Origin: Micromonospora sp. NBC_01699 | GTDB taxonomy: Bacteria > Actinomycetota > Actinomycetes > Mycobacteriales > Micromonosporaceae | Assembly: GCF_036250065.1 (NCBI RefSeq) | Contig: NZ_CP109199.1 | Coordinates: forward strand, 2,232,001 to 2,296,000 | Length of the DNA: 64,000 bases | Reading direction: 5' to 3' | Part shown: in pieces, positions 1-64,000 of the stretch | Layout: each line of letters begins with the position of its first letter | Position numbering within the stretch: position 1 is the stretch's first letter | Program-made: the position numbers and the translations under genes | The notes under the pieces: model-generated | What the model was told of the DNA's origin: nothing | Database searches by the model: none | Seen by the model: the letters and a program-made list of their open reading frames with translations, nothing else

Positions 1-1191
1 GTCCTTGAGCGCCTCCAGGTAGCCGCGCAGGTTCGCCAGCGGGCTGCGCAGTTCGTGCGCGACGTCGGCGACCAGCCGGCGTTGTCGCTCCTCACCCCGT
101 TGCAGCGAGTCGGCCATCTGGTTGAACGAGCGGCCCAGTTCGGCCAGCTCGTCCCGGCCCTCGACCGGCACCCTGCCCCCGAGGTCGCCCCGGCCGAGCC
201 GCTGCGCGGCGGCGGTGAGCCGGCCGATCGGGCGGAGCACCCGGTGGCTCAGCAACGCGGTGCAGAGGATCGCGACCCCGGCCACGCCGGCCACCCCGGC
301 CAGCATCGGCCCGCTGGTCAGCGCCGCTGCCGGGTCGCCCTGCGCGCCCAGGTAGAGCCGCGCCGGCTGCGGCGCCACGTCGTTGATCTGAAGGTTGAAG
401 ACCTGGGTCAGGCAGTTGATCGTGTCGTCCGGGGTCGTGGAGCCATCGGTGGGGATCGGTACGGGTCGCACCGAGCTGCTGCCCGTCGGTTGCGTCGGCG
501 CGAGCGGGCTGCCGCTATCCGGCGTGGCCCGGTCGGGGCTGTTGGGTGCCGGCAAGGAGTCTTTCGAGGCGATGCAGTTGTCGGTCCTGGTCAGGTCGGC
601 CTCGGTGTCCCGTCCCGCCTGGGCGGTGCCGACCCGGCAGTTTTCGGTCAGGTCCGGGGCGAACCGCTCGTCGTCCGCGGTGGGCTCGAACGCGGGCACA
701 CCGAGCGCGCCGGGTGTGGTGGTCACTCCGACCCCCGATCGGGTGAGGCAGGCGGCGAGGAGAATCCCGGAGCGGTAGTTCCCGATCGCGTTGACCGTGC
801 TCGCGGCGAGCTGCGCGGTGGGTACGCCGGCCAGCGACAGGGTCGGTCGCGGGTTGACCAAGGCGCTGAGCGGGCCGAGCGGTCGGGTGGCCCGGTCCGG
901 GTTCTCCTCGGTGTCGGTGTCGACCACCACGTCGACGTCGGTTTCCAGATGGATCCGCTGGCCGGTGTCGCGGTGCAGCCGCTGGACCAGGGTGGGTACC
1001 CCCTCCCAGGTGCCCTGGCGGCTGGCGTACGCCCTGAGTTCGGAGCTGATCATGTCGATCTGTGCCTGGTCGGCGCTGGCCGTGGCGCTGAGCTGCTGAC
1101 GGGCCTGGCGCAGGGTCAGCCAGGCGGTTGCCCCGGTCGCACTGAGCGCCACGAGCATGACCAGCCCCAGCACCCGGAACCGGAAGCTCAC
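1..1191 (-). CDS. Sensor histidine kinase, N-terminal part (cut by window edge)
   Basis: This is the membrane sensor kinase of a two-component system, read on the minus strand and running off the left edge after 397 codons. It starts at a GTG (1191-1189) that overlaps the TGA of the response regulator gene by four bases, so the pair is translationally coupled. Visible in order are an N-terminal membrane helix (VLGLVMLVALSATGATAWL), an extracytoplasmic sensor region of about 230 residues, a second membrane helix (MLAGVAGVAGVAILCTALL), a HAMP linker, and the start of the HisKA domain with the H-box DVAHELRSPLANL, whose His is the autophosphorylation site. The ATP-binding domain lies outside the window. 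The signal sensed cannot be told from sequence. Confidence 0.9.
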   Translation of the reverse strand, partial: MSFRFRVLGLVMLVALSATGATAWLTLRQARQQLSATASADQAQIDMISSELRAYASRQGTWEGVPTLVQRLHRDTGQRIHLETDVDVVVDTDTEENPDRATRPLGPLSALVNPRPTLSLAGVPTAQLAASTVNAIGNYRSGILLAACLTRSGVGVTTTPGALGVPAFEPTADDERFAPDLTENCRVGTAQAGRDTEADLTRTDNCIASKDSLPAPNSPDRATPDSGSPLAPTQPTGSSSVRPVPIPTDGSTTPDDTINCLTQVFNLQINDVAPQPARLYLGAQGDPAAALTSGPMLAGVAGVAGVAILCTALLSHRVLRPIGRLTAAAQRLGRGDLGGRVPVEGRDELAELGRSFNQMADSLQRGEERQRRLVADVAHELRSPLANLRGYLEALKD

Positions 1192-1898
1192 GACGTGACC
1201 GCCGCCGGAACACCCGTGTCGGAGAACCGGTAGCCGCGGCCGAAGACGGTCTGCACGTACCGGGGTTCGGTGGCGTCGGCCTCGATCTTGCGGCGCAGGT
1301 TCATCACGTGTACGTCGACCGTGCGTTCCAGTACGTAGTGGTCGAACCCGAACGCCTTGTCGATGATCTGTGCCCGGGTGAACGCCCGGCCCGGTTCGCT
1401 GGCCAGCACCTCCAGGATGCCGAACTCCTTGGCGGTCAGCACTATCGGCCGCCCGGAGATCCGTACCTCGAACCGGCCGGCGTCGATCTCCAGGTCACCG
1501 ACCCGCAGTACCGCCTGCCCGCCCGCGCTGACCACACCGGCGCGGCGCAGCAGTGCCCGTACCCGGGCGGCCAGCTCACGAGGGCTGTACGGCTTGGTCA
1601 GGTAGTCGTCGGCGCCGAGATCGAGACCGAGCAGGATGTCGTCCTCGGTGGTACGGGCGGTCAGCAGCAGGATCGGCAGGTCCGACTCGGCCCGCAGCAC
1701 CCGACACACGTCCAGCCCGTCGACCACCGGCATCATCACGTCGAGCACCACCAGGTCGGGGCGGCGGGCCCGTACCTGGTCGAGGGCGGCCCGACCGTCG
1801 CCGACCAGCAGGACGCTGTGTCCCTCCCGTTCGAGGTAGATCCGAACGAGGTTCGCCTGCTTGCGATCGTCCTCGGCAACCAGGATCCGTGCGCCCAT
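1188..1898 (-). CDS. OmpR/PhoB-family response regulator
   Basis: DNA-binding response regulator of 236 aa, partner of the overlapping sensor kinase. The receiver domain has the acidic pair E9-D10-D11, phospho-acceptor D53 in LVVLDVMMP, T80 in LLLTAR and K102 in YLTKPYS. The C-terminal half is a winged-helix effector domain ending in the typical RTVDVHVMNLRRKIE and VFGRGYRF segments. I start it at the ATG at 1898, which has GGGGAG just upstream; a longer in-frame start at 1937 has no such site. The target genes are unknown; the kinase-regulator operon may be autoregulated. Confidence 0.95.
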   Translation of the reverse strand: MGARILVAEDDRKQANLVRIYLEREGHSVLLVGDGRAALDQVRARRPDLVVLDVMMPVVDGLDVCRVLRAESDLPILLLTARTTEDDILLGLDLGADDYLTKPYSPRELAARVRALLRRAGVVSAGGQAVLRVGDLEIDAGRFEVRISGRPIVLTAKEFGILEVLASEPGRAFTRAQIIDKAFGFDHYVLERTVDVHVMNLRRKIEADATEPRYVQTVFGRGYRFSDTGVPAAVTS

Positions 1899-1988
1899 GA
1901 CTCCCCATCCTGACGGGTATCGGTCGGGCGGATTCAACCGGTGACCCGTTAAGTATTCGTGAAGACAGGATGCGGAAGCCGTACGGCA

Positions 1989-2005
1989 CCGAACGTCCGG
2001 TTCGG
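1989..2005. promoter_or_regulatory. Dyad CCGAAC-N5-GTTCGG between divergent genes
   Basis: A perfect 6-bp inverted repeat lies in the spacer between the response regulator (minus) and the small gene at 2068 (plus). It could be an operator, for example an autoregulatory site of the adjacent response regulator. A single dyad in GC-rich DNA is weak evidence. Confidence 0.25.
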
Positions 2006-2067
2006 CGCACGGTGAGGCAACCGCTTCTTGATCGGTTCTTCACACCCGGCCGCCTACGGTAGCCCGC

Positions 2068-2382
2068 ATGTCGGTACCTCAGCTACCGGGCGGCTCGCTC
2101 GGATCGCGTCTGACCAGCCACGATGCGCGATTGCGATGGGAGGCTCGGCGCCGGATCAGGGTAACCCTGGCGGTCCGCCGCGCCGAGGCGGCGGCCGTCA
2201 CCCGCGCTTCCGGCCCGCCGTCGCAGACCGAGCACGGGTACGCGCCACCGCCCGTGCCCGCTCCGAACGAGGGCACTGGCGATCACGGATCGTACGGGGT
2301 CGCGGCCCTCTCCGACGCAACCGCCGTGGCCGAGGTACACCTGCGCCGGCAACGCCACCGAGAGCAGGAGTGGGCCGCGTAG
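2068..2382 (+). CDS. Small hypothetical protein, 104 aa
   Basis: I do not recognise the family. The frame is supported by a high share of G or C at third codon positions and by a TACGGT hexamer at 2055-2060, seven bases before the ATG, consistent with a leaderless promoter. The product is basic near its N-terminus with an Arg/Ala-rich segment (WEARRRIRVTLAVRRAEAAA) that could be helical, then a Pro-rich stretch and a charged tail. There is no signal peptide or membrane segment. It is divergent from the two-component system. It may be a real lineage-specific protein or a chance open frame. Confidence 0.45.
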   Translation: MSVPQLPGGSLGSRLTSHDARLRWEARRRIRVTLAVRRAEAAAVTRASGPPSQTEHGYAPPPVPAPNEGTGDHGSYGVAALSDATAVAEVHLRRQRHREQEWAA

Positions 2383-3060
2383 CACCTGCTGGACAACGCC
2401 GGCGGGGATGACGCCGAACGGTGCATCTATATGGGCGTGCATCAATACCAAGAAGGGTATCGTGGTGCCCGTACGCGTCCGGTGGCGATGGCCGCAACAA
2501 TTGTCACAATCGTCATCGGCGACAGCCCGTTCGGGATCGCCGCCCCGGTCGCGTCGACCTGCCCCGGTGTCTCCCGGGTCGGTTGGTCGACCCGGACGGC
2601 GGTCACGGTGGTCAGGGCGGCGTCGGGATCAGCAGCGTGTTTGTTCACCGCCACCCGGCCCGCGCCCCCAACCCGCTGGCCCGGGTCAATGCGGTGGACG
2701 AGTGCAGGGATCGAGCGCCGTACCGCCGAACGGGCGGTGACAACGCATTCGGCGATTGCGCGGGATCGGGGTGCCCGGCAGTCGCGGTGACGACTGAATC
2801 GCCGTGCCGACGCTCATTCGCTCAATTCCGTCCGCTCGCCGACGAGCGCTCTAATGAATTCCCGGTCACGGGTCGCCACGACCGGGTGCAGCGGACGGCC
2901 GTCCGCTTTCGCAACCGTAACCGTAACCGCGAAATGAGTCCGCCCCGGCCGGTGGAATCCAAACGCGACTAGCCGACGTGGCACCAGTGCGGCAACGTAC
3001 GCTCCCGCGGTGTGCGGAGCCCGATGCGCTCGTCTCGGTGCGGGAACCTAGGTTGGCGGC
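2383..3060. other. 678-bp stretch without a convincing gene
   Basis: Several overlapping open frames cross this interval (2431-2790 plus, 2442-2654 minus), but none has a clear third-position bias or a recognisable product. Local GC is lower and less periodic than in the flanking genes. The only site I would mark is TAGGTT at 3049-3054, six bases before the aminotransferase start. Confidence 0.4.
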
Positions 3061-3864
3061 ATGACCTCCTTCGTGGTTCACCGTAACGGCCGGCCGGCGA
3101 CCGTCGCGGAGTTGGCGCCGCTGGCCTTCGCGGGTTACGCCCACTTCACCGCCATGCAGGTACGCGGCGGCCGGGTCCGGGGCCTCGACCTTCACCTGGA
3201 GCGGCTGCGGGTCGCCTCGGTGCGGATGTTCGGCCGGGCGCTGCCCGACGAGCGCGTACGGTCCTGTCTGCGGGCGGCGATCGGGGCGGGACCGGCCGAC
3301 CTCTCGCTGACGGCCACGCTGTACTCGCCGACGGCCGGGTTCACCCCGGACGGGGTGATGGCCGAGCCCGAGGTGTTGGTCCGTACCGGGCCGGCGGTGT
3401 CCGGCCCGCCGGGCCCGCTGACGCTGACGACGGTCGAGTACGAGCGGGCCCTGCCGGCGGTGAAGCACGTCGGCGAGGTGGCCAAGACGTACTTCGTCCG
3501 TCGAGCCGTCGAACAGGGCTTCGACGACGCCGTGTTCGTCGACCGCCGGGGGCGGCTGAGCGAGGCGACCATCTGGAACCTGGCCTTCTGGGACGGGACC
3601 TCGGTGGTGTGGCCGGAGGCGGACATGCTGGGCGGGACCACCATGGGCATCGTCCGCCGGCGGCTGGACCGACTCGGGGTTCCCCAGCGGACCCGGGAGA
3701 TCACGCTCGCCGACCTGCCGGGCCTGGCCGGGGCGGTGGTGATGAACTCGTGGACGCCGGGCGTTGCCGTACACCGGATAGGCGGGGTGTCGCTGCCCGA
3801 GGCGCCGTCCTTCGTGGAGCTGCTGCACCGGGCCCACCGGGACGAACCTCTGACCTCACCATAA
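3061..3864 (+). CDS. Class IV aminotransferase family protein
   Basis: PLP-dependent class IV enzyme (branched-chain aminotransferase / D-amino-acid aminotransferase / aminodeoxychorismate lyase fold), 267 aa. K135 in PAVKHVGEVAK sits where aminodeoxychorismate lyases have their PLP lysine (IKHLNR-like), and the segment GRLSEATIWNLAFWDG matches the conserved glutamate-to-asparagine motif of the family. LGGTTMGIVRRRL is the usual phosphate-binding turn. The substrate cannot be assigned; the K-H context leans to the lyase/D-aminotransferase side. TAGGTT six bases before the ATG and the absence of a ribosome-binding site suggest a leaderless transcript. It stands alone, with no operon partner. 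Confidence 0.85.
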   Translation: MTSFVVHRNGRPATVAELAPLAFAGYAHFTAMQVRGGRVRGLDLHLERLRVASVRMFGRALPDERVRSCLRAAIGAGPADLSLTATLYSPTAGFTPDGVMAEPEVLVRTGPAVSGPPGPLTLTTVEYERALPAVKHVGEVAKTYFVRRAVEQGFDDAVFVDRRGRLSEATIWNLAFWDGTSVVWPEADMLGGTTMGIVRRRLDRLGVPQRTREITLADLPGLAGAVVMNSWTPGVAVHRIGGVSLPEAPSFVELLHRAHRDEPLTSP

Positions 3865-4152
3865 CGGCCGGCCGGGTGCAGCCGAACTCCCGAGAATCGT
3901 GGGTGACCCGCATTGATGCCGGTCGGCGCCCTGGTAGATGGCGGAATTCATAACTTGTTCCCTGTATGAGGGGTTGACCGGTGTTTCGTCGCCTGCCGCC
4001 GGTCACAGTTGCGCCCATTGCGCGTAGATGGGTCACGGCACCCTCGGGTGTGGACAGACAGTCGAGAGATGTTGTGATTCTTTCGTCGTACGGTCGGGTC
4101 TGTGGCGCGGGTTATGACGTACCATCGTGTTTTCCGTGGGGAGGGGTAGCCG

Positions 4153-5031
4153 GTGAGTGAATATGTATTGACCGAGAAGCGCGGGTCCGACGCCGGGCCG
4201 GAGATGATCGGCGGGGAATTCCGCCGGCAGCGGGCGAACTTCATAAATCTCATCTCGAAGCTCGATCCGGCGGACTGGAACGCGAAGTCCCGGTGCCCGG
4301 ACTGGTCGGTGCACGACCTGGTCGGACACGTGATCAACATTGCCGAGTTGCACGTCATCTCACTGAGCGGCGGCCCGGGGATCGAGCGCTTCATGCGGCA
4401 CACCCCGTTCGACCCGAACCGCACTCCCGCCAGGTGGCTGGCGGACTCGCCACAGCTCAGCCCGGAGGCGACGATCGAGAAACTGCGGAGCCTGGTGGAG
4501 GAGGAGCGGGAGCAGTTCGCGAAACATCCCGGCGTGCCGGAGGACGGCATGATGGTGGCGCCGACCGGCCGTCAGGTGCACTGGTCCACCCGATCCCTGC
4601 ACTCCCTCTGGGACGCCTGGATCCACGAGCGGGACGTGGCACTGGCCCTCGGCGTGGAGCCGGAGTCCAAGCCCGAGGACTTCCCCATGATCACCATGTA
4701 CGGCCTCCTGATCGCCGCGGGTGTCGCCGCCGGCACGGGTAACCCGCAGTCCGTGACGCTCGAACTTCGCAACGGCGGCGAGTCACGCTACGAGATCGGC
4801 ATCGACGACGGCGACGTGTACGTCGTCATGGGGACCGACTCCGGCCCGCAGGGGCACGGGTCGACGATCGAGGTGATGGAGAGCCTCACCGGCCGTGGCG
4901 CCGGACTGGCCCAGGCCCTGCGGGCGCCGGAGCCCGTCGTCAACGCCATGAGCCTGCTCGGTCTCATCATGTCGGGAGCGGTGGCAATGCCCCCGGGCGC
5001 CGCCGGGGCCGGACCACCCAGCGCGGGGTGA
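4153..5031 (+). CDS. Maleylpyruvate isomerase-fold (DinB-like) protein
   Basis: A 292-aa member of the mycothiol-dependent maleylpyruvate isomerase / DinB-like superfamily that is abundant in actinobacteria. The N-terminal half has the typical four-helix pattern, with WNAKSRCPDWSVHDLVGHV supplying one likely metal-ligand His and DAWIHERDVALALG another. The C-terminal third (VTLELRNGGESRYEI onward) resembles the accessory alpha/beta domain of these proteins. The start is a GTG preceded by GGGGAGGGG. In the family such proteins carry out mycothiol-linked isomerisation or detoxification, but most members have no known substrate. It stands alone. Confidence 0.8.
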   Translation: MSEYVLTEKRGSDAGPEMIGGEFRRQRANFINLISKLDPADWNAKSRCPDWSVHDLVGHVINIAELHVISLSGGPGIERFMRHTPFDPNRTPARWLADSPQLSPEATIEKLRSLVEEEREQFAKHPGVPEDGMMVAPTGRQVHWSTRSLHSLWDAWIHERDVALALGVEPESKPEDFPMITMYGLLIAAGVAAGTGNPQSVTLELRNGGESRYEIGIDDGDVYVVMGTDSGPQGHGSTIEVMESLTGRGAGLAQALRAPEPVVNAMSLLGLIMSGAVAMPPGAAGAGPPSAG

Positions 5032-5053
5032 AAGTGCCGGCGGGCGGCCCGGA

Positions 5054-5485
5054 TCAGGGCCAGCGAGTGCCGGCGTCGAGGCGGCGGTCGAGGAGTTGGC
5101 GCAGCGGCATCGACTCGCCGTCGCGGCCACCCTCACCGACGACGAGTCTCGGCTCCCGTGGCTCGACGGTCACCCCGGTCAGCCGCGCCCGCCAACTCGT
5201 CGGCACGGTCAACAGGTAGAACTCGCCCGCCGGGCTGACCGCCCTGGTCAGGTTGACGTCGACGTACCAGCCGGTCAGTCCGGTCCGGTAGCGGGCACCG
5301 GTCGGGGCGACGGCGGTCAGCGCGACCACCGGCAGACCACGTCGCTCGGCCTCCCGGACGAACGCGGTCACCAGTTCCCGCGCCTGCCCGGTCTCGGCGG
5401 CGCGGCGTGCCCGGTCCGCCTCGGCACGTACCTCGACCGCTCGGCGGTGCTCCTCCCGCCAGGCGGCCCGCCCGTCCTCGACCAT
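5054..5485 (-). CDS. Hypothetical protein downstream of tex
   Basis: A 143-aa cytoplasmic protein with no family I can name. The N-terminal 40 residues are strongly helical and charged (AAWREEHRRAVEVRAEADRARRAAE), possibly a coiled coil. A compact mixed alpha/beta part follows, with TGWYVDVNLTRAVSPAGEFYLLTV, and a basic/acidic tail. The coding signature appears to continue upstream of the ATG (VFFKTLAYGLL in frame), so the true start may lie about 30 codons earlier, but there is no ATG, GTG or TTG there. It lies just downstream of tex on the same strand and may be cotranscribed. Confidence 0.6.
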   Translation of the reverse strand: MVEDGRAAWREEHRRAVEVRAEADRARRAAETGQARELVTAFVREAERRGLPVVALTAVAPTGARYRTGLTGWYVDVNLTRAVSPAGEFYLLTVPTSWRARLTGVTVEPREPRLVVGEGGRDGESMPLRQLLDRRLDAGTRWP

Positions 5486-5571
5486 CAGCAGACCGTACGC
5501 CAGGGTCTTGAAGAAGACCGCGCCCGCCGCGACCGGGATCGTCGCGGCGGGCGGTGAGGTCGTCCGGTGGG

Positions 5572-7983
5572 TCAGCGGCCGGACTTGCCGAGCCCCTTGT
5601 CCAGGCCGGCGCGGCGCAGCGCGTCGGCCATCGCCCCGCCGGCAGCGGGGGCCGGCGACGAACCGCGCCCCTGCCGTGGCTGGCCGCCGGCACCGCGCTG
5701 CCCACCCCGGTCGGCGCCGCCCCGGTCCCGGCGGTCGCCGCCCGCCGGCCGGTCGCGACGTTCACCACCACCACCGGTACGCGGAGCGCCCGGCGTGGCC
5801 TCGTCGTCCAGCCGCAGGGTCAGTGAGATCCGCTTGCGGGGTACGTCCACGTCGAGCACCTTCACCCGCACCACGTCACCGGACTTGACCACGTCCCGAG
5901 GGTCCTTGACGAAGCTGTTCGACATCGCCGACACGTGCACCAGCCCGTCCTGGTGCACGCCGACGTCGACGAACGCGCCGAACGCGGCGACGTTGGTGAC
6001 CACACCCTCCAGCAGCATGCCCGGCGTCAGGTCACCGATCTTCTCCACACCCTCGGCGAAGGTAGCGGTACGGAACGCCGGCCGAGGGTCCCGCCCCGGC
6101 TTCTCCAACTCGCCGATGATGTCGGTGACGGTCGGCAGGCCGAACGTGTCGTCCACGAAGTCGGTCGGCTTGAGCGCCCGCAGCAGGGTGCTCCTGCCGA
6201 TCAGCGAACCGAGGTCGGTTCCGGTGCTGGCGAGGATCCGTCGCACCACCGGGTACGACTCCGGGTGCACCGCGGAGGCGTCCAACGGGTCCTCGCCGCC
6301 CGGAATGCGCAGGAAGCCGGCGCACTGCTCGAACGCCTTCGGCCCCAACCGGGGGACCTCCTTCAACGCCCGGCGGGTCCGGAACGGGCCGTGCGTGTCC
6401 CGGTGCAGCACGATGTTCTCCGCCAGCCCGGCACCGATCCCGGAAACCCGGGTCAGCAGCGGCGCGGAGGCGGTGTTGACGTCCACGCCGACACCGTTCA
6501 CGCAGTCCTCGACCACCGCGTCCAACGAGCGGGAGAGCTTGGCCTCGGACAGGTCGTGCTGGTACTGGCCGACCCCGATCGAGCGCGGCTCGATCTTGAC
6601 CAGCTCGGCCAGCGGGTCCTGCAACCGGCGCGCGATGGAGACCGCGCCGCGCAGCGACACGTCCATGCCCGGCAGTTCCTGGGAGGCGTACGCCGACGCG
6701 GAGTAGACCGACGCGCCGGCCTCGGAGACCACCACCTTGGTCAGGTTCAGGTCCGGGTGCAGCTTGATCAGGTCACCGGCGAGCTTGTCGGTCTCCCGCG
6801 AGGCGGTGCCGTTGCCGATCGCTATCAGGTCGACCGAGTGGGCGCGGGCCAGCTTGGACAGCGAGTCGATCGAGGCGTCCCACTGCCGGCGCGGCTCGTG
6901 CGGGTAGATCGTGTCGGTCGCCAGCACCTTGCCGGTCGCGTCGACCACGGCCACCTTCACGCCCGTACGCAGGCCGGGGTCCAGGCCCATCGTGGTCCGG
7001 CTGCCGGCCGGCGCGGCGAGCAGCAGGTCGCGCAGGTTCATCGCGAAGACGCGTACGGACTCGTCCTCGGCCGCCTGCCACAGCCGCATCCGCAGGTCCG
7101 CGCCGAGGTGGATCAGGATCCGGGTACGCCACGCCCAGCGCACCGTGTCGGTCAGCCAGCGATCCGCCGGCCGCCCCCGGTCGTAGACGTCGAACCGGGC
7201 GCCGATCTCCGCCTCGTACCTGGTCGGTCCGACCGGGCCGGACTCCGCCTCGGGCGCCTCCTCCGGCTCCATGGTGAGGTCGAGCACGCCCTCCTTCTCA
7301 CCCCGGAACATGGCCAGCACCCGGTGCGAGGCGAGCCGGGTGTACGGCTCGCTGAAGTCGAAGTAGTCGGAGAACTTCGCGCCCGCGTCCTGCTGGCCGT
7401 CGCGTACCCGGGCGGCCAGCCGGCCCCGCGACCACATCTGCTCGCGCAGCGACCCGATCAGGTCCGCGTCCTCGGCGAACCGCTCGACCAGGATCGCCCG
7501 CGCGCCGTCGAGCGCCGCCGTCGGATCGGCCACGCCCCGCTCGGCGTCGACGAACGCCGCCGCCGTCGTACGCGGGTCGAGACCCGGATCGGCGAGCAGC
7601 CGCTCGGCCAGCGGCTCCAGCCCGGCCTCGCGGGCGATCTGCGCCTTCGTCCGCCGCTTCGGCTTGTACGGCAGGTAGATGTCCTCCAGCCGGGCCTTCG
7701 AGTCGGCCGCCATGATCTGCGCTTCGAGCGCGTCGTCCAGCCTGCCCTGACTGCGGATGGACTCCAGGATCGCCGCCCGCCGCTCCGCCAACTCCCGCAG
7801 GTAACGCAGCCGCTCCTCAAGCGTGCGCAACTGCGCGTCGTCGAGCATGCCGGTGACTTCCTTGCGGTAACGGGCGATGAAGGGCACGGTGGCCCCGCCG
7901 TCGAGCAGCTCGACGGCGGCCGTTACCTGCCGCTCGCGTACGCCGAGCTCCTCGGCGATCCGCTGATGAACAGACGTCGTCAC
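5572..7983 (-). CDS. tex: Tex-family RNA-binding transcription accessory protein
   Basis: Tex, a conserved nucleic-acid-binding protein linked to transcription and RNA handling, 803 aa. In order: the N-terminal helical Tex region ([15 protein letters not shown]), a YqgF/RNase H-like domain ([19 protein letters not shown]), helix-hairpin-helix segments ([20 protein letters not shown] and [20 protein letters not shown]), and an S1 RNA-binding domain ([20 protein letters not shown] through KRISLTLRL). The last 80 residues are an Arg/Gly/Asp-rich disordered tail that makes it a little longer than usual for Tex. The start is GTG at 7983. Confidence 0.95.
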
Positions 7984-8082
7984 GATCCAGGTCCGCCTTT
8001 TCCGGGTGGGTTACGTACGCATTCTGCCGTCTGTCGCCGGTCCGCGTCGCGCCACCCGCCCGGTGGATGGGAAGGGCGGGGG

Positions 8083-8736
8083 TCAGCGGCGGGGGGTGAC
8101 GGTCGCGGCGGCCACCGTGGCGTCGACCGCGTTCAGCAGGTCGGCCAGGGCGGGCGGCAGCAGTCGGCGGGCGGCCGAGATCCGCTGCGCCACGGCGTGC
8201 TCGGGCAGGCCGAGCACCCGGATCATGCCCCCGGCCCGGACCAGTGCGGCCAGCGTCGCGCTGCGAATGTCCAGCGGTTGGTCCGAGCGTTCGAGGACGG
8301 CGGCGAGCCGGACCCGGGGTGCGGCCACCCGGTTCGGATCGCGGCCGGGCCAACGTACCTTCACCCGCAGGCTCAGGCCGCGCCTGCTCTCCCGCCGCAG
8401 TGCCCCCGCGCTGACCAGCCGGAGACCGACCTGTTCGTGCACCCGGGGGCGGATGAACTCCAGCCAGCCCTGGGCGTCGTAGCCGTCGCCGTGCCGGACG
8501 ATCTCGCCCAGGGCCCGGTCCGCGACCGGATCCTGCCAGGCCCGGTTGTCGGCGACGAACACCTCACCACGGTTGATCCGGATCCGCCCGGCCAGGGCCA
8601 GTTCGGCGAGGATCGCCCCGGCCAGGGCCGGGTCGAGCAGGTTCGGTGCGGCCAGCGGGCGGCCGTTGTAGTCGTCGTGCCCGATGAGGAACAGCTCATC
8701 GGCGAGTCGTTCGGTATCGCCCAGGAAGTTGTTCAT
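8083..8736 (-). CDS. GPP34 (GOLPH3-like) family protein
   Basis: A 217-aa protein of the GPP34/GOLPH3 family, which binds phosphoinositides in eukaryotes; bacterial members are common in actinobacteria and of unknown role. Typical family features are the N-terminal LADELFLIGHDD, the LLDPALAGAILAELALAGRI helix, and the C-terminal LAALVRAGG through RRLLPPALADLL. The ATG at 8736 is chosen because GGAGAG precedes it; the open frame continues upstream to 8943 but that part is not protein-like. It lies back to back with the APC permease. Confidence 0.8.
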   Translation of the reverse strand: MNNFLGDTERLADELFLIGHDDYNGRPLAAPNLLDPALAGAILAELALAGRIRINRGEVFVADNRAWQDPVADRALGEIVRHGDGYDAQGWLEFIRPRVHEQVGLRLVSAGALRRESRRGLSLRVKVRWPGRDPNRVAAPRVRLAAVLERSDQPLDIRSATLAALVRAGGMIRVLGLPEHAVAQRISAARRLLPPALADLLNAVDATVAAATVTPRR

Positions 8737-8928
8737 GGCTCTCCGGCCCCGCCCGGTACCGTCGTGACGCTTCGATTGCTCCGCGTGTTGATGCAGGACG
8801 CTACGGCAAGGAATCACGTCACTCAACCCGTTCCCATCGTTACGTCGGGCAATGGACTCGACCGGGACGAAACTGTCGGATCCCCGTACGAACTTGTCGG
8901 CCGCCGGATTCGGCCATAGCCTCTCCTG

Positions 8929-8944
8929 ATTGTCGATCGACAAT
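8929..8944. promoter_or_regulatory. 16-bp perfect palindrome ATTGTCGATCGACAAT before the permease
   Basis: The palindrome lies 28 bp upstream of the permease ATG. TAGCCT at 8917-8922 makes a good -10 hexamer, which would place the transcription start inside the palindrome, a typical repressor position. TTGTC/GACAA arms resemble operators of GntR-type repressors. No regulator gene adjoins it. Confidence 0.55.
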
Positions 8945-8971
8945 GTTCTGACCGGTCAGGAGCGACCGCAG

Positions 8972-10474
8972 ATGCCAACCGAGCCGCCCGTCCCCGGTAT
9001 CCCGCTGCGCCCCGGTCGAATCGGCACCGGGCGGCTCGCGCTCTTCGTCGCCGCGACCGCCGCGCCGCTCACCGCCGTCGGCGGGGCCATCCCGATCATG
9101 TACGCGGTCAGCGGCAACGTCGGCGCCGCGTTCTGCTTCCTGATGCTGACGATCCTGCTCGGCGTCTTCGCCGTCGGTTACGCCGCGATGGGCCGGTACG
9201 TGCCGAACCCCGGCTCGGTCCACTCGTACATCGCGAATGGGCTCGGCCGGGCCGGGGCGGTCGGCGCCGCTTTCGCCGCACTGGTCGCCTACAACGCGCT
9301 CCAGATCAGCCTCTACGGACTGATCGGCGCGATTGTCGGCGAGTTCGTCGGGGATGAAATTTCCATCGAACTCGACTGGTGGATCTGGGCGCTGCTCGCC
9401 TGGGCGGTGGTCGGGCTGCTCGGCGTACTCCAGGTGGACCTGTCCGGGACCGTACTCGTCGGGTTGCTGTTCCTGGAATTGCTCGTGCTGACCGCCCTGG
9501 TCGCGCTCGCGCTCGACAACCCGGCCGGCGGCCGGGTCGACGCCGCCGGACTCGACCCGGCGAACCTCCCGGTGGCCGGGCTCGGTGCCGTGCTGGCCCT
9601 GGCCACCGCCGCCTTCGTCGGGGTGGAGTCGGGCCCGGTCCACCGCACGCAGGTCACCGATCCCGGCCGGACCGTCGCCCGCGCCGGCTACCTCGCCATC
9701 GCCGGCACCGGCGTCTGCTACGCGCTCTGCGCCTGGGCGCTGACTGTCGCCACCGGGCCGGAGAACACCGCGACGGTGGCCGCGGTGGCCGGTCCCCAAC
9801 TGGTCGCCGACGTGCTCGCCCGGCACGGCGGGGCCGCGCTGGGCGTCGCCGCCCAGGTGCTGCTCGGCACGGCGGTACTCGCCGCGCTGCTCGCCGGGCA
9901 CAACAGCGTGGCCCGGCAGTTCTACGCCCTGGGTTTCGAACGGGTGCTGCCCGCCGCGCTCGGCCGGGTCGGCGTACGCACCGGTGCCCCGGTCGCCGGC
10001 TCGCTGGTGCAGACCGGGCTCGCCCTGGCGGTGCTGCTCGGCTTCGCCGCCGCCGGCCGGGACCCGCTGACCGACATGTTCGCCTGGCTCAGCGGCGTCG
10101 GCGCGGTCGGCGTACTGGTGCTGCTCACGCTGACGTCGGTGGCCGTGGTCGGGTTCTTCAACGGGCGTACGGTCACCGCCGAGTCCCGCTGGCAGCGACT
10201 GATCGCACCGACGCTGGCCACCATGGGACTCAGTGTGGTCCTGGTGGTGCTGCTGGCCGACTTCGGTACGTTGCTCGCCCCCGGCACCCCGACCTACCTG
10301 CGCGCCCTGCTCCCGGCCCTGCCGGTGCTCGCCGCACTGCTCGGCCTGCTGCGCGGCGTCGCCCTCCGGTCGCTGCGACCGGGGGTCTACGCCCGGATCG
10401 GCGGCGGCACCCGCGAGCCGGTCCCGACGCCACAGCCGGCCGGTGCCGCCGACCGGGTCGAGGCGCAGGCGTGA
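8972..10474 (+). CDS. APC-superfamily amino acid permease
   Basis: Integral membrane transporter of about 500 aa with roughly 12 hydrophobic segments, of the amino acid-polyamine-organocation superfamily. The first helix carries the family substrate-binding turn (LFVAATAAPLTAVGGAIPIMY), and helix 3 begins after the conserved Gly-rich SVHSYIANGLGRAGAVGAAF. The long ATLVAG-type helices continue to about residue 460, followed by a short polar tail. The chosen ATG at 8972 has AGGAG at 8958-8962; an ATG at 8930 lies inside the palindromic operator and is unlikely. The substrate is not evident. Confidence 0.88.
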   Translation: MPTEPPVPGIPLRPGRIGTGRLALFVAATAAPLTAVGGAIPIMYAVSGNVGAAFCFLMLTILLGVFAVGYAAMGRYVPNPGSVHSYIANGLGRAGAVGAAFAALVAYNALQISLYGLIGAIVGEFVGDEISIELDWWIWALLAWAVVGLLGVLQVDLSGTVLVGLLFLELLVLTALVALALDNPAGGRVDAAGLDPANLPVAGLGAVLALATAAFVGVESGPVHRTQVTDPGRTVARAGYLAIAGTGVCYALCAWALTVATGPENTATVAAVAGPQLVADVLARHGGAALGVAAQVLLGTAVLAALLAGHNSVARQFYALGFERVLPAALGRVGVRTGAPVAGSLVQTGLALAVLLGFAAAGRDPLTDMFAWLSGVGAVGVLVLLTLTSVAVVGFFNGRTVTAESRWQRLIAPTLATMGLSVVLVVLLADFGTLLAPGTPTYLRALLPALPVLAALLGLLRGVALRSLRPGVYARIGGGTREPVPTPQPAGAADRVEAQA

Positions 10475-10526
10475 GGTGACCGGGGCTGGGCACACCCGCC
10501 CGGTCCGGCTGGGCTAGCGTCTGATC

Positions 10527-12038
10527 ATGGAGTCTTCGGCGGATCCCCGGGCCAGGCGGCTCTTCGGCGGCAGCGCCGGTGCGCTCGGCGACCTCGCCGG
10601 GAGCCCGTTCCGCGCCGACCGGGACCGGATTGTCAGCTCACCGTTCTTCGCCCGGCTCGGCGGCGTCACCCAGGTGATCTCACCGGGCGGCTCCGGGCTG
10701 CTCGTACACAACCGGTTGACGCACAGCCTGAAGGTCGCCCAGGTGGGGCGGGCGGTCGCCGAACGGCTGAGCGCCGACGAGCGCTACCGCGACCTGCTGG
10801 ACTCGCTCGGCGGCTGCGACCCGGACGTGGTCGAGGCGGCGGCGCTCGCCCACGACCTGGGTCACCCACCGTTCGGGCACCTCGGTGAGCAGGTGCTCGA
10901 CCGGATCGCCCGGCAGCGGCTCGGGCTGCCGGACGGGTTCGAGGGCAACGCCCAGTCGTACCGGATAGTCACCAGCACCGAGATCCGGGGCATGGCGACC
11001 ATCGGCCTGGACCTGACCGCCGCGGTACGCGCCGCCATCCTCAAGTACCCGTGGACCCGGTCCGGCTACCCCGACCCGCACCCGAGCCAGTTCGACCCGC
11101 CGCCGCGCGGGGCGACCGCGCCACCGGAGGACCCGACGAGCGGTTCGGGGAAGTTCGGCGCGTACGGCACCGAGGTCGAGGACCTGCGGCAGGCTCGGGC
11201 GCCGTTCGCCGGGCGGATCGCCGACTGGCAGCAGACCGTCGAGGCATCGATCATGGACACCGCCGACGACATCGCGTACGCCATCCACGACGTGGAGGAC
11301 TTCCACCGGGTCGGGGTCCTGCGCCAGGGTGCGGTGGCGGCCGAACTGCTGGCCTGGCAGCGCGACAGCGACCGGTTCCGGGCGATGACCGACGCCATCC
11401 TGGACCACGGGCTGCGCCGCCCCGGTGCCTCGATCGAGCGGCTGCGCCGGCAACTGCACCGCAAGGACGCCTGGATCAGCGACGATGTGGCGTTCGCCGC
11501 GGCGGTCGAACACGTACGGCTGGAACTGGTCGACGGGCTGCTGGCCGCACCGTTCGACGGCTCGATCGAGGCCGAGCAGGGCGTGTCGGGCTTCTCGGCC
11601 CGGTGGACCCGCCGGCTGGTCGACGCGATCACGGTGGTGGCCGAGCCGCCGGTCCGGGCCGGACACGTGCTGCTCGCCCCGGCCCAGTGGCACGAGGTGC
11701 AGGTGCTCAAGTTCGTCCACCACCAGTTCGTGCTGGCCCGGCCGGATTTGGCTCTGCACCAGCGCGGCCAGGCCCGGCTGCTGGACACCCTGGTCCAGGC
11801 CCTGCTCGACTGGATTCTCGACCCCCGCGAGGAGGCCCGGCTGCCGCGCCGGCTGCACGACCTGATCGACCTCGCCGAGGCGGAACTTCATCCGCGTACG
11901 GTCGATCGGGCGGCCAAGGCGCGCGGACGGGCGATCATCGACTTCGTCGCCTCGCTGACCGACAGTCAGGCGGTGGCGCTGCTCGACGCCCTCTCCGGCC
12001 GTTCCGGGCAGCTCTGGACCGACGCCTTCGTCCTCTGA
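10527..12038 (+). CDS. dgt: Deoxyguanosinetriphosphate triphosphohydrolase-like protein
   Basis: HD-domain dNTP triphosphohydrolase family, 503 aa. The N-terminus has the family segment FFARLGGVTQVI and NRLTHSLKVAQVGRAV (first metal His). The HD pair is in AALAHDLGHPPFGHLGEQ, and a further family motif is SIMDTADDIAYAIHDVEDF. These enzymes cut dNTPs to nucleoside and tripolyphosphate and help set nucleotide pools. TAGCGT at 10515-10520, six bases before the ATG, fits a leaderless start. Confidence 0.92.
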   Translation: MESSADPRARRLFGGSAGALGDLAGSPFRADRDRIVSSPFFARLGGVTQVISPGGSGLLVHNRLTHSLKVAQVGRAVAERLSADERYRDLLDSLGGCDPDVVEAAALAHDLGHPPFGHLGEQVLDRIARQRLGLPDGFEGNAQSYRIVTSTEIRGMATIGLDLTAAVRAAILKYPWTRSGYPDPHPSQFDPPPRGATAPPEDPTSGSGKFGAYGTEVEDLRQARAPFAGRIADWQQTVEASIMDTADDIAYAIHDVEDFHRVGVLRQGAVAAELLAWQRDSDRFRAMTDAILDHGLRRPGASIERLRRQLHRKDAWISDDVAFAAAVEHVRLELVDGLLAAPFDGSIEAEQGVSGFSARWTRRLVDAITVVAEPPVRAGHVLLAPAQWHEVQVLKFVHHQFVLARPDLALHQRGQARLLDTLVQALLDWILDPREEARLPRRLHDLIDLAEAELHPRTVDRAAKARGRAIIDFVASLTDSQAVALLDALSGRSGQLWTDAFVL

Positions 12039-12055
12039 CCGGCCGACCCACCGGG

Positions 12056-13234
12056 TCAGACGATGGCCTGCCACCAGCCGTCGACCGGCGGTGGCGCGTC
12101 GACGACCACCCGTTCACCGGGTCGCGGTACGGCCAACCGGACGTCGCGGGCCTTCGCCTCCCGCCACAGCCGGTCGATCGGCTCGGCCCACGGGTGCACG
12201 GCCAGGTTGAACGTCGCCCAGTGCACCGGAATCAGCAGCTCCCCGCGCAGGTCCAGGTGGGCGGTGATCGCCTCCTCCGGGAACATGTGGATCTCCGGCC
12301 AGGCCGGTGCGTACGCCCCGACCTGGATCAGGGTGACGTCGAACGGGCCGTGTTGGCGGCCGATCTCGGCGTAGCCGGCGAAGTAGCCGGAGTCGCCGGA
12401 GTAGAACACCCGGCGGGTCTGCCCGCTGATCACCCAGGAGCCCCAGAGGGTGCGGTTGCGGGTGAACCCGCGCCCGGAGAAGTGCTGCGCGGCGGTCGCG
12501 GTGAACCGCAGCCCGGCCACGTCGGCGCTCTCGGTCCAGTCCAGCTCGATGATCCGCGCCTCCGGCACCCCCCACCGGGCCAGGTGGGCGCCGACGCCGA
12601 GCGGGACCAGGAACGGCGCCGACTGGGTCCGCAGCAACCCCCGTACGGTCGCCAGGTCCAGGTGGTCGTAGTGGTCGTGCGAGATCAGGATCGCGTTGAC
12701 CGGGGGCAGTTGCTCCAGCGGCACCGGTGGCGGATGCAACCGGCGCGGCCCGGCCAGGCGCGACGGCGAGCACCGTTGGCTCCACATCGGATCGACCAGC
12801 ACCCGTCGGCCCTCGATCTCGACCAGCAGCGAGGCGTGTCCGTACCAGATGATGTTGAGTTCGTCGGCGGGCGCCGAGGCCGGGTCGGCGGTGCCGGGGT
12901 CGACCAGCGGGACCGGGTCGGTGGGCTTGCGCCGGTGCCCGCCGAAGAGGAACTCCAGCAGGACGTTGCGGCCGGACTCGGCCATCACCGCCCGGGTGCT
13001 CGCCTGGTTGCGGAAACCCTCGCCCTCGAACTGCGGGGACGACCGCAGTCTGGCCGCCCGCTCCCCGGCGGCCCGCGCGCCCATTGCCACCGAGACGTCC
13101 CGAACGGCCCAGGCGGCGGTCGCGACGGCGGCCAGGGCGAGCAGCCCACCGGCCCGACGGCGCCAGCGGCGCCCCGCCCGCGACCGGTCGTCCCGGCCCC
13201 GGCTCGGTTCGCTCGTCGCCCCCCGCCTACCCAT
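12056..13234 (-). CDS. MBL-fold metallohydrolase with N-terminal membrane anchor
   Basis: A 392-aa metallo-beta-lactamase-fold hydrolase resembling the NAPE-PLD/UlaG-like group. A basic N-terminus precedes a membrane segment (GGLLALAAVATAAWAV), so the protein is probably anchored or exported. The catalytic domain begins at NIIWYGHASLL. The metal motif is HDHYDH, with later ligands in TAAQHFSGR, YSGDSGY and PVHWATF. In this group the substrate is usually a phosphodiester or lactone; here it is unknown. The start has GGAAGGA upstream. It is convergent with dgt. Confidence 0.85.
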   Translation of the reverse strand: MGRRGATSEPSRGRDDRSRAGRRWRRRAGGLLALAAVATAAWAVRDVSVAMGARAAGERAARLRSSPQFEGEGFRNQASTRAVMAESGRNVLLEFLFGGHRRKPTDPVPLVDPGTADPASAPADELNIIWYGHASLLVEIEGRRVLVDPMWSQRCSPSRLAGPRRLHPPPVPLEQLPPVNAILISHDHYDHLDLATVRGLLRTQSAPFLVPLGVGAHLARWGVPEARIIELDWTESADVAGLRFTATAAQHFSGRGFTRNRTLWGSWVISGQTRRVFYSGDSGYFAGYAEIGRQHGPFDVTLIQVGAYAPAWPEIHMFPEEAITAHLDLRGELLIPVHWATFNLAVHPWAEPIDRLWREAKARDVRLAVPRPGERVVVDAPPPVDGWWQAIV

Positions 13235-13299
13235 CCGTCCATCCTTCCCCGTCCGGGGAACCGGCGGGTAGCCGGCCCCCCGGATCGAGCAAGGATTCG

Positions 13300-14313
13300 T
13301 CAGCCGCCGTTGCTCGGCCGGTACGCCGAACCGGTACGGGACCTGGCCGAGGCCGGACCCGGCTCGGTGACCGTCTCCAGGAACCGGCGGCCCATCACCG
13401 ACCGGGCCCGGGTGGCCGGGTGGGTCGGGCCGAAGTTGTCCGGGTCGGCCTGACCGTCGGCGAAGATCGCGTAGGTCAGCCTGGGCGTGCCGTCGATGCC
13501 GAACATCACGCCGGCCTCGTTGCGGCCACCGTCGAACCAGCCGGCCTTGGTCGCCACCCGCTCCCGCTCGCCCGACGACATGTCGTGCCGGATGCCGTCC
13601 GGATAGGCGATCGGCGACCGCAGCGCGGCCAGCAGGAACGCGGTCGAGCCGGGGGAGAGCAGGGTGCCCGCGACCAGGGCCCGCAGCAGGTCGTGGGTCT
13701 CCCGGGGCGTGGTGGTGCCGAGGAAGAACCGGTTGGGGTTGGCGACCGGTACGACCTGCGTGTTCGGGAAGCCCTTGGCGACCAGGATCTGGTTGATCTC
13801 CAACGCCGGGCAGACCAGGCCGCAGAGCCGTACGGCGGTGTCGTCCGAGACGGTGAGCAGGGCGGCGAGTGCGTGGCCGACCGTCACCGTGCTCGGGTAC
13901 GCCCCGTCCAGCCGGAAGATGCCGTCACCGTCGGGAATCACGATCGCGGCGGTCACCTCGACGGTCTGACTCAACTGGAGCAGGCCACGATCGACCTTGT
14001 CCAGCACCGCGACGGCGACCGCCACCTTGTTCACGCTGTACGCCTCGACCTGCTCGTCGGCGCCCTGTTCCACCGCCGGCAGGGCGCTGCCGTCGGCGGC
14101 GGTGACGCTGATCCGGGCCCGCCAGGTCCCGCCCGCCTCGGTCGAGGCCCGGTAGTAGATCTTCCCGACCCGCCGCTCCGCCGGTCCGAGGGCGTCGGTC
14201 GCCGAACCCCGCTCGGTCGCGGCCGAGGCGCCGGTGCCGGTGCCGAACACCAGGCCCGCCGTTGCCGCCGTGCCCATGCCCAGCGCAGTCCTGCGGTTAA
14301 CCGTTTTCGACAA
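13300..14313 (-). CDS. Exported class A beta-lactamase-like serine hydrolase
   Basis: A 337-aa protein with a twin-arginine-like signal (NRRTALGMGTAATAGLVFG) and a beta-lactamase/transpeptidase-like domain. The active-site tetrad is S93-V-N-K96. S156-D-D158 occupies the SDN position and K256-A-G the KTG position. The Asn-to-Asp and Thr-to-Ala changes make classical beta-lactamase activity doubtful; a cell-wall or esterase role is possible. I chose TTG at 14313 because GGAG lies seven bases upstream and the signal peptide begins at once; the frame is open to 14481, but without protein-like sequence. Confidence 0.8.
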   Translation of the reverse strand: MSKTVNRRTALGMGTAATAGLVFGTGTGASAATERGSATDALGPAERRVGKIYYRASTEAGGTWRARISVTAADGSALPAVEQGADEQVEAYSVNKVAVAVAVLDKVDRGLLQLSQTVEVTAAIVIPDGDGIFRLDGAYPSTVTVGHALAALLTVSDDTAVRLCGLVCPALEINQILVAKGFPNTQVVPVANPNRFFLGTTTPRETHDLLRALVAGTLLSPGSTAFLLAALRSPIAYPDGIRHDMSSGERERVATKAGWFDGGRNEAGVMFGIDGTPRLTYAIFADGQADPDNFGPTHPATRARSVMGRRFLETVTEPGPASARSRTGSAYRPSNGG

Positions 14314-14604
14314 GGTGGTTCTCCGATCGGAGCCGTGACGAACCCCCCGTGGGCTCGATCCGGTCACGATAGAGCACCGCGGATCGCTCCGGGTGCCCGT
14401 TGATCGTCCGGCGACGGCGGTCGGATTCCGCCGCCAGCGTTCGGGGTAGTGGTCGTGGCGGGTGGGACAGGTTGTTGGCACTCACTCATCCGATCGGCCC
14501 ACGAAGTTCAGTCGATCATCCACAGCACGTCGGATGATCCGGTTGGTAGCGTGGTGCGCCTGCTGGTCGGTCAGAAGACGGAAGGTTCGCTGGGGGCGAT
14601 CTCG

Positions 14605-17058
14605 ATGCGACGCTCGACCCCGGTCGACCGGGCCTCCGCGTCCGGCTCGCTGGCGTACCTCACCGCCGGCGTCCTCGCCGCGCTGCTGTACGCCGCCCAC
14701 CTCTCCGACGCACTCGGTGCCCTGCTGTTCGCCGCCGTGGGCGTCGGCACCGCCGCCGTCCTGGTGCTCGGCCCCCGGTGGCACCGGGCCGCCCCGCGCC
14801 ACCCCTGGTACCTGCTCAGCGCCGCCAGTTTCCTGTTCCTGATCGGGGCGCTGGTCCGGCCCTGGGCCGCGCACCGGACCGGAATCTCCGCCCTGGCCGC
14901 CGACGCGTTCACCGTCCCCGGCTACCTGTTGATGATCTTCGGCGTCGGCGGCCTGCTGCGGGCCAGGGGAGGGCTCGAACGGCACGCCGTCATCGACGGG
15001 CTCATCGTCTGCCTCGGCGCGGCCTGTGTCTCGGTGCTGCTGCTGGCCGTACCGGCGGCGTCGATCCAGGGCCGGTCGGTGATGGTGTCGGCGCTCGCCG
15101 GGACGTACCCGGTCTTCGACGTGGTGCTGCTCCTGCTCCTGGTCAACCTCGCCTTCACCACCGCCGCCCGAAGGCCCAGCTACTGGCTGCTGGTCGGCAT
15201 GATGACGTCCCTGCTGCTCGGCGACCTGGCGTACGCGATCGTCGGGCTGACCGGCACCCTGTCCGGGGCACCGATCCTGGACCTGCCGTTCCTGATCGGC
15301 TTCGCCATGGTCGGCGCCGCCGCACTGCACCCCTCGGTGGTCTACCTCGGCCGGGCCATGCCGCTGCCGGTGCAGGCCTGGTCCTGGCCCAGGCTGCTGC
15401 TGATCTGCCCGGCGCTGGCCGCACCGTTCGTGCTGATCGCCGCACTGCACCAGCCGACGCTGGTCGAGCGGCTCGTCCCCGCCCTCGCCGGGGCCGTCAT
15501 GGTGGCGTTGCTGCTGGTCCGGGCCGTGTCGGCGGTGCAGGGTTACGCCACCGCGCAACGGCGGTACGAGCACCACGCCACCCACGACCCGCTGACCGGC
15601 CTGCCCAACCGGCGGGCGCTGTCCCGGGAGGTCGGCCGGCTACTGCGCCGCTCGGCGGCCGTACCGACCGGGATCTGGGTGTACTTTCTCGACCTCGACG
15701 GCTTCAAGATGGTCAACGACTCCTGGGGCCACGACACCGGCGACCAGCTCATCGTCCAGGTCGGACAGCGGTTACGGGCACTGGTGCCGTCGGCGGCGGT
15801 GGTCGCCCGGGTCGGCGGCGACGAGTTCGTGGTCGTACTCAGCGGGACCCGCGACGAGGCGGTCGAACTCGCCGAGGGGATCCTCGGCTCGTTCGCCGCA
15901 CCGTTGCAGGTCGGCGGGATCGAGGTGGTGGTCAGCACGTCCGTCGGTCTGGTCGGCACCACCGTGGTCCCGACCGGCGAGCACACCGGCAGCCGGGACG
16001 GGCTGGCGTACGGCGTGGACGAGCCGACCGGCAGCACCGGCGGCTGGGGCGGCCTGCCCACGGCGGCGGCGGCCGAACAGCACGACGCGGCACCGGTGAC
16101 CGCCGAGTCGCTGATGCGGGACGCGGACATCGCGATGTACCACGCCAAGGCCGAGGGGCCGGGCAAGTGGGCCCTGTTCGACACCTCCATGCGCGACCGG
16201 GTACGCGACCGGGTGGAGATCGAGTTCGCCCTCCGGCACGCCCTGGCCAAGGAGCAGCTCCACCTGGTCTACCAGCCGATAGTCGAACTGCGCGGCGGCC
16301 GCCTGGTCGGGGCGGAGGCGCTGCTGCGTTGGGACCACCCGGTCCGGGGCGCGGTGTCACCGCTGGACTTCATCTCCATCGCCGAGGACACCGGCCTGAT
16401 CGCCGCGATCGGCCGGTGGGTGCTGGACGAGGCGCTGCGGCAGCTCGCCGACTGGCGGCGCCACGGCGTGGTGGACGACGAGTTCTGGATCTCGGTCAAC
16501 GTCTCGCCCCGGCAACTGCGCGACCCCGGCCTGCCGGACAGCATCGCCGAGGCACTGCTGCGGCACGACGTACCGACCGGGGTGGTGGTCCTGGAGATCA
16601 CCGAGTCGGTGATGGTCGACCCGTCCGCCGGCACCGACCAGGTGCTCTTCGAACTGCGCGGGATGGGCGTACGGATAGTCGTGGACGACTTCGGCACCGG
16701 CTACTCCGCGCTGGGCTACCTGCGCCGGCACCCGGTCACCGGGGTCAAGGTCGACCAGGCGTTCGTCGGCGGGCTCGGCGGCAACCCGGAGGACGAGGAG
16801 ATCGTACGGGCGGTGGTCGCGATGAGCAGCGCGCTGCGGCTGACGGTCGTCGCGGAGGGGGTCGAGACGCCGACCCAGCGGGCGGTGCTGGAGGCGCTCG
16901 GGGTGCTGCTCGGCCAGGGCCGGCTCTGGGGCGGCCCGGTACGCCCGAACCTGTTCGCGCAACGCTGGTCAGGTCTGGCCGTCGGCGCGGACGGGGCCGG
17001 CCCGGTGGTCGGGCCGGACACCGCTCAGCTCGACTCGGGCGGCTCGAACAACCAGTAG
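14605..17058 (+). CDS. Membrane-bound GGDEF-EAL protein (c-di-GMP metabolism)
   Basis: A protein of about 817 aa with some 9-10 membrane segments (residues about 15-310), then a GGDEF domain and an EAL domain. The GGDEF signature is intact (RVGGDEFVVVL), and the metal-binding FLDLDGFKMVND is present. There is no RxxD inhibitory site at the usual place before it. A Gly/Thr-rich insert of about 50 residues splits the later GGDEF half. The EAL domain has GAEALLRW, SVNVSPRQL, LEITESVM and VDDFGTGYSAL, so phosphodiesterase activity is plausible. The first ATG after the upstream region is used; GTGs around 14551 are alternatives. Confidence 0.9.
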   Translation: MRRSTPVDRASASGSLAYLTAGVLAALLYAAHLSDALGALLFAAVGVGTAAVLVLGPRWHRAAPRHPWYLLSAASFLFLIGALVRPWAAHRTGISALAADAFTVPGYLLMIFGVGGLLRARGGLERHAVIDGLIVCLGAACVSVLLLAVPAASIQGRSVMVSALAGTYPVFDVVLLLLLVNLAFTTAARRPSYWLLVGMMTSLLLGDLAYAIVGLTGTLSGAPILDLPFLIGFAMVGAAALHPSVVYLGRAMPLPVQAWSWPRLLLICPALAAPFVLIAALHQPTLVERLVPALAGAVMVALLLVRAVSAVQGYATAQRRYEHHATHDPLTGLPNRRALSREVGRLLRRSAAVPTGIWVYFLDLDGFKMVNDSWGHDTGDQLIVQVGQRLRALVPSAAVVARVGGDEFVVVLSGTRDEAVELAEGILGSFAAPLQVGGIEVVVSTSVGLVGTTVVPTGEHTGSRDGLAYGVDEPTGSTGGWGGLPTAAAAEQHDAAPVTAESLMRDADIAMYHAKAEGPGKWALFDTSMRDRVRDRVEIEFALRHALAKEQLHLVYQPIVELRGGRLVGAEALLRWDHPVRGAVSPLDFISIAEDTGLIAAIGRWVLDEALRQLADWRRHGVVDDEFWISVNVSPRQLRDPGLPDSIAEALLRHDVPTGVVVLEITESVMVDPSAGTDQVLFELRGMGVRIVVDDFGTGYSALGYLRRHPVTGVKVDQAFVGGLGGNPEDEEIVRAVVAMSSALRLTVVAEGVETPTQRAVLEALGVLLGQGRLWGGPVRPNLFAQRWSGLAVGADGAGPVVGPDTAQLDSGGSNNQ

Positions 17059-17576
17059 ACCTGCTCGTCCAGCGGGGCGCTCCGGACCCCGGTGGTGAGC
17101 TGGTCCAGGGTCTGGTGGATCGCCTTCGGCAGGCCGATGTCGTTGTTCCGGCGGCAGATGTCCAGGGCCGCGATGCCCCGGCTGGCCAGCACCCGCTGCC
17201 ACATCCGCTCGATCACCGTCTCGAACACCCCGTCGCCACGGATCTGCGGGTCGATCGCGAAGAAGCCGATGTACCAGATCCGCCGCTCGGCGTAGAGCAC
17301 CGGCCAGCGGCGCGCGAAGTAGTCCGGCGAGATCAACGGTACGGCGTCCAGGTCGTTGGTGAACGTGGCCAGCGCCAGCACCTCGTCCGGCTGGTCCGGG
17401 TCGAGCCCGAGGTACTTCGTCACCCGGGCGTCGGCGAGCACCACGTCGAACTCGTCCCGGACCATGACGTGTCGCTGCACGGCGGCGGCCCGCAACTCGT
17501 CGAACGCGTTGTTGTAGAGCCGCCACGTCGCCTCGGTCAGATGCTCCGGCACCACCTGGTCCGCCGTGATGAGCAT
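17025..17576 (-). CDS. Hypothetical protein, possible GNAT-like fold
   Basis: A 183-aa soluble protein. The central part (RRIWYIGFFAIDPQIRGDGVFETVIERMWQRV) resembles the acetyl-CoA-binding region of GNAT acetyltransferases (beta-strand, then R-x-x-G-like turn and helix), but the match is loose and I do not assign a substrate. It ends with a 34-base convergent overlap with the GGDEF-EAL gene, in the antisense orientation. The first ATG is used. Confidence 0.7.
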   Translation of the reverse strand: MLITADQVVPEHLTEATWRLYNNAFDELRAAAVQRHVMVRDEFDVVLADARVTKYLGLDPDQPDEVLALATFTNDLDAVPLISPDYFARRWPVLYAERRIWYIGFFAIDPQIRGDGVFETVIERMWQRVLASRGIAALDICRRNNDIGLPKAIHQTLDQLTTGVRSAPLDEQVYWLFEPPESS

Positions 17577-17682
17577 GTTGTCGCCCCCGCCACCGTCACC
17601 TCATGATCCCCTGACTCGCGGGTCACACTACCGAGTCCGGACCACCCCGTCGAACGTTGTGTCGGGCGGCGTACCAGGGGAT

Positions 17683-18443
17683 TCAGTCTGTGCCCGGTGC
17701 GCCACCGCGCGTGCTCGCGGCCCTGAGGAAGTCGCGGTTCAGTCGCCCGATGGTGGACAGCGGGATCACCTTCGGACAGACGGCGGTGCACTCGCCCATG
17801 TTGGTGCAGCCGCCGAATCCCTCCGCGTCCTGCTGCGCGACCATGTCGAGCACCCGACCGGCCCGCTCCGGCTGACCCTGCGGCAACATGCTCAGGTGGG
17901 TGACCTTCGCGGCGGTGAACAGCATCGACGACCCGTTCGGGCAGGCCGCGACGCAGGCTCCGCAGCCGATGCAGGCGGCCGACTCGAACGCCGCGTCGGC
18001 GTCGACCTTGGGCACCGGAGATGCGTGCGCGTCCGGGGCGCTGCCGGTCGGCACCGAGATGTAACCGCCGGCGGCGATGATCCGGTCGAACGCGCTCCGG
18101 TCCACGACCAGGTCCTTCATCACCGGGAAGGCCCTCGCCCGCCACGGTTCGATGTCGATCGTCTGCCCGTCGGAGAAGTGCCGCATGTGCAGCTGGCAGA
18201 TGGTGGTCGCCCGCTCCGGCCCGTGCGGTACGCCGTTGACGACCATGCCGCAGGAGCCGCAGATCCCCTCCCGACAGTCGTGGTCGAAGGCCACCGGGTC
18301 GTCGCCGTCGAGGATCAGCCGCTCGTTGAGCACGTCGAGCATCTCCAGGAACGACATGTCGGGGGAGACGTCGGCGGCCCGGTAGGAGACCATCCGGCCA
18401 CGGTCGGCCGGGCCGGACTGTCGCCAGATGCGCAGGGTCAGAT

Positions 18444-18447
<4 letters not shown>
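17683..18447 (-). CDS. sdhB: Succinate dehydrogenase / fumarate reductase iron-sulfur subunit
   Basis: Iron-sulfur subunit of the respiratory complex II, 254 aa, passing electrons from SdhA to the membrane quinone site. The [2Fe-2S] cysteines are C58, C63, C66 and C84 ([10 protein letters not shown]). The C-terminal ferredoxin part has [12 protein letters not shown] and [12 protein letters not shown] for the 4Fe-4S and 3Fe-4S clusters. The GTG start overlaps the sdhA stop by four bases (GTGA). It is the last gene of the sdhCAB operon. Confidence 0.95.
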
Positions 18448-20383
<1,936 letters not shown>

Positions 20384-20387
<4 letters not shown>

Positions 20388-21070
20388 GACACCCATCCGG
20401 CTAGTACGGCGAAGGGGACCAGCAGGTAGCCGCCGCAGAGCCCGACGGCGAAGACGAGGGCGGTGGCGCGGGCCCGGCGCTCACCCCGGGGCGACTGCTG
20501 GCCGAGGCTGCGGAACGCGCTGAACATGCCGTGCCGCAGGTGGAAGCCGAGCGCGACGATGGCCAGGGTGTAGAACAGGGTCACGTACCAGCGTTCCGGG
20601 GCGAAGTCGGCCACCACGTTGGCGTGCGGGTGACCCGGGTCGCCGAGCGGGTTGAGTGTGCCGGTGGTCAGGTCGAGCAGGTGGTAGACCACGAACAGCA
20701 GGATGATCACCCCACCCCAGCGCATCGTCCGGGCCGCGTAACTGGCCTGGACCGGCTTGCGGTGGGCGTACCGGATCGGGCGGGCCTTGCGGGCGGCCAC
20801 GGCGAGCGCGGTCGCGGCCCAGATGTGCAGCAGCAGGGCGATCGTCAGCGCGCCGCGCTGGAGCCAGAGATACCAGACCTCGGGCAGCAGTGGCGTGCCG
20901 ATGGTCCGCAGCCAGTGCGCGTAGTGGTCGAACGAGGCCGCACCGAAGAAAATCTTGAGGTTGCCGAGCATGTGCGCGATGAGGAAGAGCACCAGGAGGA
21001 TGCCCGTCACCGCCATCACTGCCTTCTTGCCGACCGACGAGCGGACCGGCGACCGCGTCTCTACTGCCAC
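20384..21070 (-). CDS. sdhC: Succinate dehydrogenase cytochrome b subunit
   Basis: Membrane anchor of complex II, 228 aa with five predicted helices. His residues in the helices ([34 protein letters not shown]) are the likely ligands of two hemes b, as in the Bacillus-type enzyme. The start is GTG at 21070 with a GGTGAG site upstream; upstream in-frame sequence overlaps the divergent LysR gene and is not used. It is the first gene of the operon and divergent from the LysR regulator, which may control it. Confidence 0.92.
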
Positions 21071-21148
21071 CTCACCGACGCTAGGAGGAGCTGTGATTAG
21101 TCGTCCAATGCATCGGAGTCGCAGTCTCGATAGTCGTAGGCTATGCAG

Positions 21149-22078
21149 GTGCAGTTCCACCAGTTGCGGTACTTCGTAGCGGTCGCCGAAACCCGGCATT
21201 TCACTCATGCGGCCGACAATGTCGGCATCACCCAGCCCTCGCTGAGTAAGCAAATTCACGCCCTCGAAGTCGACCTCGGCGCCCCGCTGTTCGACCGGAT
21301 CCGGGGAAACATCACCCTCACCGCCGCCGGTGAGGTCCTGCTGCCACTGGCCAAGCGCATCCTGGCCGACGTCGAAACCGCCGGGCGCGAGGTGCAGGAG
21401 CTGGTCGGCGTACGCCGGGGTCGGGTCCGGCTCGGGGCGACGCCCAGCCTGGTCACCTCGCTCGCCCCGCAGGTGCTGCGCCGGTTCCGCGACGCCCACC
21501 CGGGCGTCGACCTCTCCGTCCAGGAGGGCGGCTCCCAGGACCTCGTACGCGACCTGCTGCGCGGCGGACTCGACCTGGCGCTGATCATCCAACCGGCACC
21601 CGGACCCGACCCCGCCCTACGGGTGGAACCGATCCTGCGGGAGAGCCTGGTCGTCGCCTCCCTCGACCCGCTACCGGCGGCCAGCCCGATGGGCACCCTG
21701 CGCCTGGTCGACCTGCGCGACCAACCGCTGGTGATGTTCCGCGAGGGCTACGACCTGCGCGACGTCACCCTCGCGGCGTGCCGGGACGCCGGCTTCGAAC
21801 CGACGCTGGCGGTCGACGGCGGCGAAATGGACGCCGTGCTCAGCTTTGTCGAGGCGGGGCTGGGGGTGGCGCTGGTGCCGGGCATCGTGGTCGCCCGACG
21901 GCCCCGGATCCGGGTCACCCAGCTCGCCCCGCCCGGCGTACGGCGGACGATCGCGCTGGCCCGGCGCCGGGAGGCCGTACCGACGCACGCGGCGCGGGCA
22001 CTGCGCGGAATCCTGCTCAACTACGTCCGTACGGCCGCCGAACAGGGGGCGCTGCCGCCCGGTGTCGAGCCGCTGTAG
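21149..22078 (+). CDS. LysR-family transcriptional regulator
   Basis: A 309-aa regulator with the N-terminal winged HTH (FVAVAETRHFTHAADNVGITQPSLS) and a C-terminal inducer-binding domain. It is divergent from sdhCAB with a short spacer, the classical arrangement for a LysR regulator and its target. I choose the GTG at 21149, because TAGGCT at 21137-21142 lies exactly six bases before it (leaderless pattern); an ATG two codons earlier is the alternative. ATAG-N7-CTAT at 21130-21144 contains a T-N11-A core typical of LysR sites and overlaps this promoter. Confidence 0.88.
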   Translation: MQFHQLRYFVAVAETRHFTHAADNVGITQPSLSKQIHALEVDLGAPLFDRIRGNITLTAAGEVLLPLAKRILADVETAGREVQELVGVRRGRVRLGATPSLVTSLAPQVLRRFRDAHPGVDLSVQEGGSQDLVRDLLRGGLDLALIIQPAPGPDPALRVEPILRESLVVASLDPLPAASPMGTLRLVDLRDQPLVMFREGYDLRDVTLAACRDAGFEPTLAVDGGEMDAVLSFVEAGLGVALVPGIVVARRPRIRVTQLAPPGVRRTIALARRREAVPTHAARALRGILLNYVRTAAEQGALPPGVEPL

Positions 22079-22155
22079 GGCCCGCGATCGGCTGCCCGCC
22101 GGCCTCGTCCCGGCCGGCATCGCGGTGCTGGCCACTTGAAAGTGCCCGAGGCAGA

Positions 22156-22347
22156 ATGACCGCCTCAGGATGGGACAGGGTACGTGGCGCCGTCGTCACC
22201 ACCACGCCCGAAGACGAGTGGCGTGTCCTCGCCGAATGGACCCGGATCCTCGGACGCGTCGACGATCAGCTCCCCGTCATCCCCATCTGGTCACCGTCGG
22301 CGGTGGCGACGCCTGATCTCGACGGACACGTTCGTCTAGTGCCTTAG
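22156..22347 (+). CDS. Short hypothetical protein upstream of hicA, 63 aa
   Basis: The frame reads as a plausible soluble protein (DEWRVLAEWTRILGRVDDQLPVIPIW) with a weak GAGG-type site upstream. It may be a remnant of a larger gene. Its 3' end overlaps the first hicAB operator, and its end (VATPDLDG) is encoded by the 24-bp element that recurs after hicB. I know no family for it. Confidence 0.35.
   Translation: MTASGWDRVRGAVVTTTPEDEWRVLAEWTRILGRVDDQLPVIPIWSPSAVATPDLDGHVRLVP
22302..22325 (+). repeat. Imperfect 24-bp direct repeat, left copy
   Basis: This matches 23051-23074 at 22 of 24 positions (core GATCTCGACGG). The two copies lie on either side of hicAB, about 750 bp apart, in the same orientation and in frames that both encode a V-x-TPDLDG motif. 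Confidence 0.55.
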
Positions 22348-22372
22348 ACAACAAGCGTCTACCGCACTAGAC
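22334..22372. promoter_or_regulatory. Tandem hicAB operator: two GTCTA-N6-TAGAC dyads over a leaderless promoter
   Basis: Two 16-bp dyads, at 22334-22349 and 22357-22372, have identical GTCTA/TAGAC arms and centres 23 bp apart, about two helical turns, so a protein could bind both on one face. TAGACT at 22368-22373 is a good -10 hexamer six bases before the hicA ATG, so the second dyad covers the promoter. The likely binder is the HTH of HicB. Confidence 0.7.
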
Positions 22373-22379
22373 TTACGGC

Positions 22380-22571
22380 ATGAAGCGGGCCGACCTCCTC
22401 ACGGTGATCAGCAAGGCCGCCGCCGAGGCGGGCTGCGACTTCATTTTCGTGCGCGAAGGCGGCAGCCATACCGTCTACCGGTTCGGATCGCAGCAGTTCA
22501 CCGTGCCACGCCACAAAGAGATCAACGAGCTGACGGCGCGGGGCATCCTGCGCAACCTCGGGCTCAGGTAA
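22380..22571 (+). CDS. hicA: HicA-family mRNA interferase toxin
   Basis: A 63-aa toxin of the HicA family (dsRBD-like fold), which cuts mRNA until bound by HicB. The family signature is clear: an N-terminal helix MKRADLLTVISKAAAEAGC, then VREGGSHTVYRF with the catalytic His30, and VPRHKEINELTARGILRNL at the C-terminus. The length is normal. It precedes the antitoxin by 14 bases, the usual hicA-first order, and appears to be expressed from a leaderless promoter inside a dyad operator. Confidence 0.92.
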   Translation: MKRADLLTVISKAAAEAGCDFIFVREGGSHTVYRFGSQQFTVPRHKEINELTARGILRNLGLR

Positions 22572-22585
22572 GGGGGGACCAGTCG

Positions 22586-23023
22586 ATGGCTACATACACC
22601 GCCACCTGCACGCGGACGGACAACTGGTGGGCGATCACCGTTGCCGAACTGCCGGGTGTCTTTTCGCAGGCGCGCAGGCTAGACCAGGTGGAAGCGATGG
22701 CCCGAGACGCCATCGCAGCGCTCCTTGACGTGTCTCCCGAGAGCTTCGACATCGAGGTGCGGCCGGAGGTGCCCGGCGAGGTGAACGCAGCGCGTCGGGC
22801 ACGCGCCAGGCTGGTCGAAGCTGAGCGGTCGGCCGAGGAGGCCACCGTCGAGGCGGCTCGGAAGTTGCTCGCGGAGGGGTACACGGTGCGCGACGCCGGC
22901 AAATTACTCGGCATTTCGCCGCAGCGGGTCTCTCAGCTGACCGCCTCGAAAACGAAGCTACGCAAGGTCGGGCAACGTGGTGGCAAGCCAGCCACAGGAT
23001 CCGGGCGGACGGCTGCCGCCTGA
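22586..23023 (+). CDS. hicB: HicB-family antitoxin with C-terminal HTH
   Basis: A 145-aa antitoxin. The N-terminal HicB partial RNase H-like domain (ATCTRTDNWWAITVAELPGVFSQARRLDQ) neutralises HicA. The middle is a charged helical linker, and the C-terminal region (GYTVRDAGKLLGISPQRVSQL) is an HTH that should bind the operator dyads upstream. The gene has GGGGGA upstream of the ATG and follows hicA closely. Confidence 0.9.
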   Translation: MATYTATCTRTDNWWAITVAELPGVFSQARRLDQVEAMARDAIAALLDVSPESFDIEVRPEVPGEVNAARRARARLVEAERSAEEATVEAARKLLAEGYTVRDAGKLLGISPQRVSQLTASKTKLRKVGQRGGKPATGSGRTAAA

Positions 23024-23050
23024 GTACGTCGGACCGGGCCGCCCTCCTGT

Positions 23051-23074
23051 GGTGGTGACGCCGGATCTCGACGG
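23051..23074 (+). repeat. Imperfect 24-bp direct repeat, right copy
   Basis: Second copy of the element at 22302-22325, 28 bp after the hicB stop. Together the copies bracket the toxin-antitoxin module and could mark its insertion or an old duplication. Confidence 0.55.
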
Positions 23075-23115
23075 GTTGTCCCGTTCCGATCCGGCGTCAC
23101 AATCACGGAGGTACG

Positions 23116-26100
23116 TCAGGTGACGGTGATGACCACCTGGGCTGAGGTGGTGGCGCCGCTGCTGTCGGTCACCGTCAGACGGGCGGTGTAGCTGCCCTTG
23201 CGGGTGAAGGTGTGACTGGCGTTGGCGGTGTGTACGACCGCGGCGTTGTTGCCGAAGTCCCACGAGTAGTCGGTGATGGTGCGGCCGGGCGCGACAACCG
23301 CGGTACCGGTGAACGCGACCGTCCGGGGTGCCGTGCCACTCGTCGGGGTGGCGGTGATGCTCACCGTCGTACCGCTCTCCTGTTTGACGCCGGTGCCGTT
23401 GAACCGCAACCAGTCCACGGCCATCAGGTCCGGTGTGCCGCCCACCTGCGCCGGGTTGACGAAGACGGCGTAGAGGGTGATGGTCCCGCCGGGGTTGGTC
23501 AGGTTGGCGGTGGGGGAGATGACGTTGTCCCAGCCGCCGGTGCTCGGGACGGCGACGGTGCCGAGCACCGGCCCGGTCGGTGAGCCGGACCGGAACTCGA
23601 TCGTCCCGCCGCTGCTGCCGGAGCTGGCCCCGACGGTCACCGAGTTGATCCCCTGGAGGTTCACCGGCCCGAAGTTGACCCACTCGTTGTGGTCGACGTC
23701 GCCGAGGCGCTTGCCGGCCTTGGCTGTCGCCCGGTCGAGCACCTGGATGCCGGCGTGGGCGCCGTCGAAGTGCTCGATCTCCTTCGGCTTCACCTGCAAC
23801 TCGACCAGGGTCGAGCCGACCAGTGCCGGCACCCCACCGGTCGCGCCGCCGTCGGTGTACTGGGCGGTGAGCAGGGTGAACAGGTTCTGGCCCGGTCCGT
23901 GCCCGTCACCGGCGCTGCTGTCGGTGACCGCCACCCCGGAGCAGCCGGTGTAGTTGTCCAGCGGGTGGGCGTGCGAGTCGTGGCCGAGCTGGGTCTGCAC
24001 GATCACCCGCGAGCAGTCGATCGTGCCCTCCTCCGGGTCGGTGACCGTCACCGTGTACGGCACCCGGTCGCCGAACTCGAAGAAGCCGCCGTTCGGCACG
24101 CTCAGGGTGACCACCGGCCGGGTGTTGCCGGCGATGACCTCGGTGGTCGCCACCGCGCTCTGCCCACCCGTTCCGGTCACCGTCAGCCGGGCGGTGAACC
24201 GGCCCCGCGCGGTGTACGTGTACGTCGGGTTCGCGGCGGTGGAGTCGGTGCTGCCGTTGCCGTCGAAGTCCCAGGCATAGCTGATCGGCGCCCCGTCGCC
24301 GGAGGCCGAACCGGCGCTGGAGAACGTCACGGCCAGCGGCGTGGGCCCGCTGTCCCGGTTGGCGCTCGCCTTCGCCACCGGTGGGCGGCCGGTGGCCACG
24401 TAGTCGATCCGGTAGATGCCGGCGCCCTCGTTGGTGCCGCCCCGACCGCTGCCGGTGCCGGCACCGAAGTCGATCACGTAGAGCGAACCGTCGGGCCCGA
24501 ACTCGGCGTCGAACGGCTGGATCCAGGAGAAGTCACCGAGTACGCCGTTGATCGACTGGAGGTCACCGACGGCGGTTGGCCCGAACCGGGCGTTGGTGAA
24601 TGTCTGCGCGGTGCTGTGGATGGAGAGCGTCTTGAACCACTTGCGGGTCAGCTCGTAGACGATCCACTTGCCCTCGTAGTACTGCGGGAACTTGGTCGTC
24701 CGGGTGTTGGCCGGGTCGAAGTCGTACGACGGGCCGCCCATTGGGCCACCGCCGCCGGTGCCGACCTCGGGGAACTGCGTGGACGCGCCGTAGCCGTACC
24801 AGACCAGCGCGGAACGGGCGGCGGGCAGGTTGGTCAGGCCGGTGTTGTTCGGCGAGTTGTTGACCAGCGCCCCGCAGTTGAACTTCGCCCCGGAGGTCGA
24901 GGTCGCGAAGTTGTAGTCGTTGTACGGGATGTTGTTGCCGACGCAGTACGGCCAGCCGTAGTTGCCGGCGGTGGTGATCCGGTTGAACTCGACGATTCCG
25001 TCCGGTCCCCGGTTCGGGTTGGCCGCGGTGGCGTCCGGTCCGTAGTCGGCGACCAGCACAGCATTGGTGATCGGGTCGACGGTGATCCGGAACGGGTTGC
25101 GCATGCCCATCGCGTAGATCTCCGAGCGGGTCAACGCGGTGCCGGGGGCGAACAGGTTGCCGGTCGGCACGGTGTATGTACCGTCGGTCTGCGGCCTGAT
25201 CCGCAGGATCTTGCCACGCAGGTCGTTGGTGTTGCCGGAGGTGGCCTGCGCGTCCCAGGCCCGGCGGCCGGGGCGCTCGTCGATCGGGGCGAAGCCGCTG
25301 GAGTCGAACGGGTCGGTGTTGTCGCCGATGGCCGCGTACAGGTTGCCCTGTTTGTCCATTGCCAGCGAGCCGCCCATGTGCGAGTTGGCCCGGCCCTCAC
25401 CCCGGTAGGTGGGGATGGTGAGCAGCCGTTTCTCGCTGGTCAGCGCGATCGAGTTGCCGGTGACCGTGAACCGGGACAGATTGAGCTGGTTGAGCGTCTT
25501 GTCCGACCACAGTAGATAGATCCAGTTGTTGGTGGCGAAGTTGTTGTCCAGGGTCATGCCGATCAACCCGTCGGACTGGCTGGTCTGGGCCGGGGTGTAG
25601 GCGAAGTCGACCAGGGTGGTGACGCCGAGCGTGCTCTGGTTGATCACCTTCACCGCGCCGGTGCGCTGGATGTAGAAGACCCGCCGGTCGGCCGCCACGG
25701 CCAGTTCGAACGGGTCGGCCAGGTCGGCGCTGACCAGCGGGACCTTCTGGAAGTTGCTGCTCTTGGTGGCGGCGCAGTCGCCGGGGATCGCGCCGGCCGC
25801 CCATTCGATGCCACCGCGCAGGTGGTTGAGGAAGTACGGTTCGCTGAACGACGACGAGGCGTGCCCGCCGGCGGTGTACCAGGATCGACCGCCGTCATAG
25901 TTCTGGCACCAGGAATAGGCGTGGTCGACGCCTTCGTCCAGGCCGTTGATCCCGTCGCGGACCTTGATCTGGGCGAGGGTGTGCACCTTGTTCGTGGGGT
26001 TGGTCTTCCAGTTGTACCATTCCTCGCTGCGTTCCCAGAGTTCCGGCAGGCCCTGGGTGGACGGGTGGGCCTTGTCCAACACCTTGATCCGGCCGGGGAA

Positions 26101-26565
26101 GACGCCACCGGTGGAGCCGAAGTCCGGGTGGTAGTCGAAGATGGTGCCGACCAGGCCCTCGTACCAGACCCAGTCGCGCTCGCTGGCGGTCGCCGCGTGC
26201 AGCCCGACCCAGCCGCCGCCGGAGCGGACGAAGTTCTGGAAGGCGGTGCGCTGGGCCGCGTTGAGCAGGTCACCGGCGGCCGGGGTGGAGTTGGTGTTGT
26301 TGAACACCAGGGCGTCGAACCGGGCCAGGTTGGCGTCGGTGAACGCCGCCGCGTCGGTGGTCGCCTCGACCTCGAAGTCGTGGGTGAGACCGAGCTGTTG
26401 GATCGCGGCGACGCCGGCCGGGATCGAGTCGTGGTAGAAGTTCGTCGTCTTCGAGAAGACCAGTACCCGGAACCGGGCCGCTGCCGATGCGGGAGCCGGG
26501 GCAATGGTCAGGACGAGGGCGGTGATCGCGAGCAGGGCGATCGGGATGGATCGTAAGCGTCTCAT
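23116..26565 (-). CDS. Secreted ThuA - PQQ sugar dehydrogenase - PKD - CBM6-like protein
   Basis: A 1149-aa secreted protein. A signal peptide (IALLAITALVLTIAPAPASA) precedes a ThuA-like/trehalose-utilisation domain (about 31-275, FRVLVFSKTTNFYHDS and GGWVGLHAATASE). A glucose/sorbosone dehydrogenase-type beta-propeller follows (about 290-725), with DGLIGMTLDNNF and ADYGPDA. Then come a PKD domain (ISYAWDFDGNGS, about 730-815), a CBM6-like carbohydrate-binding module (GDVDHNEWVNFG, DWLRFNGTG, about 928-1055) and a terminal PKD domain. It probably oxidises or binds sugars on extracellular polysaccharide. The ATG at 26565 has GGGAG upstream, and a LacI-type palindrome lies 31 bp before it. Confidence 0.9.
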   Translation of the reverse strand: MRRLRSIPIALLAITALVLTIAPAPASAAARFRVLVFSKTTNFYHDSIPAGVAAIQQLGLTHDFEVEATTDAAAFTDANLARFDALVFNNTNSTPAAGDLLNAAQRTAFQNFVRSGGGWVGLHAATASERDWVWYEGLVGTIFDYHPDFGSTGGVFPGRIKVLDKAHPSTQGLPELWERSEEWYNWKTNPTNKVHTLAQIKVRDGINGLDEGVDHAYSWCQNYDGGRSWYTAGGHASSSFSEPYFLNHLRGGIEWAAGAIPGDCAATKSSNFQKVPLVSADLADPFELAVAADRRVFYIQRTGAVKVINQSTLGVTTLVDFAYTPAQTSQSDGLIGMTLDNNFATNNWIYLLWSDKTLNQLNLSRFTVTGNSIALTSEKRLLTIPTYRGEGRANSHMGGSLAMDKQGNLYAAIGDNTDPFDSSGFAPIDERPGRRAWDAQATSGNTNDLRGKILRIRPQTDGTYTVPTGNLFAPGTALTRSEIYAMGMRNPFRITVDPITNAVLVADYGPDATAANPNRGPDGIVEFNRITTAGNYGWPYCVGNNIPYNDYNFATSTSGAKFNCGALVNNSPNNTGLTNLPAARSALVWYGYGASTQFPEVGTGGGGPMGGPSYDFDPANTRTTKFPQYYEGKWIVYELTRKWFKTLSIHSTAQTFTNARFGPTAVGDLQSINGVLGDFSWIQPFDAEFGPDGSLYVIDFGAGTGSGRGGTNEGAGIYRIDYVATGRPPVAKASANRDSGPTPLAVTFSSAGSASGDGAPISYAWDFDGNGSTDSTAANPTYTYTARGRFTARLTVTGTGGQSAVATTEVIAGNTRPVVTLSVPNGGFFEFGDRVPYTVTVTDPEEGTIDCSRVIVQTQLGHDSHAHPLDNYTGCSGVAVTDSSAGDGHGPGQNLFTLLTAQYTDGGATGGVPALVGSTLVELQVKPKEIEHFDGAHAGIQVLDRATAKAGKRLGDVDHNEWVNFGPVNLQGINSVTVGASSGSSGGTIEFRSGSPTGPVLGTVAVPSTGGWDNVISPTANLTNPGGTITLYAVFVNPAQVGGTPDLMAVDWLRFNGTGVKQESGTTVSITATPTSGTAPRTVAFTGTAVVAPGRTITDYSWDFGNNAAVVHTANASHTFTRKGSYTARLTVTDSSGATTSAQVVITVT

Positions 26566-26596
26566 GCAGGCGCTCCCGGTAATAGGGACGGATAAT

Positions 26597-26610
26597 GGAA
26601 AGCGCTTTCC
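26597..26610. promoter_or_regulatory. LacI-type operator GGAAAGCGCTTTCC (perfect)
   Basis: A 14-bp perfect palindrome 31 bp upstream of the ThuA/PQQ gene. It matches the AAGCGCTT core bound by LacI-family sugar regulators. Three close variants occur at 30824-30837, 30867-30880 and 32836-32849. Confidence 0.7.
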
Positions 26611-26740
26611 TGCCGCCGACGGATCAAGCCTACGTAACCAATCCGAAATGGTCAATGTGTGAAGGTCCGGATCCCGGTGCGGGCGTTTTCGCGTACCGGC
26701 AAAGAATCGGGATAGCCTTTTCTGGCATAGCCGTAATCGA

Positions 26741-27946
26741 TCATGTTGGTCGGGGTCGGCCGGCACCCACGTGCACCGCCGTGGCCAGGGCCGCGAGCGC
26801 CAGTCCGGTGACCGCCGCGACGGTCAGCCCGGCGGCGGTCAGCGCGGTCGCCACCAGGCCCGCCGGCAGCCAGGTCCAGACCGGCACGATCCTGGCCGGA
26901 TGCCCGCGCCGGCGCCGCCACGCCTCGGTCGCCATCGGCACGATCAGCGGCGGCAACGTCGCGGCGAGCACCGCCAGCCAGGGCAGCAGCAACCGGTCGA
27001 ACCGGGCCGCGGCAAGCACCGCGCCGGGCACCGCGACGATCAACATCCCGGCCGTGGGGGAGAGCGCCGGCCAGCCGCCACGCAGCGCCAGGGCCCCGGA
27101 GTACGTCGTGGTCAGCGCCGGTGCGAACACCGCCGCGGTGACGAACAGATTGCCGTACGCGGCCAGCCCGGTGCTGCCGGCCAGCACCGCCACCACGTCG
27201 GTCGAGCCGGTGCGCAGCCACACCCCCGCCCCGGCCACGCCGACCGCCACCGCCGGCGCCACCAGCAGCAGCACGCACCAGCCCAGGTCACGCCGGCTGG
27301 CCAGCCCCCGGCTGAAGTCCGGGGCGCGCAGGGCGAACACGGAGACGTACCCGGTCATGGCGGCGATGTCGGCGGCGGTCGCCCAGCCGCCCGGATCCAG
27401 GGTGACCGGCGCGGACGTCGGCGGCAGTTGGGCCACACAGAGCGCGACCAGGCCGAGTGCCGCCAGCGTGGTGGCCACCGCTATCCGGTTGCCGAGCCGG
27501 GGCGAGGCGTACGACACCGCCAGCACCGCCCCGGCCAGCAGCAGCGCCCCGACCGGGCCGGGCAGCCGCAGCACCGTGGCCAGCGACGCCCCGCCCAGCC
27601 CGACGTTGAAGCCGAACCAGCCGATCATGGCGACGCCGAGCACCACGCTCAGTACGGCCCGCCCGGCCGCCGGCAGGTAACGCGGCGCCACCTCGGTCAG
27701 CGTGCCGCCGTCGCCGTACGGTGGCCGGACCCCGAGCGCGCCCTGCCCGAACAGCAGCAGCGCCATCAGTGCCGCCCCACCCACCAACGCCAGTACGGGC
27801 ACCGCCCCGTGGTGCCGGTCGGCCATGCCCGCGCCCAGGATCAGGGCGGCCGGCGCGGCGCCCAGGCCGAGCCAGGCCCCGGCGGCGGCGGTCCACCGAC
27901 GGGGCTGGTCGAGTCGGGCGGACTGCCCGCCCAGCGGGGCGATCAG
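26741..27946 (-). CDS. Purine/cytosine (NCS1)-type permease, probable CTG start
   Basis: An integral membrane protein of about 401 aa with some 11-12 hydrophobic segments. Sequence such as SARLDQPRRWTAAAGAWLGLG at the N-terminus and FGQGALGVRPPYGDGG suggests the NCS1 purine/cytosine/HMP transporter family, though weakly. It closes the minus-strand ABC operon. No ATG, GTG or TTG fits before the first helix. A CTG at 27946 would overlap the ABC ATPase stop by four bases (CTGA), in line with translational coupling. The next in-frame ATG would remove the first membrane segment. Confidence 0.65.
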   Translation of the reverse strand: MIAPLGGQSARLDQPRRWTAAAGAWLGLGAAPAALILGAGMADRHHGAVPVLALVGGAALMALLLFGQGALGVRPPYGDGGTLTEVAPRYLPAAGRAVLSVVLGVAMIGWFGFNVGLGGASLATVLRLPGPVGALLLAGAVLAVSYASPRLGNRIAVATTLAALGLVALCVAQLPPTSAPVTLDPGGWATAADIAAMTGYVSVFALRAPDFSRGLASRRDLGWCVLLLVAPAVAVGVAGAGVWLRTGSTDVVAVLAGSTGLAAYGNLFVTAAVFAPALTTTYSGALALRGGWPALSPTAGMLIVAVPGAVLAAARFDRLLLPWLAVLAATLPPLIVPMATEAWRRRRGHPARIVPVWTWLPAGLVATALTAAGLTVAAVTGLALAALATAVHVGAGRPRPT

Positions 27947-28740
27947 TGGTTGGCTCCCGCCCCCAGCAGTTCCCGGATCTCGGTCGACAACCGGTCGAAG
28001 CGCGGGTCGGACATCACCGCCGCGTAGTTGCGTTCGGCCGGCAGGTCGACCGGCAGCGTACGGACGATCCGGCCCGGTCGGGGACTCATCACCTCGACCC
28101 GGGTGCCGAGGAAGACCGCCTCGGCGATCGAGTGGGTGACCAGCAGGATGGTGGTGCCGGTCTCCCGCCAGATCCGGTTCAGCTCGGTGTTGAGCTGCTC
28201 GCGGGTCAGCGCGTCGAGCGCCCCGAACGGTTCGTCCATCAGCAGCACCCTGGGCTGGTGCAGCAGCGCCCGACAGAGCGCCACCCGTTGCTGCATGCCG
28301 CCGGAGAGTTCGTGCGGCAGCGCGTCCTCGAAGCCGGTCAGGCCGGTCAGCTCGATCAACTCGTCGGCCCGGCGGGCGGACTGCCGGCGGTCCAGCCCGC
28401 GCATCTCGGCCTGGAGCAGGATGTTGCGGCGGGCGCCGCGCCACTCCAGCAGGGCCGCCCGCTGGAACACGAAGCCGATGTCCCGCTGCGGCTTGGTCAC
28501 CGGTCGGCCGAGCAGCGACACCGAGCCGCTGGTCGGCCGGACCAACCCGGCCACGATCTTGAGCAGGGTGGACTTGCCGCAGCCGGACGGGCCGACGATG
28601 GTGACGAACTCACCCGGTTCCGCCCGCAGGGTCACGTCCTCGACCGCGGTGGTCTGCGACCGCTTCGACCGGAACCGTACGGTCAGCCCGGTCAGTTCGA
28701 CCGCGGTGCCGGTGGCGGTGGTGCTCGGGGCGCTGGTCAT
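27943..28740 (-). CDS. ABC transporter ATP-binding protein (SsuB/TauB/ThiZ type)
   Basis: A 265-aa nucleotide-binding subunit of an importer in the nitrate/sulfonate/taurine/HMP family. Walker A is GPSGCGKSTLL, the signature LSGGMQQRVALCRAL, and Walker B VLLMDEPFGALD; the H-loop is in LLVTHSIAEAV. It starts seven bases after the substrate-binding protein gene. Its partners are the membrane protein and lipoprotein upstream. Confidence 0.93.
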   Translation of the reverse strand: MTSAPSTTATGTAVELTGLTVRFRSKRSQTTAVEDVTLRAEPGEFVTIVGPSGCGKSTLLKIVAGLVRPTSGSVSLLGRPVTKPQRDIGFVFQRAALLEWRGARRNILLQAEMRGLDRRQSARRADELIELTGLTGFEDALPHELSGGMQQRVALCRALLHQPRVLLMDEPFGALDALTREQLNTELNRIWRETGTTILLVTHSIAEAVFLGTRVEVMSPRPGRIVRTLPVDLPAERNYAAVMSDPRFDRLSTEIRELLGAGANH

Positions 28741-28747
28741 CGGTGAC

Positions 28748-29749
28748 TCATCCCTGGCTGGTGTAGCCGCTGTCCCAGTACTTCTCCGGTGCCCCGGCGT
28801 CCTTGAGTTCGGCGTACCGGGTCATCAGGTCGATCGTCTCGGTCCACTTGGCCGGCGGGTTCACCCCCGGCGCGCCGCCGGTCAGTTCCAGCAGCGGTAC
28901 GGCCAACGTCAACTGCTTGACCAGTACGTCCTTGGCCGGCTCGTTCTCCGCAAGCTCCACCATCGCGTCGGTGGCCGCCGGGATGTCCTTCGCCGATTCG
29001 GCCCACGACTTCTGGGTGGCCCGGACGAACGCCCTGACCAGCTCCGGGTCCTTGCTCAGGGTGGCGTCGTTGACCACCACGCCGGTGCCGAGCATGTTCA
29101 TGCCCCAGTCGGCGTAGAGCAGGTAGTCGACCTTCTTGCCGGTCTTCGCCTCGATCGTCGGGGCCTGGTCGTGGAAGAAGCCCTGGATCGCGTCGACTCG
29201 GCCCTCGGCCAGCGCCGCTACCTTGCCGGCGGCATCCAGGTTGACCACCTTGACGTCGCTGTCGGACAGCCCGTTCGCCTTGAGCCAGGCCGGGAAGGTG
29301 GCGTAGATCGCGTCGCCCGGGGTGCCGCCGACGGTCTTGCCCTTCAGGTCGGCCGGCTTGCTGATGCCCTTGTCGGCGAGGAACTCGATCGAGGTCGGTC
29401 CCTTCTGGAGGAACACCCCGACGCTCTTCACCTTCATCCCGGTGGCGATCGCCTTGAGCAGCGGCGGGGTGTCGGCCCAGCCGAAGTCGGTCTGCTGCTG
29501 GGCGACCGCCTGGATGGTCTTGCCCGAGCCGCCGCCGGGCTTGATCTCCAGCTCGATGCCCTCGGCCTCGTAGAAGCCGTTCTTGAGGCCGTAGTAGAAC
29601 GGCGCGTGCTCGCCGTACGGGACCCAGTTCAGGGTGAGCGTGACCTGCTTGCGGCCGTCGGCGGTGGTGGGCTGTCCGTCGGAGCCGCCGCAGGCGGCTA
29701 CCGATCCGAGCAGCAGGAACGCGGCGGCGGTGAACGCGAGACGTCTCAT
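28748..29749 (-). CDS. NMT1/ThiY-like ABC transporter substrate-binding lipoprotein
   Basis: A 333-aa periplasmic-binding-type lipoprotein. The signal LAFTAAAFLLLGSVAAC ends in a lipobox with the Cys at LLGSVAACGG. The mature part opens with LTLNWVPYGEHAPFYYGLKNGFYEAEGIEL, typical of the NMT1/THI5-like (SBP type 2) group that binds pyrimidines, sulfonates or related small molecules. The Gly-rich GGGSGKT and EGRVDAIQGFFHDQAP also fit. With the purine/pyrimidine-type permease nearby, a thiamine-precursor role is possible (inference). AGGAGG precedes the ATG. Confidence 0.88.
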   Translation of the reverse strand: MRRLAFTAAAFLLLGSVAACGGSDGQPTTADGRKQVTLTLNWVPYGEHAPFYYGLKNGFYEAEGIELEIKPGGGSGKTIQAVAQQQTDFGWADTPPLLKAIATGMKVKSVGVFLQKGPTSIEFLADKGISKPADLKGKTVGGTPGDAIYATFPAWLKANGLSDSDVKVVNLDAAGKVAALAEGRVDAIQGFFHDQAPTIEAKTGKKVDYLLYADWGMNMLGTGVVVNDATLSKDPELVRAFVRATQKSWAESAKDIPAATDAMVELAENEPAKDVLVKQLTLAVPLLELTGGAPGVNPPAKWTETIDLMTRYAELKDAGAPEKYWDSGYTSQG

Positions 29750-29809
29750 GGTGGTGCGCCTCCTGTACGGGTGGCGGGACGGTGTGGTGGGTGAATCCGT
29801 GGGCCGGGA

Positions 29810-30748
29810 TCAGGACGTGGTCAGCGGTACGGCGGAGCGGCGGCTGGCGTGCCAGGGGATGAGCAGCGCCTCGGCCAGCTCGACGATGACGAACAGCACG
29901 ATGCCGATCAGCGACATCAGGAACAGGTCGGCAAAGAGCAGCGCGGCGTCGAGGTTGCCGTTGGCCAGCAGCAGCACGTACCCGAGGCCCTCGTCGGCGC
30001 CGACGAACTCGCCGACCACCGCGCCGACCACCGCGAGGGTGACCGCCACCTTGAGGCCGGACATCAGGTGTGGCAGGGCGTTCGGGAAGCGGATCCGGCG
30101 GAACGTCTTCCACGGCCCGGCGCCCATCGTCGCGGCGAGGTCGATCAGCTCCGGGTCGGTCGACCGCAGGCCGGCGACGCCGGAGATCACCACCGGGAAG
30201 AACGCGATCAGTACGGCCAGCACGATCTTCGGGGTGAAGCCGACGCCGAACCAGACCACCAGCAGCGGGGCGATCGCGATCTTCGGGATGACCTGGGCGA
30301 ACAGCACTATCGGGTAGAGCGCCTTCTCCATCGTCGGCGAGTACGCGATCAGGATCGCGGTGCCGAGCCCGAGCAGGGCGGCGAGCACGAAACCGATGAC
30401 CGTCTCGTAGAGCGTGACGTAGGTGTTGCGGAGCAGGAAGGCCCACTGGTCGACCATCGTGGTCCAGACCTGGCCGGGCGTCGGCACCAGGTAGTTCGGT
30501 ACGTACTCGCGGGCGGCGACGAACCACCAGACGGCAAACAGCGCGGCGAGCAGGAGCGCGGGGCGCCACAGTGCGTCGGCCAGCCGACCGAGGCGACTGC
30601 CGAGGCTGCGGCGCGTACGCGGGCGGCGCTGCGGCGGTGACTGCGTGCCGGTGCGACCGGTGGGCCCGGTCGGGCGCTCGGCCGTTGTCGCCGTCGGCTG
30701 GACCGGGGCGGCGAGGTCGATCCCGTCGTCGACGGTGCGGTCGGACAC
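29810..30748 (-). CDS. ABC transporter permease (SsuC/ThiX type)
   Basis: A 312-aa membrane subunit. A long, polar, Pro/Arg-rich N-terminal tail of about 75 residues precedes six helices. The EAA-loop-like segment is ELIDLAATMGAGPWKTFRRIRFPNALPHL. The GTG start at 30748 is supported by GGAGGAG immediately upstream. It is the first gene of the operon permease - binding lipoprotein - ATPase - NCS1-like permease. A LacI-type palindrome lies about 76 bp upstream. Confidence 0.9.
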   Translation of the reverse strand: MSDRTVDDGIDLAAPVQPTATTAERPTGPTGRTGTQSPPQRRPRTRRSLGSRLGRLADALWRPALLLAALFAVWWFVAAREYVPNYLVPTPGQVWTTMVDQWAFLLRNTYVTLYETVIGFVLAALLGLGTAILIAYSPTMEKALYPIVLFAQVIPKIAIAPLLVVWFGVGFTPKIVLAVLIAFFPVVISGVAGLRSTDPELIDLAATMGAGPWKTFRRIRFPNALPHLMSGLKVAVTLAVVGAVVGEFVGADEGLGYVLLLANGNLDAALLFADLFLMSLIGIVLFVIVELAEALLIPWHASRRSAVPLTTS

Positions 30749-30823
30749 GGGCACTCCTCCTCGGTGATCGGGTGTCCCGTCAGGATGGTCGGGGGCCGGT
30801 GCGGGTACGGGCGCTCGGGGGCG

Positions 30824-30837
30824 GGCAAGCGCTTTCT
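30824..30837. promoter_or_regulatory. LacI-type operator variant, site 2
   Basis: GGCAAGCGCTTTCT matches the perfect site at 26597-26610 in 12 of 14 positions. It lies in the divergent spacer between the ABC operon and the F420-reductase gene. Confidence 0.55.
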
Positions 30838-30866
30838 CGGGACAGTAGAAGCCCTGTACCGCTTTG

Positions 30867-30880
30867 GGCAAGGGCTTTCC
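30867..30880. promoter_or_regulatory. LacI-type operator variant, site 3
   Basis: GGCAAGGGCTTTCC matches the perfect site in 12 of 14 positions. Its start is 43 bp from the start of site 2, about four helical turns, in the same divergent spacer. Confidence 0.55.
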
Positions 30881-30881
30881 C

Positions 30882-30907
30882 ATAACGATCATCGATGCGA
30901 TCGTTAT
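30882..30907. promoter_or_regulatory. 26-bp dyad ATAACGATC-N8-GATCGTTAT
   Basis: A perfect 9-bp inverted repeat with an 8-base ATCGATGC centre, directly after LacI-type site 3 and before the reductase gene. It is AT-rich against the background, which suits an operator for a dimeric TetR-, MarR- or GntR-type protein. Confidence 0.5.
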
Positions 30908-31013
30908 CGATCGGTGCCGGGTCCGACGGGCCACGCCCCGGACCGACGGGCGTGGCGGACGGAACACTCCGGCGCGGGGAATGCGGCCGACCGACCGGGG
31001 GTTGGGGCCAGAC

Positions 31014-31682
31014 ATGACAACTGTTGGACTGATCGGCAGCGGAAACATCGGCGGCACCGTGGCTAGGCTGGCGATCGCCGCCGGCTACGACGTGGTGCTG
31101 AGCAACTCGCGCGGGCCGGAGACGCTCCAGACACTCGTCGACGAACTCGGGCCCGGGGCGCGCGCGGCGACGCCGGCCGAGGCTGCCGAGGCCGGGGACC
31201 TGGTGGTGGTCTCCATCCCGCTGAAGGCGTACCGCAGCGTGCCGGTGGAGCCGCTGGCGGGCAAGGTCGTGATCGACACGAACAACTACTACCCGGAACG
31301 CGACGGGCAGATCGCGGAACTCGACGACGACTCGACCACCAGCAGCGAGCTGTTGCAGCAGCACCTGCCGGCGGCCAGGGTGGTCAAGGGCTTCAACAAC
31401 ATCTACTACGTCCACCTCCAGGCGCTGGCCCGACCGGTCGGTGCCGCCGACCGCAGCGCGCTGGCCGTCGCCGGGGACGACCCGGCCGCGAAGGCGACCG
31501 TGACCGCGTTCTTCGACGCGATCGGCTACGACACCGTCGACGCCGGGCCGCTCGTCGAGGGCCGCCGCTTCGCGCCCGGCACCAGGGCGTACGGCGATTC
31601 GTACACCGGTGGGAAGCCCGACTTCTGGCAGGTGCCGGCCGTGTCGGTCGACGCCGACACGCTCCGCGCCCTGCTCGGCTGA
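31014..31682 (+). CDS. F420-dependent NADP reductase-family protein
   Basis: A 222-aa Rossmann-fold oxidoreductase of the NADPH:F420 oxidoreductase-like family. The N-terminal nucleotide motif is VGLIGSGNIGGTVARLAI; the second is VVVSIPLKAYRSVP, followed by KVVIDTNNYYPERDGQ and VVKGFNNIYYVHL. These enzymes reduce or oxidise NADP with F420 or a related substrate; small members like this are often not true F420 reductases. The ATG follows a Gly/Arg-coding upstream frame that is not used. It is divergent from the ABC operon. Confidence 0.85.
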   Translation: MTTVGLIGSGNIGGTVARLAIAAGYDVVLSNSRGPETLQTLVDELGPGARAATPAEAAEAGDLVVVSIPLKAYRSVPVEPLAGKVVIDTNNYYPERDGQIAELDDDSTTSSELLQQHLPAARVVKGFNNIYYVHLQALARPVGAADRSALAVAGDDPAAKATVTAFFDAIGYDTVDAGPLVEGRRFAPGTRAYGDSYTGGKPDFWQVPAVSVDADTLRALLG

Positions 31683-31762
31683 CTCCGCTGTGGGCGACGC
31701 ACCTCGGGTGCGTCGCCCACCCCGCTCCCGGTGGTGGTATGGGCATCGGGAGGTGACAGCTC

Positions 31763-32068
31763 GTGACCGGTCTGTCGACAGTGGAAGACCTTCGTACCCG
31801 TGGTGACAGCGACGACCTGACCGCCGTGCACCGCAACGACCAACGGTGGCGCTGCGTCGACTGCCACGGCGAATGGCCGTGCCCGGTCATCCGGCGTCGC
31901 CTGCTCGTGCTCTACCGGCGGGAACCGGCCAGACTGCGCATCTACCTACGCCACTTCCACGACCGGGCCATGCTGGAGCTGCCCGAGTTGTCGACCCGAC
32001 AGCTCGACGCCCGCTTCTTCGGCTGGATCCCCGACCCGAACGCCGGTCGACGGCGGCGACCGACCTGA
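31763..32068 (+). CDS. Small WPC-motif protein, first of two paralogues
   Basis: A 101-aa protein with an N-terminal polar part and the motif WRCVDCHGEWPCPVIRRRLL, then a charged helix and LDARFFGWIPDP. The gene at 56220-56501 has the same layout: WRC-x-D-xxx-EWPC-x-V/F-x-RRR, then a helical region and ETRFIGWVHDP. Such small proteins recur in Micromonosporaceae and are sometimes labelled flavin reductase, without evidence that I know of. GGGAGG precedes the GTG. The paired Cys of WRCVDC and WPC may bind metal. Confidence 0.7.
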   Translation: MTGLSTVEDLRTRGDSDDLTAVHRNDQRWRCVDCHGEWPCPVIRRRLLVLYRREPARLRIYLRHFHDRAMLELPELSTRQLDARFFGWIPDPNAGRRRRPT

Positions 32069-32080
32069 CGGGTCGGCACC

Positions 32081-32818
32081 TCAGTGCACCGGGTAGGTGT
32101 CCAGCAGCCCGCACATGCCCTGCCGGCCCTGCTCGCGCGGCTCGGCGAACCCGTACACGGCCGCGTCCGCCAGGTGCGGCGCCTCCCCCCGGGCGAGCGC
32201 GTCCAACTGCCGACCGGTCTGCTCGGCCGCCCGTAGCGCGCCCTCGCGCCAGCGCCCCCGCCAGGCGTCGAGCTGCGGCTGGACCAGTCGGATCGCGGCG
32301 GCGTGGAATTCCCGCAACGGCGCCGGGTCGCCGCCGGTCACGCTGTCGCGGAGCGCCTCGAAGCCGCGCACCGCGAGGTCACGTCGGGCGTACGCGGCCG
32401 CCGGGTCGCCGCCGGGCGCACCGCCTCCGGGCAGGGCCACGGCGGAGGCGTACGCGGCCCGGTCGGCGAGCACCTCCGGGGGCAGGGTCAACACGGCGTC
32501 CCCGGCCTCCGGCAGCCCACTGTTCTGCATCAGTACGACGATCTCCAGCCCGCCGTGGTTGACCAGGCGGTGGATGGTGCCCGGGGCGAACCAGACCACC
32601 GAGCCGGGGCGCAGCGGCGTCTCGGCGTACCCGCTCAGGGTCAGCGTCTGCACCAGCCCGGCGCCGGCCGCCACCACGTACGCCTCGGCGCAGCACAGGT
32701 GCAGGTGCGGCGTACCGCCGACGGCGCCGTCCGGGGCGACGGTGTCGTAGACGCAGAGCCGGGAGACACCGACTCCACCGGGCAGGGGCAGGGGAAACGG
32801 GGCGGACTGGCCGTTCAT
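32081..32818 (-). CDS. Cupin-domain protein
   Basis: A 245-aa protein with an N-terminal cupin barrel. GTPHLHLCCAEAYVVAAG carries metal-type His residues, and PGSVVWFAPGTIHRLVNHGG is the second cupin motif. The C-terminal half is helical, Ala/Arg-rich and of unknown role. Cupins of this form are often sugar-phosphate isomerases or small-molecule-binding proteins. The start is the ATG at 32818, and a LacI-type palindrome sits 18 bp upstream, between it and the divergent lacI-type gene. Confidence 0.8.
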   Translation of the reverse strand: MNGQSAPFPLPLPGGVGVSRLCVYDTVAPDGAVGGTPHLHLCCAEAYVVAAGAGLVQTLTLSGYAETPLRPGSVVWFAPGTIHRLVNHGGLEIVVLMQNSGLPEAGDAVLTLPPEVLADRAAYASAVALPGGGAPGGDPAAAYARRDLAVRGFEALRDSVTGGDPAPLREFHAAAIRLVQPQLDAWRGRWREGALRAAEQTGRQLDALARGEAPHLADAAVYGFAEPREQGRQGMCGLLDTYPVH

Positions 32819-32835
32819 GCGGACCACCGTTCATG

Positions 32836-32849
32836 GGAAAGGGTTTTCC
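32836..32849. promoter_or_regulatory. LacI-type operator variant, site 4
   Basis: GGAAAGGGTTTTCC matches the perfect site in 12 of 14 positions and lies between the cupin gene and the LacI-family gene. Confidence 0.55.
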
Positions 32850-32932
32850 TGCGGCCCGTCTGACGCTAGTCTCCGGCGTTGACGACCGTCAACGCGTACG
32901 CGTGCCGGAGCTGGTCCGGACGGAGGCCGCCG

Positions 32933-33982
32933 ATGACCACACTCGCCGACGTCGCCCGGCTGGCCGGGGTGTCCCCGGCGACCGTGTCCCGGATCGTCAG
33001 TCGCAGTTCCCGCCGGGTCGCGCCCGAGTTGCGGGAGCGGGTGTTGGCGGCGGTCGAGGAACTCCAATACGTCCCGAACGCACACGCCCAACTACTCGCC
33101 CGCAACCACCGATCCGCCGTCGGCGTCATCGTCCACGACGTATCCGACCCCTACTTCGCCGAAATCACCCGCGGACTCCAACGCATCGCCACCGAACACG
33201 GCCGACTCGTCATCATCTGCAACACCTACCGCGACCCCGACAAAGAACTCGAATACGTCGAACTCCTCCGCGCCCACCAAGCCGCCGCCATCATCCTCGC
33301 CGGCAGCGGCCACCACAACGAAACCTTCACCAACACCCTCGACGCCAAACTCCGCGTCTACCAAGCCACCGGCGGCCACATCGCCGTCATCGGCCGCCAC
33401 GAACACACCGGCCACGCCGTCATCCCCGCCAACGAAACCGGCGGCTACCTCATCGGCACCGAACTCTACGCACTCGGCCACACCCACCTCGGCGTCATCG
33501 CCGGCCCCAAACACCTCACCACCACCACCGACCGCCTCACCGGCCTACGCCACGCCGCCCGCGACCACGGCCACAAACTCCCCACCCGCAACATCGCCTA
33601 CGCCAACTTCGACCGCGACGGCGGCGCCACCGCCACCGCCCACCTCCTCGACACCCAACCCCACCTCACCGCCATCGCCGCCCTCAACGACACCATGGCC
33701 ATCGGCGCCCTCGCCCTCCTACGCACCCGCGGCATCAAAGTCCCCCAACACATCAGCATCACCGGCTTCGACGACATGCCCATCGCCCGCGACGTCACCC
33801 CCACCCTCACCACCGTCCGCCTCCCCCTCGCCGACATGGGCGCCCGCGCCATGACCCTCGCCCTGCAACCGCCGGAACCGAACCACGCCGAACAGATCCC
33901 GGCCGAACTCATCCGCCGCCAGAGCACCGCCCCACCGCCGCCAACTCACACGACCCCGAAACCGCTGCGCAGCAACCCGTGA
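32933..33982 (+). CDS. LacI-family transcriptional regulator
   Basis: A 349-aa regulator. The HTH TLADVARLAGVSPATVSRIVS is at the N-terminus and the periplasmic-binding-protein-like ligand domain follows (VGVIVHDVSDPYFAEITRGL). It probably binds the four GGAAAG-GCTTTCC palindromes in this window, including one in its own upstream region (inference). The ATG at 32933 has CGGAGG upstream. Codon use changes sharply near codon 45: from there to about 33860 third positions are almost all C and the strand is G-poor (CTC, CGC, CAA, AAA), unlike the HTH part and every neighbour. Confidence 0.93.
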   Translation: MTTLADVARLAGVSPATVSRIVSRSSRRVAPELRERVLAAVEELQYVPNAHAQLLARNHRSAVGVIVHDVSDPYFAEITRGLQRIATEHGRLVIICNTYRDPDKELEYVELLRAHQAAAIILAGSGHHNETFTNTLDAKLRVYQATGGHIAVIGRHEHTGHAVIPANETGGYLIGTELYALGHTHLGVIAGPKHLTTTTDRLTGLRHAARDHGHKLPTRNIAYANFDRDGGATATAHLLDTQPHLTAIAALNDTMAIGALALLRTRGIKVPQHISITGFDDMPIARDVTPTLTTVRLPLADMGARAMTLALQPPEPNHAEQIPAELIRRQSTAPPPPTHTTPKPLRSNP

Positions 33983-34021
33983 TCACGATTCCGTACGCCA
34001 ATTGATTCCGCTCCGACCACT

Positions 34022-35563
34022 GTGGAAGCATGCGCCTGGGCAGCAAACACGACGCTTCGGGGAGTACGCGCGCAGCGGCAGTTCGGTACCAAGGTCACCT
34101 ATGTCGAGGTACGCAAACTCGTAGCGGACGCCGGTTCGGACAGCGCCGTGATCCAGGCCGTCGACCGTCTCCTCTCGGCCGGTCTGATCCTCTCGCCGGT
34201 GCTGCTGGGACCGGCCGCGGTGCCGTCGCTCGGGCTCTTCGACATGAAAAACGATCTTGTGTTACGCGCCAACGAAGTTGCCCGAAAGCTGGTCGGCCGT
34301 AACGGCACCTTCCTGGAACGCAGCGAATCCCTCGCCGCCGGGCACTTCCTGATCACCTACACCGCGTTTTTCTCCGCGTATGACGAGATTGTGGGCCCGT
34401 TGCTCGCGCCGTTGAAGCTGTCCGACGCGGAGCGTGAGTACACCCTCCAGCGGCATACGACCGAGCGCGTCTCCGAACCCAGAGAGCCTTCGACCGATCC
34501 GTACGCCGGTCTTCCGCCGGTATCCCTTCCGCATCCAACGGCGACGTTCGGCACCGAGGACCAGGAACGGCTGACGCTGTATCGGGGAATGAGCCAGCAG
34601 CTGGCTCTCACTTTTCATCGCCTCGACCTCGCAGACAGGGTTGAGGCCACTCAACGGGAGATGATTGAGCAGCGGATCGGGGGCCTGCCCAACCTTGCCG
34701 TCCGCTACTACTACGCCCAGTATCTCGATCTCATGCTCAGCAACCGTGACTTCTTCACCTGGGCCACCATGTACGAACACGCCAAGACCCAGTCGCTGAT
34801 CGTGGACCAGGCGGCCGAAACAAACGAGCAATTGCGGGCAGTGCTGGGCGCGATCGTCGGCCTTGACGTCGGACTCCGTCGGCTGGCGCACTCGATCCGC
34901 GCACTGCAACCGGCGCGGCCCTCCGCGCCCGGCTCGGCAGACACGAAACGGGTGACGGCGGCGCTCGCCGCCGTCTACGCGGCGCGAATCGAAGAGCCGA
35001 TCATCAAGGACGACTACGACGACCCGGACGGTGGACCAGCACTGGCTTACCCCAGTAAGGCCGAGGCGTTCGTTCCGCAGGCGTACCGGACGGTTCGTTA
35101 CGCCAGTCGGCAGCTCAACCTTGAGGACGAGCGCGTTTGGAATGCGGCGAGTAGGCAGGAAGACCTGGCCGGGTTCGTCGTGCGGTACCTCTCCTCGCCG
35201 TACAGCACGGAGGCGCCGCTGCTCGTCCTCGGTCAAGCGGGCTCTGGTAAGTCGTTGCTCACCGAGGTGATCGCGGCCCGGCTCGCGCCGCCCGCGTTCA
35301 ACGTGGTCCGGATCGAGCTGCGCGACATCGACCCGGAGACGAAGTTCCAGAGCCAGATCGAGGGCCAGATCTACGACGACTCGGGCGACGAGGTCAACTG
35401 GGCGGTGTTCGCCGAGAGCCTGGCCGACAACCCGCTCGTGATCATCCTTGACGGCTACGACGAGCTGCTACAGGCCAACGGACGGGTGTTCAGTAACTAT
35501 CTCGAAGAGGTGCACCGGTTCCAACGGCGCGAGGCGCAGGTCGGCCGGTCCGGATCGTGGTGA
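34022..35563 (+). CDS. STAND/NACHT NTPase, N-terminal fragment with P-loop
   Basis: A 513-aa first half of a bacterial NACHT protein. It has an N-terminal helical region (about 1-135, with VEVRKLVADAGSDSAVIQAV) resembling the helical effector/sensor modules placed before NACHT domains. A long helical linker follows, then Walker A at about residue 405 (VLGQAGSGKSLL) and Walker B at about 472 (LVIILDGYDELLQ). The frame ends with an alternative tail before the next NACHT motif. GTG at 34022 is the only upstream start and has no clear ribosome-binding site. The downstream frame continues the same domain, so this is probably one broken gene. NACHT proteins of this kind can serve in antiphage defence. 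Confidence 0.85.
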   Translation: MEACAWAANTTLRGVRAQRQFGTKVTYVEVRKLVADAGSDSAVIQAVDRLLSAGLILSPVLLGPAAVPSLGLFDMKNDLVLRANEVARKLVGRNGTFLERSESLAAGHFLITYTAFFSAYDEIVGPLLAPLKLSDAEREYTLQRHTTERVSEPREPSTDPYAGLPPVSLPHPTATFGTEDQERLTLYRGMSQQLALTFHRLDLADRVEATQREMIEQRIGGLPNLAVRYYYAQYLDLMLSNRDFFTWATMYEHAKTQSLIVDQAAETNEQLRAVLGAIVGLDVGLRRLAHSIRALQPARPSAPGSADTKRVTAALAAVYAARIEEPIIKDDYDDPDGGPALAYPSKAEAFVPQAYRTVRYASRQLNLEDERVWNAASRQEDLAGFVVRYLSSPYSTEAPLLVLGQAGSGKSLLTEVIAARLAPPAFNVVRIELRDIDPETKFQSQIEGQIYDDSGDEVNWAVFAESLADNPLVIILDGYDELLQANGRVFSNYLEEVHRFQRREAQVGRSGSW

Positions 35564-38130
35564 CGAGCCGGATAACGCTGATCGACAAGGCGGTCATCCC
35601 GATCGGTTCGTCGGTACTGCGCCTGGAAGAGTTCGACGAGTCACGGCGTCGGGAATGGAGCAAGACCTGGAACGCCGTCAACGCGGGCTACTTCGAGCAG
35701 ACCCAGGTGCGGCCGTTCGATCTGCCGGAAGTGGGCAGACTGGTTGACCTGGCCCGTCAACCGCTACTGCTGCTGATGCTCGCGCTCTACGATTCCCAGG
35801 CCAACCAGCTCGGCGATGTCAACCTGGACCAGACCATGCTCTATCACAGTCTGCTCAGCCGCTTCGTGGAACGGGAGCGGACAAAAGGCGAGGCTGGCCC
35901 GCGGTTCAAAGCACTCCCGCCCGCTGAGCGTCAGGCGTTGATTGACGCCGATCTCGGACGGCTCGGCGTGGCCGCCATGGGTATGTTCAACCGGCAGGCG
36001 CTCCACCTGAACCGCAGGGACCTGAACGCGGAGATTGCCTACTTCGATACCGGGCAAACCGTGCCGACCCGAGCGGGTGCCGTGCCGCTCACCCAGGCCG
36101 ATCTCCTGTTGGGGATCTTCTTCTTCATCCACGAGTCGCGGAGCCGGTCGGGCGACCCGGACGACTTCTCGCAGGGCGAGGCCGCCGCGTTCGAGTTCCT
36201 GCACAACACCTTCGGTGAGTTTCTCGCGGCGGACTTTCTCCTACGGCAGGTCCTCGCCCACAGTGAGCGGGTTTCCGACCTGCGGAAAAATCCCGGGTTG
36301 GCAACGGTGTTGCAGGAGCAGTTGACGCTCCCGGACAAGAACTGGTTCGCCTGTCTCTCGTACACGGTGCTACACAGCCGTCCGGTGGTGCTGGAGATGC
36401 TGCGTGAGTGGCTACCGCACCGGCTGGCCCAAGTCGGCCGTGATCGGGCGGAGATCGCCACCTGCCTCCGTCTGGTCGTGGACCGGCAGTTGGAGGACAT
36501 TCTCCATGCCGCACCCCCGTCCTGGTTTACCGCCGGCGCGGACAAGACGCCGTACGAGCCTGTCGCGCTGCTGGGCCATTTGTCGATCTACACGCTGAAC
36601 CTGGTGGTCCTGGCAGCGGTCGTCGGCGACGACGCGTACGAGTTCCGCGATTCCAATCCGGGCGGCGGCGGTGCCACCACTCGTCCGTGGGATCGCTTGA
36701 TCCAGCAGTGGCGGTCATGGTTCTCGCTCGATGCGATGGCCGGTGTGACCGCCGCGCTGCGGACCGAGCGTGCCAGGGAGGTTGTCCTCATATGGCCCCA
36801 AATTAGCCGACCCGTGCCGCTAAATAGGTCGTCGGTCGAGGCACTACTGAACCTGAGCGAGGCACTGTCGGATGACCTATCCACTGGTCTCGCCGGTCTT
36901 GCGATGGAACGCCTGCACGGGCTGTCGTCGAGCAGGACAATGAGTGTGCTCGACGCGCTCGAACGACAGGGGATAGACGCATCGGTAGAGCGGCTGGCGC
37001 ACGCGGCACGTCAGGATCGGACTGCACTGTATCGGACACGATTCCAGACGACGTTGTGGAACGTAGTCGGATACGCGTCGGCCCTGTCTTCCACCGACGA
37101 TCTGCGCCCAGGCTCGGTCTGGAGCGTGTTCGAACTACTGCAAGCGTCCGGCGGGCCGGAGGCAATTCTCCATCGAAATCCGGTGCGCCACGCCGACCTC
37201 CCTAAGCGCCTTGTCACCCTGTCGCCCTATGAGGTGGCCCTACTGACCGGGGTCAAGAGCAGGTTCGAGCCGCTCTGGCAGAACGATCTTATTGGCAAAG
37301 TGACGATGTCGATGCCCGAGCTGCTTCAAACGCCGCTGGCTGCCCCATTGTTACGGGCGGCGCGCTTGCGGGCGCGGACCTGGGGATACGAATCTCTCTC
37401 CGAGATGCTTCGTCAAGTTGAGCCTGGGCCGGCCCTTGACGTCGAGACAGCAATCGAGTATGCCCGCGCCTGCGTCGAGTTTTTGGCGCCAAGCTGGAAC
37501 AGCAATGCCGATGAGGTGCTCGCGGTCCAGTTGAGTTCCGCCACAAGCCTCATGCAGGTTCCGGTTCTGTCCTGGATCGAACTGCTTGAGATTGTGGGGA
37601 CGGAAGATACCGCGTTACCCCGATCGGCCTCGCTCCTACGTGACCTCAGCGTTCAACTGCTGTCGAGCGGTGAAAATGGTAGCCGAGAACTATTGACGGC
37701 GATGACCCTGGACGGGGAAGCCTGGGAACAACGACGTGGAAACCGTGATGGCGAAAGTCGAGCGTTGCGCGCTGTCGATGACGTATTGGCTCGCAGGATC
37801 CTGGTGGTCCTCCTTCGGGCGGCCCGACGTTGGGATAAGGGACAACACCTGCTCTTGTTCGTCAGAAATATGCTGCTCGACACGCCCACTCTCGGAGAGC
37901 CCTTCGACCCCTTTGACCCCTTCAACTCATTCGACCCCTTCGACCCCCTCGAAGCGGACGGTGGCAGTCCGGAACTGAGGTGGATTCGGCGCCTGGTCCA
38001 CGGGGGCGGCAGGGCCTCGGATCAGTACGTCCTCACTGTCGGTACGGCGAACGACCTTGCCTGGCTGGAGGCTCAGGTCACCGGTGAGCAGGGCGCGGCA
38101 CCGCCGCCGGAACCGCGATCTGGCTCCTAA
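35557..38130 (+). CDS. STAND/NACHT NTPase, C-terminal fragment
   Basis: An 857-aa continuation of the NACHT protein. It opens with the sensor-type VVTSRITLIDKAVIP and LEEFDESRRREW, both of which normally belong directly after Walker B, then a winged-helix-like and long helical sensor region with no family I can name. The frame is -1 relative to the upstream gene. Both frames are open together only from 35497 to 35560, and a GTGA overlap at 35560-35563 could couple translation. The C-terminus carries a five-unit repeat FDPFDPFNSFDPFDP. Composition is visibly less GC-rich than in the flanking lacI and hrpA. Confidence 0.8.
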   Translation: MVTSRITLIDKAVIPIGSSVLRLEEFDESRRREWSKTWNAVNAGYFEQTQVRPFDLPEVGRLVDLARQPLLLLMLALYDSQANQLGDVNLDQTMLYHSLLSRFVERERTKGEAGPRFKALPPAERQALIDADLGRLGVAAMGMFNRQALHLNRRDLNAEIAYFDTGQTVPTRAGAVPLTQADLLLGIFFFIHESRSRSGDPDDFSQGEAAAFEFLHNTFGEFLAADFLLRQVLAHSERVSDLRKNPGLATVLQEQLTLPDKNWFACLSYTVLHSRPVVLEMLREWLPHRLAQVGRDRAEIATCLRLVVDRQLEDILHAAPPSWFTAGADKTPYEPVALLGHLSIYTLNLVVLAAVVGDDAYEFRDSNPGGGGATTRPWDRLIQQWRSWFSLDAMAGVTAALRTERAREVVLIWPQISRPVPLNRSSVEALLNLSEALSDDLSTGLAGLAMERLHGLSSSRTMSVLDALERQGIDASVERLAHAARQDRTALYRTRFQTTLWNVVGYASALSSTDDLRPGSVWSVFELLQASGGPEAILHRNPVRHADLPKRLVTLSPYEVALLTGVKSRFEPLWQNDLIGKVTMSMPELLQTPLAAPLLRAARLRARTWGYESLSEMLRQVEPGPALDVETAIEYARACVEFLAPSWNSNADEVLAVQLSSATSLMQVPVLSWIELLEIVGTEDTALPRSASLLRDLSVQLLSSGENGSRELLTAMTLDGEAWEQRRGNRDGESRALRAVDDVLARRILVVLLRAARRWDKGQHLLLFVRNMLLDTPTLGEPFDPFDPFNSFDPFDPLEADGGSPELRWIRRLVHGGGRASDQYVLTVGTANDLAWLEAQVTGEQGAAPPPEPRSGS
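37903..37947 (+). repeat. Five 9-bp tandem units inside the NACHT C-terminus
   Basis: Units of TTCGACCCC (the second with one change, the third with two) encode F-D-P triplets near the protein end. The copy number may vary between strains. Confidence 0.75.
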
Positions 38131-38146
38131 GGAAAGGCAACCCTTA
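38128..38146. promoter_or_regulatory. Candidate iron box before the DUF1540 gene
   Basis: TAAGGAAAGGCAACCCTTA matches the DtxR/IdeR consensus in 13 of 19 positions and the siderophore-operon box at 43237-43255 in 15 of 19. It overlaps the stop codon of the NACHT gene and lies about 100 bp before the DUF1540 ATG. Confidence 0.4.
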
Positions 38147-38249
38147 TCGACTGGGAAGCGTGAAATACGCGGACCGATTGATTCGCCGAACCGGCTGCCG
38201 CCGCCAGCGGGCCGCTCTAACGTGTGGGGAAATAGGGAGAGGAAAACCC

Positions 38250-38540
38250 ATGACCCAGATGTTGGAAATGCCGCGCGTACAGGACTGCTCGGTTACCGGC
38301 TGCGGCTACAACCACGACGGCTGCCATGCCTTCGCGATCACGATCGGTCTCGGCAACTCCCAGTGCGACACGTTCTTCGACAGCGCGGACAAGGGCGGCC
38401 TCGACACCGCCAGCGCCCAGGTGGGCGCGTGCAAGCGGACCGAGTGCCGGCACAACGAGGGCCTCGAATGTCACGCCTCGGCGATCACCGTTGCACCGGG
38501 ACTCGACGCCGCCGACTGCCAGACCTTCACGATGGCCTGA
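38250..38540 (+). CDS. DUF1540 protein with duplicated Cys motif
   Basis: A 96-aa small protein made of two DUF1540 repeats: CSVTGCGYNHDGCHAFAITI and CKRTECRHNEGLECHASAIT, each followed by a further Cys (QCDTFF, DCQTFT). The regular C-x3-C-x5/6-C spacing suggests metal binding, but the function is unknown. GGAGAGG precedes the ATG. It lies between the NACHT gene and hrpA, with an iron-box-like sequence upstream. Confidence 0.8.
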   Translation: MTQMLEMPRVQDCSVTGCGYNHDGCHAFAITIGLGNSQCDTFFDSADKGGLDTASAQVGACKRTECRHNEGLECHASAITVAPGLDAADCQTFTMA

Positions 38541-38561
38541 CCCACGGCCCGACAAGCGCCG

Positions 38562-41500
38562 TCAGCGGCCCTCGGCCAGGTCCATCGCCCGGTAGATCCG
38601 CTGTTCCGAGACCGGGTACGGGGTGCCGAGCGCCTGGGCGAACACGTTCACCCGCAACTCCTCGATCAGCCAGCGGATCTGCCGTACGGCGTCGTCGTTG
38701 CGGCGGCCCGGTGGCAGGTTGGCCAGCAGTTGGTCGTACTCCTGCTGGACCTGGGTGATCCGGGCCAACTGGTTGCGGTCGCGTACGGGATCCTGCGGCA
38801 GCCGGTCGAGTCGCCGTTCGACAGCGGTCAGGTAGCGGGGCAGGTCGGCCAGCCGGGCATAGCCGGTCTCGGTGACGAAGCCCCGGTGCACCAGGGCGGA
38901 GAGCTGGGCCCGGATGTCGGCCAGTGCCGCCACCAGGGTCAGGCTCGTGGTCCGACCGAGCCGCTGCTCCACCGCGTACGCCGCGCTCAACGCCCGCTGC
39001 ACGCGGCCGACGACCTCGACCACGGTGTCGACCAGGTCGGCCCGGACCTTGTCGCGCAGCGCGGCGAAGCCCTCGGCGTCCCACGCCGGCCCGCCCGCGT
39101 CCGCGATCAGTTTGTCGATCGCCGCCCCGGCCGCGTCGTCGAGCAGGTCGAGTACGTTGCGGTGCGGGTTTCGGCTCAGCGCCAGTTTCGCCTCGTTGCT
39201 CAGCCGACCCTGGAGGAACTTCACCGGGGAGGCGACGGTGAGCCGCAACAGCCGGCGGGTGCCCGCCCACATCGCCTGCTGCGCCTCGGCCTCGGAGTCG
39301 AAGACCCGTACGCCGACGGTTTCGCCCTCGTCCACGAGTGCCGGATAGGCGCTCACCCGGTAACCGGCCCGGACCTGCTCGATCGCGCGGGGCAGGGTGC
39401 CGATGCTCCACTCTCGCAGCCCGCGCCGTTCCAACTCGGGCGCGGCGGCGGCGACCGTCTGGCGTACCTCGGTCTTGAGTTGGCGTTGCAGCGCGGGCAG
39501 GTCCCGGCCCTGGGCGACCGCCTTGTTGTTGTCGTCCAGCACCCGGAAGTTGACCCGCAGGTGGGCGGGCAGCTTCTCCACGTCCCACGATTCGCGGGGC
39601 ACGGTCACCCCGGTCATCCGGCGCAGTTCGCGGGTGAGCGCGTCGACCAGCGACTCCGGTCCGGGTTTGATCGCGGCGAGCACGGCCCGCGCATAGTCGG
39701 GCACCGGGACGAAGTTCCGGCGTACGGCCTTCGGCAGTGATCGGATCAGCGCGATCACCACCTCTTCCCGCAGCCCCGGCACCTGCCAGTCGAAGCTTTC
39801 CGCCGGCACCTGGTTGAGCATCGGCAGCGGGATGTCGACGGTGACCCCGTCGGCGGTCGTGCCCGGCTCGAAGCGGTACGTCAACGGCAGCGCCAGTCCG
39901 CCCGAGTGCCACTCGTCCGGGTAGTCGGTCGCGGCGACGCCGGCGCGACCGTTGTTGATCAGCATGTTGCGGTCGAAGGTGAGCAGTTCCGGCTGTTCCC
40001 GCCGGGCCCGTTTCCACCAGCTGTCGAAGTGCCGGCCGGAGACCACCTCGGCCGGGATGCGCTGCTGGTAGAAGTCGAACAGGGTCTCGTCGTCGACCAG
40101 GATGTCCCGCCGCCGGACCCGGTTCTCCAACTCCTCGACCTCGCCGAGCAGTTCCCGGTTGGCGTGGAAGAACGTGTGCGGGGTCTGCCAGTCGCCCTCC
40201 ACCAGGGCGTGCCGGATGAACAGTTCGCGGGACAGTTCCGGGTCGATCCGCCCGAAGTTGACCTTGCGGTTGGTGACCAGCGGGATGCCGTACAGGGTGA
40301 CCTTCTCCTGGGCCACCACGGCCGCCTGCTTCTTTTCCCAGTGCGGCTCGCTGTAGGTGCGTTTCACCAGGTGCTGGGCCAGTGCCTCGACCCACTCCGG
40401 TTCGACCTTGGCCGCCACCCGGCCCCAGAGGCGGGAGGTCTCCACGAGTTCGGCGGCCATCACCCACAGTGGGGGACGGCGGGCCAGCGCAGAGCCGGGG
40501 AAGATGGCGAACTTCGCGCCCCGGGCGCCGATGTACTCGCTGCCGCGTCTGCCGCCGCCCGAGCCGGCCGCCGCGTCCTTCGCCGAACCCTGGATGTCCT
40601 TGACGCCGACGTGGGAGAGCAGGCCGGCGAGCAGCGACTGATGGATCCGCCGGGGATCGACGATGACCACGGTGTCGTCCCCGTCCGGCGCCGGCTCGGC
40701 GGACCGCGCCGGCTCGACCTCGCGCCCGGTTGTCGCGGCCGGCTCGGCGCCGCCCCGGTCCCGGCGGTCGCGGCCCGGTCGCTGTCCGCGCGGGTTGCCG
40801 CCATCCAGCGTACGGGCGACCTGGCGGAGCTGGCTGAAGATGTCCTGCCACTCGCGTACCCGAAGGTAGTTGAGGTATTCGGCCCGGCACATCCGGCGGA
40901 ACGCGCTGGAGGACAGCTCGCGCTGCTGTTCGCGCAGGTAGCGCCAGAGGTTGAGCAGGGTGATGAAGTCCGACTCCGGGTCGGCGAAGCGGGCGTGCGA
41001 CTGGTCCGCCTGCGCCTGCTTCTCGACCGGTCGCTCCCGTGGGTCCTGGATGGACAGCGCGGCGGCGATCACCATGACGTCCTCGGCGCAGCCGTTGGTC
41101 TCGCCCTCCAACACCATCCTGGCCAACCTCGGATCGACCGGGAGTTGGGCCAGCTTGCGGCCGAGCGGGGTGAGTCGGCGGTTCAGGTCGGTCTCGGCCG
41201 GGTCCAGCGCACCCAACTCGTGCAGCAGATTGACCCCGTCGGCGATGTTGCGCCGGTCCGGCGGGTCGATGAACGGGAACGCGGCGATGTCGCCGAGCCC
41301 GATCGCGGTCATCTGGAGGATGACCGAGGCGAGGTTGGTCCGCAGGATCTCCGGTTCGGTGAACTCGGGCCGGCTGAGGAAGTCCGACTCGTCGTAGAGC
41401 CGGATACAGATCCCGTCCGACGTACGCCCGCAGCGGCCCTTGCGCTGGTTGGCCGACGCCTGCGACACCGCCTCGATCGGCAGCCGCTGCACCTTGAGTC

Positions 41501-42734
41501 GGTGGCTGTAGCGGGAGATCCTGGCCGTACCGGGGTCGATCACGTACTTGATGCCGGGCACCGTCAGCGAGGTCTCGGCCACGTTGGTGGCCAGCACCAC
41601 CCGACGATTGGCGTGCGACTGGAAGACCCGGTGCTGTTCGGCGGTGGAGAGCCGGGCGTAGAGCGGCAGGATCTCGGTGCCGCGCAGCCGGGGTTTGCCC
41701 TGGACCAGCCGGCCCAGGGCGTCGGCGGTGTCCCGGATCTCCCGTTCGCCGCTGAGGAAGACCAGGATGTCGCCCGGCCCCTCGGCGGCCAGTTCCTCGA
41801 CCGCGTCGCCGATCGCCTGGACCTGGTCGCGTACGTTCTCGCCGTCCTCGGTCTCCTCCTCGGCGACCTCGACCAGCGGCCGATAGCGCATCTCGACCGG
41901 GTACGTCCGCCCGGACACCTCCACCACCGGCGGCACCCCGCTGCCGTCGCCGTTTCCGTCCCCGTTTCCGCCGCCGCCGGCCTCGCCCGTCAGGTTGCCG
42001 AAGTGCCGGGCGAAGCGGTGCGGGTCGATCGTCGCCGAGGTGATGATCACCTTCAGGTCGGGTCGGCGGGGGAGCAGCTGCCGCAGGTAACCGAGGATGA
42101 AGTCGATGTTCAGGCTGCGCTCGTGCGCCTCGTCGATGATCAGCGTGTCGTACTGGTGCAGCATCCGGTCCTGCTGCAACTCGGCCAGCAGGATGCCGTC
42201 GGTCATCAGCTTGATCAGGCTCCGGTCGCTCACCTGGTCGGTGAAACGCACCTTGTAACCGACCGCCCCACCCAGTTCGGTGCCGAGCTCCTCGGCGATC
42301 CGGTCGGCCACCGTACGGGCGGCCAGCCGGCGCGGCTGGGTGTGCCCGATCAGCCCCCGTACGCCCCGCCCCAGCTCCAGGCAGATCTTCGGAATCTGGG
42401 TGGTCTTGCCGGAGCCGGTCTCGCCCGCGACGATCACCACCTGGTGGTCCCGGATCGCCGCCGCGATGTCGTCCCGCTTCTCGCTCACCGGCAGCTCGGC
42501 CGGGTACGTGATCACGGGTACGGCGGCCCGTCGCCGGGCCAGCCGCTCCTGCGCGCCGGCCAGCTCGGCGATCAGTTCCTCGCCGGCCAGCTCCCGCTTG
42601 AGCGGGTCCCGGATCCGGCGTATGCCGTCTAGTCGGCGCTGGATGCGGCGCTGGTCGCGGAAGATCAGTTCGGGCAGGCGGGCCTGCACCTCGCGGATCG
42701 GATCGGGCAGCGCGCGGGCGGATGGTGTCTGCAT
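38562..42734 (-). CDS. hrpA: ATP-dependent RNA helicase HrpA (DEAH box)
   Basis: A 1390-aa DEAH-box helicase. Walker A is GETGSGKTTQ at about residue 104, and the DEAH box is TLIIDEAHERSLN at about 197. SATIDPHRFARHFG and the SLTVPGIKYVIDPG / QRKGRCGRTSDGICIRLY motifs (V and VI) follow, then HA2/OB-fold segments and the long HrpA-specific C-terminal region (about 700-1390). In bacteria HrpA resolves stalled ribosome or mRNA structures. The ATG at 42734 is used; TATCCT ten bases before it could be a promoter hexamer. Sequence upstream in frame to 42974 is not coding-like. Confidence 0.95.
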   Translation of the reverse strand: MQTPSARALPDPIREVQARLPELIFRDQRRIQRRLDGIRRIRDPLKRELAGEELIAELAGAQERLARRRAAVPVITYPAELPVSEKRDDIAAAIRDHQVVIVAGETGSGKTTQIPKICLELGRGVRGLIGHTQPRRLAARTVADRIAEELGTELGGAVGYKVRFTDQVSDRSLIKLMTDGILLAELQQDRMLHQYDTLIIDEAHERSLNIDFILGYLRQLLPRRPDLKVIITSATIDPHRFARHFGNLTGEAGGGGNGDGNGDGSGVPPVVEVSGRTYPVEMRYRPLVEVAEEETEDGENVRDQVQAIGDAVEELAAEGPGDILVFLSGEREIRDTADALGRLVQGKPRLRGTEILPLYARLSTAEQHRVFQSHANRRVVLATNVAETSLTVPGIKYVIDPGTARISRYSHRLKVQRLPIEAVSQASANQRKGRCGRTSDGICIRLYDESDFLSRPEFTEPEILRTNLASVILQMTAIGLGDIAAFPFIDPPDRRNIADGVNLLHELGALDPAETDLNRRLTPLGRKLAQLPVDPRLARMVLEGETNGCAEDVMVIAAALSIQDPRERPVEKQAQADQSHARFADPESDFITLLNLWRYLREQQRELSSSAFRRMCRAEYLNYLRVREWQDIFSQLRQVARTLDGGNPRGQRPGRDRRDRGGAEPAATTGREVEPARSAEPAPDGDDTVVIVDPRRIHQSLLAGLLSHVGVKDIQGSAKDAAAGSGGGRRGSEYIGARGAKFAIFPGSALARRPPLWVMAAELVETSRLWGRVAAKVEPEWVEALAQHLVKRTYSEPHWEKKQAAVVAQEKVTLYGIPLVTNRKVNFGRIDPELSRELFIRHALVEGDWQTPHTFFHANRELLGEVEELENRVRRRDILVDDETLFDFYQQRIPAEVVSGRHFDSWWKRARREQPELLTFDRNMLINNGRAGVAATDYPDEWHSGGLALPLTYRFEPGTTADGVTVDIPLPMLNQVPAESFDWQVPGLREEVVIALIRSLPKAVRRNFVPVPDYARAVLAAIKPGPESLVDALTRELRRMTGVTVPRESWDVEKLPAHLRVNFRVLDDNNKAVAQGRDLPALQRQLKTEVRQTVAAAAPELERRGLREWSIGTLPRAIEQVRAGYRVSAYPALVDEGETVGVRVFDSEAEAQQAMWAGTRRLLRLTVASPVKFLQGRLSNEAKLALSRNPHRNVLDLLDDAAGAAIDKLIADAGGPAWDAEGFAALRDKVRADLVDTVVEVVGRVQRALSAAYAVEQRLGRTTSLTLVAALADIRAQLSALVHRGFVTETGYARLADLPRYLTAVERRLDRLPQDPVRDRNQLARITQVQQEYDQLLANLPPGRRNDDAVRQIRWLIEELRVNVFAQALGTPYPVSEQRIYRAMDLAEGR

Positions 42735-42796
42735 GTCGTCGCCAAGGATAGGCAGCGTCGCCGACGAGCGCCCGCGGTTATCCCCCGTCGCCGAAA

Positions 42797-43159
42797 TCAC
42801 TCGCCCGACGGGCCGGGTTCGAGCAGCGACGGCGGCAACGCCACGTTGCCGAACCGGACGTTGCCCGGCGGCGTACCCCAGATCAGCACCTCGACCGAGA
42901 GCTGCCCGGCCCGTACCGCCGGGTCGTTGTCGTAGAGCCGTCCGGCCAGCTCCGGCTCGCCGACGAACACGCACAGCTCACCGCCGTCCGAACCGTCCGG
43001 CCCGACCAGCGGACCGGCGGCGATCACGTGCCCCTGCTCGACCAGGCCCTCCTGGTGGGCCCGGTGGGCATCCCACAGCCGGGTCAGGGCCGCCACCGGC
43101 AGCTCCGGCGGAGCGGTCGGTCGGCGTACCAGGACCACCGTGTGGTGCTCGAAGCGCAT
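42797..43159 (-). CDS. YCII-related domain protein
   Basis: A 120-aa single-domain protein of the YciI/YCII family (dimeric ferredoxin-like fold). Family features are VVLVRR near the start, WDAHRAHQEGLVEQGHVIAAGPLVG in the middle and LSVEVLIWG near the end. The role is unknown; related enzymes act on small chlorinated or carbonyl compounds. TAGCCT lies six bases before the ATG, and GGAGG partly overlaps that spacer. It lies between hrpA and the iron operon. Confidence 0.8.
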   Translation of the reverse strand: MRFEHHTVVLVRRPTAPPELPVAALTRLWDAHRAHQEGLVEQGHVIAAGPLVGPDGSDGGELCVFVGEPELAGRLYDNDPAVRAGQLSVEVLIWGTPPGNVRFGNVALPPSLLEPGPSGE

Positions 43160-43236
43160 GCCTCCAGGCTAGGGCGCCCGGGGCGGCCGGCGGTGAGATC
43201 GGTCATCTCTTGTTAGGCCGGGGACCGACCGGATCC

Positions 43237-43255
43237 TAAGGTAAGGCGATCCTAA
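43237..43255. promoter_or_regulatory. DtxR/IdeR-type iron box
   Basis: TAAGGTAAGGCGATCCTAA matches the consensus TTAGGTTAGGCTAACCTAA in 15 of 19 positions. It lies 20 bp before the first gene of the siderophore-uptake operon, as expected for iron repression. Confidence 0.8.
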
Positions 43256-43274
43256 GCAGGGGAGGTGAGGACAG

Positions 43275-44321
43275 GTGCAGGACGTTGCGGAACGACCGCG
43301 GGTGGCGCAGACGCCGTCCCGCCGGTCCGGGCTGCCCCGGACCACCGTCGTGTTCGGAGCGCTGATCCTGCTCGGCCTGATGGTGCTGGCCAGCCTGGCC
43401 CTCGGCAGCAAACCACTCGCACCGGCACAGGTCTGGCACGCCCTGTTCGACCCGGACGGGGGAGAGGCCAGCAGCATCGTCAACGACCTGCGCATCCCCC
43501 GTACGGTGCTCGGGCTGGCCGTCGGCGTGGCCCTCGCCGTCGCCGGGACGCTGCTCCAGGCACTCACCCGCAACCCGCTCGCCGAGCCGCGCATCCTCGG
43601 CATCAGCGCCGGCGCGTCGCTCGGCGTGGTCACCGCCATCGCCGCGTTCGGCGTCAGCACCCTCAACGGGTACGTCTGGTTCGGCATCGTCGGGGCGTTC
43701 CTCGCCGGCCTGCTCGTCTTCGCCGTCGCCAGCCGAACCCGCGACGGCGCCAGCCCGGTCACCCTCGCCCTGGTCGGAGCCGCCCTCGACGCCAGCCTCG
43801 GCGCGATCACCATCGGTCTGCTCACCGTCGACGCCCGCACCTTCGAGGAGTACCGGTTCTGGGTGGTCGGCGGGCTGGCCGGACGCGACGTCGACGTCAC
43901 CACCCAGGTCATCCCGTTCATCCTCGCCGGCCTGCTGCTCGCCGCGATGGTCACCCGAGGGCTCGACGCGCTAGCCCTCGGCGACGACGTCGCCCGCGGC
44001 CTCGGCAACCGGGTCGGGCTGATCCGGATCGGCGGGGGAGCGGCGGCGGTGCTGCTCACCGGCGCCGGAGTCGCCGCCGCCGGCCCGATCGCCTTCGTCG
44101 GACTCGCCGTACCCCACCTGGCCCGCGCACTCGTCGGCGCCGACCAACGCTGGACGCTGGCCGTCTCGGTGCTACTCGGCCCCGCGCTGCTGCTCGCCGC
44201 CGACATCGTCGGCCGGCTGATCGCCCCGCCCGGCGAAATCCCCGCCGGCATCGTCACCGCCCTGATCGGCGCACCGCTGCTGATCCTGCTGGTCCGCCGG
44301 GCGCGGGTGGTAACCGCATGA
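43275..44321 (+). CDS. FecCD-family iron-siderophore ABC permease, first subunit
   Basis: A 348-aa membrane protein with about nine to ten helices, first of two permease subunits. Family motifs are RIPRTVLGLAVGVALAVAGTLLQ and NPLAEPRILGISAGASLGVV near the start, and PHLARALVG and GEIPAGIVTALIGAPLLILLV near the end. It forms the channel for a ferric-siderophore importer. The GTG start follows GGGGAGG. It is the first gene of the operon under the iron box and ends with an ATGA overlap with the next. Confidence 0.93.
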   Translation: MQDVAERPRVAQTPSRRSGLPRTTVVFGALILLGLMVLASLALGSKPLAPAQVWHALFDPDGGEASSIVNDLRIPRTVLGLAVGVALAVAGTLLQALTRNPLAEPRILGISAGASLGVVTAIAAFGVSTLNGYVWFGIVGAFLAGLLVFAVASRTRDGASPVTLALVGAALDASLGAITIGLLTVDARTFEEYRFWVVGGLAGRDVDVTTQVIPFILAGLLLAAMVTRGLDALALGDDVARGLGNRVGLIRIGGGAAAVLLTGAGVAAAGPIAFVGLAVPHLARALVGADQRWTLAVSVLLGPALLLAADIVGRLIAPPGEIPAGIVTALIGAPLLILLVRRARVVTA

Positions 44322-45406
44322 GCGCCCCCGCCACCGTTGCCCCCGTTCGGGACGCGGACCTGCTGCCCGGTCGTTCCCTGCTGCACCTCGGCCGGATCAG
44401 CCTGCTCGTCCGGCGCCGCTCGGTCCTGGTCGCGGCGGCGCTCCTGCTCCTGCTCGCCGGTGCCATGGTGCTCAGCCTCTCGCTCGGCACCCCGTACGTC
44501 GCCCCGGTCGACGTACTGCACTCGCTGGGCAACCTCGGCGCCCCGTACGGCACCGGCACCCCGTACGACGTGGTCGTGAACCGGCTCCGGCTGCCCCGGG
44601 TGGTGCTCGCGGTCGCCGTCGGCGCGGCCTTCGGCATCGCCGGCACCCTGATCCAGAGCGTCGCCCGCAACCCGCTCGCCAGCCCCGACGTCATCGGCAT
44701 CACCCAGGGCGCCGGCCTGGTCGCCACCATCGCGCTGACCACCGGCGCCTCCGCCGCGATCATCGCCCCGAGCGCGCTCGCCGGTGGCCTGGTCGCGGCC
44801 GGGGCGGTGTTCGCCCTCGGCGCCCGGCACGGACTGGCCGCCCAGCGGTTCGTCCTGGCCGGCGTCGCCGTCGCCATCGCGCTGCGCGCCGTCACCGAGG
44901 TCGTCATGCTCTCCGCCGACCCGATCGACGGCCAACGGGCCCAGATCTGGCTGGTCGGCACCCTGGCCGGCAAGGGCTGGACCGAGGCGACCTGGATCGC
45001 GATCACCCTCGCGCTGCTGCTGCCGGCACTGGTGTGGGCCGGCTGGGCACTGCACACCAGCGCCCTGGACGACGACACCGCCCGAGGGCTCGGACTGCGC
45101 CCGACCGCCCGACGGTTCGGCCTGGCCGGTGTCGGCGTACTCGCCGCGGCGATGGTCACCGCCCAGGTCGGCGCGGTCGACTTCGTCGCCCTCGTCGCAC
45201 CCCAGGTGGCCCGGCGGCTGGTCCGCGCCGAACGGCCACCACTGCTCTGCGCCGCGCTGGTCGGGGCCCTGCTGGTGGTGCTCGCCGACCTCGCCGGGCG
45301 GCGCCTGTTCGCACCGACGCAACTGCCCGCCGGCGTACTCACCGCGGCCATCGGCGGGCCGTACCTGCTGTTCCTGCTCGTTCGCGGCCGCCGGAGGAAT
45401 TCGTGA
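44318..45406 (+). CDS. FecCD-family iron-siderophore ABC permease, second subunit
   Basis: A 362-aa paralogous permease subunit. It has RLPRVVLAVAVGAAFGIAGTLIQ and NPLASPDVIGITQGAGLVA, then the C-terminal APQVARRLVRAERPPLL and LPAGVLTAAIGGPYLLFLL. The ATG overlaps the preceding stop by four bases, and the TGA stop shares one base with the ATPase ATG. It pairs with the upstream subunit as a heterodimer. Confidence 0.93.
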   Translation: MSAPATVAPVRDADLLPGRSLLHLGRISLLVRRRSVLVAAALLLLLAGAMVLSLSLGTPYVAPVDVLHSLGNLGAPYGTGTPYDVVVNRLRLPRVVLAVAVGAAFGIAGTLIQSVARNPLASPDVIGITQGAGLVATIALTTGASAAIIAPSALAGGLVAAGAVFALGARHGLAAQRFVLAGVAVAIALRAVTEVVMLSADPIDGQRAQIWLVGTLAGKGWTEATWIAITLALLLPALVWAGWALHTSALDDDTARGLGLRPTARRFGLAGVGVLAAAMVTAQVGAVDFVALVAPQVARRLVRAERPPLLCAALVGALLVVLADLAGRRLFAPTQLPAGVLTAAIGGPYLLFLLVRGRRRNS

Positions 45407-46293
45407 TGCTGTCCACCCGTGAACTCGTCGCCGGCTACGACGAGCGGACCGTGCTCGACCGGCTCGACCTCGACCTGCCGGCCGACGCCTTCACCGTCAT
45501 CGTCGGCCCGAACGCCTGCGGCAAGTCCACCCTGCTGCGCACCATGGCCCGGCTGCTCACCCCGCGCGCCGGCACCGTCCTGCTGGACGGCACCGCCATC
45601 CGGGAACTGCCCACCCGCGAGGTGGCCCGGCGGCTCGGCGTACTGCCGCAGAGCCCGCTGGTGCCCGAGGGGGTGACCGTCGCCGACCTGGTCGGCCGGG
45701 GCCGGCAGCCGCACCAGAGCTGGTGGCGGCAGTGGTCGACGCAGGACGCCGAGGCCGTACGCGAGGCGATGCGGCTCGCCGCCGTCGACTCACTGGCCGA
45801 CCGTGCGGTCGACACCCTCTCCGGTGGCCAGCGGCAGCGGGTCTGGATCGCGATGACCCTGGCCCAGCAGACCGACGCGCTGCTGCTCGACGAACCGACC
45901 ACCTTCCTCGACCTGGCCCACCAGGTGGAGATCCTGGACCTGCTACACCGCCTGCGGGTCGAGCGCGGCCGGACCGTCGTCGCCGTCCTGCACGACCTCA
46001 ACCAGGCGGCCAGGTACGCCGACCACCTCGTCGCCATGCGCGCCGGTGCGGTCGTCGCCGCCGGTCCACCACGGCAGATTCTCACCGCCGACCTGGTCCG
46101 CGACGTCTTCGGACTCGACTGCGTGGTCGTGCCCTGCCCGGTGAGCGGTGCGCCACTGGTGATCCCCGCCCTCACCACCCCGTCCCCAGCGGGTACGGCA
46201 CCCGCCGTACCCGTCGAAGTTGAACCGAAAGGAACACCATGCGCCGTCCCGCCGCCACCCTCGCCGCGGTCCTCGCCCTCGGTGTCGGCCTGA
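45406..46293 (+). CDS. Iron-siderophore ABC transporter ATP-binding protein
   Basis: A 295-aa ATPase of the FecE type. Walker A VGPNACGKSTLL, Q-loop in GVLPQSPL, signature LSGGQRQRVWIAMTL, Walker B DALLLDEPTTFLD and H-loop VLHDLNQAARY are intact. GGAGGA precedes the ATG by seven bases. The reading frame ends with an unusual Pro/Ser-rich tail that overlaps the first 55 bases of the lipoprotein gene; the normal family end is around the PVSGAPLVIP segment. Confidence 0.94.
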   Translation: MLSTRELVAGYDERTVLDRLDLDLPADAFTVIVGPNACGKSTLLRTMARLLTPRAGTVLLDGTAIRELPTREVARRLGVLPQSPLVPEGVTVADLVGRGRQPHQSWWRQWSTQDAEAVREAMRLAAVDSLADRAVDTLSGGQRQRVWIAMTLAQQTDALLLDEPTTFLDLAHQVEILDLLHRLRVERGRTVVAVLHDLNQAARYADHLVAMRAGAVVAAGPPRQILTADLVRDVFGLDCVVVPCPVSGAPLVIPALTTPSPAGTAPAVPVEVEPKGTPCAVPPPPSPRSSPSVSA

Positions 46294-47183
46294 CCGGATG
46301 CGCCAAGAGCGACCCGGTGGCCAGCGCGAACGAGGCGCAGACCCACCCGGTCGTGCACGCCATGGGCACCACCGAGGTCCCGGTCCACCCCCAGCGGGTA
46401 GTGGTGCTCGACACCGACAAGATCGACAGCGCGTTGTCGCTCGGCATCGTCCCGGTCGGCGCCGCCCGTGCCGGCGAGTCGGGCGGCTTCCCGACCTACC
46501 TCGGCGACAAGGTCAGCTCGATCAAGGATGTCGGGGTGCTCAACGAGCCCGACCTCGAAGCCATCACCGCGCTCAAGCCGGACCTGATCCTGGGCAGCAA
46601 GTTCCGCCAGGAGAAGTTCTACGACGAACTCAACGCCATCGCCCCGACCGTGTTCACCGAGAAGGTGGGCATCACCTGGAAGGAGAACTTTCTCCTCGAC
46701 GGCCAGGCGCTCGGCAAGGAGCAGGAAGCCAAGGACCTGATGGCCGGCTACGAGAAGCGGGCCAAGGAGGTCGGCACCACAATCGGTGACCCGGCGGCGA
46801 AGAAGATCTCCATCGTCCGCTTCATGCCGACCGAGATCCGGGTGTACGGGCCCGAGTCGTTCTCCGGCATCGTCCTCGGTGACGTCGGCCTCGGCCGTAC
46901 CGAGCGGCAGTTGCTGGCGAACAAGGACGACAAGCGGTTCGACAAGGTCAGCCCGGAACGGATCAGCGAGGTCGACGGCGACGTCATCTTCGTGTCCGCG
47001 TACGGTGAGAAGGCCGTCGTGCAGCAGACAACCGTCACCGGCGGCAACCTCTGGCGCAACCTCTCCGCGGTCAAGGCCGGCAAGGCGTACACCGTCGCCG
47101 ACGAAACCTGGATGACCGGCATCGGCGTCACCGCCGCCGGCAAGATCCTCGACGACCTCGAAAAGTACCTTCCCACCGCCTGA
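46239..47183 (+). CDS. Iron-siderophore-binding lipoprotein
   Basis: A 314-aa binding lipoprotein of the FecB/FhuD family. The signal LAAVLALGVGLTGC ends in a lipobox Cys. The binding part has VPVHPQRVVVLDTDKIDSAL and VGVLNEPDLEAITALKPDLIL. The C-terminal KAGKAYTVADETWMTGIGVTAAGKILDDL is typical. AAAGGA precedes the ATG. It is the last gene of the iron operon. The specific siderophore cannot be told. Confidence 0.93.
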   Translation: MRRPAATLAAVLALGVGLTGCAKSDPVASANEAQTHPVVHAMGTTEVPVHPQRVVVLDTDKIDSALSLGIVPVGAARAGESGGFPTYLGDKVSSIKDVGVLNEPDLEAITALKPDLILGSKFRQEKFYDELNAIAPTVFTEKVGITWKENFLLDGQALGKEQEAKDLMAGYEKRAKEVGTTIGDPAAKKISIVRFMPTEIRVYGPESFSGIVLGDVGLGRTERQLLANKDDKRFDKVSPERISEVDGDVIFVSAYGEKAVVQQTTVTGGNLWRNLSAVKAGKAYTVADETWMTGIGVTAAGKILDDLEKYLPTA

Positions 47184-47184
47184 T

Positions 47185-47225
47185 CCTCCCCCTCCCCCTC
47201 CCCCTCCCCCTCCCCCTCCCCCTCC
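47185..47225. repeat. Hexanucleotide CCTCCC tandem repeat
   Basis: Six perfect copies (47185-47220) and a 5-base partial copy lie just after the iron operon. This is a pure polypyrimidine tract, and such tracts change copy number by slippage. Confidence 0.9.
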
Positions 47226-47248
47226 GCGCTTCGCGCGCCCCAAGATCC

Positions 47249-47312
47249 GCACTAATGTAGAGAATGAGTGGTTATCCGGGCCCGGATAACCACTCATTCT
47301 CTACATTAGTGC
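47249..47312. repeat. 64-bp perfect palindrome, left of the AbiEi/DUF559-like gene
   Basis: Two 32-base arms meet without a spacer at CCGGGCCCGG. Each arm contains the sequences GTAGAGAATGAGTGG and TTATCC. It is followed closely by the small open-frame start and lies between the iron operon and the gene at 47375. It is related to 48294-48344. Confidence 0.95.
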
Positions 47313-47374
47313 CCTGCGGAGCGGGTTATCCACAGGGGGTTTTGGGGCGGGGGTGGGTGGGGGAGGGTGGGGGG

Positions 47375-48265
47375 ATGGGTCGAATGGCTTGGCGTCCGGT
47401 GGAGCTTGTGGGAAGGGTGTTTTATGGGCGGGATGTGGTTAATCGGGGAGTGTTGACGAAGAATCAGTTGCGTAGTGGGGCTTGGCGGCAGGTGCTGCAC
47501 AATGTGTACGCCGATTCTCGGGTCGAGATATCTCATCGGACTCGGTGTCGGGCGGCCGCCAACTGGTTGTTCCCGCCCGGTTGTCTGCTTGCCGGCCGCT
47601 CCGCGGCGGCGCTGTACGGCGGCGTCTCCCCGGCTGCCGATGCGCCGGTCGAGGTGCTTGTTCGGCCCGAGTCTCGGTTCGGGCCGATGCGGGGAATGTC
47701 TGTCCACGTCGCGACCTGGGATGAACGAGAAGCACACCGGATCGACGGGATTCCGGTCACCGGGATTGAACGGACCTGTTGGGATGTTGCCTGCTGGGCG
47801 GAGCCGGTGGAGGCGGTTGTCGTTCTCGATTCGCTGGCGGCGGCCGGTGCGGTCACCGTTGCGCGGCTGCGCGACTATGCGTTGGCGCATGCCGGCGACC
47901 GAGGCTGGCGGAAGCTGGTCCGCGCGGCGGAACTCCTGGACGGTGGTGCCGGGTCGCCACAGGAGAGCCGGCTGCGGGTCCGGCTGGTGCTGGCCGGGCT
48001 GCCCGTCCCGATCACCCAGTACGTGATCGCCCGGGCGGGACAGTTTCTCGCCCGTGTCGATCTCGCCTGGCCGGATCGCAAGGTGGCCGTGGAGTACGAC
48101 GGCCTTTGGCACAACGACCCGTCCCAGTTCCACCGGGATCGGCAACGACTCAACCAGTTGGTACGGGACGGCTGGATCGTCATCCACGTGACCGCCAAGC
48201 GCCTACGCGAGGACTTCGACGGCATCGTCACTGAAATCCGCGCCGCACTCGGGTCCCGTCGCTGA
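47375..48265 (+). CDS. AbiEi-like / DUF559 endonuclease-type protein
   Basis: A 296-aa protein whose N-terminal part (VVNRGVLTKNQLRSGAWRQVLHNVY) resembles the winged-helix AbiEi antitoxin-type domain. Its C-terminal part (VDLAWPDRKVAVEYDGLWHN) matches DUF559, a Vsr/PD-(D/E)xK-like nuclease fold with D, E and D candidates in this segment. The family is common in actinobacteria and often found near repeats, with unknown function. The start could be the ATG at 47375 or 47384. Two related palindromes flank it. Confidence 0.78.
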   Translation: MGRMAWRPVELVGRVFYGRDVVNRGVLTKNQLRSGAWRQVLHNVYADSRVEISHRTRCRAAANWLFPPGCLLAGRSAAALYGGVSPAADAPVEVLVRPESRFGPMRGMSVHVATWDEREAHRIDGIPVTGIERTCWDVACWAEPVEAVVVLDSLAAAGAVTVARLRDYALAHAGDRGWRKLVRAAELLDGGAGSPQESRLRVRLVLAGLPVPITQYVIARAGQFLARVDLAWPDRKVAVEYDGLWHNDPSQFHRDRQRLNQLVRDGWIVIHVTAKRLREDFDGIVTEIRAALGSRR

Positions 48266-48293
48266 CTCCGCGCTGGCTGCCAGAGGGGACGGA

Positions 48294-48344
48294 TGTAGAG
48301 AAAGAGTGGCTATCCGGGGCCTGGATAGCCACTCTTTCTCTACA
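48294..48344. repeat. 51-bp palindromic repeat, right of the AbiEi/DUF559-like gene
   Basis: Perfect 22-bp arms with a 7-base centre. The arms read TGTAGAGAAAGAGTGG and CTATCC, close to the left palindrome's GTAGAGAATGAGTGG and TTATCC. It lies between two convergent genes. Confidence 0.93.
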
Positions 48345-48385
48345 CGAGTGAGGATCTTGGTGGTGGGGCGGGTGGGGCGGGTGGG

Positions 48386-49078
48386 TTAGGCGGCGGTGGA
48401 CCAGATGGCGCTGAAGGCGACGGCCTCGCCGGCCAGCCAGCGTTCGACCTGTTCGGCTCGGGTGGACGGGTTGCGGCGGTGGGTGACGCCCCGGCGCAGG
48501 TCGACCAGCACCGGCTCGGCGTGCGGGAGCACCTGGTCCATGTGCCGGGCCATCAGGTGCAGGCTGGCCAGCACCAGTTCGTCGCTCGGCGGTGTCTCGT
48601 CGAAGTGCAGCCGGACCGCTTCGGCGTGACCGTCGGCGAACCGCAGGCCGAGGTGTGGGTTGATCTTGACGGGTAGCCCGCCGAGCAGGCCGAGCGCGTC
48701 GTGCGTCTGCGCCAACTCGATCGAGCGCGGGTCGCCGAGCGAGTTGAGGTACGCCAGCGCGCCCGGCACCAGCGCCTGGTAGAGCGGGCGCCAGCGGGGC
48801 TTGACCAGATCGGGAACCTGGTTCAGGTGGGTGCCGCCGGTGTGGAACGCCAGGTCGGCCTTGAGCGCCTTGACGAACTGACCGTGCGGGTTGAAGCCGG
48901 AGCGGCTGGCCCGCTGCTTGCGCAGCCCGCCGACGAAGTTCGCCTTCGCCGGGCCGGTGCGGTCAACGTAACGGGAGAAGGCGAGCAGGGTCGCGTAGGG
49001 CAGGACAGGGGCGGCGGGCTGGGTGGCGGCGGCGGGCGCGGTGGTTGCGGTTGGCGCACTGGAGGCGGGCGCAGTCAC
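48386..49078 (-). CDS. Hypothetical protein, 230 aa
   Basis: A soluble protein with a 25-residue Ala/Thr/Pro-rich N-terminal tail, then a globular region with PYATLLAFSRYVDRTG, NPHGQFVKALKADLAFHTGG and LGLRFADGHAEAVRLHFDETPPSDELV. I do not recognise the family. The GTG start has GGGAGGA upstream, and TAGAAT nearby may be a promoter element. It is convergent with the AbiEi/DUF559-like gene. Confidence 0.7.
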   Translation of the reverse strand: MTAPASSAPTATTAPAAATQPAAPVLPYATLLAFSRYVDRTGPAKANFVGGLRKQRASRSGFNPHGQFVKALKADLAFHTGGTHLNQVPDLVKPRWRPLYQALVPGALAYLNSLGDPRSIELAQTHDALGLLGGLPVKINPHLGLRFADGHAEAVRLHFDETPPSDELVLASLHLMARHMDQVLPHAEPVLVDLRRGVTHRRNPSTRAEQVERWLAGEAVAFSAIWSTAA

Positions 49079-49155
49079 GGCTGTCCTCCCAGGTCAGGAG
49101 CTGGATTAGTACACCCATTCTAATTGATCGGCACCGCTCCGCCCAGCCGAAAACG

Positions 49156-49193
49156 GCCGTACCGGACAGCGAAATATTGCTGTCCGGTACGGC
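49156..49193 (-). terminator. Terminator-like hairpin downstream of the DHFR remnant
   Basis: Perfect 15-bp arms (GCCGTACCGGACAGC) with an 8-base AT-rich loop. On the minus strand the stem is followed by CGTTTT, as in an intrinsic terminator for the arsR operon. Confidence 0.7.
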
Positions 49194-49257
49194 GAGATTT
49201 GCCGCGTCCGCCCGAACCTTGCGAGTGTCCGGTTACCGAAGGACGCCGCGCGTGCGC

Positions 49258-49401
49258 CTACCGCTCCCGGACGGCGTAGGTCAGGTGTGTCACCCTCGGG
49301 GAGGGCTCCGCGCACTGCTGCCCCATCAGGTCCCCGAGGGACTCGGGCGCGATGAACCCGTCCAGCGACATCGACACGCTGAAGAACACCTTCCCGGCCA
49401 T
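49258..49401 (-). pseudogene. Dihydrofolate-reductase-family gene with internal deletion
   Basis: A 47-codon frame that starts with a DHFR/RibD-family N-terminus (KVFFSVSMSLDGFIAPE). After LGDLMGQQ it jumps to a typical C-terminal end (PRVTHLTYAVRER) of the same family. Full-length members have about 180-200 residues, so the middle is missing without a frameshift. It overlaps the SRPBCC stop (TGATG), showing that it was the third gene of an arsR-SRPBCC-DHFR operon. It should be non-functional. Confidence 0.75.
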
Positions 49402-49907
49402 CAGCCCCCAGCTCCCCTTCGAACGATCTCGGTGACGTAGGCAGCCAGGTTGCTCAGGGTCTGCTGGCCGCCCTCGATCGCGTGGTACTTCTCGACCGCC
49501 TCGTCGCGCAGCTGCCTGGTGGGGAACACCGTGCGCATCTCGATCCGGGTCGCCGCGCCGTCGAGCGCGAACGTCAGGACCGACTCGAAGGCGTTCGGGT
49601 CGCCGCGGGACTCACCGTGGCGCAGCGCGATCCGCTCCGGCGGGGCGATCTCGGTCCAGGAGATCCACTCCTGGTAGTCCGTCCCGTCCGGTCCGTGCAT
49701 CACGAAGTCCCACTCCCCGCCGACGCGGAACTCGAACGCCCGCGTGGTGGTGGTGAACCCCTCCGGTCCCCACCATCGCGACAGGTGCCGGACCTCGGTG
49801 AACGCCTCGAACACCAGCTCCCGTTGCGCGTCAATGAGCCGGGAGATCACGATCTCGCGGTCGGCCGTCGCTGACCGCGCCGGCGCGTCCCGTCCTGTCG
49901 TTGCCAT
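49401..49907 (-). CDS. SRPBCC (AHSA1-like) domain protein
   Basis: A 168-aa START-fold ligand-binding protein. Typical AHSA1 features are the start ISRLIDAQRELVFEAFTEVRHLSRWWGPEGF, a central VGGEWDFVMHGPDG, and the long C-terminal helix with GGQQTLSNLAAYV. It is preceded after three bases by its ArsR regulator, the usual arsR-SRPBCC pair. Its ligand is unknown. Confidence 0.88.
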   Translation of the reverse strand: MATTGRDAPARSATADREIVISRLIDAQRELVFEAFTEVRHLSRWWGPEGFTTTTRAFEFRVGGEWDFVMHGPDGTDYQEWISWTEIAPPERIALRHGESRGDPNAFESVLTFALDGAATRIEMRTVFPTRQLRDEAVEKYHAIEGGQQTLSNLAAYVTEIVRRGAGG

Positions 49908-49910
49908 CGG

Positions 49911-50252
49911 TCACTCCTCCTGCCTTGCCTGCTTGAGGTCCTGCACATACGCGTCCAGCCGGTCGAAGCTCTCGTTCCAGAACCGCTCGAACCCGCCGGT
50001 CCACTCGTGGATCGGTCGCAGCCCGCGGGCGTCGAGGCCGTACAGGCGCTGCTTGCCCGCCCTGCGGTCCCGCACCAGCCCGACCTCCCGGAGCACCCGC
50101 AGGTGTTTGGACGCCCCCGGCTGGGTCATCCCCAGCTCCTGGGCCAGTTCGGTCACCGGCCGCTCACCCGCCCGCAGCAGTGACAGGATCTCCCGGCGCT
50201 GCGGCTCGGCGATCGCGTTGAAGACGTCCGACGTCGTCGCTGCTCGTGCCAT
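49911..50252 (-). CDS. ArsR-family repressor
   Basis: A 113-aa winged-helix repressor with the HTH VTELAQELGMTQPGASKHLRVL. There are no ArsR metal-site Cys residues, so it is likely a non-metal-sensing member of the type coupled to SRPBCC genes. A promoter with -10 TATGAT and -35 TTGACG is placed so that transcription would start at the ATG at 50252 or one base upstream, making the mRNA leaderless; a GTG/ATG at 50264 would lie inside the -10 region. A dyad lies between the two hexamers. Confidence 0.9.
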   Translation of the reverse strand: MARAATTSDVFNAIAEPQRREILSLLRAGERPVTELAQELGMTQPGASKHLRVLREVGLVRDRRAGKQRLYGLDARGLRPIHEWTGGFERFWNESFDRLDAYVQDLKQARQEE

Positions 50253-50259
50253 GAGCGCC

Positions 50260-50287
50260 ATCATATGCCGTTATCGGTATACGTCAA
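50260..50287 (-). promoter_or_regulatory. arsR promoter with dyad operator in the spacer
   Basis: TTGACG (50287-50282) and TATGAT (50265-50260) are separated by 16 bp. The spacer carries the near-perfect dyad TATACCG-N4-CGGCATA (plus-strand TATGCCGTTATCGGTATA, 50264-50281), well placed for ArsR to block polymerase. Confidence 0.75.
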
Positions 50288-50340
50288 GCCAGACGAATCA
50301 GAGGCGCCCGGACCTCGTTGGCTCAGCCCAGCGCGGGCGG

Positions 50341-52842
50341 CTAGAGCTGGCCGACCTCGGTCACCCGGACGACCGCCGCGCCGGCCTCGTCGGAGGCGGC
50401 CAGGTCGATCTCCGCGCTGATGCCCCAGTCGTGGTCGCCGTTCGGGTCGTCGAAGATCTGCCGGACCGTCCATTTGTCCCGCTGCTGGTCGAGCAGGAGC
50501 AACGCCGGGCCGCGCGCCGCCGGACCGGTGCCGATCTCGTCGTACGCCTCGAAGTAGGGCTCCAGCGCGTCGGCCCAGTCGTCACCGGTCCAGCCGAACT
50601 CGGCGTCCAACTCGCCCAGCTCGTCGTAGCGGCGCAGGGCGGCCAGTTCGACCCGGCGGAACATCGCGTTGCGTACGAGCACCCGGAACGCGCGCAGGTT
50701 GCCGGTGACGGCCGGCGGGCGCAGGTCGACCACCTGCTCGACGCCCTCCTCGGTCGGGTTGCGCAGCCGCTCCCACTCGTCGATCAGGCTGGAGTCGACC
50801 TGGCGGACCAGCTCGCCCAGCCACTCGATGAGGTCGATCAGCTCCTCGGTCTTGGCGTCCTCGGGCACGGTCTGTTTGACCGCCTTGTACGCGTCGGCCA
50901 GGTAGCGCAGGACCAGCCCCTCGGAGCGGGACAGCCCGTAGAAGGCGACGTACTCGACGAAGGTCATCGCGCGCTCGTACATGTCCCGGACGACGGCCTT
51001 CGGGGCGAGCTGGTGGTCGGCGACCCACGGATGGCCCTGCCGGTACATCTCGTACGCGGCGTCGAGCAGTTCGGCCAGCGGCTTGGGGTGGGTGACGTCG
51101 TTGAGCAGCTCCATCCGGGCCTCGTACTCGATGCCGTCGGCCTTCATCTGCTGGACTGCCTCGCCGCGCGCCTTGAACTGCTGGGCGGAGAGAATCTGGC
51201 GCGGGTCGTCCAGGGTCGCCTCGATGACCGACAGGGCGTCGAGCGGGTACGTCGGCGACTCCGTGTCCAGCAGCTCGATCGCGGCCAGCGCGAACGGCGA
51301 CAGCGGCTGGTTGAGCGCGAAGTCGAACTGGAGGTCGACGGTCAGCCGGACCCGCCGGCCGGACGCGTCCGGCTCGTCGAGTTGTTCGACCACGCCACCG
51401 GCGAGCAGCGCCCGGTAGATGGCGATCGCCCGGCGGATGTGCTTGCGCTGGGCGGCCTTCTCCTCGTGGTTGTCGGTGAGCAGGTGCCGCATGGCGGCGA
51501 ACGCGTCACCGGGCCGGCTGATCACGTTGAGCAGCATCGAGTGGCTGACGTGGAAGCTGGAGGTGAGCGTTTCCGGCTCGGCCTCGATCAGCCGCTCGTA
51601 CGTCGGCTGGCCCCAGCCGATCGAGCCCTCCGGTGGCTTCTTGCGGACCACCTTGCGCCGCTTCTTCGGGTCGTCGCCCGCCTTGGCGAGGGCCTTCTCG
51701 TTCTCGATCACGTGCTCGGGGGCCTGCACCACCACCCGGCCCATGGTGTCGAACCCGGCCCGACCGGCCCGCCCGGCGATCTGGTGGAACTCGCGCGCCT
51801 TGAGCAGCCTGGTCCGTATGCCGTCGTATTTCGACAGGGCGGTGAACAGCACGGTCCGGATCGGCACGTTGATGCCGACGCCGAGGGTGTCCGTACCGCA
51901 GATGACCTTGAGTAGTCCGGCCTGGGCCAGCGTCTCCACCAGTCGGCGGTACTTCGGCAGCATGCCCGCGTGGTGTACGCCGATGCCGTGCCGGACCAGC
52001 CGGGACAGCGTACGGCCGAAGCCGGCGGTGAACCGGAAGTTGCCGATCGCCTCGGCGATGGCGTCCTTCTCGGCCCGGGTGGAGATGTTGATGCTCATCA
52101 GCGCCTGGGCTCGTTCCAGGGCCGCCGCCTGGGTGAAGTGCACGACGTAGACCGGCGCCTGGTGGGTGGTGAGCAGCTCTTCGAGCGTCTCGTGCATCGG
52201 CGTGGTCACGTACGAGAAAAGCAGTGGCACCGGCCGTTCGGCGTTCTTGACCACGGCGGTGTCCCGCCCGGTACGCCGAGACAGGTCATCGGTGAACCGG
52301 CTGACATCGCCCAGCGTGGCCGACATCAGCACAAACTGCGCCTGGGGCAGCTCGATCAGCGGCACCTGCCAGGCCCAGCCCCGGTCCGGCTCGGCGTAGA
52401 AGTGGAACTCGTCCATGATCACGAGTCCGACGTCGGCCTGGTCGCCGTCGCGCAGCGCGATGTTGGCGAGGATCTCGGCGGTGCAGCAGATGATCGGCGC
52501 GTCCTCGTTGACGCTGGCGTCGCCGGTGAGCATGCCGACGTTCTCCGCGCCGAAGACGTCGCAGAGGGCGAAGAACTTCTCCGACACCAGCGCCTTGATC
52601 GGGGCGGTGTAGAAGCTGACCCGGTCACCGGCGAGGGCGGCGAAGTGGGCACCGGTCGCCACCAGGCTCTTACCGGAGCCGGTCGGGGTGCTCAGGATGA
52701 CGTTGGCGCCCGAGACGATCTCGATCAGCGCCTCTTCCTGATGGGGGTAGAGGGTGAGCCCCTGATCCTTGGCCCAGTTGGCGAAGGCGTCGAAGAGCAG
52801 GTCTGGGTCGGGGCTGCCCGGCAGCTGATCGGTGAGCGTCAT
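50341..52842 (-). CDS. DEAD/DEAH-box helicase with DUF3516 C-terminus
   Basis: An 833-aa Ski2-like superfamily 2 helicase. Walker A is STPTGSGKSLV, the DExH box VIMDEFHFY, motif III MSATLGD, and motif VI QIAGRAGRAGFD. The C-terminal half fits DUF3516, found fused to such helicases in actinobacteria. It probably acts on RNA, but its substrate is unknown. It lies between trmB and the arsR operon. Confidence 0.9.
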   Translation of the reverse strand: MTLTDQLPGSPDPDLLFDAFANWAKDQGLTLYPHQEEALIEIVSGANVILSTPTGSGKSLVATGAHFAALAGDRVSFYTAPIKALVSEKFFALCDVFGAENVGMLTGDASVNEDAPIICCTAEILANIALRDGDQADVGLVIMDEFHFYAEPDRGWAWQVPLIELPQAQFVLMSATLGDVSRFTDDLSRRTGRDTAVVKNAERPVPLLFSYVTTPMHETLEELLTTHQAPVYVVHFTQAAALERAQALMSINISTRAEKDAIAEAIGNFRFTAGFGRTLSRLVRHGIGVHHAGMLPKYRRLVETLAQAGLLKVICGTDTLGVGINVPIRTVLFTALSKYDGIRTRLLKAREFHQIAGRAGRAGFDTMGRVVVQAPEHVIENEKALAKAGDDPKKRRKVVRKKPPEGSIGWGQPTYERLIEAEPETLTSSFHVSHSMLLNVISRPGDAFAAMRHLLTDNHEEKAAQRKHIRRAIAIYRALLAGGVVEQLDEPDASGRRVRLTVDLQFDFALNQPLSPFALAAIELLDTESPTYPLDALSVIEATLDDPRQILSAQQFKARGEAVQQMKADGIEYEARMELLNDVTHPKPLAELLDAAYEMYRQGHPWVADHQLAPKAVVRDMYERAMTFVEYVAFYGLSRSEGLVLRYLADAYKAVKQTVPEDAKTEELIDLIEWLGELVRQVDSSLIDEWERLRNPTEEGVEQVVDLRPPAVTGNLRAFRVLVRNAMFRRVELAALRRYDELGELDAEFGWTGDDWADALEPYFEAYDEIGTGPAARGPALLLLDQQRDKWTVRQIFDDPNGDHDWGISAEIDLAASDEAGAAVVRVTEVGQL

Positions 52843-52910
52843 GGCCGGTCAATCGTGCCTGGATCACCCCGCCAACGCCAATCCACCTCCTGTCCACCCC
52901 CTGGGTGCTC

Positions 52911-52942
52911 AGCGGCGGGATCAGCGGCGGGATCAGCGGCGG
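52911..52942. repeat. 12-bp tandem repeat AGCGGCGGGATC at the trmB end
   Basis: Two full copies (52911-52934) and an 8-base partial one overlap the trmB stop codon. On the minus strand each copy repeats an in-frame TGA. Confidence 0.8.
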
Positions 52943-53652
52943 CGGAAGATCAGGTCGAAGATCGGGCGGCCGGCGGCCAGCGCACGCCGTTCGAACTTGG
53001 TCACCGGGCGGTGCTCGGGCCGGGGCGCGTACCCGGCGTACGCGTTGACCAGGGCGGGTTCGTCGGTGAGCGTCTGGCGCATCTGCTGGGCGTACTCGGG
53101 CCAGTCGGTGGCGCAGTGCAGGGTTCCGCCGGCAACGAGCCGGGAGCAGAGCAGCTCGACGTGGGCCGGCTGGACCAGCCGGCGCTTGTGGTGCCGCGCC
53201 TTCGGCCACGGGTCGGGGAAGAAGACGTGCACCGCGTCCAGGCTCGCCTCGGGCAGGCAGTGCAGCAGCTCGATCGCATCGCCCCGGGCCACCCGTACGT
53301 TGGTCAGCGCGCGACGTTCGGTGACCGCCAGCAGGTTCGCGATTCCCGGCGTGTGCACCTCGACCGCGAGATAGTCTCGGCCAGAGTCGGCGGCCGCCAT
53401 CGTCACGGTGGCGTCGCCCATTCCGGAGCCGATCTCCAGCACCACCGGGGCCCGGCGACCGAACAGGGTGGACAGATCCACCTGCACCTCGGGTGGGTCC
53501 GGCACCATCAGTCCCCAACTGGGCCAGAGCCGGTCCAGCGCGTCGAGATGCCGCCCGCTGAGTCGACCCCGGCGGGGATGGAAGGTGCGGATCCCGACGA
53601 CCTGCCGTGCGGGCACGGTGGTGTCGGTCGGGGGGTGGTCGGTGGAGGTCAC
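52933..53652 (-). CDS. trmB: tRNA (guanine-N7)-methyltransferase
   Basis: A 239-aa SAM-dependent enzyme that makes m7G46 in tRNA. The SAM motif is VVLEIGSGMGDATVTMA. The active-site and substrate segments DAVHVFFPDPWPKARHHKRRL and ATDWPEYAQQM are characteristic. A 40-residue polar N-terminal extension is usual in actinobacteria. The GTG start is used; the C-terminus ends in RRR just before the tandem repeat. Confidence 0.95.
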   Translation of the reverse strand: MTSTDHPPTDTTVPARQVVGIRTFHPRRGRLSGRHLDALDRLWPSWGLMVPDPPEVQVDLSTLFGRRAPVVLEIGSGMGDATVTMAAADSGRDYLAVEVHTPGIANLLAVTERRALTNVRVARGDAIELLHCLPEASLDAVHVFFPDPWPKARHHKRRLVQPAHVELLCSRLVAGGTLHCATDWPEYAQQMRQTLTDEPALVNAYAGYAPRPEHRPVTKFERRALAAGRPIFDLIFRRR

Positions 53653-53782
53653 AGGAATGTGAGCCTACGCGATCAGCGAGAGCGAACGCGTGTGCTCGTC
53701 GTCACGCAATGAGAGAATCTTTTCCGTACGGCAGGCCAGGTGCTGCCCGCCAGGTGCTGCCCGACGGGTGCCGGGAGGTGTC

Positions 53783-54313
53783 ATGGCGACTCCACATCGA
53801 CGTGCTGGCGCGCTGCTCGCCGCCACCCTCGCCCTCTCCGGCGTCCTGCTCGTGCCGTCCCCGGCCCTGGCCGGTGACATCTACGTGCAGCTCAGCCCGA
53901 GCACCGTCGAGGCCGGCTACCTGGTCGGCATCCGGGCCAGTTGCAGTGACAACACCATGCCGGCCACGGTCGAGTCGGCGGGCTTCGGCACCGTCACCGC
54001 CCAGCCGCAGGACGGCCTGTTGACCGCGGCCGCGCTGGTGCCGGAGGGCACCGATGCCGGCACGTTCCGGGTCAAACTCAACTGCCCGGACGGCCGCAAC
54101 GCCTCGACCATGCTGAACGTGGTGGCGGCCGGTCGGCCCAAGCGCGGCCCGGCGACCGGTTTCGGCGGTTCCGCCGGCCCGGACGCCGGCACGCTGCTGC
54201 TCGGCGGCGGGCTCGCGGTCACCCTGATCGGCGGCGTACTCGGCCTGGTCGCGCTGCGCCGCCGGTCCGGGGCCGTGCCGTCCGCACCGGTCCGTCGCCA
54301 GCACAACCCCTGA
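53783..54313 (+). CDS. Secreted protein with sortase-like sorting signal
   Basis: A 176-aa exported protein. A signal peptide (ALLAATLALSGVLLVPSPALA) precedes a small domain with two Cys (RASCSDN, KLNCPDG) that may be beta-rich. The C-terminus has GPATG (residues 122-126), a Gly-rich membrane segment (AVTLIGGVLGLVAL) and RRR, which looks like a variant of the LPxTG sorting signal. The class F sortase gene follows after 11 bases. GGGAGG precedes the ATG. Confidence 0.8.
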   Translation: MATPHRRAGALLAATLALSGVLLVPSPALAGDIYVQLSPSTVEAGYLVGIRASCSDNTMPATVESAGFGTVTAQPQDGLLTAAALVPEGTDAGTFRVKLNCPDGRNASTMLNVVAAGRPKRGPATGFGGSAGPDAGTLLLGGGLAVTLIGGVLGLVALRRRSGAVPSAPVRRQHNP

Positions 54314-54324
54314 TCGGTACGCCG

Positions 54325-55182
54325 ATGGCCCGCCCGTCCTCCGCCGGCCGCCCGGCCAACCCGTCCCGGTCGACCAACCAGTCCCGCTCGGGCGCTGGTC
54401 AGCCCCGGTCCACCGGGGCACCGTCCCGCCCGGCGGACCAGTCCTGGTGGACGTCGGACCACACCCGTCCGACCACCGCTCGCCGCCCCGGCCCGGCCCC
54501 GGCCCCGGCCCGTACGGTCGCCCAGCCGGCGCCCCGACCCCGGCCCGGTCGCTCGGAGAAGCCCAGCCGCCGCCGCTGGATCGGGCCGCTGGCGGTGGTC
54601 CTCGTGCTGGTCGGCGTCTTCGCCACCGGTGCCGGGCTCGGGCAGTCCGGCGGCAGCCTCTGGGCCACCCTGCTGAGCCGATCGGACCGACCGCCGCCGC
54701 TGGACTTCCCGGTGCTGGAGCCGAGTCCACCGATCAAGGTGGAGATCGACTCGATAGACGTACGGGCGCCGGTGCACCGGGTCGGGCTCGCCGACGACGG
54801 TTCGATCGCCGTACCGGCGCTGGACAAACACAACGAGACCGGCTGGTACGAGCGCGGCCCCACGCCGGGGCAGTTCGGCCCGGCGATCATCGTCGGTCAC
54901 GCGGACACCCGCGACGGCCCCTCGGTCTTCCACGACCTGTCCAAGCTCCGCCCCGGCGCCCGGATCAGGGTGACCCGCGAGGACCGTTCGGTAGCCATCT
55001 TCGAGGTCAACTCGGTCGAGCACTTCGACAAGGCCAAGCTCCCGGATGACCGACTCTACGGCTCGTACGAGCGCCCGGCGCTGCGCCTGATCACCTGCGG
55101 CGGCCAATGGATCGGCGGCAGCATCGGGTACGCGGACAACATCGTCGCCTTCGCCTCCCTGGTCGACTCCCGCGACGCCTGA
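54325..55182 (+). CDS. Class F sortase
   Basis: A 285-aa membrane-anchored transpeptidase. It has a long Pro/Arg/Ser-rich cytoplasmic N-terminus, then one helix (PLAVVLVLVGVFATGAGLG) and the sortase beta-barrel. Catalytic residues are H192 in IIVGHADT and C258 in LRLITCGG. The catalytic Arg often seen after the Cys is not obvious; the segment here is YADNIVAF and the only later Arg is R283. The upstream gene is the likely substrate. Confidence 0.88.
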   Translation: MARPSSAGRPANPSRSTNQSRSGAGQPRSTGAPSRPADQSWWTSDHTRPTTARRPGPAPAPARTVAQPAPRPRPGRSEKPSRRRWIGPLAVVLVLVGVFATGAGLGQSGGSLWATLLSRSDRPPPLDFPVLEPSPPIKVEIDSIDVRAPVHRVGLADDGSIAVPALDKHNETGWYERGPTPGQFGPAIIVGHADTRDGPSVFHDLSKLRPGARIRVTREDRSVAIFEVNSVEHFDKAKLPDDRLYGSYERPALRLITCGGQWIGGSIGYADNIVAFASLVDSRDA

Positions 55183-55292
55183 CCCCCGACCGCCGTTCAC
55201 CCACCCGGTGGATTCAACCCGTGATGAGAAACGGATTCGCGTGGTCGGCGAGGAGGATCGAGGCGGGATCATCCTCTAGAAATGGGGCAGCC

Positions 55293-56021
55293 ATGCGGAA
55301 GCTGACCACCGTGGTGGGGGCCGCAGGGTCCGTACTGCTCCTCGTCCTGGTGCTCGGCGCGAGCGCTCCGCTGATGGCTCCGGCCGACGCCACCGCGACC
55401 ACTGGGACCATCGGCCCGAAGGAGCCGCGTCCCCCTCAACTGCCGGCGGACTTCCGGGGAACCGGCCGATACATAGTGCGTGACCTCGGTATAGACGTTC
55501 CCTTCACCTGGCAGGGAAGGGGCGGCGACAGTCAGATGATCGCCGGGGGACCGGAGCATCCAATCTGGTTCACCAATCTGATCTACCAGAACACGCTCTA
55601 CACGCTCACGTACAAGTGGCCGAACATCCCACTGGACCCACCGCGCCCGTGCAGCAAAATTCCAGGAGTCTTCAATCGCGAGATTCTGAACGAGACGCTG
55701 AGGACCGCCCGCTTCGTGGGACCGGAGGTCCTGCAAGGCCGCAAGGACCGGTACGTCGATCATTGGCGGGTCGGTGTCGTCGGCGGTTTCACCGAGCCGG
55801 GTGAGTTCTTCCGTTTCCCGATCGCGCTCGGTGATGTCTACGTTGACCAGCGGGATCCGAGCCGGTGGTGGCAGGTGTTGCAGTTCGGCTTCCAGAACCT
55901 CTTCGACCCGCAACTGGACGAGTGGTTCACGATGACAACCTTCAGCCACCTGCCGGGGCAGGTCACGCTCCCGGCAAGATGCCCGCCTCCCACGCCCCCG
56001 GACCACACCCGGCCGATGTGA
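55293..56021 (+). CDS. Secreted hypothetical protein, 242 aa
   Basis: An exported protein with a signal peptide (VVGAAGSVLLLVLVLGASAPLM) and a mature region containing GTGRYIVRDLGIDVPFTW, HPIWFTNLIYQNTLYTLTYKW and DQRDPSRWWQVLQFG. Aromatic-rich repeats of W/Y/F suggest a beta-sheet domain. I know no family. It may belong to the same cell-surface block as the sortase, but has its own start and no overlap. Confidence 0.7.
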   Translation: MRKLTTVVGAAGSVLLLVLVLGASAPLMAPADATATTGTIGPKEPRPPQLPADFRGTGRYIVRDLGIDVPFTWQGRGGDSQMIAGGPEHPIWFTNLIYQNTLYTLTYKWPNIPLDPPRPCSKIPGVFNREILNETLRTARFVGPEVLQGRKDRYVDHWRVGVVGGFTEPGEFFRFPIALGDVYVDQRDPSRWWQVLQFGFQNLFDPQLDEWFTMTTFSHLPGQVTLPARCPPPTPPDHTRPM

Positions 56022-56095
56022 CCCGTGACCAGCACCACCACACCCGCCAACCGACGCCGTCGGGACACCCCGGGCGGACGTATAACGCGTTCTTC

Positions 56096-56139
56096 TCGTA
56101 CACCATCTTTGACGTACGCACACAAAAGATGGTGTACGA
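56096..56139. terminator. AT-rich hairpin between convergent gene groups
   Basis: Perfect 15-bp arms (TCGTACACCATCTTT) with a 14-base loop, followed by AACTAAAA on the plus strand. It lies between the secreted protein gene and the mini-gene operon that comes from the other side, and could be a bidirectional terminator. Confidence 0.55.
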
Positions 56140-56219
56140 ACTAAAAGCATGAGTTTCCCTGGCGGCGCCCTGCTGCCCACCCGGCCACAGTTGGTAGTGC
56201 CTCGTCGGCCAATTTGCGG

Positions 56220-56501
56220 TCAGATCGCCCGTAGTCGGCGGCGGACCGGTGGGTCGTGGACCCAGCCGATGAAGCGGGTTTCGGCCTGTTCGGGGGTCAG
56301 GTCGGGCAGGGTCGCTGTTGCCTTGTCGCGGAAGCCGCCCATCACTTCGGCGAGTCGGGGCCGGTTTCCCTGGTAGAGGGACCACATGCGGCGGCGGAAG
56401 ACCTGGCAGGGCCATTCCTCGTTGTCGTCCTTGCACCGCCAGTCGTCGCCCGGCCGGTGCGGGGCGCCCTTCGGGTCGCCGTCGTCGGGGTCGTGTTCCA
56501 C
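56220..56501 (-). CDS. Small WPC-motif protein, second paralogue (mini-gene 9)
   Basis: A 93-aa last gene of the mini-gene operon. WRCKDDNEEWPCQVFRRRMW and ETRFIGWVHDP align with the protein at 31763-32068, with a similar helical middle. GGAGGAACC precedes the GTG. Only the Cys of the WRC and WPC are kept here (the WRCVDC of the paralogue becomes WRCKDD). Confidence 0.75.
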   Translation of the reverse strand: MEHDPDDGDPKGAPHRPGDDWRCKDDNEEWPCQVFRRRMWSLYQGNRPRLAEVMGGFRDKATATLPDLTPEQAETRFIGWVHDPPVRRRLRAI

Positions 56502-56512
56502 GGTTCCTCCGT

Positions 56513-56740
56513 TCAGAGCAGGTGGACCCGCTCGGTGCTGCCGTCGGGGTTCCGCACCGTGAGGCTTCCCTCGCCTTGTTCCGTCAGGTGGAGGACCAGG
56601 TCGAAGGCGACCAGTGCCCGGTTGATCGTGTCGGTCTTCGTGTCCCGTGACCGGGCGCACGCCGAGGTGAGTGCGTCGACCGCGCGGGGCATCAGGTTGA
56701 CTGTGATCTTCGTGAGCGTCGACCGGTCCGGGTCAGCCAC
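56513..56740 (-). CDS. Ribbon-helix-helix-like small protein (mini-gene 8)
   Basis: A 75-aa protein whose first part (LTKITVNLMPRAVDALTSAC) has the beta-strand/helix/helix pattern of ribbon-helix-helix DNA-binding proteins. A strand-rich tail (LTVRNPDGSTERVHLL) follows. It may bind DNA, for example regulating this operon. The GTG start overlaps the previous stop by eight bases. Confidence 0.7.
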   Translation of the reverse strand: MADPDRSTLTKITVNLMPRAVDALTSACARSRDTKTDTINRALVAFDLVLHLTEQGEGSLTVRNPDGSTERVHLL

Positions 56741-56951
56741 GACGACGCTTGCCGATCTCGATCATGGGTATCGTCGGGGCGGGTGGTCGGGTCTTGCGCG
56801 TCCAGCATGGGCAGGAGCATGGTGCCCACGGCAGCCATGACTTCGACCCCGGCTTGACCCAACCCCCGCACCGGTCGCACTTCCTGTTGTCGCTGCCGCA
56901 GTTCATGCACAGCGGCCCGTCCGCCGCCGGGGTAGGCGGCTCGTCCGTCAC
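56733..56951 (-). CDS. Cys-rich zinc-ribbon-like small protein (mini-gene 7)
   Basis: A 72-aa protein with CMNCGSDNRKCDRCGGW, two CxxC pairs typical of a zinc ribbon, and a further CSCPC near the end. The GTG has GGAGG upstream and overlaps the preceding TGA by four bases. The frame of the C-terminal half is less certain, as another frame also reads well from about 56850. Confidence 0.6.
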   Translation of the reverse strand: MTDEPPTPAADGPLCMNCGSDNRKCDRCGGWVKPGSKSWLPWAPCSCPCWTRKTRPPAPTIPMIEIGKRRRG

Positions 56952-57127
56952 CGGGCCTCCAGTGGCACCGGTGCCATTGTTTGGCGTTCGCGTTGGGCCC
57001 AGGCCAACTGCTCGCACCCATCCGCCCGACACTGCGGACACCGCCGACCATTGACATGACCCCGAAGCGTCATCCCGGCGGCCCACCAGATACCGGCCCT
57101 CGTCAACGGCTCATCCTGCCTACTCAC
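56948..57127 (-). CDS. Cys-containing mini-protein (mini-gene 6)
   Basis: A 59-aa frame (VSRQDEPLTRAGIWWAAGMTL..., then NGRRCPQCRADGCEQLAW). CPQC-x4-C suggests metal binding. Its GTG overlaps the previous stop, and its stop overlaps the next GTG, both by four bases (GTGA). Confidence 0.6.
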   Translation of the reverse strand: MSRQDEPLTRAGIWWAAGMTLRGHVNGRRCPQCRADGCEQLAWAQRERQTMAPVPLEAR

Positions 57128-57333
57128 AATTCACCTTCCTCTGCACCGTTCTGCGTACCGGTGCACACGTCCCGCGCGAGAGCCTGAAGAAACTCGATCG
57201 CACGATCCATATACGGGCACCCGTACTGGGTACAATGGAGGCAGACCGGCCGCCAGAGGCGCGAATTACGGTGCCGCATAACCTCACTCCGAGCGATCCA
57301 CTTCAACGTCTCAATACTCAATTCCCCACCCAT
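57124..57333 (-). CDS. Cys-containing small protein (mini-gene 5)
   Basis: A 69-aa protein. VCLHCTQYGCPYMDRAIEFL has a C-x2-C-x4-C pattern followed by a helix with a further Cys (ARDVCTG). The ATG shares one base with the preceding TGA (TGATG). The function is unknown; the pattern recalls small metal-binding proteins. Confidence 0.6.
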   Translation of the reverse strand: MGGELSIETLKWIARSEVMRHRNSRLWRPVCLHCTQYGCPYMDRAIEFLQALARDVCTGTQNGAEEGEL

Positions 57334-57422
57334 CAGTCACACGACGGGATTCCGCCGGACGCGCCCGGCCCCTCACCGGAGATCTCCGGAGCGGCGGTCG
57401 GGTTCGTCTCGTCATCGCTCAC
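57333..57422 (-). CDS. 29-codon mini-gene (mini-gene 4)
   Basis: The frame reads VSDDETNPTAAPEISGEGPG and ends SCD. It is acidic and probably disordered. The GTG overlaps the stop of mini-gene 3 (GTGA) and its stop overlaps the next ATG. It is supported mainly by these overlaps. Confidence 0.4.
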   Translation of the reverse strand: MSDDETNPTAAPEISGEGPGASGGIPSCD

Positions 57423-57493
57423 AGATGCGCCTCCATCTCGAACAGCCGGGTGAACATCGCGCAGCAGGCGCGGCAGTACGCAGGGACCGGCAC
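57419..57493 (-). CDS. 24-codon Cys-containing mini-gene (mini-gene 3)
   Basis: The frame from GTG 57493 reads PAYCRACCAMFTRLFEMEAHL, with a CxxCC motif and about 92% G or C at third positions, unlike the other frames here. It lies in the same frame as the preceding gene, separated by a TGA at 57503 and three codons. It could be a remnant of a longer gene or a genuine micro-protein. Confidence 0.4.
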   Translation of the reverse strand: MPVPAYCRACCAMFTRLFEMEAHL

Positions 57494-57502
57494 ATCGTCG
57501 CG

Positions 57503-57823
57503 TCATGACCACCGACTCGGGTCGCTCGCGGTCGGACACCGCACACACCCGAACGGACACGGAGGCCGGTGGTAACCCGGAAGCGCAGTGGTCCGCACGA
57601 CACCAACCCAACCCGCCACCCGCTCACCGTCCGGACCCAGCTCCACCCCCACCAGGGCAACCCAATCCGTACGACCCAAGTCCACGTCAACGGGGTAGTG
57701 CGTCACCCGCAGACGCAGGTCCTGCCAACCCTCGGGCCACTCGAACGGCCCATGACCGAGCAGGTACGACGTCGGATCGATCGTGAACACGTCACCGACC
57801 TTGACCAACGGCTCATCGGGCAT
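57503..57823 (-). CDS. Small hypothetical protein (mini-gene 2), 106 aa
   Basis: A soluble protein with VFTIDPTSYLLGHGPFEWPEGWQDLRLRV and DWVALVGVELGPDGERVAGWVG, probably beta-rich, and a Cys-containing tail (CPFGCVRCP). The start is an ATG with GGGGG upstream; it overlaps the stop of mini-gene 1 by 11 bases. Confidence 0.65.
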   Translation of the reverse strand: MPDEPLVKVGDVFTIDPTSYLLGHGPFEWPEGWQDLRLRVTHYPVDVDLGRTDWVALVGVELGPDGERVAGWVGVVRTTALPGYHRPPCPFGCVRCPTASDPSRWS

Positions 57824-58022
57824 GCCGGCCCCCGTTGCGGGGCACGCGGTGGTCCGTGCGCTGCCCGAACATGAGCAGCGGCCCCAGGTTCATCGTCGGC
57901 GCGTCGGCTCGCGCCGGGCGGGCCAGTGGAGGCGGAGCAGCGGGTGGGACGGGCGGTTGCGCTTCGGTGCTTTCGAGGGCCCAGGGCCATAGGCGGCTTC
58001 GCCATCGGCGGTAGTCGAACAT
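57813..58022 (-). CDS. Small hypothetical protein (mini-gene 1), 69 aa
   Basis: First gene of the operon. It begins MFDYRRWRSRLWPWALE, basic and Trp-rich, then a Pro/Ala-rich linker and a basic tail. GAGGAGA lies upstream of the ATG. It is divergent from the XRE/DUF5753 gene at 58270; the 247-bp spacer should hold the promoters for both directions. Confidence 0.6.
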   Translation of the reverse strand: MFDYRRWRSRLWPWALESTEAQPPVPPAAPPPLARPARADAPTMNLGPLLMFGQRTDHRVPRNGGRHAR

Positions 58023-58269
58023 CGCATCTCCTCAGTGTTGAAAGCGGAGCAGCCCGGCTGGGAGTCCGGGGTAGCCCCGCGCAGTCCCGCCCGTCCCTGT
58101 GGATGTGGGCGACATCCGATGGGTGTGAATTCGAGCGGAACTGCTTAGTGACAGTCTGATGAGGACTGCACTACCGTCGATAGAGGTGCGCAGGGTCTGT
58201 GCAGGTCAGGGCCTGATCGAGCAATCGAGCGCAACGGGACGGAACACGCGAGCAACGGATGGGGAATCG

Positions 58270-59067
58270 ATGAGCGAATTGATCGAATATGTCCTGGAGG
58301 AGCTGCGCTTGGCGCGCACCGATCGCGACATGAGTCAGGAGGAATTCGGGAAAGCTATCGGATACTCCGGGTCACATGTCAGCTCCGTCGAGACCGGCCA
58401 GCGTCCGCCGACGCCTCCGTACGTCGATAAGATCGATGAGGTGTTCAAGACCGGCGGTAGGTACGCGCGGATGATGCGCAGGCTGGCGAAGCTCGAACTC
58501 TCCCCAACCTGGCTGCGGCAGTGGATTGAGTACGAGGCAGCCGCACTCACGCTTCGCTGGTACGAGGCAACCTGTGTACCAGGACTTATGCAGACCGAGG
58601 CGTACGCGCGGGCAACGTTGGCGGGCGGGCGGTTCACTCCGGAGGAAGTCAGCCAGGCGGTGGCGTCCCGACTGGACCGACAGAAGATTCTGGAGCGCGA
58701 GACGCCACCTCAACTGAACGTGATCATCGATGAGCAAATCATCCATCGACCGGTGCTCGATCGGCCGGGATTGATGCTGGCTCAGTGCGAGCGAATTATC
58801 GAACTGGGGGAGCTTGACCATGTTCAGGTTGGGCTAGTACCGGCCGACGCGGGAATGTACATCGGGATGTCCGGACAGTTCATCATCGCCGAGCTGCCCG
58901 ATGGGCGGCGGGTCGCGCATGCGGACAACCAGCTCCGCGCACAGATCGTTGATGATGCTAGTGATGTTGCTAGGCTGGCCCAGACGTGGGAGATAGTCCG
59001 GAATCACACCCTCCCAGGTCGGCAATCACTCCAGCGGATCAAGGAAGTGGCAAAGACATGGACGTGA
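58270..59067 (+). CDS. XRE-family regulator with DUF5753 domain
   Basis: A 265-aa protein with the HTH MSQEEFGKAIGYSGSHVSSVETG at the N-terminus and the C-terminal DUF5753 domain (ATCVPGLMQTEAYARATL, RPGLMLAQCERIIELGELDHV). Such proteins in actinomycetes occur next to DUF397 genes, sometimes in developmental or antibiotic-regulation loci. The ATG at 58270 has GGGGA nearby; the upstream frame back to 58159 is not protein-like. It is divergent from the mini-gene operon, which it may control. Confidence 0.92.
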   Translation: MSELIEYVLEELRLARTDRDMSQEEFGKAIGYSGSHVSSVETGQRPPTPPYVDKIDEVFKTGGRYARMMRRLAKLELSPTWLRQWIEYEAAALTLRWYEATCVPGLMQTEAYARATLAGGRFTPEEVSQAVASRLDRQKILERETPPQLNVIIDEQIIHRPVLDRPGLMLAQCERIIELGELDHVQVGLVPADAGMYIGMSGQFIIAELPDGRRVAHADNQLRAQIVDDASDVARLAQTWEIVRNHTLPGRQSLQRIKEVAKTWT

Positions 59068-59249
59068 CCGGCGCCAACTGGCGGAAGTCGACCAAGTCCA
59101 GCGGCAACGGCGGGTCGTGTGTGGAGGTAGCCGACAACCTCCCCGGGCGCGTCTTCGTGCGGGACACCAAGGACCGTGACGGCGGCACCCTGGCCTTCGG
59201 ACCGAGCGCGTGGCGGGCGTTCGTCAACCTCGCCAAGCACCACCACTAG
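59058..59249 (+). CDS. DUF397 protein
   Basis: A 63-aa DUF397 protein, ANWRKSTKSSGNGGSCVEVAD then VFVRDTKDRDGGTLAFGPSAWRAFV, complete for the family. It overlaps the XRE/DUF5753 stop by ten bases. The pair is typical of actinobacteria and sometimes behaves like a toxin-antitoxin-like regulator pair. Confidence 0.92.
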   Translation: MDVTGANWRKSTKSSGNGGSCVEVADNLPGRVFVRDTKDRDGGTLAFGPSAWRAFVNLAKHHH

Positions 59250-59394
59250 CAAACCTCGCACCGCCCCCGTGACCGGACCGGCGCGGGGGCGGCGCTGTGT
59301 CCGGGCCGGGGCGACGACGCTGGGCATCGCCTACGCCGAGAGCCCCGTCACCGTCGCGCTGGGCGCCGCCCGCGACCCTGACCGGTCGGGCCGG

Positions 59395-59724
59395 CTACGC
59401 GGCCGGCGGGCCGGCGAGCTGTACGACCTCGAACTCCAGCAGGTTGGCGCCGGTGGAGACCGGCTTGGGGCGCTCGCCGGGCGTGGTGCCGCCCTGGCCG
59501 TGCGTTGCCTGGGACGGGCCGGCGGCCCACGCCTGGTACGCCTCCTCGCTCTCCCACTTCGTGTAGACGAAGTAGCGGGTCTCCCCGCCCACCGGGCGGA
59601 GCAGCTCGAAGCCGAGGAAGCCGGGCTGCTTGTCCACCGCGCCCTTGCGGGCGGCGAAGCGCCGTTCCAGTTCCTCGCCCGCGCCCGGAGGGACCTCGAT
59701 CGCGTTGATCTTCACGACTGCCAT
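59395..59724 (-). CDS. Antibiotic biosynthesis monooxygenase (ABM) family protein
   Basis: A 109-aa dimeric ferredoxin-like protein with VKINAIEVPPGAGEELERRFAARKG, PGFLGFELLRP and YFVYTKWESEEAYQAWA, as in ABM/IsdG-like monooxygenases. The substrate (heme, quinone or polyketide) is not evident. TAGGCT lies seven bases before the ATG, so it may be leaderless. Confidence 0.85.
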   Translation of the reverse strand: MAVVKINAIEVPPGAGEELERRFAARKGAVDKQPGFLGFELLRPVGGETRYFVYTKWESEEAYQAWAAGPSQATHGQGGTTPGERPKPVSTGANLLEFEVVQLAGPPAA

Positions 59725-59787
59725 GGCACCCAGCCTAGGGGCTGCGCCGCCCGACGTCTCCCGCCAGGCTGCTGCAACGGTGGCGTG

Positions 59788-60597
59788 TCACAGGACGGCG
59801 ACCACGGGCCCGCCACCGATCGCCGATTCAATGTCGACCACGATCGGCGCGTGGTCGGAGGGTCCGGTGCCCTTGCGGGCCTCCCGATCGACGTACGCCG
59901 AGGAGACCGCGTCGGCGAACGTGTCGGTGGCGTACACCAGGTCGATCCGCATGCCCTTGTTCTGGTGGAACATCCCGGCCCGGTAGTCCCAGTAGGTGTA
60001 CGGGTGCGGGCCCTTCATCGGCGTCGGCACCACGTCGTTCAGGCCGAGTTCGCGCAGGTCGGCGAGGGCCTGTCGCTCGGCCGGGGTGACGTGGGTCGAG
60101 CCGACGAACAGCGCCGGGTCCCACACGTCGGCGTCGGTCGGGGCGACGTTGTAGTCCCCGCACACGGTCAGCGGGCGGTCCGGTCGCAGTTCGGCGGCCA
60201 GTGCCCCGCGCAGCGCCGCCAGCCAGGCCAGCTTGTACGCGTAGTGCGGCGAGTCCGGGGTGCGCCCGTTCGGTACGTAGATCGACCAGACCCGTACGCC
60301 GCCGCAGGTCGCCGCTAGGGCACGCGCCTCGGGCTCGGGGAAGCCGGGCTCACCGGGGAAGCCGACCACCACGTCGTCGAGCCCGATCCGGGAGAGGATC
60401 GCCACCCCGTTCCAGCGGCCGTCGCTGTGGCTGGCGGTGGTGTAGCCGAGTTCGCCGACCTCGGTGACCGGGAAGCCGCCGTCCGGGCACTTTGTCTCCT
60501 GAAGGCAGACGACATCCGGTTTGGTGTCGGCGAGCCAGGCCAGCAACCGGGGGAGGCGGGCCTTGACCGAGTTGACGTTCCAGGTAGCCAGGCGCAT
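59788..60597 (-). CDS. xthA: Exodeoxyribonuclease III / AP endonuclease
   Basis: A 269-aa exonuclease III family enzyme for base-excision repair. Key motifs are MRLATWNVNSVKARLPRLL, LQETK, SIYVPNGRTPDSPHY, GDYNVAPTDADVWDP (catalytic Asp and Asn) and the final SDHAPIVVDI with the catalytic His. The length is typical. It lies alone between the ABM gene and the PAC2 gene. Confidence 0.95.
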   Translation of the reverse strand: MRLATWNVNSVKARLPRLLAWLADTKPDVVCLQETKCPDGGFPVTEVGELGYTTASHSDGRWNGVAILSRIGLDDVVVGFPGEPGFPEPEARALAATCGGVRVWSIYVPNGRTPDSPHYAYKLAWLAALRGALAAELRPDRPLTVCGDYNVAPTDADVWDPALFVGSTHVTPAERQALADLRELGLNDVVPTPMKGPHPYTYWDYRAGMFHQNKGMRIDLVYATDTFADAVSSAYVDREARKGTGPSDHAPIVVDIESAIGGGPVVAVL

Positions 60598-60713
60598 GTG
60601 CACAGCCTGCCGTACGCCGGGCTTGGTCGCCGGCCTTGCCGCGCCGGACGTCCCGCGCGCCCGACGGCCGTCCGGTCGGCGGCGGGGGAGCGCCGCCGAC
60701 CGGACGGGGACCG

Positions 60714-61640
60714 TCAGGTGTTCGGGGTGTCGCCCGGTCGGGGGCCCTGCTGTTCGGCGAGGAAGCGTTCCAGCTCCGCGCCGAGTTCGTCGGCGGTCGG
60801 CAGCGGCCCGGTCTGCGCGGAGAGCAGGTTGGCGCCACCGCGACCACGGGTGAACGCGTCGTACTGCTCCTCCAGGGCGTGCACCAGAGCGCCGGCCTCG
60901 TCTGTCTGGGCGACCTGCCGGTCGATGTCGGTCCGGACCTGCTCTGCGGCGGTGCGCAGGCCCTCGGTGGGCAGGAGTAGCCCGGTGGAGCGGGAGATCG
61001 AACTGAGCAGCAACTCGGCGGCGGCCGGGTACTCGGTCTGGGCCACGTAGTGCGGCACGTGCACCGCGAAGCCGACCGCGTCGCGGCCGATCTGACCGAG
61101 CCGGAACTCCAGCAGGTGTCCGGCGCTGCCCGGCACCTGCACCCGTTGCAACCACGGTTCGTGGCCGGCGATCAGCTCCGGTCGGGTGCCGTGCGCCGTG
61201 ACCCCGGTGGGCCGGGTGTGCGGTACGGCCATCGGGATCGAGTTCAGCCCGACGGTCAGCCGTACGCCGAGCTGGCTGGACAGCGCGATCACCGCGCTGG
61301 TGAACCGTTCCCACTGCATGTCCGGCTCCGGGCCGGTCAGCAGGAGCAGCGGCGTCCCGGCGTCGTCGTGCAGCAGGTGCAGTTCGAGTTTGGGATCCTC
61401 GTACGACTCCCAGTGGTCCTCCACGAAGACCATGGTGGGTCGGCGGGAGCGGTAGTCGAGCAGCTGGTCGATGTCGAAGGTGGCGATCGGCCGACCTTCC
61501 AGCGTCGACAGGAGCTGCTCCCGGGCGAGCCGGGTCGCGTTGCCGGCGTCGGTGAAGCCGGTCAGCGCCTGGATCAACACCGGCTGACCCAGCTCGGGCA
61601 GGTCGTCGGTGAGCTGGTAGAGCTCGTGCGGATCGAGCAC
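60714..61640 (-). CDS. PAC2 family (proteasome assembly chaperone-like) protein
   Basis: A 308-aa protein of the PAC2 family, often linked to proteasome-related genes in actinobacteria, role unproven. Family features are LIQALTGFTDAGNATRLA, the FDIDQLLDYRSRRPTM segment and the GLNSIPMAVPHTRPTGVTAHG region. The GTG start has GAGGAGG upstream; sequence upstream in frame to 61835 is not used. Confidence 0.88.
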   Translation of the reverse strand: MLDPHELYQLTDDLPELGQPVLIQALTGFTDAGNATRLAREQLLSTLEGRPIATFDIDQLLDYRSRRPTMVFVEDHWESYEDPKLELHLLHDDAGTPLLLLTGPEPDMQWERFTSAVIALSSQLGVRLTVGLNSIPMAVPHTRPTGVTAHGTRPELIAGHEPWLQRVQVPGSAGHLLEFRLGQIGRDAVGFAVHVPHYVAQTEYPAAAELLLSSISRSTGLLLPTEGLRTAAEQVRTDIDRQVAQTDEAGALVHALEEQYDAFTRGRGGANLLSAQTGPLPTADELGAELERFLAEQQGPRPGDTPNT

Positions 61641-62146
61641 CGGTAAGGACCTCCTCAACGGGATGCGCCTACGACAGACGGCACCTCGGTGTACGCAACG
61701 CTTACGCCATCTTGGTCCATTCCGTCCGGCGACTCTGTCACCCCCCTTGAGCATGACTCGCGATTCGGGCTCTGGGCAGGGGTCGGCGCCGTCGGTTTGC
61801 TGCCAACGGTTCGGAACACCCGGCCGTACGCCCACTGCCGCGCGTCGGCGGCACCGTCTCCGACCAGGGCGGTTGTCCGAACGGTGGATACCGGAGACTC
61901 TGATCGTTCGGTGTGGCGGTCACCCTAACGGTGGAAGGGAGGTGCTGCCGCCGGTCGTACCCGTTGATTCGAAGGTAAATGCCCGGATGATCCGACGAAC
62001 GGGCTATCGGAGGTATGGCCGTTTCGCCGGATGTGACCGTTGGGGTTCGTGCCTGTCGCCGGCTGCCCGGTTACCGAGCGGCAAGTGTGGCGAGCGCCAC
62101 GGCGTCACCCTGCGTAGTCGCGGTTTTCCGTGCCTAGCCTCGTCGG
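61641..62146. other. 506-bp divergent intergenic region
   Basis: No gene-like frame. It should hold the promoters of the PAC2 gene (minus) and the transglycosylase-like gene (plus); TAGCCT at 62135-62140 is six bases before the latter's ATG. Otherwise I see nothing specific. Confidence 0.5.
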
Positions 62147-63058
62147 ATGCGTGACGACGACAGACTTGTTCCCGAGGAAGACGCCGTGGGCACCACTGAC
62201 CGTTCGGCCGAGGCGGCCTCCGTCGAGCCGGTTCCCGATCCGTACGGCGAGCACGACGACACCCCTGGCCGGCTCGACCGGATGGCCACCGGACTGCGGA
62301 GCGTGACGCGTACGTGGGCCCGGCTGTGGGGCTCGTTGCGGCACACCCGCCCGGTGCCGCGTACGGTGGCCGTCGGGTTGCTCTGCGCCCTCGGCCTGCT
62401 CGCCTTCACCCAGGGCCGGATAGTGACCGGGAACACACCCGCCGAGAGCGGGTCGAGCGCCGAGCGGGCCGCCCTCGTCCAGCGGGCCCGGGCGGAACAG
62501 CCCGCCTCCCGGTCGGAGAAGCGTACGGAGGCCAGCCCGGCGGCAACCCCGGATCCGGACGTACCGGCAGCGAGCCCGGCCGCCCCCGCGCCGCCCCCGC
62601 CGCCGGTCGACCCCGGCCCGGTCGCCGGCCTGACCGGGGTGCAGATGGACAACGCCAAGGCGATCGTCCGGACCGGTCACGACATGGGCATGCCCCGCCG
62701 CGCTCTGATCATCGGCGTGGCGACCGCGATGCAGGAGAGCAACCTGCTCAACCTGGCCAACGACGCCCTGCCCGAGTCACTGGACCACTCGAACCAGGGC
62801 ACCGGCTGGGACCACGACTCGGTCGGCCTGTTCCAGCAGCGAACCAGCAGCGGCTGGGGCCCGGTCGACAAACTCATGGACCCCGCGTACGCGACCGCCC
62901 AGTTCTTCAACGCGCTGCGGCGGATCCCCGGCTGGCAGCAGTTGCCGCTGACCGACGCGGCGCAGGCCGTACAGGTGTCGGCGTTCCCCGGCTACTACGC
63001 CCGGCACGAGGGCGCGGCGACCGAGGTGGTCGACGCGATCATCCCGCCGAAGCGCTGA
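62147..63058 (+). CDS. Membrane-anchored lytic-transglycosylase-like protein
   Basis: A 303-aa protein with an acidic cytoplasmic N-terminus, one membrane helix (TVAVGLLCALGLLAFTQG), a Pro/Ala-rich linker and an SLT-like domain (ALIIGVATAMQESNLLNLAND, GLFQQRTSSGWG). The Glu of MQES is the likely catalytic acid. It probably cuts peptidoglycan at the cell surface. The ATG is six bases after TAGCCT, which suggests a leaderless transcript. It ends with a 20-base convergent overlap with the next gene. Confidence 0.85.
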   Translation: MRDDDRLVPEEDAVGTTDRSAEAASVEPVPDPYGEHDDTPGRLDRMATGLRSVTRTWARLWGSLRHTRPVPRTVAVGLLCALGLLAFTQGRIVTGNTPAESGSSAERAALVQRARAEQPASRSEKRTEASPAATPDPDVPAASPAAPAPPPPPVDPGPVAGLTGVQMDNAKAIVRTGHDMGMPRRALIIGVATAMQESNLLNLANDALPESLDHSNQGTGWDHDSVGLFQQRTSSGWGPVDKLMDPAYATAQFFNALRRIPGWQQLPLTDAAQAVQVSAFPGYYARHEGAATEVVDAIIPPKR

Positions 63059-64000
63059 CCACTATCCGGTCCAGGTCGGCCGTCCGGCTGCGCCGGTTGC
63101 CGAACTCGACCGTGTTGGCGCCGGCCCGCAGCGACAGCGTGACCGACACCGCCGCGACCGGATCACTGTCGGAACCGGTGTCCGCGAACGACACCTCGGT
63201 CTGCCGGCCGTTCACGGTGACCGTGCCGGACCGTCGCTCGCCGCTGGCGTAGTACAACGTGAGCGTGTAACGGCCGGCGGTCGGCACGGTGATCCGGGAG
63301 AACCGGACAGTGTTGCCGGATCCGTCGCCGATGCCGGTGACCACCGAGCCGCCGGAGGCGCCGCCGCGCGACCGTACGCCGGTCCGGCCCCGGCGTTCCG
63401 CCGCCGGACCCTCCGCCTCGACCGACACGGTGAACGCCGCCGGCGGCGGAAGTTGGGCCGGCTGGTTCGGCGCCGGTGGTTGCGGTGCCGCCAGCGGTGC
63501 CCCGGTACCGCCGTCGGTGCCCGGCGCGACCGCCGGGGCGCCGCTCGGGGTGGCACTCGTTGTCCGGGTCGCGCTCCGGCTGGCCGCGGGTGTTCGGCTG
63601 CCACCGTCGGAGACGCCGGGAACCGGCGAGGTGGCCTGCGGCTGCTGCGGGTCCGTCGGCCCGGTGACGGCCGGCGGGGCCGGCTGGACCTGCCGGTCCG
63701 GCCCGGAACCGGCCAGACCCCGGTCGAGCAGCACCGGTACGCCAACTGCGGCCGCCACGGTGGCGACCGCGACGAGCGCAGTGACCCGCCACCGCCCACC
63801 ACGGGACGGACCGCGCCGCCGTCGGGCGGCCTGCCCCCGCACCGGTGCCGAGCCCGACGGTTCGGGATCGGACGCGGGCACCACCGGGAGCAGCGCGGTC
63901 GCCGCCGCGTCCTCGGGCCGTACCGGTCGGCGCCCGGTCGGCGGTAGCCACCCGCCGATCCGCAGCGGCACCGGATCCTCGTCGCCTGTCCCGGCCAAAG
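63039..64000 (-). CDS. Membrane protein with C-terminal CBM6/35-like module (cut by window edge)
   Basis: A frame of about 320 aa reaching the right edge, so the start is unknown. It has a membrane segment (VTALVAVATVAAAVGVPVLL), a Thr/Ser/Pro-rich linker and a beta-sandwich like a carbohydrate-binding module (EAEGPAAERRG, SGGSVVTGIGDGSGNTVRFSRI, GRYTLTLYYASGERR, RTADLDRIVV). It may be the end of a surface protein or of a receptor kinase; the missing part would decide. Confidence 0.75.
   Translation of the reverse strand, partial: LAGTGDEDPVPLRIGGWLPPTGRRPVRPEDAAATALLPVVPASDPEPSGSAPVRGQAARRRRGPSRGGRWRVTALVAVATVAAAVGVPVLLDRGLAGSGPDRQVQPAPPAVTGPTDPQQPQATSPVPGVSDGGSRTPAASRSATRTTSATPSGAPAVAPGTDGGTGAPLAAPQPPAPNQPAQLPPPAAFTVSVEAEGPAAERRGRTGVRSRGGASGGSVVTGIGDGSGNTVRFSRITVPTAGRYTLTLYYASGERRSGTVTVNGRQTEVSFADTGSDSDPVAAVSVTLSLRAGANTVEFGNRRSRTADLDRIVVSASAG

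What the first reader, a model, noticed from the sequence alone, without database searches (positions are those of the whole stretch)
22334..22372. Paired dyad operators and leaderless promoter in front of hicA
Two GTCTA-N6-TAGAC dyads with centres 23 bp apart cover a TAGACT hexamer placed six bases before the hicA ATG. The spacing puts both on one DNA face. HicB carries a C-terminal HTH. The arrangement predicts cooperative autorepression by HicB or HicAB.
Basis: partly seen in the sequence, partly recalled or inferred. Interest (0 to 1): 0.5.

Follow-up and report, generated by a model that had tools for sequence, protein, structure and literature searches.

The report
HicB operator pair over leaderless promoter
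Two matching DNA symmetry sites sit exactly on the two halves of the promoter of a small bacterial toxin-antitoxin gene pair, and the same design recurs in many related bacteria and in some phages and plasmids, so the antitoxin very probably switches its own genes off by covering that promoter.

Summary
GTCTAGTGCCTTAGAC (22334-22349) and GTCTACCGCACTAGAC (22357-22372) lie 23 bp apart and are the only exact GTCTA-N6-TAGAC sites in the 8.28 Mb genome. The 23 bp is the promoter's own period, not a same-face spacing (about 2.2 turns).

Comparison supports function. A model of 17 relatives' sites, window excluded, ranks the window's site first in its genome; in 300 family genomes its 26 matches (25 places, 17 of them training sites) all lie beside hicA and hicB. 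In more distant relatives the inner spacing mostly changes together in both dyads (5, 6, 7 or 8 bp; equal in 39 of 46). A phage and two plasmids share the layout.

Best reading: HicB, alone or with HicA, represses a leaderless hicAB promoter through two dyads in register with -35 and -10. Binding and cooperativity are inferred. Paired HicB operators are known in Yersinia pestis; this is a new variant.

The parts
22334..22349 (.). Dyad O1, GTCTA-GTGCCT-TAGAC; proposed HicB operator on the -35 element
   Evidence: same register in 20 of 21 family loci with a placed hicA start, window included (L030 does not fit)
22357..22372 (.). Dyad O2, GTCTA-CCGCAC-TAGAC; proposed HicB operator on the -10 element
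   Evidence: conserved in relatives
22345..22350 (+). -35 hexamer TAGACA = right arm of O1 plus one base
   Evidence: in relatives this arm is often TTTACT or TTGACT
22368..22373 (+). -10 hexamer TAGACT = right arm of O2 plus one base; its TAG is also an in-frame stop upstream of hicA, so no earlier start codon can be used
   Evidence: begins TA in 40 of 40 loci counted, whose register choice already required T then A or G and thereby dropped L122
22380..22380 (+). Predicted transcription start = A of the hicA ATG (leaderless)
   Evidence: inference from the -10 position; no RNA data
22380..22571 (+). hicA toxin gene, 63 aa, His30 in REGGSH
   Evidence: PF07927, 31.6 bits, cutoff 27
22572..22577 (+). 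GGGGGG, Shine-Dalgarno-like, 8 nt before the hicB ATG
   Evidence: sequence
22586..23023 (+). hicB antitoxin gene, 145 aa
   Evidence: (PF15919 24.7 bits, below the cutoff of 27)
22775..22873 (+). HicB residues 64-96: long helix linking the N-terminal domain to the helix-turn-helix, possible dimer element
   Evidence: the dimer role is inference
22886..22951 (+). HicB residues 101-122: helix-turn-helix
   Evidence: model m83e17a509156, block pLDDT 97 and 92 for residues 101-120; PF13384 24.5 bits, cutoff 24.6
22302..22325 (+). Left copy of a 24-bp direct repeat (22 of 24 identical) flanking the hicAB cassette
23051..23074 (+). Right copy of the direct repeat; a single copy in the congener G048, which lacks hicAB

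Best explanation
The two dyads are operators for HicB (alone or as HicAB). One HicB dimer reads each inward-facing GTCTA/TAGAC pair through its C-terminal helix-turn-helix. The right half-site of O1 is the -35 hexamer and the right half-site of O2 is the -10 hexamer of a sigma-70-type promoter with a 17-bp spacer, so two bound dimers cover the whole core promoter and exclude RNA polymerase. Transcription is predicted to start at the A of the hicA ATG, giving a leaderless toxin cistron followed by a Shine-Dalgarno-led hicB. When HicB is scarce (or HicA in excess) repression is relieved and the operon is resupplied. Shown: sequence, register, conservation, specificity for hicAB loci in the family, mostly concerted change of both dyads, a predicted helix-turn-helix. 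Inferred: binding, which complex binds, cooperativity, the transcription start, the derepression rule.
For: Exact dyads coincide with the only sigma-70-like promoter found between 22080 and 23130. In 21 Micromonosporaceae hicAB loci (window included) the half-sites carry 1.78 bits per position, the inner 6 bp 0.43, the upstream flank 0.13. Of 30 loci with a good second dyad, 26 have the first best placed at exactly 23 bp, two at 24, one at 22, one at 26. A model without the window ranks the window's site first in its genome (E 0.0023, next 1.19 with no hicAB). Its 26 matches (25 places) in 21 of 300 family genomes all lie beside hicA and hicB. Inner spacing is equal in both dyads in 39 of 46 strong loci as scored, at 5, 6, 7 or 8 bp; 13 of the 39 are not 6. 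A motif-free scan has equal spacings in 30 of the 37 loci (of 69 scored) that beat all 60 shuffles. The right arm of O1 begins TT in 20 of 40, the other three arms in 2 of 120, as a -35 would; in the motif-free scan that arm is GTAAA/GTCAA (read inward) in 14 of 69, the others in 3, 1 and 0. The -10 to start distance is 5-8 nt in 40 of 40 (scan range 3-10), starts GTG or ATG in 39 of 40.
Against: No binding or RNA data for this clade turned up. HicB domain scores sit below Pfam's cutoffs and structural matches are middling (Z 5-7; Foldseek best E 0.041). Many distant HicB homologues lack a clear pair: 41 of 97 loci with a lenient hicA call fall below 15 of 20; 32 of 69 scored loci do not beat all shuffles, and 12 more had no scorable start. 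Only 7 of 394 class genomes match the narrow model although 97 carry a HicB relative, and two weak partial matches there have no hicAB (L098, L099). 17 of the 25 family places trained the model; 8 are independent. The wide searches used stricter filters that lose weak matches. Seven of 46 strong loci have unequal spacings as scored, five after L022 and L024 are put in the 23-bp register (L030 and L149 are one place). The arm count rests on a scan that allowed TTGAC and TTTAC in that arm only. Loci are related, so counts are not independent.
Confidence: 0.85

Rival explanations
1. The dyads are bound by a different regulator and HicB's helix-turn-helix acts elsewhere.
For: No direct binding data; many unrelated regulators use 16-bp palindromes (general knowledge).
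Against: In 300 family genomes all 26 model matches at E <= 0.01 lie beside hicAB; congeners G010 and G048 without hicB have no match; the layout goes with hicAB on one phage and two plasmids of other genera; the spacing is clustered on the HicB tree (8 changes, shuffled mean 12.4).
Confidence: 0.08
2. RNA element: the dyads form hairpins in a longer leader (attenuator or processing site).
For: The two dyads also form one larger imperfect inverted repeat, arms 22329-22349 and 22357-22377, 81% complementary.
Against: No compensatory change: covariation score 0.040 against 0.040 in shuffles, 76.5% of cells paired against 76.7% (17 sites); letters are conserved instead of pairing; a promoter sits inside the element.
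Confidence: 0.03
3. One composite four-half-site operator read by a HicB tetramer or HicAB higher complex, with the gap between the dyads as important as the dyads; in the extreme the outward pair (O1 right with O2 left) would be the unit. This is compatible with autorepression; it differs in how the protein sits.
For: HicB tetramers are reported for RHH-type HicB (review PMC11594946, passages seen). The whole element is quasi-symmetric. The outward gap is 7 bp in 31 of 39 loci with equal spacings, including 5 of 6 loci with 7-bp dyads, where the promoter spacer has grown to 18.
Against: The outward gap is 5, 6, 8 or 9 in the other 8 loci, while the two inward spacings are equal in 39 of 46 strong loci (the 39 were chosen for equality).
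Confidence: 0.35
4. Chance repeats in a low-constraint intergenic region.
For: Sites with up to two mismatches are no commoner than in shuffles.
Against: Register on promoter and start codon, and conservation across genera and families.
Confidence: 0.01

Closest known systems
Yersinia pestis hicA3-hicB3 promoter with operators BS1 and BS2
   Same: Toxin-first hicAB operon; two inverted repeats in the hicA promoter region bound by HicB3 and HicAB3; BS2 overlaps the -10 box (review PMC11594946, passages).
   Different: HicB3 has a ribbon-helix-helix domain; 15-bp operators described as flanking the promoter; here a helix-turn-helix, 16-bp dyads each ending in a promoter hexamer, and a predicted leaderless start.
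Escherichia coli K-12 hicAB with operator hicO at P2
   Same: HicB with a C-terminal HTH autoregulates; excess HicA relieves repression (PMC11594946, PMC10865869, passages).
   Different: Two promoters, P2 gives antitoxin only, one operator; the structural match to 6hpb_B is N-terminal (model residues 2-52).
Leaderless toxin-antitoxin operons of Mycobacterium tuberculosis
   Same: 32 of 37 TA gene pairs with a primary start site were leaderless; TANNNT centred 7-12 bp before the start (PMC3898074, passages). Here TAGACT is centred 9.5 bp before the ATG.
   Different: The passages seen describe promoters genome-wide, not HicB operators in register with them.
Lambda OR operators (recalled, no call)
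   Same: 17-bp dyads about 23-24 bp apart, cooperative dimers over a promoter.
   Different: Unrelated repressor; cooperativity not shown here.

Membership tests
hicAB type II toxin-antitoxin, class with C-terminal HTH (class 3 of PMC10865869) | hicA directly upstream of hicB on one strand | tested here: met
   22380-22571 and 22586-23023, 14 nt apart
hicAB type II toxin-antitoxin, class with C-terminal HTH (class 3 of PMC10865869) | HicA domain with catalytic histidine | tested here: met
   PF07927 31.6 bits above cutoff 27; His30 in REGGSH, kept in the relatives with a full-length hicA printed. That this His is the catalytic one is by analogy.
hicAB type II toxin-antitoxin, class with C-terminal HTH (class 3 of PMC10865869) | HicB N-terminal partial RNase H fold | tested here: met
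   PF15919 E 2.8e-5 but below its cutoff; model residues 1-61 match HicB chains 6u0i, 6hpb, 6g1n, 4p7d at Z 5.6-6.4, a middling range
hicAB type II toxin-antitoxin, class with C-terminal HTH (class 3 of PMC10865869) | C-terminal HTH DNA-binding domain | tested here: met
   Predicted helices 101-108 and 112-122; matches to DeoR, HetR, TrpR, resolvases and sigma region 4 at Z about 5-6.6, middling; PF13384 24.5 bits, cutoff 24.6
hicAB type II toxin-antitoxin, class with C-terminal HTH (class 3 of PMC10865869) | Toxicity of HicA and neutralisation by HicB | not testable with these tools
   needs expression assay
Autoregulated TA operator | Palindromic operator overlapping the operon promoter | tested here: met
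   (promoter by consensus only)
Autoregulated TA operator | Binding by antitoxin and repression | not testable with these tools
   inferred from conservation and specificity
Leaderless promoter | TANNNT centred 7-12 bp before an ATG/GTG start, no Shine-Dalgarno | tested here: met
   -10 to start 5-8 nt in 40 of 40 counted loci
Leaderless promoter | Mapped transcription start at the start codon | not testable with these tools
   no RNA data held

The most novel reading that the evidence does not exclude
An actinobacterial HicB clade, carried on chromosomes, plasmids and phages, uses one shared operator-promoter grammar. A single repressor half-site, T[A/T]GAC, serves as both -35 and -10 hexamer; two dyads are locked to the promoter period; and the inner dyad spacing (5, 6, 7 or 8 bp), and in one genus the arm letters, change in step as HicB diverges. 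That would give coexisting HicAB copies private operators and so insulate them from one another.
Probability: 0.5. Interest if true: 0.6.

Novelty: new variant of a known kind. Interest (0 to 1): 0.45.

Why it matters
If right, it gives a readable code: from DNA alone one can predict the operator, the promoter and the start of leaderless hicAB operons across many Actinomycetota, and which HicB paralogues could cross-talk. It also offers a natural series in which repressor dimer spacing and promoter geometry evolve together, which a handful of DNA fragments would test. It bears on how toxin-first operons are kept safe when the toxin is translated from a leaderless start.

Tried and rejected
Same-face argument: rejected on arithmetic (2.19 turns) and because relatives use 22-24 bp in step with the promoter spacer. 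RNA hairpin: disfavoured. Wider regulon: the site model gives no second good place in the own genome. NCBIfam and PADLOC scans gave no HicA, HicB or defence family for either protein at E <= 1. Foldseek against PDB had no match at E <= 0.001, so the structural evidence is supportive only. The genome-contig scan gave five relatives, four at 45-48% identity and one short 74% stretch. A link between inner spacing and one HicB residue or helix length was looked for by eye in the alignment and not found. The tree is weak at depth (15 of 37 inner branches starred, 12 open, long branches meeting), so the 8 changes are a parsimony figure; starred branches force only one per group. An earlier form of this report said the outward gap between the dyads is not kept; the recount shows 7 bp in 31 of 39 loci, so I mended that and raised the composite-operator rival from 0.30 to 0.35.

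Rows dropped or adjusted: the site model used 17 of the 24 rows (window, L024, L025, L030, L033, L035, L036 left out). L022 and L024 were scored 10,6 and put by hand at 6,6 for because one search shows the 23-bp register. In one search L122 had no register and was dropped (40 of 41). One search used only the 41 loci with equal spacings. One search took the 81 loci with hicA at E <= 1e-3; 12 had no scorable start, leaving 69. L149 is the same place as L030; L167 is a second copy in the genome of L016.

Full report
Observation. The window holds hicA at 22380-22571 (63 aa, PF07927 above its cutoff) and hicB at 22586-23023 (145 aa; PF15919 below its cutoff; several helix-turn-helix models weakly). 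Directly in front lie GTCTAGTGCCTTAGAC (22334-22349) and GTCTACCGCACTAGAC (22357-22372). These are the only two exact places of GTCTA-N6-TAGAC in the 8,280,328-bp genome; the pattern read backwards has four. One such site would be unremarkable in a genome of this size; two side by side in front of an autoregulated kind of operon are not.

Anatomy. The scan for sigma-70-like promoters finds a single site in 22080-23130: TAGACA (22345-22350), 17 bp, TAGACT (22368-22373), 9 of 12 consensus positions, shuffled mean 0.0. The first hexamer is the right arm of dyad 1 plus one base, the second is the right arm of dyad 2 plus one base. The 23-bp distance of the dyads is thus the distance of the promoter hexamers. 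Six bases follow to the hicA ATG. The TAG of the -10 hexamer is in frame with hicA, so no start codon further upstream can be used. hicB has GGGGGG eight bases before its ATG; hicA has no such element. In M. tuberculosis 32 of 37 TA pairs with a primary start site were leaderless, and TANNNT is centred 7-12 bp before the start (PMC3898074, passages read); here the centre is 9.5 bp before the ATG. Leaderlessness here is inference.

Relatives. HicB relatives occur in 64 of 300 family genomes and, with a profile, in 97 of 394 class genomes. In 20 of 21 family loci with a placed hicA start (window included) the same two dyads stand in the same register; L030 does not fit. Of 30 loci with a good second dyad, the first is best placed at exactly 23 bp in 26, at 24 in two, at 22 and 26 in one each. 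Half-site positions carry 1.78 bits on average, the inner six 0.43, the upstream flank 0.13 (21 loci, window included).

Specificity. A sequence-only model of 17 sites, the window's left out, ranks the window's site first in its genome (E 0.0023; next 1.19, with no hicAB nearby). In 300 family genomes it gives, at E <= 0.01 and with stricter filters, 26 matches at 25 places in 21 genomes, and each lies beside hicA and hicB. 17 of these places trained the model; 8 are independent, the window among them. In 394 class genomes it gives at E <= 0.05 10 matches at 8 distinct places in 7 genomes: 5 with hicAB, one (G310 contig 47, L100) with the operator and what look like only the first codons of a hicA, and two weak partial matches without hicAB. 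The narrow model misses most distant relatives, which is expected if their sites differ.

Distant relatives. I scanned 123 loci with a HicB hit; 97 have a hicA call at E <= 1. 56 score at least 15 of 20 for two GTCTA/TAGAC dyads in promoter register and 46 at least 17. In 39 of the 46 the inner spacing is the same in both dyads; two more (L022, L024) are equal in the register; L030 (= L149), L044, L113 and L140 are not. The shared value is 6 in 26, 5 in five (L130, L150, L157, L161, L165), 7 in six (L035, L042, L151, L153, L154, L155) and 8 in two (L047, L122). A scan given no motif, only four agreeing half-sites, could score 69 of 81 loci; 37 of the 69 beat all 60 shuffles, and in 30 of these 37 the two spacings are equal; its registers sometimes slide by a base or more. 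On a tree of the 41 HicB proteins with equal spacings the value needs 8 changes (shuffled mean 12.4, as low in 0 of 200), but deep branches are weak. Each such change hits both dyads, as expected if one protein reads both. The gap between the dyads is 7 bp in 31 of the 39 loci and 5, 6, 8 or 9 in the rest. In five of the six loci with 7-bp dyads it stays 7 while the promoter spacer becomes 18. So both the dyads and the gap look constrained, within promoter spacers of 16-18, which is what a bridged pair of dimers would give; this raises, but does not show, cooperativity.

Promoter or operator? Across 40 loci the second base of the arm is T in 20 of 40 for the right arm of dyad 1 and in 2 of 120 for the other three arms. 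That arm drifts to TTTACT or TTGACT, a better -35, while its mates stay mostly TAGAC. The scan allowed TTGAC and TTTAC in that arm only, which favours this result; in the motif-free scan the same arm is GTAAA/GTCAA (read inward) in 14 of 69 loci and the other three in 3, 1 and 0. The spacer is 17 in 30, 18 in 9 and 16 in 1; hexamer to start is 5-8 nt; starts are GTG 25, ATG 14, and one (L041) misplaced by a base.

Mobile copies. HicB relatives, all under 60% identity, occur in 27 plasmid and 34 phage records. Of six regions read, Gordonia phage Santhid (L174) and plasmids of Janibacter (L176) and Kitasatospora (L177) show a clear dyad pair before the gene upstream of hicB, by my reading with inner spacings 7,7, 6,6 and 7,7; Agueybana (L173) has a looser version, DelRio (L178) none at its annotated start, and the Rhodococcus plasmid stretch (L175) is cut by the record's end.

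Protein. AlphaFold2 on 23 HicB sequences gives mean pLDDT 88.7: a HicB-type N-terminal domain, a helix 64-96, and a helix-turn-helix 101-122. Among N-terminal matches are HicB chains (Z 5.3-6.4; the best N-terminal row is 1wv8, a hypothetical protein, Z 7.6); the HTH matches DeoR, HetR, TrpR, resolvases and sigma region 4, all at middling Z. RNA structure is not supported.

Known kind. Paired HicB operators with one over the -10 box are described for Y. pestis hicA3B3, and a palindromic operator bound by HTH-type HicB for E. coli (PMC11594946 and PMC10865869, passages read). The mechanism is therefore of a known kind. What the listings did not show is the promoter-locked pair, the leaderless start in this clade, and the concerted change of dyad spacing.

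Noticed in passing
window 22302-22325 and 23051-23074: A 24-bp direct repeat (22 of 24) flanks the hicAB cassette; congener G048 has one copy and no hicAB, so about 749 bp (operator, hicA, hicB) came or went as a unit, beside an inverted repeat at 23049-23106. In G048 the LysR neighbour lies some 12.7 kb off; G010 has other DNA there.
   Followed up: partly
L156, L159, L162, L164 (genus g11): Operators read CTCTA/TAGAG instead of GTCTA/TAGAC, and all four HicB proteins have SEQR at the start of the recognition helix where GTCTA loci mostly have S(P/H/Y/A)QR: a possible specificity pair. Against: L136 has a CTCTA-like site with SAQR, and L156 and L164 have unequal spacings 6,7.
   Followed up: partly
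L100 (G310 contig 47): Operator plus what look like the first codons of hicA without the rest, just after what looks like a tRNA 3' end: a remnant of a lost module.
   Followed up: no
L013, L015, L018 (G060, G092, G120): hicB relatives with no hicA found next to them by tblastn; these genomes also have no match to the operator model.
   Followed up: no
L062 upstream of hicA: A long near-perfect palindrome (AATCCCCCCTAGAT...ATCTAGGGGGGATT) replaces the usual pair.
   Followed up: no
L173 (Gordonia phage Agueybana): Perhaps three dyads in a row before hicA, two genes from the integrase gene.
   Followed up: no
window 23116-26766: The neighbouring 1216-aa gene on the minus strand has many partial relatives at 63-75% DNA identity elsewhere in this genome and its two congeners.
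   Followed up: no

Follow-up and report, generated by a model that had tools for sequence, protein, structure and literature searches.

A WhiJ/BldB-type regulator pair divergent from an operon of miniature genes for putative zinc-knuckle and ribbon-helix-helix-like proteins in Micromonospora sp. NBC_01699

Organisation of the locus

The window analysed here is a stretch of 64,000 nucleotides of the Micromonospora sp. NBC_01699 chromosome (contig NZ_CP109199.1, positions 2,232,001 to 2,296,000), and coordinates given without a locus name are positions within it. A first-pass annotation, made from the sequence alone, had described about nine overlapping miniature genes on the minus strand at 56220–58022, divergent from an XRE/DUF5753-DUF397 gene pair. 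All nine frames were present, with the lengths and overlaps first reported. The operon of miniature genes is real, with seven intact genes instead of nine, and the locus contains the following features:

56096–56139, no strand assigned: 15-bp perfect inverted repeat that resembles a terminator, lying between convergent genes at the left border of the module
56220–56501, minus strand: o9, 93-aa WPC-motif protein
56513–56740, minus strand: o8, 75-aa ribbon-helix-helix (RHH)-like protein
56733–56951, minus strand: o7, 72-aa Cys-rich protein (CMNC...CDRC...CSCPC)
56948–57127, minus strand: o6, 59-aa zinc-knuckle-like protein
57124–57333, minus strand: o5, 69-aa zinc-knuckle-like protein
57333–57422, minus strand: o4 remnant, 29-codon frameshifted relic of a 64-aa gene
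57419–57493, minus strand: 24-codon 'CRACC' frame, a chance frame
57503–57823, minus strand: o2, 106-aa protein, strongly conserved
57813–58022, minus strand: o1, 69-aa Pro-rich protein, first gene of the operon
58044–58080, minus strand: hairpin in the 5′ leader of the operon, about 20 nt upstream of the first start codon
58133–58179, plus strand: spacer motif shared with other loci
58270–59067, plus strand: XRE-family regulator with DUF5753, WhiJ type
59058–59249, plus strand: DUF397 protein, BldB/Scr2 type, overlapping the end of the XRE gene

The identity of the divergent pair was confirmed by profile matches. The XRE regulator matched PF13560 (7e-12) and PF19054 (5e-47), both over the cut-off, and the product of the overlapping gene matched PF04149 (1e-20). 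As judged from its sequence, the pair belongs to the WhiJ/BldB type: an XRE helix-turn-helix is combined with DUF5753, a DUF397 gene adjoins it and there are many paralogues in the genome, where a profile search gave 55 DUF397 matches. In PADLOC the DUF397 protein had no match and the XRE protein had generic HTH matches only. The operon and the XRE gene are separated by a spacer of 247 bp (58023–58269).

Coding status of the operon frames

The frames were compared with 33 paralogous loci of the same chromosome, dN/dS being taken from six close copies (five for o7). This revealed purifying selection on the six frames of 106 (o2), 69 (o5), 59 (o6), 72 (o7), 75 (o8) and 93 (o9) codons. The dN/dS values were 0.17 for o2, 0.12 for o5, 0.29 for o6, 0.20 (up to 0.31) for o7, 0.27 for o8 and 0.29 for o9, and third positions took 45–73% of the changes between close copies, an excess in all six genes. 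The frame of the gene itself was open in all six copies for o2, o6, o8 and o9, in five for o5 and in four for o7. The +1 frame was open in none of the six copies of any of these genes and the +2 frame was sometimes open, in up to four copies (o9) and in two (o7); for o2, both other sense frames were closed in all copies. Broken frames or a lack of third-position conservation, which the first-pass annotation had named as the mark of chance frames, were not what was found for these six best-supported genes (dN/dS 0.12–0.29). Comparison between paralogues can prove frames even as tiny and overlapping as these.

The first gene, o1, had homologues and a conserved ribosome-binding site at 10 loci. 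Its frame was open in 6/6 close copies with a dN/dS of 0.54, and it is probably a gene under relaxed constraint, with weaker support than the other six.

The two shortest frames did not hold as genes. The paralogues do not keep the 24-codon frame as a unit, since there it enters the next gene or stops elsewhere, and all sense frames of this region were open in nearly all copies; its reading as a gene for a zinc protein with a CRACC Cys pair was rejected, as coding support was lacking. The 29-codon frame was found to be a broken gene. In the window the starts of o4 and o5 are 89 nt apart, compared to 198 nt in loci L030 and L032, and this loss of 109 nt shifted the frame and removed the conserved C-terminal motif of intact o4, P-x-E-x-F-[AS]-[VI]-G-[VM]-S-G-R-x-R. 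Among the copies read, the deletion is common to the window and L028 only, and full-length o4 was encoded by L029–L032, L034, L036, L041, L042, L045, L093 and other loci. In the 121 genomes of the bacterial family, o4 was detected in its own genus alone, save for one marginal partial match in another genus.

Intact o4-type genes were also seen in other arrangements. At L093 (1127–1816) one is directly divergent from a DUF397 frame with no XRE gene between them, and at L043, L045, L054 and L055 an XRE gene of about 400 aa has a small o4-type gene immediately in front of it and is followed by o9. The XRE protein of this size at L045 is NsdA/TPR-like.

Predicted small proteins

Searches with the small proteins gave nothing above the cut-off in Pfam or NCBIfam, nothing credible in PADLOC or PHROGs and nothing significant in a PDB sequence search, and neither Pfam nor NCBIfam revealed an enzymatic domain in the operon. 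The locus adds several protein families that are missing from the profile libraries searched.

Two of these families, o5 and o6, carry an invariant H-C-C-C ligand set. In o5 this set is H21, C31, C34 and C39 (15 copies) and in o6 it is H24, C30, C33 and C38 (20–21 copies in the genome). The o5 (CLHC) and o6 (CPQC) proteins are homologous to each other (hhalign E=5e-5, probability 67%). Proteins like o6 were found in 25/121 genomes of the family, representing 9/44 genera. In the nine contigs C2–C10 of G128, which belongs to another genus, the same o6-like frame occurred with an identical score, which may reflect a dispersed repeat or an assembly effect. The Cys-rich o7 had seven alignable copies, and that of L034 has a 96-nt deletion.

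The last gene of the operon, o9, does encode a WPC-motif protein, as first proposed, and aligned with CxxC-WPC relatives (about 24 copies). Like other actinobacterial WPC small proteins, it has the H..C..[C/D]..WPC pattern, a helical part and RF-G-W. It differs from them in being encoded within an operon and in its ligands (H15, C23, D26 and C32): the relatives carry C-x2-C-x5-C, whereas in o9 the second Cys is replaced by Asp (D26), so that the set is H-C-C with C or D at the fourth position. A single-sequence structure model of o9 was of low confidence (57.2). Homology of o9 to o5 and o6 was considered and rejected, as the profile comparison gave no support and only the ligand pattern is similar. 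Small proteins with the WPC motif in actinobacteria are often annotated as 'flavin reductase'. A lone 101-aa CVDC-EWPC protein of the o9 family is encoded elsewhere in the window (31763–32068, plus strand), where no XRE or DUF397 gene was recognised in nearby ORFs.

On these ligand patterns, o5, o6 and o9 are putative zinc-knuckle proteins that probably bind zinc. At least four zinc-ribbon-like proteins with Cys pairs had been proposed for the operon; several proteins do have Cys pairs, which are invariant in the 59- and 69-aa families, and the CRACC frame has to be dropped from the set.

The protein first described as looking like a ribbon-helix-helix protein, o8 (about 24 copies), has the beta-alpha-alpha order expected of that class (E11–15, H18–29, H35–53) in a single-sequence model of low confidence (pLDDT 58.5), and we retain the description RHH-like. 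It would share with CopG/Arc-like proteins this predicted pattern and a helix 2 that starts T-K-T-D-T-I-N-R-A-L. It differs in a predicted additional C-terminal beta-hairpin and in the lack of a profile match, as no RHH profile of Pfam or NCBIfam and no PDB sequence matched o8. The nearest named relatives, with 60–63% identity, are from Plantactinospora endophytica and P. alkalitolerans, and solo relatives occur in Streptomyces, Amycolatopsis and others.

The intergenic spacer and the operon leader

The shared motif of the spacer consists of the palindrome GAGCGGAACTGCT (58133–58145) followed by a -35/-10-like pair for the XRE gene, GTGACA-N18-TACCGT (58148–58177). The palindrome is imperfect (GAGCGG-N2-CNGCT). 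A search of the 8.28-Mb chromosome with the pattern RTGACANYCTGN13TACNNTCG gave 7 matches, compared to 0 for the reversed-pattern control, and all seven lay at spacers that separate small genes like those of the operon from an XRE or DUF397 gene (at L047 the XRE-like match is weak). By its sequence the motif is promoter/operator-like, and it could be a plain promoter. It was missing from several loci with more distant XREs, and a gapless scan of all loci found a 20-nt candidate operator in part of them only, so that it is specific to one XRE clade. The WhiJ9-type tandem repeats CGNNCTCAAC were not found in 58023–58269, where there were two scattered one-mismatch matches only; the specificity would thus differ from that of WhiJ9.

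The leader hairpin showed covariation. In the five alignable leaders, 5/14 pairs were changed on both sides and 90% of cells pair, and sliding the partner by one column reduced the pairing to 47–50%. Similarly placed hairpins, with different arms, were found in most loci. Rfam gave no credible match.

Copies across the chromosome and module history

A DNA search of the 8.28-Mb chromosome revealed related DNA at about 25 further places, the closest seven with 80–96% identity. In profile searches, the WPC family (o9) had 28 places, the RHH-like family (o8) 26 and the CPQC family (o6) 21, the weakest of which are fragments. Grouping the places of o4, o6, o8 and o9 resulted in 33 cassette loci. 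A DUF397 gene lay within 5 kb of 19/33 of these, compared to a background of 5.4% of the genome within that distance of a DUF397 gene, and was absent within 5 kb at the other 14/33. At L044 the cassette is co-directional with the XRE gene. Divergent control is therefore not universal. Cassette genes also have other regulator partners, namely large XREs (L043, L045, L054 and L055) and a DUF6879-XRE pair (L044). At L041 (2948–4176) a large XRE-type regulator gene seems to be split into two frames. The divergent arrangement of an o6-like gene and an XRE-DUF397 pair recurs in another genus (L120).

In a congeneric genome (G002) the flanks of the locus were kept at 86% identity, with 45 bp in place of about 3.25 kb (56140 to 59394). 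As the whole module is missing at this site, the regulator pair and the operon come and go together. The inverted repeat at 56096–56139 was retained in G002, where it shows compensatory changes although the module is missing, and about 12 related places were found in the Micromonospora sp. NBC_01699 genome. None of the ORFs inspected next to the module was recognised as an integrase or transposase gene.

Within the chromosome, the two halves of the module differed in their conservation. Over all loci, the XREs had a mean identity of 36% compared to 59–83% for o5–o9. The cassette DNA of the window and that of L028 were 92% identical and their XREs 30%, which indicates that the regulator and effector halves have been reassorted. 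XRE and o5 distances are nevertheless correlated (Mantel r 0.61), so this exchange has not been unlimited.

Comparison with WhiJ/BldB loci and a possible role

The loci most like this one are iosA-whiJ9-bldB9 of Streptomyces venezuelae and the abaA-whiJ-bldB loci, which also combine an XRE gene, a DUF397 gene and one or more small-protein genes across a regulatory spacer, in many paralogous copies. In S. venezuelae, the XRE protein WhiJ9 binds repeats in the iosA-whiJ9 spacer and activates iosA, under restraint by BldB, the loss of which raises the activation to >750-fold; BldB, a DUF397 protein, forms oligomers with its paralogues and shows no DNA binding (PMC10294661). The iosA and abaA genes occupy the same slot at whiJ-bldB loci, with abaA present at 5/10 paralogue loci and iosA not being an abaA paralogue (PMC10294661). 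The operon described here lies in the slot that iosA has in Streptomyces venezuelae. It differs in that the iosA and abaA loci have one target gene (for IosA, of about 15 kDa, or for AbaA, with HATPase_c), whereas here there is a seven-gene knuckle/RHH operon. The WhiJ9-type tandem repeats absent here are specific to WhiJ9 and not family-wide. There is no abaA (HATPase_c) neighbour, nor any Pfam match in the operon, and such a neighbour is not strictly defining for the WhiJ/BldB type. The same order of XRE-DUF5753 then DUF397 is seen in Scr1/Scr2 (SCO4441/SCO4442) and 14 further S. coelicolor pairs. In the accessible part of their description, these are pairs affecting antibiotics and differentiation, and no small-gene cassette is reported there. 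The view that the locus matches no known system thus stands insofar as no described system fits the whole, although the WhiJ/BldB/iosA precedent explains part of it; in our reading this is a known regulator pair with a new type of effector for a WhiJ/BldB-type switch.

With moderate confidence, we favour a WhiJ/BldB-type switch of XRE-DUF5753 and DUF397 proteins, the output of which would be the divergent operon, encoding small proteins mostly of the zinc-knuckle and RHH-like kinds. Regulation, binding, the direction of control and the function of the small proteins are what we infer here. The XRE protein would bind the palindrome of the 247-bp spacer, next to its own promoter, limiting its own expression and turning the divergent operon on or off, and the DUF397 protein would bind the XRE protein and set its activity. 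Expression of the small proteins may be coupled through the leader hairpin and the overlap or close spacing of their genes, and the proteins may then work together on transcription or development, the RHH-like one acting on DNA with the knuckle proteins as partners. As the small proteins of the roughly 33 cassettes are nearly interchangeable and the XREs very different, different inputs probably converge on a common output. Few actinobacterial regulator families have expanded as much as the XRE-DUF397 (WhiJ/BldB) pairs, for which few outputs have been named (IosA and AbaA). With some 33 copies in a single genome, a conserved multi-gene output of this new kind would make a rule linking regulator and output testable by comparison and simple deletions.

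Presence or absence as one unit, together with the many paralogous copies, would also be expected of a selfish, toxin-antitoxin-like mobile module, in which the XRE protein is antitoxin or repressor, the DUF397 protein or a small protein is the toxin and the module persists by addiction. XRE-DUF397 has been predicted to be a type II toxin-antitoxin pair that has expanded in Salinispora and also occurs on plasmids (PMC2701414), and RHH proteins are common antitoxins. We consider this reading unlikely: DUF397 overexpression was not toxic in S. coelicolor, where 14 XRE-DUF397 pairs behave as regulators and not as toxins (PMC10364602), and dispensability at orthologous sites is equally expected of regulatory duplicates. 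The failure to recognise an integrase or transposase in the inspected ORFs likewise argues against it, as do the lack of PADLOC matches to the small proteins, the lack of phage relatives and the finding of only four weak plasmid matches, all for o8. A phage or plasmid origin of the cassette was rejected on the last two of these grounds. The gain and loss, the diversification in many copies and the divergent regulators are also features of defence loci, and about 4% of VMAP ternary conflict systems have a linked DUF397 gene (PMC7159879). A cassette against phage or stress, with a knuckle/RHH sensor or effector complex and diversified XREs answering different attackers, is nevertheless very improbable, given that PADLOC found none of the small proteins and gave the XRE protein a generic HTH match only, that the operon lacks a recognised enzymatic domain and that the small proteins matched nothing credible in PHROGs and o6 and o9 had no viral relative.

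Signs of decay were found in the family, namely the o4 broken in both the window and L028, the deletion in o7 at L034 and the split regulator gene at L041. They would fit neutral debris of an expanded, decaying paralogue family with no present function at the window locus. The constraint on most parts of the module, seen as dN/dS of 0.12–0.29 on six genes and as the compensated leader hairpin, makes this explanation quite unlikely. As a highly speculative extension, to which we give little credence, the 64-aa product of intact o4 might be a peptide ligand of the regulators, in an RRNPP-like actinobacterial circuit, within a genus-wide, dispersed and recombining XRE/DUF397 network, comprising dozens of diverse sensors, that drives one shared zinc-knuckle/RHH miniprotein complex. 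The C-terminal o4 motif has been retained close to the spacer in many intact copies, and elsewhere it immediately precedes large XREs. As the window copy is without an intact o4, the module here may be partly decayed.
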